Below are positions 1-64,000 of a stretch of 64,000 nt of DNA, piece by piece; positions within the stretch are counted from its first letter, which is position 1; each line of letters begins with the position of its first letter. The position numbers and the translations under genes were made by a program. The DNA lies in the NCBI RefSeq assembly GCF_964340395.1, contig NC_135563.1, positions 12,130,651 through 12,194,650 on the forward strand, given 5' to 3'. The notes beneath the pieces were generated by a model, which was not told the DNA's origin, searched no databases, and was given only the letters and a program-made list of their open reading frames with translations. This stretch comes from Glandiceps talaboti. Taxonomy: Eukaryota; Hemichordata; Enteropneusta; Spengelidae.

Positions 1-330
1 TTTCTTGAATAATGGTTCTGTTGGTACAGTCCAGTCACTATATGTGATAATACGCATGATACGTTTTTGAATTAGAAAAAGATCATTTAAATATGTGGAG
101 TATGTACTACCCCACACTTCAAGCCCATAGATAATGTGTGGGTGAACAAGAGTATTATAAAGCATGACTAGGATTTGCTGTGGTAAGACAGCTCGAAGTC
201 GGAGAAATACATCAGTTAATTTGCTGATCTTTGTTTTAACATATACTATGGACTGTTTCCAGGAAAGAAATTTATCAATAATAACTCCAACAAAAGATGT
301 ACTATTAACCGACTGATTGAGAGTTAACAT
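1..330 (-). pseudogene. Non-LTR retrotransposon reverse transcriptase, 3' part, runs off the window edge
   Basis: On the minus strand an open frame runs from about 330 to the window edge. It reads NQSVNSTSFVGVIID, then FLSWKQSI, then LPQQILVMLYNTLVHPHIIYG and EVWGSTYSTYL, then RIMRIITYS. This is the thumb and post-RT region typical of CR1/L2/Jockey-like non-LTR elements (FLGV-ID, W--HI, LY-TL--PH--Y, W-).. The fragment is open over roughly 110 codons, so it is a young or only 5'-truncated copy. The matching sequence fades upstream of about 340. If the RNF-like exon at 1219-1420 continues to the left, this fragment lies in its intron. The clade is not certain. Confidence 0.75.
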
Positions 331-1218
331 TCCAGTAGCAACCATTTCTTTTCTAATATTTTTCATAATTTTTCATAATATTTTTCATAACTGGTTTTGC
401 CAGAATTGATTGATTGCCAAAATGCACTTTGCCACATATCCATTACAACCTGCCATTAAACATTTATCAGTTGACTGTTTGTTTAGTTGATTGTCAAAAC
501 AGTGTGATGAATAATTCCACAATTAACTTAATAGATGTACAACCTTCACCCTTTGATGTTTGTCTAACAGGTACAGATGCTTGATTGCACTGTCACATGA
601 CAAATTGTCACAGTTACATGGGTTGTGATATTTGGTCAGCAAATGGAGCAATTGACTATTCGTTTGACTTGTAAACGGTTGACTGAGTATGGTTGTATTG
701 TGCACAAGCAATTCAAACGATAAGTAGATTGATACACAGGACTGTTTTAAAACATATAGAAACAGTGATGCCTGACTCTCATCTCATTAAGACTGTCCTG
801 GGCTACTGTAATGTACAAATGTAGTGTTTGAAATGGGAACAATGTACCGGGTAGACTGTAAAATGCGACATGTCACTCTGCCCTCAATGGGCTTTTGAAT
901 GGGGTTGACATATGCTTGTGGGAGACATGGCATACCTTACAGACTGTGTAGGGCAAAGGTAGTAAGAATAACCTGATTGGGTGATTAGAATGGTATCGCA
1001 CATGCGGAGGACAGAGAGCGACAGAGCTAAACTGCTACAGTTACTGCAGTTTGTCATAGTTATGACAGTCCTACAGAGTCCTACTAGTACTTGCAGATGG
1101 ATTAATTCGGGAATCGATTCTGTCAATGTCTCTTTACTTCTTTACTCGGAGTCGTGTCATTTCTGTGATTGAAAAATTTAAAATAAGATAAACAAAATCA
1201 AAGTCAACAAATTCTTAC
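331..1218. other. Non-coding stretch, no gene recognised
   Basis: Short ORFs occur on both strands but none has recognisable protein similarity or flanking splice signals. On the minus strand this would be the start of the first intron of the RNF-like gene whose exon ends at 1219. Confidence 0.5.
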
Positions 1219-1420
1219 CAAAATATTGAATGAAAACTCCCAGGAAGAAAGCATTGGGTGCAGAAAATCCAAACGTCTCTAGTTTTTGGAGTAGGTCTAT
1301 TCGGTGGAGAACTTCAAGCATGAACACTGGCGGAACACGAAGGAGAGTACTTGCGAATTCATCTTCCCTAGACACGGGCATTATATCAACGTGTACCTCC
1401 ATATTGACACCGGGTTGCAT
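1219..1420 (-). CDS. First coding exon of an RNF145/RNF139-like ER ubiquitin ligase (partial)
   Basis: A 67-codon exon starts at ATG 1420-1418 and ends at a strong donor (TTTTG|GTAAGAAT, GT at 1218-1217), leaving phase 1. Residues LRVPPVFMLEVLHRID match the N-terminal signature of the TRC8 family (human RNF145 has ALRVP--MLLDVLYRWD from my knowledge of the family). They also resemble the first exon of the neighbouring RNF139 gene (LRVPPVFIVDALFNY), which ends in the same phase. The rest of the gene is not visible between 1 and 1218, so exon 2 should lie outside the window, or the gene is broken. I favour a real paralog transcribed divergently from RNF139. A second in-frame Met follows six codons later (1402-1400). 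Confidence 0.6.
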
Positions 1421-2046
1421 TCTATAATTCAATCATAACAATAACATTGACAATGTGGTACATGTAAATTAGTAGTCGCGTTACAAAGTGTGTTGACCCC
1501 CACAATGTACTTCTACCCCGGTCGATCTCAGCGATGGATTTTGTTTGTCTTTTCGATCACAGCTAGCTTGGTTTCAAAACAGTATAAACGAGGTCGAAAG
1601 ATAGAGGAGTGTCCGTATTACTGGACGGTTGAGATTGTGGAGATGCAGTCGCTTTGCATCACATCCCATCGCATCATCAATGACAACGCGATCATGCGAC
1701 GACACGATTACTTCTCCGCTTCAACACATACCCTCGTTCAATTAAAAATAATGTTCCTTGTGGAAAATTTATTATGTTACTAACATTAATGTATTTTAAT
1801 TTTATGGAACAAAAAGTCAAGAAAAACTGTCTTGAAAGTAAAAAACTATAATTTCGTGAAGAAGCACTTGTCACATAGGTCAAAAATAATGATTTGGAGG
1901 TTTCAGAAATTACGTTGTTGAACGAGCCCCATAACCCGGAAACGTATGTGCTCTCTCTGTCCCTCAATGTCGAACCGTTCGAGGACATTGCTTGACCATA
2001 TAGACATTTTTTTTTCTTTTTTTACATTAATTAACACACTGTGAAA
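1421..2046. promoter_or_regulatory. Shared intergenic region of two divergent RNF139/RNF145-type genes
   Basis: About 626 bp separate the minus-strand ATG (1420) from the plus-strand ATG (2047). Both flanking exons encode the same family N-terminus, so this is the likely bidirectional promoter. It is richer in CpG than the surrounding DNA (for example around 1500-1720). I see no clear TATA box for either gene, as expected for housekeeping-type promoters. This is inferred from the layout. Confidence 0.4.
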
Positions 2047-5000
2047 ATGGAGGAACGCCGAGAACACCAACAACCTCAAGTCGAAGGGAGGAATTTTCCA
2101 ACGTTGAAAATCCTAGCTATTCTGGATGTGATTTTACGAGTTCCACCCGTGTTTATTGTGGACGCTCTTTTCAACTATCAAGTGCCGCTACCATGGCAAA
2201 CCCAGTCTTTTATTTCAACTATTATCACGATAAAAGGCAAGTATTGTTTCACATGTATAAATTACAAAACTCGTTTCTTTTTGACACGTTCATTAATTTA
2301 TAAACGAATGCTTCTGTCACAAATTATTGAGTATGAGTATCTTTTTTATTTTCACTACATCATGAAAATAGACACGACCTACATGCTACATGTACGTGAT
2401 GATGTGTGCATGTAAATAATACTAGGTGGGGACACAGTGGTTTCAGTATATACATGTATACTAGAATTAATCAATAAATATGTACAGTTTTAGAGATATC
2501 TATTAATATTGATGTTGGGAGGATTTGCTAGAGATTCCTTAGGGGCTATCAACACAACACACTCAGCTAAATGCATGGATGTACCGTACAAATACTGTGA
2601 GACAGCCATGGCTAATAATGGAACAAACATAACCATATGCTGACGTGGTACTGTGTAATTGTCTACAGAACAAAATAAAATGGCCACCCGCTTATTGACA
2701 AACAACTGTCAATGCATGTACATGTATACATGTATCGTTTACACACCTCAAAATGACAAGCACTAGTTGTTGGAGAAGACAACATTGACATCATGACAAG
2801 TAGCAGAACTGGTGTGTTTGTACATTTGTACATGATTCACATCTCAAATTTCACTCCTCTTCCAAGAAACATACCATGTGTCTGCTTCCTTGTTACTATG
2901 TTATAAATAATGCCATGCTGCTAACAGGTGTGAATTTCACAATTTCAATTTTGTGTGTTTTGGCACAAAGATACAATAGTTATTATCTTAGAATATGATT
3001 GATACAGCACATAAAATCATGTGTATGAGGATTACCAAATAATCTAAACAGGTGTCATCGTGTGACAAGCCATGTACGTACATGTATGCCAGGCCCTGTC
3101 ATGGATTATGGTTCTGTTACTGAGATGCATGGATACATTTGTACATTTACACCTTATGTATCTGGTGTCCATATGTACAACTGCACACTTCACATGGTAC
3201 AAACGCATGAGGCACTTACAGTGACTTAGTGTTATTTTCTAGAAACTGCATGTACATATACATGCACATGTAAAATTCTTACATCACTAAATTTCATTGT
3301 CAAGAAGAACAAATGGTCCACGTTGCGTTCATTTGGTCATTTACGCACGTCACATAGCAGCCAATGTAATGAGTATGCATGAGTACATGATCCACTGAAG
3401 GCTCAATATAATCACTCAGTGTTTTGCTTATTCATTGGAAATACACAATTTATCAAGTGGCTCTACATATTTTCAAAGTTTTGGGATACAATATACCGAG
3501 GCAACGATTTTTGCCTACCTAGACAATGGAAATATCCATGCCAAAATTGGCACCGTGTCAAAGGTCATGCCTGTCAATAGACGTAGACATTCCATATAAA
3601 TAAATACATGTATAAATCGTGACACAAAACTATCTCACTCACATATTCAACAACAGTAGGTTATCTTGTCTCCCATTGAGCTAATGTAACATTGATCAGT
3701 ATCAGAATGATTTGAAACCATGGTATCAAATCGGTCTGACGACAGTTAGTTTGCCACTAACAGACACTTCTAAAATAGACAAGAGTACATATATTTCTCC
3801 ATAGATGGAAACAAAAACACTCACTAAATCACAAATGTTCTTGGCAGGCCCCAGTATTTACAATAACTGCATAGAAAAGAGTACATCAAACACCCTGATT
3901 AACAAGAGTGCAGTTTCTGAGGTACATGTACAATGTACAAGTACATACAATGTACACATGAACGTGATGTAGACATGAATGATGTACAAAGTGGGTCAAC
4001 ATGGACAAATCGTGAAAGCTCTATAGTTTCATTTCAAAAACATTAATTTATCTCTGTTGTTTTTTTGTCAACAGGTTTAATGGTTGCAATCATCATTTTC
4101 AGTCTTTCATTCAGGGTCCTATTGAAAGTTTATGCAGTTGTCATGACAGCAGCCATTCTATACACATCTTATTGGTGGAATGAAGCATTCTGTGGCAAGT
4201 TTCTCCATGCTCTTGAAGACAACAATACAGTCACTGATTTTATTTTAAAACCAGAGTTTTTCATTTATCTACTTGTACAATTTGGATACGCATCGGTTTT
4301 TACAGTATTAATTGGCACACATCACATACTGCTCACAGGGATGACTGTATACGCAGCGTTTCTCTTGCCGTTGATGGTACGATTTACTTTACCGTCAAGT
4401 CTGGATGATATTCATATGGCCAAGTATGTTAGCTACATACTTTCATGGTACCTGTCTATTGGATTACCTTTATTGGCTCTCTTAAACACCGTTTTTATCA
4501 AAATCTACAAAATATATTATTCAACAAAATATGCGCTTATACTTGTTCAACATATAATACGGAATTACGGGATACATATATTCATTGAAGACCAATGGCG
4601 ACGTCTTCATGTGCCAACTGTGCTTAGGGTGTTTTGGTTGACAAGATTCACTATTCAAGCAGTCTTCCTCACTGTCATGGTCTTACCATTTGAAGAAGGT
4701 TTATGGCTCACTGTCGACGCTGCAATGTTTTGGGATATACTTACAAATCTGATGATAAGTGGATGTGACTCAACATTGACAGTTTTAGGAATGAGTGCAG
4801 TTATTTCATCCATCGCACATCAATTTGGCAGATTAATACAATGGGTCTTAGGTGCTGATAATGATGAAGAAAAACACATGGGAACTGTGTCAGCCATTTT
4901 GTTTTTCATACTTGCCCTACAGACTGGATTATCAGGTTTATTGCCAGACCAGAGACTCACACGACTCTATCGTAACTTCTGTCTGTTATTGACTGCAATT

Positions 5001-5831
5001 ATGCATTTCATTCATAACATGGTTGATCCAGTGTTATTAGCACTGAGTGCATCCCACAATACATCTGTTTCGAAACACCTGCGAGTGTTGTCTGTGTGCT
5101 TATCTTTATTACTCACGTCACCCTGGTTGATGTTCCATGTGTGGAACAATTACAAAATCAGCACGTGGCTTCTAGCAATCAGCGCATTTTGTATCGAAGT
5201 CATCGTCAAGGTCGTAGTATCGCTGACAGTGTATACCCTGTTTATGATTGATTCCTACAGGAACGTATTTTGGGAACGATTAGATGATTACGTTTATTAC
5301 GTTAAAGCTTTCGGCAATTCCGTAGAGTTTATTTTTGGTATCTTCCTGTTCGGTAACGGTGCCTGGATTATGGTATTTGAATCAGGTGGAACGATACGCG
5401 CCATCATGATGTGCATTCATGCATATTTCAACATCTGGCAACAAGCCAAACAGGGTTGGAAAGTGTTGACAAACAGAAGGACTGCAGTGCAAAAGATTAA
5501 TTCATTGCCAACTGCAACAGCAGAAGAATTAGCACAACACAATGACGTATGCGCAATTTGCTACCAGGATTTAGTGTCTGCATGCATTACTCCTTGTAAC
5601 CATTACTTCCATAGTTTGTGTCTTCGCAAATGGCTGTACATACAAGACAAATGCCCTCTTTGTCACGCAGACATTTATGAGAAAGAGGAGAAAAGTGACG
5701 AAACCCCAGGAGAGGGCGAAGATGAAGTTATTGATAATGCTAACGACGAACAAGTCCCAAATAATGAAAATTTGCGATACAGACTTCCAAGATTAGATGA
5801 AGATGATGATGATAATGAAGGTGGAAGATGA
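2047..5831 (+). CDS. RNF139: RNF139/TRC8 ortholog, ER membrane RING-H2 E3 ubiquitin ligase
   Basis: There are two coding exons, 2047-2236 and 4075-5831, giving 648 aa (human RNF139 is about 664). The intron has a GC donor (AAAAG|GCAAGT) and a normal AG acceptor. This is the only pairing I find that keeps frame, and GT at 2241 gives the wrong phase. Exon 1 carries the LRVPPVFIVDALFNY signature. The long middle part is a multi-pass membrane region close to human RNF139, including ISGCDSTLTVLGMSAVISS, FFILALQTGLSGL and VSLTVYTLFMID. The RING-H2 is at about residues 556-596, C-x2-C-x11-C-x-H-x2-H-x2-C-x10-C-x2-C, followed by an acidic tail. In vertebrates TRC8 works in ER-associated degradation and sterol-linked turnover. 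The same role here is inferred from strong similarity. A polyadenylation signal AATAAA lies near 6825. Confidence 0.93.
2237..4074 (+). other. GC-AG intron of RNF139
   Basis: The 1.84-kb intron holds no recognisable gene. It has scattered TACATGTA-type palindromes (for example around 2720, 3075 and 3250). Short ORFs at 2490-2705 and elsewhere show no protein similarity I can name. Confidence 0.6.
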
Positions 5832-6850
5832 CAGAATGGATGTTACATCAAATTATCAGTCAGGGAAATATAAGCCTGTATCGCTCTCCGTTTGAGTCTA
5901 AAAATTTATATTCATTTTTACAAAGGCTTTAGAACCCTACCAACAGAGTTTGAGAAATCTGATTAAATTTACATATTTTTTTTCCATTTGTTATAATATT
6001 GTAAGTTTGATGGGGAAACCCGAGTAAACGTGGTAAAATGACTGTGAAATTTAAGTGCATGACAGAACCTCATGATGCATGCATGCAAGTGTGGCATACT
6101 CGGGGTATTTTCACGAGCACTTGCAGTGTTCTCTGCAGTCGTACTTTGACAAGTGTACTTAGTGAAAGTGTAGCAGAAAATACTGTAAACACTAGAGTGC
6201 AATTTTGCAAGTAGCTCCAAATACCCACACTACTATATCTGAAACAGCAAATTTCTGTAAAATTCACACAGTGTGATCACACTATTTCATGTATAAGGAT
6301 TGTGCCCTCATTTGCAATTGTATGCAGGTACTGGTAATGGTATGCAGTATATCTTTGGTATTGTATTGCAGTGTAAATACTACTGTAAGGATGCACATAC
6401 ACCAGGTACAAGCAATCACTGTTACATCTATTATAACATAATTTTTTTAGCCGTAAACAAATTAGAGTTGATAGGTTATAAAATGTGTTATCAGTTGTTC
6501 TATACATTCATTCATGGGACTGTACTTCATTGTATAGATCTTTGATAATCAAACAAATTTAAGGCAGGCAGATACAGTTTTTAATTAAATCCTTACAAGT
6601 GTAGATAGAAGATAGTGGCAAACTTCAATTGTAAATAACGAACAGAATCTTAAAATGTTACTAGTATGCCATTTGTAAAATGTATCTTGTACAAAAAAAT
6701 GAGAGTAAGAATCCGTTTTGTTTGTTCAGTGTTGATAGTCTAGTATTGGAGACGATTCCTTGGTTTTCTATGGTGCAATATGTTTTTTGTAACTTGTTTG
6801 ATATCAGTGAAGAAATTTGATAGCAATAAACGATTGTGATTATTTTCCAT
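5832..6850 (+). other. 3' UTR of RNF139
   Basis: From the TGA at 5829-5831 to an AATAAA at about 6825-6830. It includes one copy (about 6060-6280) of an interspersed repeat found again at 9930-10165. Confidence 0.5.
6060..6280. repeat. Interspersed repeat, copy 1
   Basis: It shares ordered blocks with 9930-10165: a TGTTCTCTG block, then AGCAGAAAA-ACTG, then CTGAAACAGCAAATTTC, AAAATT/C and TGATCACA. Spacing is similar in both. The family is not recognised. It probably lies in the RNF139 3' UTR. Confidence 0.55.
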
Positions 6851-7599
6851 GAACATAGAAATGTTTTTATCCACTTGTTTCAAGGCTGTGTATGTTTGTT
6901 TGTCATATATGCCATGTTATGGTGCCCTCACACATCGATGTACATGTACCCCTCTCATAGAAGGCTGATGAGGGCCGAACATCATACATGTACATCATGT
7001 TGATATATCGTTTCTCAATATTGTGGAAGAAGAGAACTTGTGTATGGATAACGTCAGGACTGGTTCACCGTGACTAATTCCCATGGTCACTAACCACAGC
7101 CTCTTTTATGGCATCATTATTTCGGTGTTGAGGAAGAAATAACAGCTCTGGGTTGTGAGAATGCTGATTGAGTATGGATAGATGGTTAAAAAGATGCAGT
7201 AGGTGCATTCTTCCCAGTGTTGCTTGTACATTTTGTACTTGTATCATTGTGGCAAAAGTATCAACATTGACCACTCTCATCCCATGGCTAGCTGAGTATT
7301 AAATGCTGTGCTAATACATTGTAGTGATCGACCATCATAATAATGACTTCATTTCTAGTACAGTTTGGCCCACACATTGAATGATGCTATTTCTCAAGAA
7401 ACAAGTCATTAATTTTCTCAACATGTACTGTGCACAAAATTACACTTTCTATGAGTAATCTTCCAATTCAAACAAAGAAAGGGCATGGTTATCCAGTAGC
7501 ACAATATTTTTATCCTGCCAACCATAGAATTGTACATGTAGATATGTGGAATTGATTAGCATTGATACCTTTCCTGTTATATGTACTGATAAAGAGTGG
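6851..7599. other. Intergenic, nothing recognised
   Basis: AT-rich sequence without convincing coding potential, RNA gene or repeat structure. Confidence 0.4.
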
Positions 7600-7646
7600 A
7601 AAGCTACATGAAATGTCAAATAATATTTGACATTTCATGTAGCTTT
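7600..7646. repeat. Perfect 23-bp inverted repeat with a 1-nt centre
   Basis: Arms 7600-7622 and 7624-7646 are perfect reverse complements around A7623. The palindrome directly abuts the left end of the MITE at 7648. It may be a tiny foldback element or a hairpin scar. Confidence 0.8.
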
Positions 7647-7647
7647 T

Positions 7648-7812
7648 CAGGGGTGAACAAATCCACTGGTCCTGGGTCCGGGACTAGCGATTTTTTGGGG
7701 TGGACCTGCACAAATTTTACCTTGTACCATAAATTCTTTCAGCAGGACCACTGGATTTTTTAAGGCACTGGTCCGGGGACCACCAGTTCACAAAATGATT
7801 TGTTCACCCCTG
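7648..7812. mobile_element. hAT-type MITE with 16-bp terminal inverted repeats
   Basis: The element is 165 bp, bounded by CAGGGGTGAACAAATC at 7648 and its exact reverse complement ending at 7812. CAGGGGTG ends are typical of hAT superfamily elements. The interior is partly self-complementary (ACTGGTCC and GGACCA blocks) and has no ORF, so it is non-autonomous. The flanks (TAGCTTTT left, CAAATATT right) do not form an obvious 8-bp target duplication. Confidence 0.7.
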
Positions 7813-7837
7813 CAAATATTAACCATTCAACTAAGGG

Positions 7838-8175
7838 TTGCCGGTGGCCGAGTGGTTAAACCACTTGCCTCTTACCAGTGATGCATCACTAGAAATTGTG
7901 TGCATCAGTGGCATGTCAAATTGACTTAGAGGGCACACTAAAAGTTACTACAGGTAAATTTAATGAAACCCATTCAGGGTTTTATTAAATTTACCATGCT
8001 ATAAGAAGAGTGTCCTTCAGTTTGACTATGTACCGAACAACACAGGTTTTCCTCAGGTACTCCAGTTTCCTCCTGCATTAACACTGAACCCATGAGGGAT
8101 GCCCCTCACTGGACTTCTTGGGAGATAAGTGTTTATATACTTAAAGAACTATCCAGTATCAATAAAGATTATTAG
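7838..8175 (+). mobile_element. SINE with tRNA-like head and conserved central domain
   Basis: The 5' part (GGTGGCCGAGTGGTTAA, about 7842-7858) fits the Pol III box A consensus TRGCNNAGYNGG of a Leu/Ser-type tRNA head. Box B is decayed. Downstream, about 8040-8140, a block with GTACTCCAGTTTCCTCCTGC and GGGATGCCCCTCACTGGA resembles a SINE core common in invertebrate genomes. It ends near AATAAAGATTATTAG at about 8161-8175. Not a functional tRNA. Confidence 0.6.
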
Positions 8176-9929
8176 TAACCCCATGGTTTGAACCTGAGAG
8201 ATGAAGTTGCCATTTAAAATCCTAATCCTCCCACAGCTATTACCTTTTACAAGAGCTTAACCTGAAGAATAGGATAATTCCCTTATTACCTGTGCCATTC
8301 TTTTCATTAGTAGTAGATTTAGTTTTATACTAGTATGTTTAGTCATATTTACCCTTTTCATCTCTTTCATTCAATCTCAGGCGTATATTCAATTTATGTT
8401 GTTCTATTTGTAATTCACACGCTTTTGCTTAGTGGGAGTTCTTTTATTGTATAGATTTTTTTATGATTCCATTGAAGAAGCCTGTTGAATAAGGTGAGAA
8501 ACTAGTAGAAGAGTCAAACCATCTTTGTACTACTACAGATACAAGTTCTATAACAATTTAGTATATGGCCTACATCCCTTGGTATTGCTGAGTGATTTAC
8601 CATGATCTTTATGCTGTTGGTTTTCACCATGAAAATTAACAACAACTGTAAATAGCTTGATGAGCTTATAATTAATTAAACCTTTACAAAATAACAGTAC
8701 AACAATACAAATGACCTCAGACGAAGAATAAATACAACTACATTGTACTTGTCCTTTCAGTAAACCAGTCGAAGGCTTCACTGAACTCTGCATTTTTATA
8801 ACTGACAAGCAATTACCTGAATTCCTCTGGGATTTTGCATATGGTTACTGTCAACAGAGGCAAGCATTTATAAAATTCCCCAAAGAATTATCAGGCACCT
8901 TATTTCAATACCTTTCATAGTGATACTCCTAATGAGGAAACCTTTGTGTGACATTTACCTTTTTAATAATTTAATAATATATGATTGCTTATGAAGTGAC
9001 AGTTCTTTTAGATTGCTTTTGAATAAGTGCAAATTACATCAATATTGAATTGTATAGTAATGGAATAACCATCTACAATAGGTCCAATTTGAAATTAGAG
9101 TAAATATTAATTTGGTTTTTCCATAGGTCACCATGACATTACAACTTGCCACAGAGGGTGCACTATAGACCTAAATCGACATTTCAACATCTAACAAGCT
9201 GAAAACTATGCATTGCTGCTGTTATTGTTACTATTCAGAGTACTTACTTCGCAGATGTTGTGGTTAGTTTCTCAAAGTTGAATGTGAATATATATTGTAT
9301 GTGAGCAATATTGTGATACACCACTAGGAGAAAGCTGACCCACTGTGATAGGCCTTCAGTTCATTGACACAATTACCTTAACACAATACCTGTTAATTAG
9401 CAGGAATCAAAATGATAGATGGGAAGTAAAACAGCTGTTTGAATACATGATATACAACTGAAATGCTGACTAATTAAGTTCTTGGTCAATACAATAACAT
9501 TTTACCTTATGTTGGACCAAAAGGTCAACTTATTCTGTGTGTATCACTATAGTGTGTATGCACCTGTAATAATATGAATAATTATGTAGTGAATGAGGCA
9601 GAATTAAGTTGTGGTTTCAACCAGGAAATCAAATGATTGTTATTTCTATAATACCTTAGGAGTCAAATTCTATTTCAGATGTTAAGAATACATGTAGCAC
9701 ATTAGGTGCAGTGACACCATTGTATTGTGATTGACACTCCAATACATAGTACAACCTCTGTTCACCAATTCAAACTAAAATGAAAGGCTGCTGCCAAAAC
9801 ATGCACACTGACTTGGCAATCCCGATATCTTAGCTGAGAAGTAAAGTGTACATGTATTGGCAATCTTTGATTGTTGTAAACTTTATCTGGAGGACTTACG
9901 GAGTGTATATGACAGAATAACATGAAACG
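8176..9929. other. Intergenic, nothing coding recognised
   Basis: AT-rich. A stretch near 9605-9680 shares blocks (AAATCAAATG-TTGTTATTT, then TTCTATT-CAG) with the MITE in the DTX3L-like gene at 22245-22320, so it is probably a relic of the same element. The sequence near 8470-8515 resembles 3' ends of non-LTR elements, but weakly. Confidence 0.35.
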
Positions 9930-10165
9930 AGCACAAGATTTAGTGTGGTGTACTCATGGTATTTGCATGAATGCTTATGATGTTCTCTGTGGCCATACTT
10001 TCATGTGAGTTGTGACTGAAAGAGCAGCAGAAAACACTGCAAGCACAAGCAAATACCCCTTGGCACCCACAGTAGCACTCATGTGCCATGTGCTTCTGTT
10101 ATCATTGCATGTTTTTCTGAAACAGCAAATTTCCATAAAATCATACATGTATTGTTTGATCACAT
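9930..10165. repeat. Interspersed repeat, copy 2
   Basis: Matches 6060-6280 in order and spacing (TGTTCTCTGTGGCC, AGCAGCAGAAAACACTGC, CTGAAACAGCAAATTTCC, TGATCACAT). It is diverged and has no long ORF. Confidence 0.55.
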
Positions 10166-13100
10166 CATATACAAGGAATGATTACATATTCAATATACTC
10201 TAGCTGCACTAGTATGGGTACGCATGTAATACCTGTATGTAATACTACCCTGGCAATTGCAGTCTCGGGTTACAAAGATTGATACAAACTAATATTATTG
10301 TTGTTCGATATCATAGATAACACAAATGGGTGATAGCAATGCCTCTGTTATGCAAATCTAATCACCCTGTAAGCAAGATACATGTAGCATAAACATTGAA
10401 AGTCTCAAATGGCACCCTACTGTTGAGTATAATTAAGTCTATTCAAAAGTTTATATCAACATGTCGCAACAATAGTTCAAGTTTAGTTTGTATCTATCTC
10501 GTAAACCGAGACCTTGATTGCCAGGATAGTAATATGAGTTACCATATACATTGTACATTTCAAGTATTACCGGTACCACCTACATTATCTTAATATTTCC
10601 CATTTGCACACAAACTCACTAGAAACAGATAAAACTCACACACATTTGAATCAATTTCAGCATCTATCTTTATTATCTGGACAGATTATGATTGATATAC
10701 ATGTATAAAAATAGAATTAAATTTGAAGCAAGCACAATCAATAGAAAACATCAATATCAAAACATTTGTACAAAATTATACCACGAAAATCCAAACGTAT
10801 ACAATTCTAATCTATGTGATTATTGTTCCCATGTATATTTTTAACAATAAAAAAACAAAAAGAAATCAGAGAATTAAATGCCAATTTTTACCTTAAAATA
10901 AAACAAATCTGCTATGTTTGAAGACATAGACCCCAACACAAATATGCTGTTAATTGGTGTTTAAAATATGGTGCTTACAATTCACTGGCAAGTTTACAAC
11001 ATCACAATTGATACAATCGTGCTGTCTACTTTATACAAGTGATGTGAATCAAGCCAGACACACTACAGAAGAAAATAGACATTGGTTTTATACAGTACAA
11101 GATGTTGATATATGAGACAATGTAATACATGACTGGACGGCCTTTCTCTTATGACATGGATGTTGACAAGCACTTAATAAATGGTGCATTCATGTGGTCG
11201 CCATTTTGCCATAATAGTTAGGGTTGCAATATTGAGTAACTTGCATAATGTATCCTATTATAGTGTTTGACATTTGTGCCAGATTTGGTTGAAACTGAGT
11301 CATGGGTGTTAGCGATATAGCTGCAGATGGACGGACACACACACACACACACACGTGAGCACAGATGCATGCACGAACAGACGTGAGTCATTCTAATAAC
11401 AGTTCTGATGAGTAGCATACTAATTGAAATGCCATTCAATACATTGTTTTCAACATATGCCATACTTGCACACTAAACACTAAACTGTCATGTATATCTT
11501 AAAAAACCGAAAATGTATATTAACTAAATCAGAACTGATATGAGATGTCATTTAGTATCTGTATGAGTTACAGAGTTGAAAAGTATGTACATAAAATCAA
11601 ACAATAAACATATCACATGATACACGCTATTGACACTGAAAATCAGTAACGTGTACAACAACTTTAATCTTTCAAAGTATAATTCAATAATATGCGATGC
11701 ATATTTTACTTATATAATATAACTGAATGTTAGCAGGGATGATTAATATATATAATGTGTAATATATGTGTATGTATCAACATTGAAATGTAAACTGTGG
11801 AAACACTAAACAAACTCAAATTTTGCAAAAGCGAAACTGCAGCTTTTGTCCCCACAAACTCCAGTGCTTTGCTGTGAACAATATATTTCTGAACTAGATT
11901 CAGACTGCCTTCTCTACAGGTAGTCTCTGTAGAATTCTGAATGGTCAACTACTCTGAACACTGCATAATCACATAACATATCAGTTCAAGTGAGACCAAA
12001 GATAACAAGCAATCGCCATCTTAGATCTGCCATATTAAATTGTGTATATGACCCTTTTATGTATACATTCACACAATATTCTCTGTGGTTGATCATGAGA
12101 TCGTCTCAGCCAATGACAGTGCAGATGGCAATTACTAGTTACCATTATGTATGTGATGCAAGTACCGTGTACACAGGAACCAGCAAATATGGTCAACTTT
12201 GCCATTGTTTCTTGCAAGGAGAGAACACTGGCTGGCCAGGTTGACCCTCCAGCCTGTTCCAGAGGCTATTAATGATACCAATGTCTTTCATATGGTACAT
12301 TATTGCTGTATTAAACAGCAAATCATGTTATAATATAAAGTACATATCAACATTTTCAGCTTTCACCATCAATGCACTTAATACCAATGGTGATCATATA
12401 CATACACATGTAGATCTCTAAACACTTATAAAAAGACTAACTGTTGAAAAACGTTATTTTGAACAAACTAAAAAATTAACATCTGTATTGTGAAATTGAC
12501 AGAAAGGAAAGTGATTATCTTTGTGAATAATGTTGTTCTTTTCTCATTTGTCTCAGATTTCACACAATGTGAAATTTATTGAAAAATGAAGTATGAAACG
12601 TATCTACAATGTAATATACGTCGTAAAAGTGTACAATCGAGAATGAACTGTGTAAATGCATTATTAAATAAGAATACTGGATTGCAGAAAATGTGATGAT
12701 CAAACATACAAATCTTACATCACCCAATACAAGTGTATACCATATTTTTTTCTAGGTTATGTTACCCCTGCACATTAAAACTCTCATGCAATATTTGTCA
12801 TTCTGAGGCTCCATGTATAGAATCACACTTCAAAATTAACGAACATGGGGTAAAGTTTGTGGTTATCATTAGTACATGCAATTTAAGCTGAACTTGAAAT
12901 TCATTTGAGTTTTATTAGATTTCCATCCCATGTTACCGAAGTTCCAAAACACTGAACTATGTGTACAACATCAAACGAAACTATCTGATTATGGATTTTA
13001 GCATCCTATAGTGTTTTTCTTTAGTTTCTGCCAACTTTCTCGACAAATGAGAGAATTTTTATTTGACCATTGGACTATTTATATACATTTGCTTGATGGG

Positions 13101-14580
13101 ACATTTATTTATAAAACCAAACACCAAAACCCATGACTGTGTGTATATATTCAGAAAATAGACTTGATATGAGAATATATTTTCTATTTCTAGATCGTAA
13201 CGTATATTGAAAGTTTTAATATGTCCATATTATATTGTACAATGACACTTTTACTGTTGATAAACATCATTGGAACTTAAACTTTGAAAACTAAAATTTC
13301 TGTTCTGTTAGAATATATTGGTTGGTAGAACAGGTGGTGGAGGGTCTATGATAGAACACAACTCTATGTCAGAATTTCATCAAAACAAACAGTTGTATAC
13401 AAGCTTTTTTTTATAATCAGTGTCCAATTATTATATAATATGAAACTGACTAGCTACACATGCATGGCTGGTAACTGGAATGCAGTACATAATGGATTAA
13501 TTACAGTGAAGCATATAAATTTTGAAAAACTTAAAGTAAAATCAAATATTAAATTCTGGCCTACCTACCCTATTTTCTGGTCATGTTATTGGAAACATTG
13601 TTTATATTTTGCTTAAGTATCAGTATTTTGATAACAGCGTAATATGAAATGTATCTTTCATGTACATGTATCAAACGTGCACATGATTTTACAGACAGAT
13701 CATTACACCTTTTAAAGGTCTTCACACACTCAAAATAAGTAATAGTATATACATTGTCAAAAATATTTTATATCTTTTCATCATACAAACAGAATTTGAA
13801 TCAAAACATACTTTTCCAAAATATGGATTTTACAGAATTTGGCAAGAGAGTTCAAGTACATCACTCCAGAATAACTAAATATAATTTTGTTGAACTTGAA
13901 AAGCATCATTATTAACAGTTGAAGGATATATTTGAGATAGAACAAAGAAAATACTGAAAATTAAAGACTTCAAACCCATCACCCTTTAATGTGTTTATTA
14001 TACAATTAAAATAAAAATATTTTCAAAAATGGTAACCTAGTCAAAATATGATGTATAATCTAGGTGATATATATATTTTTCTGACCAACAAAATATTAAT
14101 ATACTATAGTATAATACTTAATATAACCTACAAATTTGATAATGTAAAACAGAAGTTTCCACATGGGTAAGTATGACTTTAGGGACATATAGATTACTTT
14201 GCTGATCTATAATAACATTGGGCAGATATAAATATGACATTTCCTTTTTTACCAATAAACAAAATTTCTGCTCTTTATCTGTATTTTTTCTTTCTCCAAA
14301 CACTTCAAAAGATAATATACCCCCCCCCCCCTCAGAAATGTATAATGCTTTAACAATAAACATAAAACAAATTCATCTTTATATGCAAATTAAGCTGTAC
14401 TAGCTGCAACTAGAACTTTTTTTCTTAAAAACTGTATTGTTACATATAATGACTTACTCTTAATATCGAACACATTGAACAGTATTGTACAACCTGTGGT
14501 TAAAAAATATTTATGTAGCTTTACACATAAATGACACAAGAAATCCGATCAAATGGATTTCAATTTTTTCAATTAGCAAA
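10166..14580. other. Gene-poor AT-rich intergenic DNA
   Basis: No conserved coding region found. It contains a short (AC)10 microsatellite at 11335-11354 and a C-run near 14322-14331. Short ORFs across this stretch lack similarity, splice context or codon bias. Confidence 0.4.
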
Positions 14581-14589
14581 CTATAGAGC

Positions 14590-14778
14590 ACTTAGACGAA
14601 ATGCTCTGAAGTTTTATAAACATACGTGTAGGTCAAGATTGCAACTGAGGCAGAACTTTTTCAGCCAGCATCATGTTGGAATGAATTACCTGATTGTGTG
14701 GTGACTTCTAGAACAAGCAATGCTTTCAATGCAAATTTGGATTGGTATTGGACAGATAGGGGCATATCAAGCTAAGCT
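14590..14778 (+). pseudogene. Decayed C-terminal fragment of a non-LTR retrotransposon polyprotein
   Basis: Two adjacent frames give RLQLRQNFFSQ and then WNELPDCVV, SNAFNANLDWYW and a stop. This is the typical C-terminus of non-LTR RT proteins (R-NFFS--, WN-LP--VV, N-FK--LD-YW). One frameshift separates the two parts, so the copy is dead. No other part of the element is visible nearby. Confidence 0.65.
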
Positions 14779-16068
14779 TGTAATGAACCCATTAATTTCG
14801 GACTCAAACCCAAACACTGAGTCTGCAACAAAACATCCGTGCTCTCAATGCAATGATGATTTCAACCTGTTGCTGTATTACTTCTGGCTACAATCAACCT
14901 CTAATCAATATGTACAATGTCTAATTATTAGTATTTTCAATTTGAATGTATAGTTGGTGGTCTGATCGGAAAAAAAATAATACCCAGGTTACAGCTAGTG
15001 CAGCTTTAAACTGAAAATGAACATAGCGATCAATTTCACTTCTGATTTTCTAGTTAGGCAAGAATTATGAATATCAAGCTTTTTAAGAAAAAAAATAAGA
15101 TATTAAAAAAGGTTGTGAACATCTTCTTATTTTTGTAGTTTTACCGCTCACTTTTAACGATGCTGTTTACAGTTTACAAATCTTAGTCATACATCTTTAT
15201 TCAATTACCGGTATATCTCTTTCCCCCTTATTTATTCAAAAGATATCAAACTTATTTTAAGTATCTAAGAAATGCACATAAATTTCAACTGAGTTAATCA
15301 ATTTTATAAATCTCGGTCACATTTTCACCCGAATAAATCTCTTTTAGTTACACTTACACCTTTTTAATAATATATATCTCTGAATAAAAATATATTTAAA
15401 ATAAAATAAATTTAAGGAAATTATGTGATAGAAGATGAATTTTGATTTGAAATATCAGAATCCTCAAGATTCTTGGTTAACAATATAATACAGCCATTTA
15501 CCACATGTATCAATATGCCATATTCAGGTTATGGATTTTTTAAATATACTTTGGCCACTAGGACTGAGTGCTATTTGGAAGCAAGGGCCACACCTGTGAA
15601 AAAAAGTGCCATTTCCCAGTGTTTCAAGGCTAAAGTTGATGGTTTTCCAAGCCAATCTGAACTGAATAGTTCTGTTTTTTGCAATTTTCCAGATAATGCA
15701 TATTTATTTTATGCATCTGCTTCCTATAGTGCCACGTCATTGGAATTCATGACCAAAGTTTTAGTCCTCATTTTTCCTTATCTAGGGACCATTTTGTGAA
15801 ACTTCTTTAAAAAATTGCTGCAACATAAGTAAGCAGAATATGGCATATTACGTTTCACTGGTAACATCTCGCCTAAAAATATCTGAAAAAACTCATTCAC
15901 CTGTATCCCATCTCTATTTCCCCACACATTTTTTGATGAGAGTGTGTATATAGTAAGTCTCTCAGCCTGATAATAGAACTTTTTACATCCTTTTCATATT
16001 TGGAGAGTTTATGCATTTTTACACTATCAGTTATAACAGCATTTGATTTTTCAAAAAATACAGTATGA
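14779..16068. other. Downstream flank of the DTX3L-like gene, possible 3' UTR
   Basis: No coding region identified. On the minus strand a polyadenylation-type AATAAA (forward TTTATT) occurs near 15706, so the 3' UTR of the DTX3L-like mRNA may reach this far. The 108-codon plus-strand ORF at 15473-15799 has no recognisable similarity. Confidence 0.35.
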
Positions 16069-16069
16069 T

Positions 16070-16104
16070 ACAAATTATTTGATACTGAGTATCAAATAAT
16101 TTGT
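16070..16104. repeat. Perfect 17-bp inverted repeat with a 1-nt centre
   Basis: Arms 16070-16086 and 16088-16104 around G16087 are exact reverse complements. It has the same architecture as the palindrome at 7600-7646 but a different sequence. If the 3' UTR extends here, it would form a stem in the DTX3L-like transcript. Confidence 0.75.
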
Positions 16105-16236
16105 GAAGCCACAGATGGTAAAATCAAAAACAGAGGTAACATACTGTGTACACTGTAATGTGTACATACAAAATATAATAAAAGGGTTTACTTTATGACA
16201 GTTGCTATAGTAACCAGTTGTAGGCGTATCTTATCT

Positions 16237-19200
16237 TTATTTAATTCCTTTAGCTGCAAGTTCTTCTTTGACTCTCCTAAGGTAGAATGGGTCAGGGTAA
16301 CCATGACTGAAAACAAAAAACAGAAAAATAATCAGATCTTATACAGGTTGCTATTTTTCAAGTATTTCCACAGGGAGCAGGAGCCATGTGATTGTGCACT
16401 ATAGACATCCCTCAACTCTCTTGATCATACATTACAGGCACTGTTAGTGCATATAATTACAGCATTCACATAGCAACCTCTGTCCTACCAGGTCCCCAAT
16501 CTATGCAGTTTGGCTGACTTGGGAACAATCATGTTCAAATCTTGCTCAAAGACTTTAGTCATTCCGAAACAAACAGCAATGGGGGAGGCTTGAACCAGAC
16601 TTGTAGATTTTGAGTGGGGGTGGGGGTGGGTGGTGGAGGCTACTTAAATGTACACCATCTGACCATCATGACTCCACTGCAGGTAGTTATTTGAATTAAT
16701 ATCCACAGTTTTCCTTTACTTTACATTAAATCACACTAGAATACTATGAGGAAAAATGAAAGCCAAACATACTTAGCAGGTCCACCATGACGACTAGTCT
16801 TTTGATGAATATCATTCCACACCACTGCATTGTCCAAACCAGTAGTCAGAGACTGACCAATTGTGAATAACAACTTGGATTTGAAAGCTCTCTGTAACAA
16901 CTTGAGTACTTCTCGACCTTGAGTATTATCTGGTAGGTAAGCTCTTCTTTTCGTACCTTGATATGGCCTTCCTGGATTAGGATGTTCATTCTGTTGAAAA
17001 TATGAAATCATAATTATACAAGTCATGTAGTTAGAGTATGCTTAGCTGTAGCAGTCAATCATCATAGAGTCTGTTAGAGGCATTGGCAGATGTTGATGCT
17101 TTATACATGGATACATGTAAAAATAAATCCTGGGAAACAAAGAAAGTTGGGAAGCCTACATGTACATAGGCCTTAACTATCTACTCCTACAGAGTTGCAT
17201 AGGGGGCTGTTATAATAATTACGAGGAAATTTCTACAAGGCCATACATAATATTGGTAATAGGTTGCCAAATAACATTAAACATGTATATGTATAAGCCA
17301 TAAACATGTTTTCATTATGTAGACTGAAGTATAATTGCACACTTACGGTTTGTGTACCATTAGGGAAATTATATGTGATAATGATAGTGCCACATCCACC
17401 ATAACCAGGAAGTTGCCTGCCTTTATCTACACTGACTTCAATAGTTCCCTCGGGCTGGTTACCTATCATTGGTCCATAAATATAACCACACACAGGACAC
17501 ACTGGCTTATGATCCATTGCTGTATCTATACAAGTTTTGCAGAAGGTGTGTTGACACTTTGGGAGCGTCTTGGCATTGGTGACTCCCTGGAAACAGATTG
17601 GACATTCTCGGACAATTGTAGTAAGGTTAGGTGTTGCAGATCTTGGTCGCTGTACTCTTCTTGTAAGTTGCTGTTTTGCATGTGAAGTTGTTGATGATGA
17701 TGATGATGGAGCTGGATTGACTGTAGAAGCTTGGACCTTGAGTGAACTCTTATCTTTCTCTCCCATTTTGAGCTGCAAGCAGTCATAGCAGTCGCGGCTG
17801 TATTTTTTACAGGTGGAACAAATAAAATGCGGGCAATCTCTCATAGTGTTCAGATTACGATGGGTACGACAAAGTTGACATCGTCTAACCGTACTTCCTT
17901 TCTCTAAGATGCCAGAAGACGGCTTCTTCCTATCAAGGGATGACGATCTCCCTGCTCTAGTTGAGCCATCAGCTGTTTTGGGTCGACCTCTTTCAAGGCT
18001 TCGTGTACGTGTTCTTGCCCCTCTGATGTTGATCGGTGAAAATTCATCATCGACCAAGAGATTATCCAACATTTTCTGAGTCTCTCTGGATCTCTCCCGA
18101 GACTGAGGACCATGCTCATGTTCTTCTAAAATTTCTCGCACCAACGCTTCTTTGTCTTGTGCTGAAACCAGTTTAGATGGATCACCACCAACGGCTCCTT
18201 GATCACCTGTTGATGTAAATGCACCGATTGTTGCTCTCATAGGTTTCATTGGCGCATTCTCTGTTGTGGATCGTCTGTAGTGCCTGTAGCTATCTGCTGT
18301 CTTTGGCCGAAGACCTGGTTGGATTTTTTCTCCGGTAATTCCTGCTCGAGGTGAAGATGCCGATTTTGTTGGAACATATTTATCTAGATCAGCAGAAACT
18401 TTGTACTGCTTGAAAGCTGACTTCCCCTTTGTGTCAGTAGGCATTGGTTTCTTCTGTGTCTCTCTGGTCTCTTTTCGAGGACTTGTATATCTAGCAGATG
18501 AAGAGAGATTTTTGTGTCTATCAGCCTCATCTTCCCGAGGTCGAGAAGATCTTTCAGATGAGAACAATCTTCTGTCTGTCTCACCACGATCGTCCATAGT
18601 CGGTGATCCCCTTAACAATGATGGTGGGGGAGTACTTGGTCTTTTTCGTACCAGAGGGACATCAGAACGTTGTTCTTGGGTAACGATTTCCCGAGGCGTG
18701 CCAGGTCTGGGTCTATCAGCTGCTCCACGACTCAATGGTCTTGGCTCTTCTAGTCGGACACAGCCTGCAAGTTGAAGATTCTCCTGGAATACTTTTCTCA
18801 TGTCATTCACAGTAGATTTCTCATAATCAACAAAGTGTATATCAGTGAGGGTCAAATTTCCATTACTTCTTGGGTGCTCTTTGCTGAATTCCATGACAGC
18901 ATCAAACATAGCTTGTGCCACCATGTCCAAAGGTACTCCAAATATCCCTGTCAAAACACATACATGATGTAGATGCATGTAGTAAATTAACAATTCATTT
19001 CTGAGCTCAATATCATTGGTATTATTTTTCCATGACACAAAAAGCATGTACACTGAGTACATGTATATAAGTACTCTCACAAGTATGGGAGATTTCCAAC
19101 TACATCATCAAGGTGTCAAAATTGGTGCTATTTTCTATCTTTGCTAACTTTCAACTCAGTGACAAAGTATAGATGTGCTACATTGAACAAAGTCATTAGG

Positions 19201-22200
19201 ATATGATCATATCAAGGATATTTGGAAAAAAAAGCATGATACACAGTTTCTCTTTGTCTATGGAATAATGTGCAGATACATTTTGCACATACACATGTTT
19301 CAGTGATTTCGGCAAATTTATTTTAAGTTCATATTATTAACACATCTTCAAAATCGTTCATAAACTTGTAATGAAGAATGAAACATTGTTCCAAATCTCC
19401 ATACAATACATGTATATAAACCTATGCAAAACCTACCTGCACTGATGGGTGGAAGTGCAACTGAAGTAGCTTGTAACAAGTCATTAGCATGGTTGAAGCA
19501 GTTCACAAATGTAACTTTTAAGGAGTCTATACACTCATTCTTGTTCTTGTAATCTTCCCATCGAGGTCCCACTGCATGCATCACATATTTACATGGCAGG
19601 ATACCTGCACCAGTATGAATAACTTCAGTGACAAACAGTGGACCATGGTTGTCGATGTATTCTTCACATTCCCTGTGATAATGACGACCAGCAGCTTTTC
19701 TAATCGAGTAGGCAACCCCTCCAGTATTGATCAGCTGTTCGTGAGCAGCATTTGTGATTGCATCAACTAGTAGCTTGGTGATATCTGCTGTGTATAGTCG
19801 AAGTTTGACTCCATGATCAGTCAGGAATGTCAACTCTCGTTCACTATCACTAAGAACAGTAACACCATGGGTTGGTCTTGAGATGGGTGGAGTTTCATCT
19901 GATTCTGATTCTCCAGACGGTTCTCTCCTACTGACAGCTTCTTCATCTCTGTCATCTTCAAGTTTATCACTTAGTCCTGCATCATCTAAAATTGGATCTG
20001 TTGATGGTTGCGGCTCATCTTCAGTTGGTTGGATGATATCTTGTGGTACTTCGGAAAGTTGTCTATCAGTACTGTCCACAGTGACATCAAGAAAATCATC
20101 TTGCATTTCCATTTCTTTCCTCCGGCCTCCACCTCCGTCTACATCACTTCTTCTACTATCTCCATCAACATCAAATGCTTTGCAAAGCTTGGAAAGTATA
20201 TGAAGCTGTGCAGCCTGAATGATAGGTTTATCACCATAAAGAGCATAATGGTCTGGCTTCTCCCTTTTAAAGTAGACGTTACCAAATTTGATCTTAGCAT
20301 CCTCAACAGCCAGTTCTACCTCTGATTCGTCTAGCCCCTTTGGTAAATGGAAATCAAATTTATCAATGGTCTGGTAGAGGTTGTCATACAGGACAACAAA
20401 CTGATCACGTGCCAACTTCAACTGATCTGTGATGGTCCTCTCTGATTTCGGTAAGATATTGACCATACCGGTATCAGCAGTTTCATCACAGCTAAACCTC
20501 ACATCACAGTCCCTTTCCAATGACTGAAGCTTTCTTTCCTGGGTGTGTTTCATAAACATGTACAAGTCAATATCTACAGCTATAGGACAGACTTCAAAGT
20601 TACCCATATCTGCGGCAATGTCATCTTTGTTAGTCTCAGGACTAGCCATTGAATCATTGAAAAGTAATGTTTCCATATCAGGCTGGAACTCATCACCGAC
20701 ACCCAGTCTGCTTCCTGGCCGTTCAGAGCCAGTTGTACTGAGGACATCAGAGACTGGCATTGAATCATACTCAGCTCGACTACCTAGCCTGTCATATACT
20801 GATGTTGTGATACTTCCAAGATGATTCTCCATGCCAACTGTTTGCTCCTCTCTTCCACCCCTAGAGGGCGGTCTTTCATCCGGTTTGTCATACTTGCCAC
20901 TCACACTACTAGAGATTCCTACATCATCTCTGCCTTGTCGAGAAGAGGGTCTTTTGTATGACGCTGCATCTATATCATTCGAGTCATAATCTTGTCTGGA
21001 TCTAGAGGGCGGCCTTTCACTTTTTTGCGTTATAAAAGTATCTCCAGTACCATAATCCCTAGCTCCTCTTGATGGGGGTCTTTCAGTAGATCTTCTATCA
21101 TCAGCAGTGCTCACTTCAAAATTTTCAATTCCACTTCTTGAAGGCGGTCGCTCAGTACTCCTACCAAGGTCATAACCATTACTGATAACATAATCCTGTC
21201 GACCTCTAGATGGTGGTCTTTCTGGTTGTCTTCCTATATCATTGCTTGTACTGGTGCGATAGTCAGATTTTCCCCTAGATGGTGGTCTTTCTGGTTGTCT
21301 TCCTATATCACTGGTGGCACTGGTGCCATAGCCAGATTTTCCCCTAGACGGTGGTCTTTCTGGTTGTCTTCCTATATCACTATTGGCATTGGTGCCATAG
21401 TCAGATTTTCCCCTCGATGGTGGTCTTTCTGGTTGTCTTCCTATATCACTGGTGGTACTGGTACCATAGTTGGATTTTCCCCTAGATGGTGGCCTTTCTG
21501 GTTGTCTTCCTGTAACATTGGTGGCACTGGTGTGATAGTCAGATTTTCCTCTTGATGGTGGTCTTTCTGGTTGTCTTCCGACCACATCTCGGTCCCTAAC
21601 ACTATAGTCCTGTTTCCCTCTAGATGGTGGTCTTTCAAATGAACTCCCAAGGATTGCTGTTGCTATGGGATCATCTCCAATCACTCCATTGTGAACATCA
21701 CCACCCAGACCATTGAGTTGATTAGCTTCAAGTGGATCACTATCAGATGTTGGACCATTCACAGCACTTCTTGAGTATGTCTTAGAAGCATTGTCTCTTC
21801 TGTCAGCAGATGTCGGTCTTCCTTGATCTTTTGATGCACCACAAAGTTTTTGTAATAATTTTTGTGCACTTTGAATTTGGTACCAATTTCCTTGTAGTAA
21901 GCATTCATTGTTTCCGTTCAGTTCTTTGTATTCGAATATAACGCCTGTCTCATTCTGTATGCTTTGTATTATTGAATCAAAACGGCTTACAGGAATGGAT
22001 TTCACAACATCACCATCAATCACTGCGTAGACACAACTGTACACCTATAAGAATGGAGAGAAAACGAAGAGATGAATCATAATTTTACATACATGTAGTG
22101 TCCATAGTGAGTTAATTCTCGGTACCTGCAAAAGTATTTTACCTCCTCATAGAGTCATAATAGAAGAAGACAGTCGACTTATTCTCATGCCTGCCTATAT

Positions 22201-23397
22201 ACATGTAGTAATGCATGTGTAGCTCGTGGAGCAGAAGTAACATGTATGATGTTGACCAAGAAATCAAATGTTTGTTATTTTATGACAAACGTAGGAGGTA
22301 GAATTCTATTGCAGGTACCGAGAATTGAATTGAATATTGGGCAAGTCTCATAAAAGTCATTACCAAAATAGCAACTTGACGATATCTAGGTCAGTGCAGA
22401 GCATACATGCAGTGTCAAAAATTGCACTGATGGTTACCACAATACTTGTATGTTCCACACTGATTGCAAATAACATATCTGTATTTGTAGATATATGTAC
22501 ATTGTACATTGTAATTTTGTGTCCTGGGATCAGGTTTGTCACATACCCACTTTTGAACGGAAGCTTGTGGCTGTCCTAAAAAGTGTTTTGTGCTTTAGTT
22601 GGGTTTCCTTACAGTTTTAAATCCATGTACTACATGTAAGTGAAAATAAAATCACAACATAGGGTGTACGAGTAATTACCTGCTGTGGAAGAGGCTTCAG
22701 CTCCAACCAATGCTCATCAAACAGCTGAGTGGTTTCAAGAACTCTGTTACAAACTGTCAGAAAAAAAGTTTTCGTAAAAAAAGCATTCTAAGGTCCAAAT
22801 TATGACCACCGACAAACACAAATATATTTTTTTTTTCTTCAAATTTGACATTCATTATGACTGCTCTATCTCTATTGAGGTGCACATTTCTGTTGTTTAC
22901 TATTATCTTTTTTGGGGGGGCGCAGGAAAAATTTAGCAGAATGGCAATTACAATGTAGGATATGTAAGGTGCACTTTAATTTGGCAGAGCAAGAAAAAGT
23001 AGACACTACAAACATGTACTTGTAAATAACTTGTCCAGTCAGCCCTTCTGCTTTCAGTGCAACTGTACACTGTTTGTACTGTGTTGTTGACACCTTTTAC
23101 AACAGCTGAATATACCGGGAATATGAAAACTTGTCAAGTATTAAAGTTAGCCAGAAGTTTATCAACATAATTTCTTTTATATGACATGTTCCACATCTCC
23201 GAAGTACATTTGTATAACTCCTTACCGTCTTCCTTTTCAAATGTCACCAACGCCGTCTTTTTACTTGAAGCTAGTGGAAATAATACACTGTTCACATCCC
23301 CACCACCGTTACGACTTCGTTGGAAATGAATTTGTAATTGTTCCTTGGTAACACCCGGCGGAATACCACTAACTAAAACACTCTTCCTTTGTGCCAT
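16237..23397 (-). CDS. DTX3L-like E3 ligase: RRM, KH-like, macro, two RING-type motifs, Deltex C-terminal domain
   Basis: Six coding exons join in frame with GT-AG sites: 23397-23226, 22753-22680, 22044-19437, 18947-17347, 16990-16773 and 16306-16237, giving 1,580 aa. Residues 1-82 are a PARP14/DTX3L-type RRM ([21 protein letters not shown]). KH-like segments follow at about 83-150 and 520-680. Between them, about 217-480, lie ~13 ERPPSRG motifs. The macro domain is at about 815-1010 ([34 protein letters not shown]). An Arg/Ser-rich linker follows, then C-x2-C-x11-C-x-H-x2-C-x2-C-x6-C-x2-C (1308-1341), then a canonical RING (1400-1438) and the DTC domain ending [19 protein letters not shown]. 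Vertebrate DTX3L is a ubiquitin/ADP-ribose ligase that partners with macrodomain protein PARP9. Here both parts are on one chain. ADP-ribose binding and ligase activity are inferred. A 5' untranslated exon probably exists, because an acceptor-like TTTGACAG precedes the ATG exon. Confidence 0.92.
16307..16772. other. Last intron of the DTX3L-like gene, with a repeat copy
   Basis: The intron contains a diverged interspersed repeat at about 16435-16640 that is shared with 61330-61700. Confidence 0.6.
16435..16640 (-). mobile_element. SINE-like interspersed repeat, partial copy
   Basis: It shares ACCTCTGTCCTACCAGGTCCC, then GACTTGGGAACAATCATG, TTCAAATCTTG and GGCTTGAACC with 61540-61660 in the same order. 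The longer copy carries a tRNA-like head on the minus strand, so I place this one on minus too. Confidence 0.55.
20860..21645 (-). repeat. Coding minisatellite encoding ERPPSRG repeats (69-bp units)
   Basis: Inside exon 3 of the DTX3L-like gene, near-identical 69-bp units between about 21195 and 21645 encode a 23-residue repeat centred on [16 protein letters not shown] and ending near DIG. More diverged units continue to about 20860 and on to the [10 protein letters not shown] motif near 20715. Around 13 copies of the ERPPSR/RPSSR/RPGSR core are visible. Frame is kept throughout. Such an Arg/Ser/Pro-rich array is probably disordered and a candidate phosphorylation (RPPS) region. Copy number is likely polymorphic. 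Confidence 0.85.
22114..22326. mobile_element. MITE with perfect 17-bp terminal inverted repeats
   Basis: AATTCTCGGTACCTGCA at 22114-22130 is mirrored exactly at 22310-22326. The 213-bp element has no ORF and sits in intron 2 of the DTX3L-like gene. Internal blocks recur near 9605-9680. The superfamily is not identified and no clear target duplication is seen. Confidence 0.65.
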
Positions 23398-26352
23398 TTT
23401 TTTGTCAAATGTTATGTACACTTATTATGCTGTCAAATAACAATACAAGAAAACATATTTTAGAGATTTCCACATGTGAATATGAAACATAACTATGCCT
23501 AAAGACCACATACATATATTTGTACATACAATGTACACATTGTTTTTCTCTTATGGTTTAAGAATTTTGGTAAACCTGGCATAATTTACATGTACAGTGT
23601 GTACTAAAATAAGTTTGTTGGAGAACCCCAGTAAAGGCAGATTGTATACGTACTTAATGGCCTTTTACATACATTTTGTGTAACACACCCTTTATAAAGC
23701 TTTCTCTTATGTTTAAATCAATCTCAAGTACATAGTAGGGTACATATAGTCCTGTCATATCATAAATTGTCCATTTCAAGTTCTACTGAGACAAGATGAT
23801 GACAATGATACAGTGATAGTGGATACTAACACGCTAGCATTTTCAGTATACATGTATACACATACACTGTACATGTACAATGACATATGATTGTGTATTA
23901 AATCAACAAGCAAAATATGTGATTAGTTTCAGCACAATTTTATACCAAGATATTAAATACAAGTTGACTGCTACATGTACATATGTACAGTCATGCAGGA
24001 CAATACTGCTCCACACATGATCTTAAACCTACATACACATGTACAGTGTACATTTTTTTTGTAAACAATATGACAACCAAGTACAAAATGTCCTGTGTTT
24101 ATACAACTGTACATCAACAAGATACAGATACCTGTACAATACAAAATCTATATGTACAAATGTAGGTGACCATTTCCATTCATCAATAATGAAGATCAAT
24201 ACACTTATTATAATGTTCATATGAAACTTAACAATCAAAAACATCTGTACAATTACATGTATGTATGCAAAAAATGTATGGAATATAACATTCCTTAATA
24301 ACTCAAAATTATACACAGGTCAAATGTCACCGTATTCAAGAGGTAAAACAAAAATGACCACAGTATAAAATCAAGACGAACTTACTAAAATGTAGTCAGG
24401 CAGTTTGTAGTTATACATACATGATAGTTGACTCTTTCAAACATACGCAACCATGTGTTGTCACCAAGGGGTGTGTGTATGACTGATATGCACTTTGGAT
24501 GCATGCCATTGTTAGGGGCACTGTACAATGTATATTGACCTTTTTAGACACACAGCACTTAATTCTGTATTTGGAATCCCATAACGGACTGTATTGAACA
24601 CAATACAGGTTGTCTCTACATGTGAATTTATATGACGTGTGTCCTTATATACATGTAGTATTAAAGAAACTTTCTGATTTATTTTGTTGTGAAGTTTGCA
24701 GGGTTAGTTTACCTGTACATGTACGTTGTACATGTAAAATCAAAGAACATCACATTCACAAACAACTACATGTACATTGGATGCCTAAATGCACAATCTG
24801 TATGTCTATTGAACTCTTGACCTTTGGTTTCCATGGAGACATAATAAACATTCCACTGATGTAAAACCATGCTGGTGTATAACGACATGTACAGTACAGT
24901 TCTTAGATCTTTGTAATAAAGAATGTATGTCGTATGATTACAAATGCTAGATATCTGATTTGGATAAAAAATTGAATTTCAGTTTTCACATGTTATGAGT
25001 ACTTTTGTATGTCATGTTACCTGTTGGTACATGTACATGTATAACATAGATCCTCTTATCTATTCAATGACAAATGTCACCAATTTGAACAGATGAATAT
25101 GTTGATTCACAGATAGGAACATTATATCATGAGAAATTTAAAAAAGTCCACAATTGTTTTAATGATCCCCTTACACAATTTACAATGTACATTTGTATTG
25201 TAAAATGACAGGGTTTCACTTCCAGCCTCTGGCATTGGTGTATCTTATTAGTGAAGCCATAATATTGTAGACTAACTTTTCTATATCTAAGCTCCGCCAG
25301 ACAACTGTTTTTTCACACCTTAATTTTAACCCTAATTCAAACTGGGCCTTTAAACTTTAAGCTCCATGTGGTATAATGACATACATGTATATGTACATGT
25401 ACATGTACCACACTAGTGACTGCAAATTTATTTACAGTTTAATAAATACAATGCATTTTTACTTTTGACATAAAACACTGACTTCTGTCTTCAATTTTTT
25501 AGTTGATTTTAAAGACACAGTATCGATGTAAATACTTATATATGTACAACATGTACACATACAAACTTGTGTATGTGTTGGTGAAACAATTTGCAGAGGA
25601 CAGAATCAACAAACATACATTTTTCTACATGTACATGTACATTGTATAGGTGCAGGTGAATATGGGTGTTTGCTTCATGTCAGGATTGAGGCCTATTTCA
25701 GTTTTGGACATGCATTGACCAAATTTGGCCAAAGTTCAAATGTTCAACTGAAATGTTGTCACATGACATTTTCAAAAATGCAACTGTGTCAACTTGTAGA
25801 AATATTTGATTTGGCATGGATTTTTTGAATGGATATATGACAGTTTTACTACTTCCTTTAATCATACATTTTGAATGCATGTCAATATATTTTCTTATCT
25901 TAAAAGTATGTAATCAGTTTAACCACTGCTCTGGTCAAATCATGGAGTCATTAACGATTAAGAGATCTGTTGGGTCAAAGTAACAGAAAAGTTCCATAAA
26001 CCACTTATTACATTTTTATAACACGAACTTAACCTTCAGTAGCTGACCAAATCTACACTTACAGAGATAACAGTTATATGGTAACTGTTTTACATGTTTC
26101 AGACACTAAAAGATTAAAAGTATTCTACTTCATTCCATACATGTACCTGTAGTGTCTACTGTAAATGTTTTTATTCTCACCTTAACAAATAAACAAGTTG
26201 GCACAGGCAAACAAATAAATCATGGTGTGATCAATACTGTGTCCTGTCTATGAGGTCAACAGATTGGTAAAAATGCACATTGTGTACAAAATATCAAAAA
26301 GTGTTTTACTGACCTTCTCCTCACCTAATGCCCCTACATGTACCCGCAAGAG

Positions 26353-26388
<36 letters not shown>

Positions 26389-28113
26389 GATACATGTATA
26401 TGTAGTGCAAATTTGCTGCAATATGATATGTGATAAGAAAGAAGGGCAGATACATGTACATTTTGTACATCATGCTGTAGTTTTGCTAAGGTTGGGGAAC
26501 CCCAGTAACAGAAAAGGAAATACATGTACATGTACATAATTATATGGTAAAACTGGCATAGTTTGCTTTACAATACTGCTGTATTGTACTATAATTTTGG
26601 TGGGAACACTCACTGGTAAAATGTCAGGGGAACATGGGTAGATTTCACCTGCTTATAACCCCCTTAACAAAAACACTGCATATGTGTGTGTTTTAGGTAT
26701 TTAATTCCCTAAATGTACTTTTTATACAGTGCACCAATACCAATGTACTGTCTTTGATATGAAAACAAGTTGGATTATTTCAGCTACAGTGGTTTATATT
26801 TCATCACACATTCATGCATGGCACTAAGGGAATGTGTTTATACACTCACAGGTTAAGCAATCTACACGTGATGGGGCGAAAGTTCATTAAGTTCACCAGA
26901 GTTCTAAGTTCTAGTAGTATTATGATTCACAATATCTGGAGTATGAGGAATTTGCAGGAAGCAAAATGTAGGTGGTACCAAATTGAGAAAAAAAGAATGT
27001 ATATTTTATAAAGGTGAAGACAATCATGAAGATTTCATGAACACACTCCTTAATTATTAAATGTACAATGTAATTCAGAAATAAATACAAGTTGCACTGT
27101 CTTTATTACTATAACAGTCACCTTGAACAATGGAATGTCTGCCAGAAATTTGAGAATTAACCAGGAATAATTGATGAATAGTGAAACACACAGTCTTTGA
27201 ACATTAACTACAATCACCATTAGGAGCACAATAGAGAACAATTGCAACTGAGAAAGAGGTTGTTTGTTCATTGCAGAGTAAATGTCAGTTGTGGTATGCA
27301 CTACAAAACATGTTTCTGCAAACACTTCAGGTAAATCGTTGCTTCTAACTTTACACAAGTAGGTCAACTTTTTTGTGGCTCTCTATGGTGAATTTCCAAA
27401 ATGTCACCAAATAACCCATATTCAATGTCACATACATTGTGTACAGTGTTTTGCAAACTTCAACTATTAAGCTGATCTCTCTATTCATACTAAAGTATAA
27501 ATTACAACATGAAACATTCCTAAATAAAACCCTGGCAATGAATGGCCTCCATGCAGTGAATTGTCAAAAAGTATGACTGCATGTACATATATCTGACATG
27601 TTGCACCTTAAAGGCCAAGGATTCAATCCCTGGTTCTTGCACTTGTGTTATACTATCAATGCAACCATACAGATCTAATACATAGGATTATTGTTTTGTT
27701 CTGGACAAACTATCACACATCCTAATAGTGCTTCAACATTTTGCCATTTCTGTTTATTTAAATCACATATTTGGTGTTTTTCTCTGACGATTACAATGTA
27801 AGAATAACATGTGTTCAAAATGGGGTTATCAAGAGAAATCCACACTAAGTGAAAGTGAAACTACATGTAAAACAGTTGCACAGCATGTATGAACTGTACA
27901 ACCCTTTTCACTGTGTTGTCACACATTTGCATTGTACATGTACACATGTATGTACATTTGTATGTGTTGAGTAATTAATATCAAACACACACACTATGAA
28001 CAGATGACGCAATTAAATATATTTTGTATATATCATGTATGATTTCAATGTATTAGATTGATTTCCTGTAGTACATTTAGTGAACACTACACTGAATGAA
28101 CAGATCTTTCACT
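23398..28113. other. Upstream of the DTX3L-like gene, non-coding
   Basis: No coding exon recognised. An acceptor-like TTATTTGACAG at about 23433-23443 (minus) suggests an untranslated first exon further upstream. TACATGTA palindromes are dense between about 23.8 and 26.6 kb. A poly-T run of 28 lies near 26357-26384. Confidence 0.4.
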
Positions 28114-28166
28114 ACAATACAATACAATACAATACAATACAATACAATACAATACAATACAATACA
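28114..28166. repeat. (ACAAT)n pentanucleotide microsatellite
   Basis: About ten and a half perfect copies of the 5-bp unit. Confidence 0.95.
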
Positions 28167-31100
28167 GGTATTGTACATGTAGTACAATGTATGTATGTGT
28201 AGACTCATGTCACCGTAATTTCCCAGGTACAAAATGTACATGTATACATGTATGTTGTATTCTATCACATTTTGTTATGATTGTGATGAAATGGGTATAA
28301 CGTGAGAATGGAAACATACCATGTCCAGACCATGATCTGTACATGTAAATGTAAGTAATTGCATCTGTCAAAGTCAGAGAAAATTAAAGTAAGTTGGTAT
28401 CTTGCTTAATGTGAATATTCAAATTTATTTCAAAATTTAATTAAGATGTGTCCAGAGCAAGTGAACTCACTATAATTCATCAACATGATTGTCTCCTGCC
28501 TGAAGACATACATGTACTGTACCCTGTAAATAATGAATATAATACAATTTGTATGAAAGCCCATTAGCTACATGTAATTATCACAGCAATTTATATACAT
28601 TTTGTATAGGGATTGTCAAAGAGGTGTCACATTTCACCCCATTACAAGGCCAATTAAGTGATTCTCACCTACATGTATGTGTGATTTATCAATGTGGTTA
28701 TACAAACATAAGGTACCTCCATGATACAACTAAATTGGACCATGGAAGTACATGTATACATGTAACTGACCAAGTGTCCAAGTTAGCCAGTCTAAAGCTG
28801 CACTAAAAGTAGCTATTACTAGCAATGGTTTCTCACTTTATTACAGTGTTATATTTCACTCTCTGGTGCTTAATTGTAAGCAAATTGTTGATGAGGCCAA
28901 TGTTGGCTAGTCTACTACACATACATGTACATGTACCACATTACACACATACACCCATATAGTAAACCAACAACTTCACTGGAAACTAAGGATCCAGTGC
29001 ATGGGCTGGTGTTCTGATGTACATTTGTGTAGGTACATTTAGAAAGCCGTGTGTGAGTGTGTAGTGATAGCAGATATTTATCTGACTTAGACTATAGTGA
29101 TTAATATCATATATCACGAGTGGTTATTGCTTTACAAAGCTTTTAGCAGGACTACTGGTAGTGACAGGCATGCACTCTCAGACGGTTGGAAACATTATGT
29201 TGTAATGTTAAGTAATGCATGTACAGTAATAATACTAATAGTAACAAAGGTGACACAGTAGTAAGCACTCATTAATTATAGACTAAACTATGTATGAATT
29301 GATATGGCTGTCTGATATGATCTATTAATATAACACCAAGGTTAGCATTGCTGACATAAAATAATGTATACATGTAATTAATTAATAAGTATAAAACGTT
29401 ATACAAATTTATAATTTGCTCACTTCCTAGTTCAAAAAAAGGACTAAAATTAGGTGTGAAAAAAGTAAAAGTAGATTCTAAAATTGTTTGCCTAGAACAA
29501 AATAATGATCCTATGTAATCCTTATGGTGCCCCTGATGAAGTAGAGAATCTGGAACTTAGTGAAACCCTGGCCTAAAAGGACAGTAAAAATATGCATTTA
29601 AATACATTTGAGTTATTTACTTGTAGCTGAAAATATAATTTTTGCAAGATATTTATGCCACCAGATTATACCTAGTAGTGTATTGAATCCACTAAATAAT
29701 AAGCATGAATTATTGCATACAGTAATGTACTTTGAACTGAAACTTGGTTTATTTCATGGCTTGATATATTGTGCAGTTTCAGCCTTGAAGCTATTGTGTA
29801 CATGTATGTGTATGCAAACACCGTGAAACATACATTTATTGGACTGTTTCATTGTTTGGCATTTGACCAAATTCAGGGTGTCAAAATGCTACCAGTGACC
29901 TCCTCAGGCTCTCACAAACTTGATTGTTTACCCTTGACTAGAATCTCAAAGTCTGACAATGTACCAATAAATCAACAACTTGTACAAAATTTGTTTGGTA
30001 GAACCATATTTCATTGAAATATGGGATAATCTCCACTATAAAATGATTACTATAAGAGTCAATTTCACATCAAAAGTTTGAACTAAGGCAGGTTTATCAA
30101 ATGCAAATCAACACTATCAAAATATGAACATTCCAACAGTTCCAAGTAAATTTTGATATTTTACTGCAATAGTCATAAACAATACTTTGGAAGAAGTCCA
30201 AGGTATAGGTACATTTGTATGCCTATTTCTGCACCATGTGAATTATAAATGTGTTTGAGGTTAGTTAGTCAAATGTACTGGATGTTAGTTTGTAGAAAAT
30301 CTATTTGACGACCATAGACATACATGTACAATGTGGGAGGGACAGAGACAGGAAGCTGTGACATTTCCTTTTAAATGATGTGGGTTAGAACTTAGAACAC
30401 ATTACTTTTTAATCCATAAGCATTGTCTTTGATTAATCTTGCTGTATTTCAACAAACCTGACCTGTAGGCTGGTGTGTACCTGTGTAGCTGAAGTCAACA
30501 CATTGTCTCAGGCTTTCTTACCTTTAATTTTCTTTACAAATGTGACAAATTTAGTTTTACCATAGACATTGGAATTGGAGAACTTCTCCATCATCTATGA
30601 ATTTTACCAGTAATGATGGTGAAAATAAAATGTACAGTAACATCTGTGGTTTAACTGAAAAGATGACATTCCAATGTTTCATATTACACCACTTCTAGGG
30701 TGTTCCAAACAATATCCCTAAGTACATGTAACCCTACACAAGTATTGTGTTCTGTTTGTTTCTGTCAATCTATTGTAAATAAAGAACATACTCCATGCAG
30801 ATTATAAGGGACTAGTCATTAACACAGGTAAGACTCCTGCCAAACTGTTGGGAAATGGTACATGGGCATGGGCATTACTCTTGCCCAAGTTCCCAAATGT
30901 CATTTCTCAGGTCATGCGTAAATTGTATCTTATTAACATGTTATTATTTTATCTTTTGAGTATGCAGTGTAATTACATTCACATGTACATACAAAAAGCT
31001 ACATGGATGAGTAACCATGTATACCTCTTGGTCCCCTATAGAGCTAAGTTTATGCAGTAATCTGATGTCTGTATCATGGAGTGACCGAACTCTAAACATG

Positions 31101-31730
31101 CATGTAACAAAACCTAATTTTTAAATTTATTTCAACATAACATTAAACAAAAATTAATTTAAAATAAATCACGCTATCCTGCATTGAAACTCTCACTAGT
31201 TACATTTGTATATTCTACAATGTACATGCAGATATGTCTAAATATAGGGGAGGGAATGTGATACTCAATAACAACAATAGGGCATTGTCTCTGACTACAT
31301 TGTATGTATTTAACTGTTCAATCATAGAGGTACAGATACTCTAGAATTACCAGAATGTACTCAGCCCCCTCCATAGATTTACTAGGCTAGAAGGCTACCC
31401 ATAAACCATACATATAAAATCAAAATAAAATTTAGTATAGCTTTTAAGAACTTGTTTAAACCACTACGTTACTTAGTACGTAATTCATTTCCGAAATTGT
31501 GACTGTAAACTTCCCAACAAAAATATATTATCTGTTGTTTTTTCAATATGCTTTTAAGTTCAGAATCTCTGAACTGCGCGGTGTGAACTACGCAGTTGTG
31601 TTTAACAGTGCCGTTGAATGGCTCATGTTGTACACAACCACCATCTATAAATCACAATAAAACAGTGTGCAAAGATCACATTGTGATAACACCTGTAAAG
31701 TTTGCATGGAAACGCACTCTCAGTCTCTCG
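28167..31730. other. Intergenic, no gene recognised
   Basis: AT-rich, with scattered TACATGTA motifs. Several ORFs of 60-85 codons lack protein similarity and splice context. The sequence near 29530-29575 is reminiscent of a non-LTR element tail but too weak to call. Confidence 0.35.
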
Positions 31731-32070
31731 TCTCTAGGATTTGGGGACTGGTTTCTCCCCAGTTCGCTTTAAAACCACAACGGCAAAAGACCAACGTGTT
31801 AGCGTGTTACCTGTAGACGAATAACGGAGAGCTGTCCCGATTTCAACCACGACCAAACAGTACCACGTATCATGAAATCTGTACACATTTAATGTGACAT
31901 TATCATGGCGTCCTTTGCATAGCGACACCGTCAGGAGCGGGAGACGTGATCGATCACTAGGTTAAAAGTCGGAAGGGGCGACACAATTCATGGGCGCTGG
32001 TTCCGATAATGCAGACACAGTTTAAATTCATGCACATTGTAGTAGACATGTAAGATATTCTTACCTGTGA
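31731..32070 (-). promoter_or_regulatory. CpG-richer, promoter-like region with minus-strand splice donors
   Basis: Base composition becomes GC/CpG-richer here. Two donor-like sites face the minus strand: CACAG|GTAAGAATA with the exon edge at 32065, and CTACAG|GTAACA near 31811. The DTX3L-like gene lies 8.5 kb downstream on this strand and seems to need an untranslated first exon, so this could be its promoter. Linking them is inference. An alternative is a non-coding transcript. Confidence 0.3.
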
Positions 32071-32096
32071 AACACCCATAAGGTAGTCACAATGCA

Positions 32097-32165
32097 TACA
32101 GTACAGCTCTAACCCAAGTTTCCGATTAGCTAGCGCCGGGTTAACCCCGGGTTAACGCACGTTCA
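32097..32165 (+). repeat. Repeat shared in inverted orientation with 50430-50498
   Basis: The 27 bp at 32097-32123 are the exact reverse complement of 50472-50498. The match continues loosely into a CTAGCGCCGGG/GGTTAACCCCGGG-rich segment. The two copies face each other across 18.3 kb. Confidence 0.7.
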
Positions 32166-32174
32166 CAATAGCAG

Positions 32175-32360
32175 TGGCGCAACACAAAGTGTTCTAGTGA
32201 CTAACGCTAAGCTTAAAAATTGTCCATTGTTCATATGCAAATATCAACCTTATTAATTGAGTGCTGGCGAAAGAAGAGGCGCAACACAAAGGGCTAACGC
32301 AACTCTTTGAATGTGTCCATTGTTCATATGCAAATACTGACCTCATTATAAGTGCAACTT
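32175..32360 (+). promoter_or_regulatory. Tandem ~93-bp duplication carrying octamer plus SOX-like motifs
   Basis: TGTCCATTGTTCATATGCAAATA occurs exactly at 32221-32243 and again at 32314-32336, each inside a longer duplicated unit that also repeats GGCGCAACACAAAG. The motif joins a SOX-type CATTGTT to a POU octamer ATGCAAAT with a 3-bp spacer. After the second copy a TATA-like ATTATAAG (about 32343) precedes an ATG at 32370 that opens only a 25-codon frame. It looks like a promoter. The gene it serves is unknown. Confidence 0.4.
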
Positions 32361-32912
32361 TGTACTATCATGGAAGTACAACCCCACTATCAAATCGCCC
32401 TGAAAATCACGTATGACGGTGACATGAATGATGACGATAAATTGTGAAACAATTATATAACATGACAATATGTATAATAAATAATCCAGTCAGTGTTTTT
32501 AAGGCTAGTTTAGTCTATGCAAGTTTCAGGGGTTCCTCATCAATTTACTTGATTTGGCTATGATTTAAAGCAGAACAACAGAATACAGACATATTGCTTT
32601 GTAAATGGATGTTTCTTGACTACTAGAAGGTAAGTTTATTGTAAATCATCTACAGTGTGTGATGGATATGTTGTGCAAAATGTGGTTTGTTGTCTGATTG
32701 TATGTTCAGATGTTCGACGTGTACTGAGAGTCGATTTTCTCTATTCAAAATAAGGATATATTCCTATCGCAATCAGTGTAAAGACGCATCACTAATGTTG
32801 CAATTTTTTGTTGCAATATTATAGTGACGCGTCCTGTGTGCTGTGTCTACTTTGAAAATTAGTGTCAAAGGCATGTTCATTTGGAAACAGCAGTGCGAAG
32901 TAAAGTCATGCT

Positions 32913-32915
<3 letters not shown>

Positions 32916-32985
<70 letters not shown>
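32916..32985. repeat. (GA)35 microsatellite
   Basis: Perfect dinucleotide run. It creates spurious ORFs on both strands. Confidence 0.97.
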
Positions 32986-32990
<5 letters not shown>

Positions 32991-33843
32991 CTTGCATTAC
33001 ATTACATATGAACAATATTTATTTATTATCTAAATGATCATTGTTTTTTGTGTATGACAGGCGATGTTGGCGTATGAAACCCAGTCCTTTCACTTGTGCA
33101 GCTTTCTCCTGAGACGGCCATGAAAATGATATACACGTATGCGTGCTTTGATTGATAAGTAGAATAAAGATTGTTAGTGCAGCATTTACGCTTCGTCATC
33201 AAAATTCACAATCTGAAACTAACAAGACATTACATTTACGTGTATGTGTACTTTGTATGACATTATTCAAAAGTTTAGAATAGGTCATTGAAAAAAAAAT
33301 GTTCAGTACACTCGGGTGAGTTGTCAGAAAGAGCGCCTGTTGAATACAACTGACAAGAGACTTTGGGTTGTTACATTATACGTTCGGTATGTAATATTTG
33401 TAAATGCGTGCACTCGTTGAATGTTGACGTTCCATCGAAACATAGTTCGTTCACCCCATAAAGTTCATTCACCCATGACATCGCGTTGTGCCTCTGTTCA
33501 GTTGCAGCTGGTATATATTCCACCAAGAAGCGAAATAAACTTGGCATTTCATCAAGATAACTTACGAGGGAATAAAATCAGAAATGGAAGACGGGAAATT
33601 AATTCACAACCTTTCATTGATGCTCGCCCCGCATTTCACATACGTCAGTACTTACCACTTCAGTGTTTGTCGCATTCCGAACTCTCGCAATAGGAATACT
33701 AGTAGTCTATTCAATGGAAACATAAGCTCATCCCTCCCATTACAAATTTCACTGGAAGTGGTTGTAAAATGGATGGATGTGTGACTGTAAAAGAATGATG
33801 TAAAATACTATCGTAGATTTGTTGTTTGTGCTAACATTGAGAT

Positions 33844-33891
33844 GGTTTGGTAGTTCTCTTTTTGGAGTATGTAGTGGGCCTGAAAAGGGCC
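33844..33891 (-). promoter_or_regulatory. Degenerate histone-type 3' stem-loop and downstream element
   Basis: On the minus strand GGCCCTTTTCAGGCCC (33891-33876) is one base away from the metazoan histone stem-loop consensus. It is followed by a 24-nt block (33867-33844) identical to the one behind the perfect stem-loop at 46337-46352. A CCAAT box (34327-34333) and TATA box (TATAAAA, 34317-34311) lie about 420 bp upstream, but no intact reading frame fits between. I read it as a decayed histone-type unit. Confidence 0.45.
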
Positions 33892-34335
33892 TTTTGGTTT
33901 GTGCTGATACAATCAGTGATTTCAGTGGTAAAGGACACTGAATTTCGGGCGAACTGTCCCGGATTATTTCTTTAGTTTTGGCGACATTGCAATACTGCAA
34001 CATGTCAAACCTGGGTGAGTGATAGGATGCTGTTTTCTTCAGCTTTATTAAATAGTATTTGGTGTTAGACGACAGTTTGGCATCCATCAGAGCAGACATA
34101 AGTTTCGCATGTACAGCAACGGCATTTTTGTCATGAGGATTGTTATGTTGATGGTGAAGGGTATAGACACCGCCGACTCAAAGTTCCTTGCTTTCGTAGC
34201 AACATCCAGACAACAGGAATTAACTTGGTTATGGCATGGACCATACTGTATTTCACGCTGTGATGTGAATGCAGTTCGAACACTACTGTATCTGTCTCTG
34301 GAAAGTTGCATTTTATAGTGATAGCAACCAATCAA
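33892..34335 (-). pseudogene. Possible decayed gene unit upstream of the degenerate stem-loop
   Basis: Between the TATA/CCAAT region and the stem-loop, all three minus-strand frames are interrupted or continue through the stem-loop without stopping. The longest frame (about 34165 down to 33749) contains NPHDKNAVAV, which loosely recalls HIRAN-type motifs, but nothing else supports that. No histone similarity is visible. The product is unknown. Confidence 0.2.
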
Positions 34336-34344
34336 AACATTTCA

Positions 34345-34745
34345 GCAGAATGATTGACATTATGTTCAATTTATTCATCGAAAATTAGCAATTTCGACGT
34401 ACCGCCAAAGTTGTTTGTCCCCTCTGTGAGATACCGTGTTAGGGTATGTTGCTATAATGAGAGACTGTATAATAATATTAATAAGAGACTTCAGCTGAAT
34501 GGTTGACAAGCTACACTTTTAATTTATTCATGTAAGTTGTACAAATAACTCTCATGGGCATTTTGCGACTACCGCTAAAGTTGTCGTTCTCCTTTGCAAC
34601 AAGTTTATAGTTGTGTAACGGCATACGAATAACAATAGAGACTGTATAAAAATAAGAGACTTCAGCTCAATGATTGACAAGCTACACTTTTAATGTATTC
34701 ACATAACTCTCATGGGACTACCGCCAAAGTTTGGGGGGGGGGCGT
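34345..34745. repeat. Three diverged tandem units of about 120-150 bp
   Basis: Three successive segments repeat the blocks GAGACTGTATAA, AAGAGACTTCAGCT, ATTGACAAGCTACACTTTTAAT, CATAACTCTCATGGG and ACTACCGC-AAAGTT. The first unit is partial. Function unknown. Confidence 0.6.
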
Positions 34746-35992
34746 CACCAAGGCATTGTCTCACAACTCAGTGTATGTAAAATATGTAGATCTGGAGACG
34801 TAGTAGATGAACACTATTTCCTTTTGGTGTGCCCATAGACATTAGAGAGAGACTATATTGTCTATGATTTGTATTATACAAAATAATGACATTATTAGTT
34901 GAATTTACGATATTTTAAAAATATCGGTATTGACGGTAATTCACCTGCACTACATGTAAATACAACACGTCATTACTTTGATCGTCAATAATAATATAGT
35001 GATTGCCAAGTTTTGACGTAACTTAATTTGTTTTAACAATGTAATATGTGATACTTTTCAGTTTATAGCCCAATTTCAGATATTTTCCCCACAAATCCTA
35101 CCTATATTAATTGTAACAAAACATCTCGTCATGTGTGGTTGCTACAGTTGATTTCCTATAATTTACCATACTGTTAGTGTTACAGTAGTGGCGGGGCTTC
35201 TTTGAAATAACACATGTCATGTACCAATATGTGTAGCCGGGGTTGGGGCTATACGAAAGATGTAGTTTATATCGGGGACACAGGCCCTCGATAACTTGCC
35301 AGATGTCAATGAACTACATACATGTACGGCAATGGAGACCTAAGACATTGGGGTATTCAGACTGAATAGAGATCAACTTTGTTGCTAACGCCTGCGAGCC
35401 AGCAATTACCTGCACAACCATATGTAATGGGGGGGGGGGGGGTCGTGGCCTGAGCACGATTTTTCTTGAGCGCACGAAAGAAGTGCATGGCTATGAGATT
35501 TTTTTTTAAAAAGGAAACAAATTATCACTTCAGGCCCCTTCACTACCATAAGGTCTGATTCAAGACAAAGACCGAGAGGACTCATTTCAGTTAATATTCC
35601 CTGACATGATTAAGGGAAATTTCATTGATTATTGAAAATGGAACATTTGATTCGTCATTAGACATGGTCGATGTGAAGATCCTAGTTCACAACACAAACA
35701 TGATACTCCGATTCCATACAGTCATTATGATAGGATTTTGAATATCATTAATAAACATCCACACGACTACCAGTAGTTTACAGTAACAAAACATATTTAT
35801 TACTATGAGACATAACACAATCATTAGTAATAAAAAAACCAACACATTTAAAATCAAAGCAAAGTTAAAGGGAAAAAATTATGTACAAGTCAAGTCATTC
35901 AATATTATTTCTAAAAACTTCGTCAAAACAAACAAACTTAGATCCGGACATTTAAAGACACCACTCAAAAGCGAATATTTTTTTTCTAATTA
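34746..35992. other. Intergenic / 3' flank of the BEN gene
   Basis: No gene recognised. G-run at 35429-35442. On the minus strand a polyadenylation-type signal lies near 35795-35800, so the BEN-gene 3' UTR is probably about 200 nt. Confidence 0.4.
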
Positions 35993-39838
<3,846 letters not shown>

Positions 39839-42307
39839 CTTGCATGTGGCTTACACCATAGACGCAGAGTTTATAATGACTTAAAGATACGTTTGCTCTC
39901 GTCCTTTATACTAAAATAAACCAATAAGTGAAACCAGCGAACTTGCCCATTGGTCAATATACAGGAAACGTCAGTGATTGGTCTACAAGTTTGAATAATG
40001 ACATACAATGGCGTCCGGGCCAATCAGAAGTTAAAAAAGCTCAAACGTTTCATTTATGATACCCTAATACAAAAAGTTTTTGGCACTTTAAATAAGTGTT
40101 AACTATTGTGACTTGCTTTTTTTGTTATGTTTTTTTGTTTGTTTGACAGTGTGTATGTTTGTTTTTGTTTTTTTTGGGGGGTGGTGTTTGTCGTGTGGGA
40201 ATCAAAGGGCGACGTCGTGCGAAAGGTAAAAGAGAAATCTATGAAGCACTGACTGTCGAAACAAATCAAATATCTTTCCAAATAATAGTATCTATTAGGG
40301 ACTGAATCGTATATCTTTTTTTTGACATTTATCGTACAAATTAAATATGGCATTTCTAGCGATGAGATACCCCAAAACTGCCAGGTTTTTTGTCGATTTT
40401 CACTTACAATTATTTAAGTCAGATACAGTCAATTTTTCAACTGTAAATGAAACTTGATTACTTAAACTAAAAAACATTCCCTCTCTATACCTGGTTTATC
40501 TCTCAATGTCTTGTCATAACCATCAAAAGTTGCGTTATTGTATTTTTTGGCTAAATTAACGTCTTTCACACTTGTGGAATTGATATCTCTTCGTTCCCTC
40601 AATTTTTCCTGCAATCTGGAGGACTCATTTTTTCTGTATAGTGTCTCTGATTATTGTCTAAAAAATTGAGACACCTGGGACGGCGCCAAGTTAAATGGTT
40701 TTGAACTTCATATCATCTACTACACACTTCAACAGCTGTTTCCTGTGACTCGCAAGTACACTGTCTGCAGACAGAGGAATGTGCTTGCTTCCCGCAATAA
40801 AGGTGTCGCTGCATTAATGAGGCCGCAATGGGATGGGGACATATTGGTTCATCTTTTAATGAGTGTGCATACTCTTCTCCAAATGGGCCATGTTCTGATT
40901 TAAAGTCGTATTCTCGACACATAATAAAAAAGTGAACATTTTTCTTGAATTTAAACTTCCACAACACACTATATGACATCGACAAATGTTATACAAATTG
41001 AAAGTGAATGTTAAAATAATGGTACTTGATGAACTCAGCACATCGTCGACTATTTTCTTGCAGTCTACAGGACAGCCATGCCATTACTCACTGACTGTGA
41101 CGGCGTTGCAATACTCGTACCCGGACTCTTACATAGTCATAGTAGATAATTTTACCGCATTTATTTAAACTACTAGTGCCTTCTAAATCTCGGTTTTATA
41201 ACTTTAGTAGTCTGGACGGGCTTAACGTTTAGACACGATCAATGTCGTAAGTCCACTGAAGTGCGCAGCACGACGTACTACTAGTACCACTCGACTCGGC
41301 CTCTAGCTCTGAGGTTCATAATCGTGATGAGGTGATCGTTAGGGTCAGGGGCTGATTTCCACAATTTGTATGACCTTAATTCACCTAATTTATTATAATG
41401 ATATAATGCAATATTGGAATAGGACATTGTCAAAACCCAATGATGCGAAAGTTCAAAGTTAGGCTACAGCAACAGAAATAAAAACTTGAAATCGCTAATG
41501 TAAAGTCAAGCATTTGACGTTAACCACTAATACCAGGTTCATTTTCGATGCACCAACTGAGTTGGAAGCATCTGTGTACCCAAATAGCCCTATACGACGC
41601 ATGCGTCAATTCCCCTTTTCCTAGGTCTAAACGAAATAAAAAGCAATGACCTTTCATGTGTATTTCGGTATAGGAATGCGTGGTACAGAATCAGTCAGTG
41701 TAATGTTATACTTCTGTATTTTACTCTTTTCACATTGATTTAGTTCTTTTTATATTTTTTTGAAAAAAATTCTGGTATACATTAGACCATGGAAACCCAT
41801 TTTACTTCCATCATTAGACATTGGTCTCATTCAATCACGGACTTTCAAATACTTTCAACATGCCATTGTTTTGTTGAAAAAGAGTGGCGATAAAGACTGA
41901 AAAAGGTGTAAATACTTTGACAACTGCAAGCACAGACAGTTAAATTGGCTGTGTGCTGCAAGTCACCAAACTGTCTTTGTCAAATACCGTGTAACTAAAT
42001 GCAAATGAGAAAAAATAACTGGCTCTGGAAGTGTAACTTCTGGACACCAAATCAACCCAATGTAAGATATTTATAAAGACCTAACCATAGACTCTGTCTA
42101 TACAATAAGCCACGAGCTTTCTTTTAGGAGTAAGCGCATTCTAACATCCGTTCAGGTGTCGCATTTCCTGATCATGACGATTGAAAAAAGACTAGATTAT
42201 TCAGGTTTCAGTTCATTCCAAGATCTCCGGTCACATTACTACATCTCACGTCAAGTTCCTCTTAAGTACTATACCTTGCATTCAGATTGACTTTTTTTTT
42301 CGAAAGT
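39839..42307. other. Intergenic between the BEN gene and the transposase locus
   Basis: No coding region recognised. The ORFs at 40713-40985 and 40986-41168 have no similarity I can name. Confidence 0.4.
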
Positions 42308-42850
42308 TGTAGTTGAGCATTTTAAAATATAGTTAGCATTTTTGATAGTTTAAGTTTAGTGTTTGGTATAAGTTAACATTTTTGATAGTTTAAGTTTAGC
42401 ATTTGATATAAGTTACCATTTTTGATAGTTTAAGTTTAGTATTTGATATAAGTTAGCATTTTTGATAGTTTAAATTTAGCATTTGATATAAGTTAGCATT
42501 TTTGATAGTTTAAGTTTAGTATTTGATATAAGTTACCATTTTTGATAGTTTAAGTTTAGTATTTGATATAAGTTACCATTTTTGATAGTTTAAGTTTAGC
42601 ATTTGATATAAGTTAGCATTTTTGATAATTTAAGTTTAGTATTTGATATAAGTTACCATTTTTGATAGTTTAAGTTTAGTATTTGATATAAGTTAGCATT
42701 TTTGATAGTTTAAGTTTAGTATTTGATATAAGTTAGCATTTTTGATAGTTTAGCATTTTTTTTATTACTGTGGTTCATTTTTAGAAATAGTTACTTTCGG
42801 TGTCTTTATATAGTTTACATTTTTCGATAGTTTGGGTTTAGTATTTTAGT
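42308..42850 (+). repeat. 40-bp minisatellite running into the transposase start codon
   Basis: About eleven copies of a 40-bp AT-rich unit (…CATTTTTGATAGTTTAAGTT…) fill 42308-42770. Sites alternate among AGTTAGC/AGTTACC and TTTAGT/TTTAGC. After a short break a diverged unit (TTTTTCGATAGTTTGGGTTTAG) occupies 42805-42846 and ends eight bases before the transposase ATG at 42854. So the whole 5' leader and promoter of that gene is built from the repeat. Confidence 0.85.
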
Positions 42851-42853
42851 AAT

Positions 42854-45244
42854 ATGTGTAACGTTGAACCACATAAGGTAACTAGATTAAGAACGGACGT
42901 GAGACTCAGAATTGTGACTTTAAAAAGTCAAGGCCGACGAACTACTGACATTGTCGAACGACTGCGGCAAGACGACCGAATAATCGTCAGCAGGCAGTCG
43001 GTCAACGCCGTCTATAGACGGTATAGAGAACGCGGACACGTTCGCAATTTGGAGCGTCCGCTTGGCGTGGGCACCAAGTATGTACTCCGGCACCTGGCCT
43101 ACATCGATGAGTTGATGGAGCAAAACCGAGAGTTGACCTCAGAAGAACTCACAGCTCGGTTCTGCCTCGCCTTTCCGGAGAATCAACTGTCAGTAGCAAC
43201 CATAAAAAGAGTGAGATTCAAACTAGGGTGGAGACGGACACAGACACGTTATGCTCAAATGGTTCGTGTGGCGAATCGACCCATCCGACGAGACTGGTGT
43301 ATACGTATGTTGGCCACCCACGAGACATTCGATGATGTCATATTCACAGACGAGAGCAGAGTTCAAATAGAGCAACACATGAGAACCCGATACAGAAGAG
43401 TCGGCGAACCCAGTGAACGTCAGGCCAAAGTGAAACATCCATATTCGGTAAGTGTTTTACGTTTTCTTCGTGTTTAGGCCTAACGAATAACAATTGTTTC
43501 ATTCCGGTTACCCTAACCCACCCAGTTGTTCATGTCGATCCTAAACTTGTTTATATCTATTATTCGGGGGAAATGTTTCTCGCAAGTAATAGTCAATTTA
43601 CAAAAGTATATACAATTCTTCTTCCAATCTGTAATGGGTGTATTTTTGATGAGAATAAATCAATGACACAGATACCATATGGAAAACAGCAGAAAACATA
43701 TCTATGATCCGAACTAGAGACTCCGTACTGACAAAAAATGTAAAGAAATAAAATGTAATGGGAACCACGCAATACTTTTTATTACGCGGTAAGGTAATCA
43801 ATACTTTTTTGCTCTGTTGTTCATACTGACGTACTTGTGGGCGGACAGTTACACAGTTTGTGTTCTAAAATACTTTCGGGACTGCGTTTCGAACGGACGA
43901 TGGAACGTACTTTCAAACGAGCCCTATAATGTGTAGGTTGCATATTGTATGGAATTTGGGGTTCATTTTGAAGAAAATAATTACACTACCCACTCGCTTC
44001 CCACCCAGAGTAATCACAGATTGGATTTAACAATCATATGTAAGTTTACAGTCATTTCGTTTTTATTTCCAAACAGGTTTTGGTGTGGGCTGGTATATCG
44101 AAGAAAGGGGCAACACACATTGCCATCTTCAATGGGATTATGAATAGCGAGTGCTATCAAGAGATATTGAGGCAATATTTGATCCCATTCGTTAACGACA
44201 AGTACCCTGATAGCCATCGACTATTTCAGGACAATGATCCTAAACACACCAGTAGGTCAACGAAGGCGTGGTTCGAAGACAATGGTGTTAACCACTGGAA
44301 GTCGCCAGCTGAATCACCAGTAAGTGTAGTTTTTGTTAATTTAGAAGTGCTTCTATGCACACTTCTCTTCTTGTCAAGTCAGTGAACGACTTTGTGTCAG
44401 TATATCTTCATCAGGGTTCTGGGGAAAAGGCCATGTTAGGACTGTCGTTGCCTTTCAATAGATACAAAAATTCCAGATTTTGCCGATACGTGTGGTTTTA
44501 TCACTTTTATTGTATAACATGACAGAAATGTTCTCAAAGTGTTGATTTTGACAAATAGGGCATGACTTGGTTTTATCACTTCTATTGTATTTTCACCAAA
44601 GGAGCGCTAATAAAGTCGCTAATGTGACCAAGAAAGGTGCATATTGAAGCGGCCTTATTAAAATAGGCTCTTTCTCGCTTTTATTGTGAGTGGGCTGAAG
44701 CTAGTTGTTGAATTTAAAAAACAAATGTGTGTAAAGTGCTCGATGCGGATATAAATGATTGAAATGGGGGGACTTGGTGACCACTTCGATTGTTTTCAAT
44801 ATATATATTGTGTATGTGTGTGTGTTGTGTCTCATCTTGTTCATTCCTGCCATTGGTTGTTAGGCAGGACATGACACTGAATGTCAAATGAATATTTCAG
44901 AGTATGTTGCGTGTTGTCATTCAGGTACTACTAATAGCTAGTCTATACAAATTGAATAGAATACATGTATTGTGTACAAAAAGATGATTCATCAGTTTTC
45001 CAAGTTTACATCAATGTCATACTTTATTTTTTGATAGGATATCAACCCAATCGAGAACATGTGGGGATCCATGAAGAGGTATCTACGGAAGCACATTAAG
45101 CCGAAAAACAAAGCAGAATTAATTGGAGGAATTAAGGAATTCTGGAGGACCTTGACACCCGCGATATGCACTAAATACATCAGCCATATTCACAAAGTGA
45201 TGCCGGTAGTCATAGCCCGAGACGGCCGTGCTTCAGGCTTTTAG
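42854..45244 (+). CDS. Tc1/mariner-type transposase, three exons, intact DD34E
   Basis: Exons 42854-43447, 44077-44319 and 45038-45244 join in phase 0 at consensus GT-AG sites to give 347 aa, the normal Tc1 transposase length. The N-terminal part is helix-turn-helix DNA binding (TTDIVERLRQDDRIIVSRQS). Catalytic residues are D166 (IFTDES), D250 (FQDNDPKHT) and E285 (NPIENMWGSMKR), with 34 residues between the last two. Intron 2 falls between SPAESP and DINPIE, inside the catalytic core. No stop or frameshift is present. Most Tc1 transposases are intronless, so this is either an intron-bearing family or a captured host gene. I did not find terminal inverted repeats. The C-terminus ends IARDGRASGF. 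Confidence 0.85.
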
Positions 45245-45914
45245 AACTGTGGTCAGAGCTCCAACAGAACAATACGGCGTTTCCACGATTTCATTGATAT
45301 AACTAGTTTGTTCTAGTGAAACCTGCCACAGGGAAAACACTACCATGATGCTGACAAGTGGTAGACACGCAAACAATTGTGAATCAGGCGTCGCATATCT
45401 TCAGGTGTGAAATAGATATTTTTTTGGTATTTCCTATCCTTTAGAAGGAAATTGGACGGACGTGTCCAACCTTTTTTTCACACGTTAAAAGTATGCCAAT
45501 TGAGCTGAAAACGTCCACAGACCTTTTATGACAATGTCAAAAATGGTGTCATGGATTTTTTTCTCAACTCCTTCTCATTCTGTAACCAAAATAATTCAGA
45601 TACCTTATGTAAATAAATAATGGTCCATTTTGATTGATATTCATAGTAGCTTGACAACCAGACTCGTGACGCAGAAAATGAGGGACGGTTTCTTGGTCAA
45701 GTCGGGCTTATTTATTTGTGCAAGTGTAAAATCTAGCAGTCAAAACTGTATGAAGCATGACCGTCACTAATTATTCAAATGTAAAGTGACAATTGTCACC
45801 TTTTTTTTCCATAATTTTTTTAAAAATGAATACAAAGAAGATTCATAGCTATCAAAATGTATATAGTTTTGTGTGTATTAAAAATCAAATACTCAAATGC
45901 GATACTACATTCTT
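45245..45914. other. 3' flank of the transposase gene
   Basis: No further coding sequence, and no clear terminal inverted repeat matching sequence upstream of 42308. Confidence 0.35.
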
Positions 45915-46032
45915 TCATAGTAATTTAGGGTGCCCTAACGCCTTAAATGTCCGTTGCAACCTTTGCTGGATCTCGGCAGCTTCGATCAATCTCAGACCAC
46001 CATAAGACATTTGGGACACGTGTTCGAAAGTC
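45915..46032 (-). CDS. Possible terminal coding exon, gene unknown
   Basis: A strong acceptor (TTCTTGCCTTTACCCTAG, exon from 46032) opens a 38-codon frame ending at TGA 45917-45915. It includes HVSQMSYGGLRLIEAAEIQQ and RTFKALGHP, helical and protein-like. I could not connect it in phase to another exon, so it may be spurious. Confidence 0.2.
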
Positions 46033-46304
46033 CTAGGGTAAAGGCAAGAACTGAATAGATTTTGCTAAACATCCCATGAATATTATTGAACAATTTACGC
46101 AATTAATGCAACCTTCAAATTTAATATAGAAGACACCAAAGTTATAGCTATAGCTACGAGTGGGTTGTTACAAACTGGCCTTAAATTACACTATCGACAC
46201 GTTAGCACACATCCTTTTCATTTACACCTGCAGTGTTAGAGAATATTTACTTTCCATTGCATTGTATGACCTATAGCAGAAGTTATTAAGATAATCGTTA
46301 GATT

Positions 46305-46352
46305 GGTTTGGTAGTTCTCTTTTTGGAGAATGTGGTGGCCCTGAAAAGGGCC
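46305..46352 (-). promoter_or_regulatory. Perfect histone mRNA 3' stem-loop plus downstream element
   Basis: On the minus strand GGCCCTTTTCAGGGCC (46352-46337) is a 6-bp stem with a TTTC loop. It matches the metazoan consensus GGYYCUUHUHARRRCC at every position, with AAAAC before and ACCAC after. Nine bases on, a 24-nt purine-containing block (46328-46305, CTCCAAAAAGAGAA…) sits where the U7-binding histone downstream element should be, and it is repeated exactly at 33867-33844. It directs SLBP/U7-type cleavage in replication-dependent histone mRNAs. Confidence 0.8.
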
Positions 46353-46377
46353 GTTTTGTATTTGGTAAGCTGTCTAA

Positions 46378-46665
46378 TTAGCTGTTGTACCGACTGAGAA
46401 ATTCAGTCACATACATTGACAAATCTTGAGCATGTTGCATGTGACCGAGAACATAGTGGACACGCTCACACGCGCTCCGTAGTGCCAACAACGCATCTTC
46501 GGCTTCTTCCTCATCGGTGGCATTATTCAGCTCGTCAGTATAACGAACCACAGCTTGCATTTGTTCTTCAGCAAGTTCAGTTACCCAACGGTGGAGTCTT
46601 TCCAACTCTTGCAAATGGAGAAGGATTGCTGCATATGCTGAGCTGGCCATCATGTGTGTGTACAT
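46378..46665 (-). CDS. 95-aa helical acidic protein, single exon, ahead of a histone-type 3' end
   Basis: The frame from ATG 46665 (alternative starts at 46653 and 46650) to TAA 46380-46378 encodes a Leu/Glu/Ala-rich, mostly helical protein: LHLQELERLHRWVTELAEEQ, an acidic NNATDEEEAEDALLALRSA turn and a C-terminal YVTEFLSRYNS. It is not H1, H2A, H2B, H3 or H4. The stop is 25 nt before the stem-loop. A TATAAAT (46724-46718) lies about 55 bp before the ATG, and no intron is needed. This is the compact layout of a replication-dependent histone gene. The frame is also open upstream to an acceptor-like CACATAG near 46710, so an exon of a larger gene is the alternative. Function unknown. Confidence 0.5.
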   Translation of the reverse strand: MYTHMMASSAYAAILLHLQELERLHRWVTELAEEQMQAVVRYTDELNNATDEEEAEDALLALRSACERVHYVLGHMQHAQDLSMYVTEFLSRYNS

Positions 46666-46719
46666 ATGGTACTTGGTGAAAACCACGACGTTGAATGATT
46701 TGTTCTCAGCCTATGTGAT

Positions 46720-47187
46720 TTATAAATAAATGGTTCATGAATATTCATAAAAGAGTCTCTTGCATATATTATTTAAGTAACACCTTCACTAGCGTTATAA
46801 GCGTAACAAATACAATAGTTATTACTGTATGGCATCCTACATTGTACCGTATGACGATTAAACTGACGCACGACAAACGTTCTGGAGGGGAGTCCATGAC
46901 TTCGTTTTGCGTATTCGTACTGCTAATAAAGTTTCTAAATAAGAAGAGACAATGCCATTTTTCTTGTATAGAAGGAATTGCCATTAGAAATGTTGCCAAA
47001 ATACATCGAGATAGGATGCATGTTGTTCGAAATAACCATATGAATAAATAATCCCCTGGACAAATAATGATGTATAATGAAATGAACGGAAAAAACAACC
47101 GCTGAAATGCTATGTAAATGTGATTTTATTATTCAATATCACTTATTGTTACAACTACATAGAAACAAACAAAAAATACCAAAAAAA

Positions 47188-47224
<37 letters not shown>

Positions 47225-49827
47225 AAACAATTTGTGAGTGTAAAATTTTTTTAGCATGTTTGCTTGTTTATTTGTGTGTTTTTTGTTTGTTTCATTGTAA
47301 CACGGTTCCTGGCCCTCCTGTTACAATCAACGAAATAAACAAAAAATGACAAATGAACAAGCCAATAAATAAATAAATCATCGCTGTCATGCTATGGCCG
47401 TTAAACTCAACATATAAATTACAGCACATGCAACTGAAATCGACTCAATCGAAACTCCAGTACTGCCGAATATTAACTCGGTTTATATTATTACTTTATT
47501 ATGTTTGGAAGGGGCTTGTTTCAGACCGGCCGGTTGTTCAATTCTGTAAAATGGAATCAGGTGACCAGTTGTACTGAGACTTTCGAGAATGCAACGACTA
47601 TTATATTAATTATATTCGCATTGACGGAAGCGATAACTCATGCTGCCAACGTTATGTTTGCCCATAGACCTGTTCTGTTAGTGGCCTGTTTCTAGTATCA
47701 GTGAGCCAGTAAGTTACGATAGTGTAGTCGCTCAGGACGATAAAATTAGGAAATGATAATAGGTTTCTGACGTGAATACTCAGTAACATCAAATAAATAT
47801 TTTATCTAGCCAGACAATAAACTTCATTGATTTGAGTAAGATTGTGTCGAGTCTTGCGACTTTATTCAGGGTATATCATGCATATGGTTTTCGTTGTGCA
47901 TGAGATGTGGATACGACCAGGGGTAGTAGTACTAGTACTGCTCAAATTAGGTGCTTTCCTCTGTGTGTCACGGTTATCGATTTACTGTGAACGGTCACAC
48001 CCGATGACAAGATACGTACATACGACAAGATGTCGGGTCGCTTCCCAGTAATCTTTTTTATTTGAGCCTAGTGCCAAACAATTGTTGCAAGAATGTGACG
48101 ATAAAAAGTACCCGTTAACAGCCAAACATTATTCAAGTCTTGATTTTTGTTTGATTTATAAGAAAACGAATGTTTAAAAAGCGATACGAACATCCCAAAA
48201 CCAAAAAAACGGAATGTATTTCTGAATGTAATTAAGTAAAAAAATAACTTTGGATAGATTTCGAGTTTTAAACGGCGATTCCATCATCAAGCACTCTGTT
48301 CATCCTTAGGTTTAGGCCTACTCCGATTTTTTTATATTTCGTCAGGAAGTACCCGAACAATGCATGCGCATGATTTAAGTGCACCAGAACACAAATATCA
48401 CAGTTTTAATCCGTTAATTAATGAATCGGAATATACATTGAAGTACTGGTATTATATAAAAAACACCCTTTAGAGGATTTAATTTAATACTATGTAACAT
48501 GTATAATATATACATTTTTAATACTAGGGTGAAGGATAAAGTTAATAACCACCTAATGAAGTGGGTATCCTTGCATCAATTCTGTGCACAATACAAGAAG
48601 AACACGTAATTAGTGGAAGTTTTATTTCACAAAATCAAACTCATTGGATGCAAGTCTAATATTGTCTCTCTGTATTATCCTATTTTGCCTTTCCCGGTGT
48701 GTTGTATACTTCTTTGTTTTGTATGTAAAAAAAAAAAAACTACTGGTATTGGAAACATGCACAATAATCAGCGCCATAGGGTACATGTAGAAGGCCATAC
48801 CGTTTCGGGTTGGATACTCGTTTCGATGGAACAGTAGCATGAACATAATTTAACTTTGAGGGGGAGGGGGTACTCTGTCGATCAAATACCACACCCCGGT
48901 ACTGAGTCTAGATCGCTGAAATTGGCCTATCAACTTATAAAAACTTAGTATTTATTAGGAAACAAATTTTGAAGATCGTTCAGACATTCCTTTCATGACT
49001 TTTCCATGCCCATTTATGCATTCAAGAGTGATGGCGTGTTGTGATAATATGAAGCATGGAAGCATTGCAAAGTCTAGACTCTAGAACTTCATTTCACATT
49101 GCTGATCTTGCCATTTCACCAAATCCATGTACATGTAACCGCTTCGTCGCACAGCCTTGCAACGTCGTTATGTGCATCGAGGGGAAACCAACATGTCGCA
49201 AGTTACTTCACCAATTGTTTCGTGAGTTGCACAATGTAACCACTTCGTCGCGTCGCAAACAGTAACCTTTGACATACTTCCAACATTCAATATTATGACC
49301 ACCATAGTTTTTAGTATAAATATTCTATTTCGGCATTGATATAACTTCCATTTAGCATTACAAATACACGTATCACTGGTATACAACGTCTATGAATGAT
49401 TGACCTCGGCTGAAAACCATTTTATTTCTAACTTGAATACAACATGGAGGTACGACGTCGGAAAGATCAACATCACCATAAACGAACTTCGAATTGAATA
49501 TAGTTTTAATATCGATATCGGTACATGTTTCCAGAAATTTTATTGGTAATATTAGCAGTTTTTAACAATATTTCTTATAAGTTTCTACCGCTAGAAGACT
49601 TAACCTTTATTGACCTGTAACATTTGTATGTGTACGTATGTCCATCGGTTTGCCTTGCCACAGATCTTGGGACTGGGCAAGCAACTAGTTACATCCTGTA
49701 AACGCGACATCGCAGTTGCTTGCCCAGGCATTCACCGCGTTGCTTCATGTATCGCACCTTGTATTAAAACTCATCCAAAGTTCAATGGGTTCGTAAAAAA
49801 ACTGTTGTGAGAAAAAGTGAAAGATAC
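46720..49827. other. Non-coding, with an (AC)n microsatellite at 47189-47220
   Basis: No gene recognised. ORFs of 60-109 codons on both strands lack similarity. The region includes the inverted repeat at 49673-49727. Confidence 0.35.
49673..49727. repeat. Perfect 14-bp inverted repeat with 27-nt loop
   Basis: CTGGGCAAGCAACT (49673-49686) is exactly complementary to 49714-49727. It is GC-rich relative to its surroundings. Confidence 0.75.
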
Positions 49828-49939
49828 CATTCAAAACATCCCCTAGAATGTCAATCGTTCTTTGATGCAGTTCTGGTACAACTAGTCTAGGCGGCAAGTA
49901 GACGGCTGATTTTGCTTCCGGCTGTGGCATGACAGAAGT
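49828..49939 (-). CDS. Possible first coding exon of an unidentified gene
   Basis: A good acceptor (TTGTTTGTTTCTGTTAG, exon from 49939) is followed by ATG 49930-49928 and 34 codons including MPQPEAKSAVYLPPRLVVPE and TIDILGDVLNG, then a modest donor AATG|GTATCT. An upstream donor AAAG|GTGAGTG (exon edge 50190) would supply a 5' untranslated exon. The protein is not recognised and later exons are not identified, so the model is incomplete. Confidence 0.3.
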
Positions 49940-50142
49940 CTAACAGAAACAAACAACAGGTGCACATGTATAAACATTGATATCAATTGTATCAAATTGG
50001 AGAGAACAGTCAACCGTAGTTTTGTCAATTCACAAATTCAAAAATACAGCATGTTTTTCACATTCTTATTTTTATTCACTAAAGATACTGGCACTCATCT
50101 ATTTTTTTTTAATTCATGAAAACTGGAATATTATAATACTAG

Positions 50143-50167
50143 TAATCAATCAATCAATCAATCAATC
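50143..50167. repeat. (CAAT)n microsatellite
   Basis: Five to six CAAT units. Confidence 0.85.
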
Positions 50168-50189
50168 GGAACAATATAATGCCACTCAC

Positions 50190-50500
50190 CTTTCTGACAA
50201 TTTGTACTTCGTGAAATGAACATTATCAGTGCTGTTGCCGCTCCGTAGTGTTGCGCCACAGAGCGCAATTTCTTTGTTTATGCATTGACACACTGTAGCG
50301 CCTGTCAATGGAGTCCATTTAACGCATTGCTTTGTTATGCACCTCGTACTATAGCGCCGGTCAATCACATTGCTTTGTTATGCATAGGCGCTCTATAATG
50401 CCGGTTAATCCGACCAGTCAACACTTTCCGGGGCCACTGTGGCCCGGGGTTAGCGCCGGGCTAGCGAGCTTGGAAACTTGGGTTAGAGCTGTACTGTACA
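50190..50500 (-). promoter_or_regulatory. Promoter-like region with three SOX/POU-type motifs and an inverted repeat copy
   Basis: CTTTGTTATGCA or CTTTGTTTATGCA occurs at 50272-50284, 50330-50341 and 50373-50384, close to the joint SOX-POU consensus CWTTGTNATGCAAA. 50472-50498 is the reverse complement of 32097-32123. A minus-strand splice donor at 50190 suggests transcription leftward. Confidence 0.35.
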
Positions 50501-51820
50501 TACTTTTCCAGAAAATTTCCTTCTGCGCTGAAAGTCGCAAGTGACCAAGTCGGAATGTGTTTTGAAAGTATGACCCGGAAGTATTACTTAGGGGATTCCC
50601 TATCTAATTTGCATCCGACTATTTCCGAAGAATACTCGATAATATCTTCGGCCCTAGCAAGCAAGAGTTTAATAACTAACTGCTGGAGATTGCTCAAGTC
50701 TCCTGGCTTTTTTCATTCTTTACTGAATTATTTAAGTAAATGTTTTTTTGTTAAAAACCGAACTATGTTCTTTTTTGTGGTATGATAATCAGATCGAATG
50801 AGTGCGAAACAGGGTCTGGAAAGCGTAGTCCGGCGGATGCTCGTAAACGGGGAGGGGGGGGGGTGGTGAAAAATTGGGGACATTTTCTAAAGTGATGTAT
50901 AACAAACTCAAAACATTTGAACAATATGAGATTTAAAAAAAATAGAAAAGTAAGAAAAACATCTCCCAAGGGACTGGTGTCAGTCTAATGAAGAATGGCC
51001 TTCTGAGTCAAATTCCCCACAAAAAGGGGAAGGATTTGGGTATATGTACATGTTGTGTAGTCGCATAGGCTGGGTAACATAGTACTTAGCATAGGTACTA
51101 GCTAGCAGTTAGGGAGGAAGGGAGGTCGTACAGAGCTAAACTGCTATCTACATCTCCAACACAGAGATTAGGAGACAAAATGAAAAACTAATCAAAGTTA
51201 GTCCTATGTGTCTACTCAAATCTCACTGGTCACTTTCTTTAGCAAAACTTCGAGCAAGAACGTTTCCAAAATTTGTGATGTGTTTCGTCCAAAAATCCCA
51301 GATACTTTAGTAAATTAAGAGATCAAAAACCAACACTCAACACTCAACAAACAAGAGTGTACATGTTGTCACTAGTAATACTCATTGTACTGTGACACCT
51401 GCGTAAATGTCAAGTGATTGTAACCATCACTCAATAAGCATGTGCAGCATGTAAGTTGTGATAATGATCTATTCGCCATAATCTAATAATAGTCAGATTA
51501 TAGTATATATCTATTGTCATTAAATGTGCGTGAGTTTAGACAGGAACCATCGTCAAGGTTACTTCCTATCTGATGAAGTGAAGTGCTTTATTTACCATCT
51601 TTAAAGATTGCAGAGTTTGTCATATGTACCCCATCCATTCTGTCCTCTTCTAATAGAGAGCATTATCCAGAAACCGAAGTATATGACGCGTCAATAGAAG
51701 TGTGAGTGTATGGATATTTGTGATATACGACTTGGAGGGGGACATCATATACCTAGTAATGTTGAACTCATGGCATTAACCTTACATTATTTAGCCCCAC
51801 CCATCCCAAAACACACAAAG
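50501..51820. other. Intergenic, nothing recognised
   Basis: Contains a G-run near 50848-50863 and no supported gene. Confidence 0.35.
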
Positions 51821-51821
51821 C

Positions 51822-51848
51822 AGCAGCACCAACAGCAGCAGCAGCAGC

Positions 51849-51918
<70 letters not shown>
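51822..51918. repeat. (CAG/CAA)n followed by (ATC)n trinucleotide repeat
   Basis: A mixed CAG/CAA run and then ATC/CAT repeats. They give an apparent polyQ-polyH ORF on plus, which I regard as a repeat by-product. Confidence 0.9.
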
Positions 51919-51919
<1 letters not shown>

Positions 51920-52445
51920 AATTATGATACACATGGTCGATGTCTTCTAATTGACTACCAATTTGAAATTGAGTCAGGATCATTATGCAGTCTGATATAA
52001 TCCATCTCTAAGAACTCCATTATTAATTTGTTTATCATCGATTATAGTCTACACTAACAACAATCTACATGATTTATTCACAATGTCAATCTTATTAGTT
52101 ATGTTATCTAAATCATACAAAACTATTTCAATTATATATTTGTAGTAAATATCTACCCCCAAATTTAATATGTGTGTGATGTGTGTTTAAGTCTTATCTT
52201 TTACGTTGTCAGTTTTGCTGAGATGGTATAACTGGTTAAAAATCAAACCGTTGCCATGGCGATTAACAACCTTCAATACTTTGACCGTCAGGAGAGATGT
52301 AGAACTTTTGGTATGCTGCGTGACAGTCGCGAACTCTGACCTTGTTTCATTGACATGAAGCGTACCTGACAACATACTCGTATTCGTGGTGTCACAGGAA
52401 AGAAGTGTTCCTCCCATAAGAATTTGACCGTATCTTGCAAGCAGC

Positions 52446-54028
52446 ATGTCGAGCGAACGAAGTATAATTGTGTCCGGCATACCAGCTGGTGTTACACGAG
52501 ATCAACTAGAAATCCATTTTCAGAAACGCAAGAATGGCGGCGGCGATGTTGCCAGCTTGATATACCCGATCAGAGAGACTCCGGCATCCGACTGTGCGAT
52601 TGTTACATTTGAAGCGGCTGAAGGTGAGAACTCTCATAATTTTAAACCTTTTCAATTACAAGAAAGACAAACGGAACATATTCTGCTTAAATTGCGATCT
52701 GTGTATTACTTTCGTTTTCTTCATGTATACATGCATGTTAAATTACTTCTGGGAATTAGCAGACCCCGCATTCAAGAACTGAAATGAACACGGAACTCAA
52801 TCCCGGAAGTTAAATTCTGCCATATAACAACAATCTATACAAAGTCCAATATTAACATGTGAACTTACTTTACTGTAAATTATCGGAAACATGCACATAA
52901 GTCTTATTTAGATAATTACACGGTATTGCATACTAATTACTATGTGATATTTGATACAGTTATTGTTAACATTTGATGTAATTTTCACAGATTTGTACTT
53001 CATTTACAGTTGCAGAGAGCGTGTTGAGAGCGCCACAACAGCTGCAAAGAGTTCATCTGGGGACTCGACCTCTAAGTCGACAGGTACATACATTCTGTTG
53101 TTCCATATGCAAATTCCAATGCCAAAAGACATGTTAAGGTCATAAGTTGTACTCTAAACTGTACTGAGTTTTTATATTGTGTACACATCCTTATAGAGTG
53201 CCACGGCAACCTTGGTTTGTTGTTTTGATGTACATAACTTAACATACAATGTAAATAATCAACCAAGAGTACTAAACGGGTCAAGCCAATTTGAACCTAC
53301 ATCCGGTTACACGGATTTACTACCGTCATTTGGGTCTGGTCAGGTGTCAAGTTTTCCATCCATACAATTGTCTTATTGTCTCACAAAGACCACATGCATA
53401 ATAAATGTCGTTTATTAACATTGTTTATATTTGTGATATTGCCACTATCGCTTTCTTCTCCAAACCTTGCTATATGTTTACTATGCTGTTCTTTTTTTAT
53501 AGTTATAAAACTAACATTCAAATATCTAGTACGCCTGTCAAGTTAAAAGAATCATCCTTCACATGATATGTTTGAAACATCTCTTATCATTGACGATTGT
53601 CAACATTACAGCTTCGATCATTTATGTAGACAGTGGAGGGGAACTGTCTATGCTTGAAGCAGTAATTTTTAACCTTCAGTAGTTGTACCTGGGGTATTGT
53701 TTACCATCCGACAACCAATAATATTCACTGACAATGTAGGTCTACATGTTAATTGTAGGTCTATTTATCCATAAGTAGTATAGTAACAGGTTGAAACCAT
53801 GATCGCGTTGAGGGGTGGGTGGGGCTGATTTAAGGGTGCGGACCCAAAAATCAATGTGATTCGCTGTATTGTGCCAGACTATGTGTACTGCTATACCATT
53901 ATATTTATCCACTGTGATGATACTATGCAGGTGTACGACACTGTGATTAAGTCATTATGTTTAATACCACAGCTGGTTTGTTGTTGTTGTTGTTGTTGTT
54001 GTCGTCGTCGTCGTCGTCGTCGTCGTCG

Positions 54029-54091
<63 letters not shown>

Positions 54092-56840
54092 TAATAGGTT
54101 CATGTTGCAGCTAGTGCAGCTTTAACAACCGATGAGATTTACCCGGCAAATATCGTATACTATAAAAAATAAACCCAAAAAAACTAAACAGTGATATACA
54201 TTGAAGTATACTAATAAATAACAATATGTGTACTGGCCAGAAGCCATGAGGAATAGAGAAATGTTTATGATGACGTAATTTCTTAGAGTGAATTACATTG
54301 TGTATGCTTGATACCTCTTGAACAACAATGTGTAGCTATGAATATGGACGTGTGTGTTCAATGAGTTGAATGAGAAACAACTGAGCTTTTGCTGTGAAGG
54401 ACCTAGAAGTTCAGAACTATTAATTTTGGTAGAGGAGATATGCCTCTCTTCTCCTCTCGATCATAAATAGACTAATAGAGCGGTTACCACGACTTCCTTA
54501 CTTGTAAACACACATAATTGTAGATAGTGTCAGACTGAGCCCCACAACGATCTACACAAACAATCCCTTTTGTTATCGACATAAATTGTTCTGTTGCCAT
54601 ATAGAGCACAGAACAATGATTGTTCAAGTTGTCGCTATAGTGGTCTTAAAATGGCCATATGGATGAGGATTTTCAATTTATAAAACATTTTTTATCGTGG
54701 TTTCTTACTTTAAAAAATAATACAACCAAGTTTCATGTGTTTGAATTCAATAAATTGCAAAAAGCAACAAAATGCCTTTTAAAAAAGTATGTTATTGTAA
54801 ACATATTGCACATTAATTTATTAATCATTTGCAATTTATTGAGTTACAAACAAGGCCTTGGCGTATTTGTTTCACAACATCGTTTTACAAGAAGGAAGCC
54901 ATGATAAAATAGTTTTATGAATCCAAAATCCAAAATAAATACCCAATCCTTATCCATATGGCCACTTTAATGCACATGTATAAGTAACAATAAAGTAAAA
55001 AATACAATTAAATGTTAGCATGGAACAAAAACTGAAACACTATTTATCCAGTAGGACTAAACGAATAGAAACCATGAATATAGAAAACATTTTTAAAAGG
55101 ATCTGTGCTGATGTACATAATTGTTTCTAGTCATTCGATAGATGTCTGAAGTCAGCCAAATTAATTATCCACATAATTAACTATTTAAAACAATACTTAA
55201 CACTGTAGCTTTTCCGAGGCCTTTTAGAATGTGTGCAACAATAACTGTCAATGCCATATTTATGATGCAATTTCAAATGTTTTTATTGTTTATTTTCTAT
55301 ACAGGTATTCCACAACCTTACAGCAGATATCGATCATGATTTGATCAGATCCATTCCAGAAGCGAGAAATACTTTACAGTGGCAATTCGGACTGCAGTGT
55401 AAAGAGAACGAGACGTACGGAGAGAAATACTACACCGTCAGAGGAAACTGGTTCCAAATTGATGCCGCTCGTCGATACCTCGAGGAACTTAGTGGTCGAG
55501 GCGAATCACATTCTTCTGCCAAATGGACAAGAGATGGCGCTGGTGCGTCTGACGCCATTTCATCCAAGATCTGGCGATTTATGGGCTCTGATCATACGGA
55601 AGAAGAACTACCATCGGCGTCTGCACGTGAAAAGTATACATCAAGAGAGAGTGGCGCAGACAGTGAATCGTGGCCGTTACCGAAGAGAACAATCGGAATA
55701 TCGGATCTAGAAGCTGCAGTAGAAGGGGCACATGGAGGAGCAAAAGCTTTAGATGAAGACATCGAAGGTCTCCTTGATGATGGCGATAGAATTGGAAGAG
55801 GAGGGCGGGGTATTGATTTATTGAGTGAAGCAACAGTACTTTCGATGGTAATGGACGATTTTGAAGAGGATGGAGGAGATGACTCAGGAGGAAACCATAC
55901 AAGCCTGCAGGTTGATGCAGATGTTTTCCGATACTTAGAAATAGCACATCAAGAAAGCCTAAAGACAATCCAAGACGAATGTAATGTTGATTTGAAAAAC
56001 GATGGAGGAACTACCATAACATCTGTGGTTATTTCTCCAGCCTCTTCTGAAACAGCTCCAGGTCAGGTCCAAAGGGCTAAACAACAGTTCGTCTCCATCT
56101 ATGAAAGCACGTTTCATAATTTGAAGAAGTATGACCTGCACGTACCAGAAGGAATTAGCGACCAAGAGAAGATAGAACTAGCAGCACTGGATACTCAGAC
56201 TAACGTACCAGATGTTTTGGTCAAGCAAGAGGATGCCAGTCACTATGCCATATATGGAAGTGGACGTTCAATTGAGCAGGCTAAGAGACATTTCTTTGAC
56301 AAGCTCTCAGTCGCCATGGATTCTGGTCGAGTCAAGGTGCGCTCCTGGGAAGCCGATCTAAGTGACAAGATTAGAGATATGGAACCTCTGACTGCAGACG
56401 AAAAGCCTAAACCAAAAGAAGAAATATTTGAGTCTTTGCTTACCAAGATCAGAGAAGGTGCATCTAAGATTGCAGATGAAGAAACACCCGAAGATGATGG
56501 CAAGAGTGGCGTAGAAGAAGATGAAGTTGACAAGATAGCAAGAGAGATTAAAAAGGCCACATTTCCAGGAATTGCAGCAGATATGCCCGGAGCATCATTA
56601 ATGGATAATCCCCAAAGCGATACAGTTGAAACTTCTCCTAGGGAATCGACGGGCGAAATTCGTGTCGAAGAAGATAAATCAGACGAGCTCAAAGAAGACG
56701 AAGAAGGAGGTGAGGATGGGGGACACGATACCCATAAAGATGAAGATGATAAAGAAATTCATGAGGATACGAAAGAGGAAGAGAAACCAGACGATGCAGG
56801 TTTAAAGGAAAGTGATAGCACTGAAACTTCAAAAGCTTGA
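52446..56840 (+). CDS. RRM/KH-like protein, paralog of the DTX3L-like N-terminal half
   Basis: Exons 52446-52623, 53010-53083 and 55305-56840 join in frame to give 595 aa. Residues 1-84 are an RRM (SIIVSGIPAGVTRDQLEIHF, NGGGDV) split by a phase-1 intron at the same place as in the DTX3L-like gene, and both second exons are 74 nt. A KH-like segment follows (about 85-150: IRSIPEARNTLQWQFG, VRGNWFQIDAARRYLEEL), then a second (about 285-430: LQVDADVFRYLEIAHQES, HYAIYGSGRSIEQAKRHF) matching the same region of the larger paralog. The last ~130 residues are strongly acidic. There is no macro, RING or Deltex domain. I infer an adaptor or competitor of the DTX3L-like ligase. AATAAA lies at 57531. Confidence 0.85.
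53978..54090. repeat. (TTG)n-(TCG)n-(TTG)n trinucleotide repeat
   Basis: About 113 bp, in intron 2 of the RRM gene. Apparent polyCys/polyArg or polyGln ORFs here are by-products. Confidence 0.95.
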
Positions 56841-59800
56841 TACCAATGCATATAAGTGCAAGCCAAGTTCATCACAGAAGTTATGACATGTTTCTTTGTG
56901 TGACTTCTTTGTCTTCCATAAATTCTTGCCTAACATATAAGCTTTTCTTGTTGTCAGGTTTATATATTAAACTGCTAGGCAACTTCAATATAATATGAGC
57001 TACAATTATTCCGCAGTGAAAACTAACACATAGAGGCGTCGACTATTTTCTACTGCTGTTTTACGTACTGAATGAAACAATAATCTACAAATCTGCACAG
57101 TAACACATCATAAATTCAAGCTATAAGTTGATGGGATGTATAATAATAATCATAGCAACAACTTTACATTGGCTTAACATTTCAAGATATCACCTCTATT
57201 ATTCAGTTCAATTTTCTTATGTTCAACATTCGTATTCCCTAGTTTTCTGTACGCCTTCATAATTTTTCTTATCTTGTGTGTTGAGGGAGTGGCCTAAATT
57301 GATCAGCCAATAACGAACATTAAAGATGATTCCAGTAGTGAATAGCTGATATCCTGCCCTCATCCAAATATGTTCTGAGAAACAAATAATTTAATATTTA
57401 CTGAGAACATTCATTGAGAAGTACATGTATGCTGTTATTTTATTATGATTCCGATTGTTCATGTTAACGTTATCACAGAGTTTGAATAATGTAATGTGAT
57501 CCATAATGGTGTCGTTATCACAACTTTATAAATAAACATGCTGCAAGTTGTTATTTTGGTCTGCAAGCAAATTATTTGTCCGAGTTGATATTATTCCTTG
57601 CAAAACCAAGTTGTACATATCAGAATAGAAAATACCGCCTCATGACATGTAAAACTCGTGCCTGTCTGATTGGTGCTGCTGTGCTCGAAATATGAGCCAA
57701 AGACGTTCAGAATCGTCCCAATCTATCTTAGATTAAGCTTATTAAGGACTGTCAGATATATTTATATTATTCTCCAATATTTGTCTTCGTTCGGACTGGA
57801 AAATACTAGTTACAAAGAATTTGTCACCACTCGTTTTCGACTTCGTTGTGGCAAGATCCCCTATATGCCACTAAGACTCATATTGTCCTCGACTAAGCGA
57901 ACAAAATTTGGCAAATAATATGTCCTAAAGTTGTGATTCAGATGTGGCGTTTTGTTTTCTTTGAAACGCTACATTTAGTCACAACTTAGTGTGTCATTCC
58001 TCTTACCAAATGCCGCGATTCGGTGTAGGAGGATCGACCTAGTAATTTGAATTTGGCGCATAAATCATGAAAAAAATGTCTTTTACATCCGATTTCATGT
58101 TAGTGTTGACAGGTTCTATTAGTACAACCAAGCAGAAAACAATTAGAAACTGTACATTCCACACTTAAGGTAGAAAGATAGCAATTTCTTTGCTACATTA
58201 TGAATTTAGATGATTTAATAACATGATTTTGGATATAAAAATAATCGTTCATGGCCCATATACCCATCTTTCACAACATATTGGCCCCATCATCAGTATC
58301 ATCGAATAAGTTTACCTACTAGGTCAAGTACTACACCCCAACTCTATTTTTGCGATTGTGAAGTAACCAATATAAGTTTTTGAATTCAACCATGGACAGA
58401 AGTAAATGATTTTTTTTTACATTTTTGAAGGATTCACAAAGCATTGACTATGAATTACAAGTGTGTACATTGAATTCACTCGTGCAGTTCTGGTGGTCGA
58501 GGACATACTAGCAAAAACAATGTTATATTGATAGTGATATTTGATTGATGGTGTGCTGTGCTGTGCTGTGCTGTGTGTGAATGCAGACTAATATGTTCAT
58601 GTATAATAATGGAAGCAAGCTATGGATAATATTATTCATGTGTTTGGGGGATTTTCATGTACTCCTGCATATATTTTCTTTATTTGTAACAAGGTTCCTG
58701 AGCTCCCTGTGACAGAATCACTAACAGCAAGTAAATATACATGACATAGACATTCCCAGCCACATGACCAACACTATTTGTGTATTCGCAGCTGGGTTCA
58801 TGACCTGTGACCTCAACTACGAATATGGGTTCATGACCTGTGACCTCAACTACGAATATGTCGACTCACAGCTAACAACTTGTCAATACTTTCACTTGAA
58901 TTATACACAGGCTACTAAAAGTGTTTGTGTTTTTATTTAATCTTTTCAAACATAGTTTGGCCTTTAAATACAATATCCGTATAAAATATTAGCTGCCATT
59001 GCAATTTGATCTACGTATATGTTTATTTCCCTTTTGTTTTCAACAAAGTTTATATATCCGTGAAGAGCAAATACGTACGAACATTTTGTTCCAATAAAAA
59101 ACATGTGATATATAATATATAAGTATACATATATTTGTCATAAACTATAATTTTCAAGAATGTTAATTTCGAGAATCTTGAATCCTAATGCGTATAAATA
59201 TTTTTGTATGGAAATACGAATAGGAGAACTATTGGGGGAATTATTAGTTTGTTATGTGTAAAACCACACTATATGTTTTCATATAGTAATAAATTTACTG
59301 TGACTTTTTAAAATAATAACCATATATGATGTTCAAATTTATCAATGTCTCGGAAGTCTGCACACTGAATTTCTAGTTTTTAATATCCATATCAGATGTG
59401 CAAAACTTAACAATTAATATCTTGGGAAGTTTACATGAGTTTACAGACTATAAAATTAGTATATCCATATTTTCTATTTACAAATACACACTGGCTTTAC
59501 AGTTCATTCCTACTTTAACACACATAGGAAGTTCCACTCACACATGGCTTCTTGCAATACTTTGAGACAAGGACAAAATTGCAAATTTTTATGCTAAATA
59601 CGTAGTAATCTGTCATCTCTTAAAAAATGTTACTTGTAAATTGTTTAGCAAGAAGTTTCTAGCTATTGTTTGTTATCATCAGTTAAAATCATCAGTTTTG
59701 TGATCAATTCCTAACAACTTCCAAACCACTGTCTATACCATATTAATAGTACTGTCTGTCTGCCATCAATGTGATTATTACAAAATCTGACTTTTTAAGT

Positions 59801-60324
59801 TAGTAATCATCAAAATGTACCCTCACAGTTCAACATGCCAATACCATGGAGTAAAACAGTATACCAGATCCTATCAACAATATTCAACCACTGCAACAAT
59901 TCACAAAACTGATCACCTACGACAATGTGTAATGGAGTTGAATACAGAAAATATCAACAGACCTATAATATAGAATAGAAGTAAATTTAGTAGCCTAAAG
60001 ACTAGGCTATCTAACTCAACATACTGGCTCAAATGAGATTTTCATGCCAGATAGCCAAGATGCTGAGCTATAAATCTAGCTCTACTCTGTAACATATTCA
60101 ACCACATTGGAAATGTCACATCCCATGGAAATCAACCAGTAGTATGGACAATCTACTGATGAATTTGTGCATCGATCTACTAATGTTCCTGTTCAGTCCC
60201 ATAGAACATTACATTATATTGAATTTTGGGACCACACAAATTCTTTGATTAACTGAAGGACAACAAAGTTATTCTATCAGTCACTGTCTGATATAGTGAT
60301 ATCACAGATTTCAACATCACATGT
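56841..60324. other. Intergenic between the plus and minus RRM genes
   Basis: The first ~700 bp are the probable 3' UTR of the 595-aa gene. Beyond that no gene is recognised. Contains a GCTGT repeat (58552-58577) and a 33-bp direct duplication. Confidence 0.4.
58794..58859. repeat. Perfect 33-bp tandem duplication
   Basis: 58794-58826 is repeated exactly at 58827-58859, which points to a recent event. Confidence 0.9.
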
Positions 60325-61907
60325 CTACGAACAAGTGTTCCTGCTTCTCCTCTTTCTATGTTTGAGTGCTATCTGCTGCTGTCTTGGAATACCACCAGTA
60401 CTCATTCTGGCTGTACGTTTTTTATGTGGTAGTTTTTCTCCCTGTTTAGGGCTAGTCTTTGGTATTGCATCACTTGTAATTCTGATCAACAGCCTTGGCT
60501 TTCGTACTTTTCCTCCTGTACTCATTCTAGCTGTGCATTTGGCAGGCCTTTGTTGTTGCGTAGTTGTCGCCGTCTTACATGATATTTCCTGCATTAATGG
60601 TTCTTTATTTTCCCCTCCATCCACACTCCTTGCAGGTTGCTTAGGTGATGGGGATCTTAGGCAAGCCTTTGGAAGCTCTCGCGTAGCCTTAACTTCATAT
60701 GTCTTAGGAAAAAGAACAGAAAAGGCATTTTAAAGTGGCAATATAGATGAGTAATATGTATCGATCTTTGACTTTAAATAAAAAAAACAACTCTGGCACA
60801 AAACGATCATTGACAATGAATGTATAACTATATAGATTACTAAGAATCAAAATGTTGACAATCAAAGTCTTATTGTCCTCATCTATGGCTCACTCCACAA
60901 AAAAATAATTGTTGAATTTTAACTAACACATCATTGAATTTTGGCAACTAGAGTTTATTAGATAACTTTTCCTTCAGATGAACATACCTTCAATTTTGGC
61001 AGAAGAGGTCTCACTTCTATAACATGACCAGACATCATTTGTCTTTTCATAACGACACTCTGTGTAGCTGGAATATACAGAAATAAAAGTAAAATTATCA
61101 ATCTTGAATGAAGAAAAGAGAAAGAAGTATATTTTACAGCAAAAAATGTACAAAGTTGATCATAAGTTAAACAGCATAAACTGAGGAAAATGTACAAATT
61201 AGTTCTTGTTTATACAACCGAAGGTTGTAATTATTTATGAGTAATTTGCCTGTTCAGGTTGACAGGCTTTGTAAATACTAACAGAAAAAAATAAATGCTT
61301 TAAATATTAAAATCTTTGAATTCCCAGTAATGGAATAATAATGATAATAATCATTAAATGTTATATTTGTATAGTGCATTCCCACACTGTGCTTGAAGTA
61401 CTTTACAATTTATTACCCCTGGCATGGACCTATTATGGCACAATAACCCTGTTATACTTTCTCACCTCCCTGTGAATCATACAATCAATTACAGCCTCTG
61501 TAAGCACATATAATTAAGTATTCACATTAAATATTGTAACCTCTATCCTACCAGGTCCCAAGCTGGGTTGACTGGGACACAATCATGGTTCAATTCTTGT
61601 CCAAGGAATTTAGCCATTCAGAGAGAGATGGCAGAGTTGCAGCTTGAAAATGCAACCCACAGATTCCGAGCCGATCACTCTAACCATTCAAGCATCAAGA
61701 CGCTACTCAATATGTATGGATAACTGTGTACTTACTTTCTTCATTAGCAAAGGTAACAACAGCAGTATCAACTTCATCCAAATCTAACGGATATACCACA
61801 TTGGTCACTTCCCCACCACCATTTTGTTTTTCCTGAAAATAATTCTTCAGTTGTTTGATAGTAGTATTTTTTGGAATCCCACTTGCCACTATGCAACGGT
61901 TCATCAT
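60325..61907 (-). CDS. RRM protein with two histone H3 tail (K9M-like) mimic segments
   Basis: Exons 61907-61736, 61067-60988 and 60702-60325 join in frame to give 209 aa. The RRM (CIVASGIPKNTTIKQL, NGGGEV, VVTFANEE) has the same phase-1 split as the two other RRM genes, and exon 1 is 172 nt in both this gene and the DTX3L-like gene. Exon 3 is basic and contains TARMSTGG at residues 141-148 (in KCTARMSTGGKVRKP) and at 181-188 (in KRTARMSTGGIPRQQ). Histone H3 residues 6-13 are TARKSTGG, so both copies match except K9 to Met. The two copies differ only at synonymous third positions. The end KHRKRRSRN looks like a nuclear signal. The frame is open a few codons upstream of the ATG to an acceptor at about 61919, so an upstream exon exists and may extend the N-terminus. 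Confidence 0.8.
60391..60534 (-). other. Two H3-tail mimic codon blocks, 40 residues apart
   Basis: Codon blocks at 60534-60511 and 60414-60391 both encode TARMSTGG. Four of 24 bases differ (GCT/GCC, ACA/ACT, GGA/GGT twice) and all four changes are silent. Confidence 0.85.
61330..61700 (-). mobile_element. SINE-like element with tRNA-like head
   Basis: On the minus strand the head reads GAATGGTTAGAGTGATCGG (about 61691-61673), like a tRNA D-arm region. The body matches 16435-16640, and the tail contains a stretch common in invertebrate repeats (CACACTGTGCTTGAAGTACTTTACAA on the forward strand). It lies in intron 1 of the 209-aa RRM gene. Confidence 0.55.
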
Positions 61908-63864
61908 GTCAGCGGTCACATTACAATCTGAAAACAAACAAGATTTTCAATCATTCCCAATACTGACTGAAATAACAATTATGTAACCCCTAGAACTCCC
62001 TCCCCTTCTTGAAGAAGATCAATCTGATTAAAATATGATGTGCCGAAAGCAGCTAGATGTCTTTATTTACCTTTATTTCCATCATTTGTGTTATTTGTTT
62101 TGTTGTTTGTCAAAACATAATGACTGCATTTCTGGCACATAACAAGGGTTGGTAAAACTCAATGATTTGCAATATACAACCTAACTATCTCTTCTAGAAT
62201 TCTTTTTCTGCTTTCTGCAACATGTACTAAGAACATAGACATATAATTGAATATACTTCTAAATGAAAAAATCAATTTGGGTACATTGACTTGCAATTTT
62301 CCAGTCTCTTAAAACTCTATTGTGAGTCATACACTTCATTCAGACTGAGTGGATGAATCATGTTTTTATATTAGGGTGATTTATCACAAAATATTATGTT
62401 ACACAAATAATAAAACATATTTATCACTTTCTTGAAACCAAATTGCATTTTCAGCAATGAATTGCAAAACAACCATTCAAAGTGACAGCTCAACGCATAT
62501 GGTATCAAATCTAAATTGCCTTTACCTTAGTTATTTTAACATGGGGGAGTGGGCTGATTTGATACATGGTTTCCTACATGGTTGTATCAAACAGAGCCAG
62601 TAAACATGAATCTGGCTGTATTATAGGTTAATTTGATATACTTCTTAGCATAAAAGATCCAGGCATTCTTTATGTGAGTGGTTATACATAAACGGACCAA
62701 CGACTGGACCTTTCAGACTAACATACTTCTCCAATACAGAATACAGTATATAGAATATAGTAACACAATTTAAATATTTGCATTTGGTATGCGTGTTTGT
62801 AATGAATATGTAAATTTAAAGTATTGGAGCACCAGCAAAACTGATGAGCCGTCATCCACATATGTAGACTTTGTTGGCCAGGCTCATCTTCTGGGTCAGT
62901 CACATGACTCATCACTGGAATCATCATGTGAAAACACGATGAAAAAACAGATTGGAATCCCACGTGTGAAAGATGAAAATGTCAGTTCAACTTTAGATCT
63001 GATTAAATTTCTAATACACAAATTATTATTCCCTAAATATCAAATGTAAACATAGTAAAAAATGTCGTATGCTTGTGGGTTTTATTTTGTTGCCTATTCT
63101 GGTTCACCTGATATTTCGTAATAAATATTTGTTGACTGAACTTTGTTCACATAGTTTCTATCTAAAAACGCTGATCAGGCGATTACCGACTTTACAACAT
63201 TCCGGTGTTGATGTTGCAAAGGTTATATTTAGAACAACAACGTCCTTCGACAAAAGAAGTCATGTGTGACTTTTGGTTTGATCATCATATTGTGCATAAT
63301 TTAATTCTTAGACTGTCAACGAGTTCCATAATGAAATTTTAATAAGTTAATGGAGTACGCTGTCGTTAATTATAGTCATGTACATGTACACCTCAGACAA
63401 CTAGACTCTATAGTGATCTGGGTGTACACAGTGTATTACGTGCAGGTATCACCTTACGACTTGTAAAATACTCATTCTGAGGACTGTACATTTAAAGAAG
63501 GAGAGAAGAAAGTAAACAAAGGCAAATTAACGACGAACGACCGTCGTTCTACGAAAGAGGAAAAAAAGACTCAGCAATAAACCACGCTTTAAATATATTA
63601 TACTAGTAACAACACATTTTCCCTACTACGTCGCTTGGAGTACATAGGATTGAAAACAGGAAAGTGAAGAATTGACATGCATGGTTCACTTTGAAAATAA
63701 TTTAAATATATCCATTGAAAAAAGGTTCAAATAACCTCATTTGACCTTTAACCTAGATATCAACAATCGCATACATGCATGTTTACACGAAGGATATGAC
63801 TCTCCTACACACGATGGTATGAGTACAGTGCATCTTGGTGTGTAAAACATAATTAAATACTTAC
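61908..63864. other. Upstream intron/5' region of the third RRM gene
   Basis: No coding exon recognised. The ORF pair at 62718-63049 has no similarity I can name. Confidence 0.35.
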
Positions 63865-64000
63865 GTCGTATTGTGTTGACGTTCTTAAATCTATGCTTTG
63901 ATACAACAAGAAGAGATTTTGTCGATTATTGCAGTGATTGTAGCAAACACACGGCAAATATCACGCTGATCATCCGTTTCCCCTTGTTGTGCTGCGTAAT
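63865..64000 (-). promoter_or_regulatory. Possible 5' exon end and promoter of the third RRM gene
   Basis: A strong minus-strand donor (CGAC|GTAAGTATT, exon edge 63865) lies about 2 kb upstream of the acceptor at 61919. An untranslated or short coding first exon could start between here and the window edge. Inference only. Confidence 0.25.

Follow-up and report, generated by a model that had tools for sequence, protein, structure and literature searches.

Substitution of a target lysine by methionine in the histone H3 tail is familiar both from cancer, where it occurs as a mutation, and from its experimental use. To our knowledge, EZHIP, which addresses K27, is the one natural K-to-M protein known. 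EZHIP (also CXorf67 or CATACOMB) is a largely disordered non-histone protein in which a short H3-like segment carries methionine in place of the target lysine, according to the excerpted texts of PMC6513997 and PMC12713659. It acts as an H3K27M-like inhibitor of PRC2, with homologs reported, in the excerpted account, in placental mammals only (PMC6513997). At K9, the corresponding substitution is described for mutant histones and synthetic peptides. The crystal of G9a with an H3K9M peptide and SAM shows order for residues 3-12 of the peptide, with five aromatic side chains surrounding the methionine in the lysine pocket. Binding of the peptide to Clr4 and G9a depends on SAM, in whose presence it is stronger than that of the wild-type tail, and in fission yeast H3K9 methylation is blocked by H3K9M (PMC5030085, in the sections available). 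The G9a/GLP automethylation mimics of the ARKS type also present an H3K9-like linear motif in a non-histone protein, and the available passages on them describe a retained lysine that is methylated and then read by HP1 (PMC9768651, PMC10611923).

Within the window (the whole 64,000-nucleotide stretch of Glandiceps talaboti DNA analysed here), we find a minus-strand gene for a 209-residue RRM protein whose basic tail contains the octamer TARMSTGG twice, and the same octamer recurs elsewhere in the genome in a second, unrelated family of small proteins. Engineered H3K9M peptides carry exactly this octamer (PMC5030085, PMC9677696, in the portions available); here it belongs to genome-encoded non-histone proteins instead of mutant histones or synthetic peptides. 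As in EZHIP, methionine takes the place of the target lysine within an H3-tail segment of a non-histone protein. They differ from EZHIP in the residue concerned (K9 in lieu of K27), in protein and lineage, in comprising two unrelated families, one of them with an RRM and two motif copies, and in that inhibition is here proposed from sequence. The likeness proposed is one of how the proteins would work. Unlike the ARKS-type mimics, they hold methionine at the ninth position in five of five copies; the lysine in an ARK motif that marks an H3K9-like methylation substrate such as G9a K185 is absent. The coordinates of all features are collected in Table 1.

Table 1. Coordinates of the RRM gene, the motif copies, the second family and neighbouring or related features (window positions unless a contig is named)
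Feature	Position	Strand	Description or basis
RRM gene	61927-60325	-	three exons; spliced translation
Exon 1	61736..61927	-	5'UTR end, initiating ATG at 61907, beginning of the RRM; GT-AG check and translation
Upstream start-stop ORF	61921-61916	-	ATGTGA, in exon 1
Exon 2	60988..61067	-	remainder of the RRM; acceptor TATTCCAG, donor GTATGTTC
Exon 3	60325..60702	-	125-residue basic tail, open to TAG stop, stop included
H3K9M-like motif copy 1	60511..60534	-	K-C-TARMSTGG-K (H3 positions 4-14); spliced translation
H3K9M-like motif copy 2	60391..60414	-	K-R-TARMSTGG-I; spliced translation
Second-family gene, 165 residues	C2 17874074-17874568	+	TARMSTGG match
Second-family gene, 159 residues	C5 10533729-10534205	-	TARMSTGG match
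Second-family gene, 159 residues	C5 10537325-10537801	-	TARMSTGG match
DTX3L-like RING/Deltex ORF, macro-domain ORF, DTX3L-KH ORF	17236-22044; 55266-56837	-; +	macro-domain ORF with many 12-residue repeats
Mariner-like transposase pieces	42842-44382	+	broken; ORF list, by eye
H3-tail-like ORF, 90 residues	C6:10629393-10629665	+	26 of 34 residues as in the H3 tail

The RRM gene is joined by two canonical introns of 668 bp (GTAAGT..CAG) and 285 bp (GTATGT..AAG), both of which keep the reading frame, and its spliced product has a pI of 10.3. Residues 4-85 match the Pfam family RRM_PARP14_3 (PF23085) with an E value of 2.8e-13 and 50.2 bits against a curated cut-off of 24; the match is nearly complete, spanning positions 2-80 of the 82 in the profile. 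The Pfam scan of the protein found no histone family at E 0.01, and hence no histone fold, and NCBIfam returned no family for any of the three proteins searched. The tail encoded by exon 3 (pI 11.2, 30 Lys and Arg against 8 Asp and Glu) is called disordered by charge-hydropathy. A genome search with this tail matched itself alone (one match among three candidates scored), at a limited sensitivity that also missed the second family. The protein thus shares the PARP14-type RRM with RRM_PARP14 and NMI-IFI35 proteins and differs from them in an H3-like tail for which no counterpart was found elsewhere in the genome. Because TTTTCAG precedes exon 1, a further 5'UTR exon upstream is implied, although it was not located. 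None of the four types of poly-A signal sought occurs within 425 bases 3' of the stop codon. An upstream ORF of the start-stop type is also present in exon 1, with its ATG 14 nt ahead of the gene's own start codon, and it is possible that this element exerts translational control.

The preliminary description had read TARMSTGG twice in the basic tail, with seven of eight residues equal to H3 positions 6-13, the same K9-to-Met change in both copies and, in the first, a longer match through lysines at the K4 and K14 positions. The spliced translation bears out each of these points. The second copy also has a lysine at position 4, followed by an isoleucine at position 14. The two copies lie 120 nt apart; they show four silent differences inside the motif, and their flanks are, by eye, little alike at the codon level beyond the octamer and K4. 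The mimic peptide segments around the motif read KCTARMSTGGKVRK and KKRTARMSTGGIPR, and the motif-bearing segments KCTARMSTGGKVRKPR and KKRTARMSTGGIPRQQQ; the corresponding segment of the second family reads KTTARMSTGGKPKWW.

Across the genome (590.4 Mb, both strands), sequence with the window's base composition (GC 36.3%) would be expected to give 0.014 chance occurrences of TARMSTGG, 0.0007 of KxTARMSTGG and 0.24 of the wider pattern actually searched. All genomic motif counts are lower bounds. TARMSTGG was observed in at least five places, all with serine at position 10 and lysine at position 4; the reversed pattern used as a control gave none. All five copies lie outside H3, spread over the two unrelated protein families, and all extend to KxTARMSTGG, with R8, S10, T11, G12 and G13 kept in five of five and K14 in four. 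The histone octamer TARKSTGG occurs in at least 17 places, every one of the 17 with a full H3 tail; the histone fold runs on uninterrupted in 14 of these, and three run into apparent introns. When Phe, Leu, Ile, Met or Val was allowed at the ninth residue, the search gave at least six matches, namely the five with methionine and one TASISTGG, against one for its reversed control. A ninth codon of the form VVN gave at least 19, again against one for the control; apart from the 17 H3 genes, these were a single match with Arg and another with Gly. Lysine at the ninth position is thus found only in H3 genes and methionine only in non-histone proteins, so that in this genome K marks H3 and M marks the non-histone proteins. 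No match was found in the same genome to the K27M-like sequence KAARMSAP.

In the second family, the motif reads K-T-TARMSTGGKPKWW and is accompanied by clusters of Lys and Arg. By eye, the coding exon of each gene follows an acceptor of the TTTTCAG or TTTCAG type and is preceded by a 5' exon whose donor is GTAAG. The proteins are called disordered by charge-hydropathy. Pfam scans of two of the three copies detected no histone family, and the matches that did appear (best DTHCT, E 0.0063; Snurportin1, E 0.99) were weak and fell short of the cut-off. A tblastn search detected no viral relatives. A decayed fourth copy on contig C5 reads TSVRMSTGG, and one fragment exists besides; because of these remnants, we conclude that the family also loses members, in the manner of EZHIP, of which duplicates and pseudogenes occur (PMC6513997, PMC12713659, in their excerpted texts). 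Comparison of the C2 gene with a C5 copy over codons 1-95, which include the motif, yields 19 silent and 5 changed of 94 codons compared (dN 0.026, dS 0.555), and hence a dN/dS near 0.05. The remaining 65 codons show 3 silent and 16 changed (dN 0.160, dS 0.158). This difference indicates that the N-terminal block is constrained while the C-terminal part is free or fast-changing. The constraint covers the whole of the first 95 codons and not the motif alone, which sets this family apart from EZHIP.

The C2 member of this family stands head to head with an apparent Spindle-E/TDRD9-type helicase gene, the first coding ORFs being divergent and 0.88 kb apart (C2:17873195-17874074). We read the divergent ORF as the N-terminal exon of a helicase of the TDRD9 type. 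Some 13 kb beyond it, in the same orientation, is a piece with Spindle-E as its best solved relative (E 2.6e-10), and between the two is a weak DEAD-helicase match just below cut-off (E 3.5e-5). The three pieces may form one gene, possibly with a germline piRNA role. A shared promoter and germline co-expression of the two genes are possible.

The motif itself varies only silently. Six sites vary among its four 24-nt versions, and every one is a third position. Since no further copy of the RRM-gene tail was found at this search sensitivity, constraint on it is read from the intragenic pair and from the second family. All mimic versions spell Arg as AGA and Ser as AGY, while the H3 genes found use TCN for Ser in 17 of 17 and CGY for Arg in 16 of 17. 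On the 3' side of STGG, 820 and 581 of 5000 shuffles resemble H3 as well as the two RRM-gene copies do, and 3882 and 3856 as well as the second-family copies. As the flanks resemble H3 no better than shuffles, the likeness is that of a short motif and not of an H3-derived domain. We therefore set aside an H3-derived exon on the grounds of these flanks and of the Ser codon class, and a recent origin of the motif from an H3 gene is unlikely. The AGA and AGY spelling fits both shared descent and convergence of the two families and does not tell between them. A profile of the four mimic segments, two of them near-identical, retrieved 130 PDB sequences up to E 10, of which the best 60 are all H3 or H3-type chains (top E 0.0035). 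A search for a viral origin with the pattern KxTARM[S/T..]TGG returned four viral contigs that carry two different sequences; in each of these the octamer is TARMTTGG, Thr replacing Ser 10. In IMGVR_UViG_3300023174_000463 and IMGVR_UViG_3300023179_007757, an ORF reads KKTTARMTTGGYVYE, close to the K9M motif apart from the same Thr. These viral occurrences are probably due to chance; the ORF around one of them may be genuine.

On this evidence, we lean slightly towards the view that the tail of the RRM protein and the second-family proteins imitate the substrate of H3K9 methyltransferases and thereby act as natural inhibitors, or traps, of these enzymes. Like the H3 tail, KxTARMSTGG would lodge in the SET-domain groove of an EHMT (G9a/GLP) or SUV39H enzyme, and the methionine would occupy the lysine channel, where it could not be methylated and would hold the enzyme in a SAM-dependent dead-end complex, much as EZHIP does PRC2 at K27. 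Two motifs within one tail may confer higher avidity, and the PARP14/NMI-type RRM may set the place of action, perhaps an RNA or an immune-type complex. Binding, inhibition, nuclear location, expression and the purpose of the RRM are all inferred parts of this scheme. K4 and T6-G12, identical in all five copies, make up eight of the ten residues ordered in the G9a-H3K9M-SAM crystal; T3 and Q5 are not kept. The genome also encodes candidate target enzymes, as judged by similarity: a SUV39H2-like chromodomain/Pre-SET exon (E 3.4e-56), an exon closest to EHMT2 (E 7e-25) and a second Pre-SET exon (Pre-SET E 1.6e-10) that is EHMT-like by eye. A further Pre-SET/SET ORF presumably belongs to SETMAR. 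Counting against the scheme, GLP preferred the H3K9M peptide but G9a bound modified and unmodified H3 about equally, as far as the available text of PMC9677696 goes. The two footprint residues that differ, the spread of constraint over the whole N-terminal block of the second family, and the decayed copy and fragment of that family weigh in the same direction.

The preliminary description had left two functions side by side, a regulator of H3K9 methylation and a decoy for H3-tail readers. The former has gained from the recurrence of the motif in a second family, from lysine occurring only in H3 genes, from the silent-only variation and from the SUV39H- and EHMT-like exons. A decoy for methyl-lysine readers (HP1, chromodomains) is set aside with the substrate reading, since either would need a lysine and Lys 9 is missing from all five copies. 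For methionine in five of five, inhibition by K-to-M mimicry would be the simplest explanation.

The main rival is a partner that ignores position 9. The motif would then imitate the H3 tail for a protein that tolerates methionine there, and its bearers would be substrates or decoys of that protein. Possible partners of this kind are an Aurora-type kinase (R8-x-S10), an acetyltransferase reading STGGK14, and a histone chaperone or importin. In favour of such a partner, R8, S10, T11, G12 and G13 are kept throughout and K14 in all but one copy, and Aurora B acts beside the histone-mimic sites in G9a and GLP, in the excerpt of PMC9768651. Against it, many H3 readers need a free N-terminal ART, which the mimic proteins lack, K14 is absent from the second RRM-gene copy, and such a partner leaves unexplained why position 9 is always methionine, never lysine or another hydrophobic residue. 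Taking these points together, we regard such a partner as unlikely.

Somewhat less likely still is that KxTARMSTGG is a lineage-specific protein-binding motif common to the two families and only coincidentally like H3. The shared AGA/AGY spelling, unlike that of H3 genes, means that the copies need not come from H3, and flanks that do no better than shuffles fit this reading as well. Nevertheless, eight residues that coincide with the H3K9M footprint in the G9a crystal (K4, T6-G12), within tails called disordered, make an improbable coincidence, and the best 60 of the 130 PDB matches to the profile are all H3-type. That the octamers are accidental, in a tail that is non-coding or a decayed exon, seems very improbable. 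The tail is indeed single copy and the gene is a prediction from sequence; however, five octamers are found where 0.014 are expected per genome, the frame runs on from a nearly complete RRM match via two canonical introns, and the second family is under constraint. We thus retain inhibition of H3K9 methyltransferases as the preferred reading.

Among 5.39 million open-licence PMC texts, TARMSTGG appears in two, each time within an engineered H3K9M peptide (PMC5030085, PMC9677696), and no natural H3K9M mimic was found in that literature. Natural K-to-M mimicry is already known for K27 from EZHIP; what is new here is the target residue K9, the protein families and the lineage. If natural K9M mimics are real, evolution has applied the same trick to heterochromatin in a lineage other than mammals, perhaps repeatedly. 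Regulated inhibition of H3K9 methylation would then have a physiological context, G9a, GLP and SUV39H would have natural peptide inhibitors, and the proteins may be natural brakes on gene silencing.

On C6, a 90-residue ORF matches the H3 tail in 26 of 34 residues; five of the eight differences replace Lys with Arg (K4, K9, K18, K23 and K27), and K14 is kept. By tblastn, no histone fold was detected in the 4.2 kb downstream. This ORF encodes either another type of H3-tail mimic or an unusual variant of H3. A broader proposal, which we offer tentatively and rate at rather less than an even chance, is that the lineage has repeatedly evolved H3-tail mimics directed against the H3K9 methylation machinery: the immune-type RRM protein with two K9M motifs, the duplicating family with its C2 copy beside the Spindle-E/TDRD9-like gene, and the K-to-R tail protein. 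They would include the first natural K-to-M inhibitors of H3K9 methyltransferases, and a conflict about transposon or germline silencing may have shaped them.

The window also holds an ORF with RING and Deltex C-terminal domains, one with a macro domain and one with DTX3L-KH, together with two further PARP14-type RRM ORFs, which places the RRM gene in a DTX3L/PARP14-like neighbourhood. By sequence similarity, we assign the RING/Deltex, macro-domain and DTX3L-KH ORFs to an invertebrate DTX3L/PARP14-like cluster. PARP14-type RRMs are expanded in this genome, with at least 47 matches at E 0.01 or better, many of them clustered, on contigs C15, C1, C10, C13, C22 and C16. From this setting, the RRM gene may have an immune role through release of H3K9-based repression. 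Broken mariner-like transposase pieces lie elsewhere in the window.

Contig C40 carries three COX1 copies 15,435 bases apart, that is, the mitochondrial genome in tandem (GC 54% over 8 kb), which is either an assembly artefact or a concatemer. In the seven mitochondrial genes counted, with approximate boundaries, there is no AAA, AGA or AGG codon and AAG is common (25); the tRNA-Lys anticodon is CTT. The Balanoglossus table has AAA and AGG absent and a tRNA-Lys with CUU, an agreement that points tentatively to an acorn worm (PMC3121625). Two observations speak against this assignment. The text of the same paper, in the part available, names AAA and AAG as missing, and AAG is common here. Cytochrome b lies between ATP6 and COX3 on this contig, unlike the arrangement in two described hemichordates, where the accessible text places nd5 and cob adjacent (PMC2697986).
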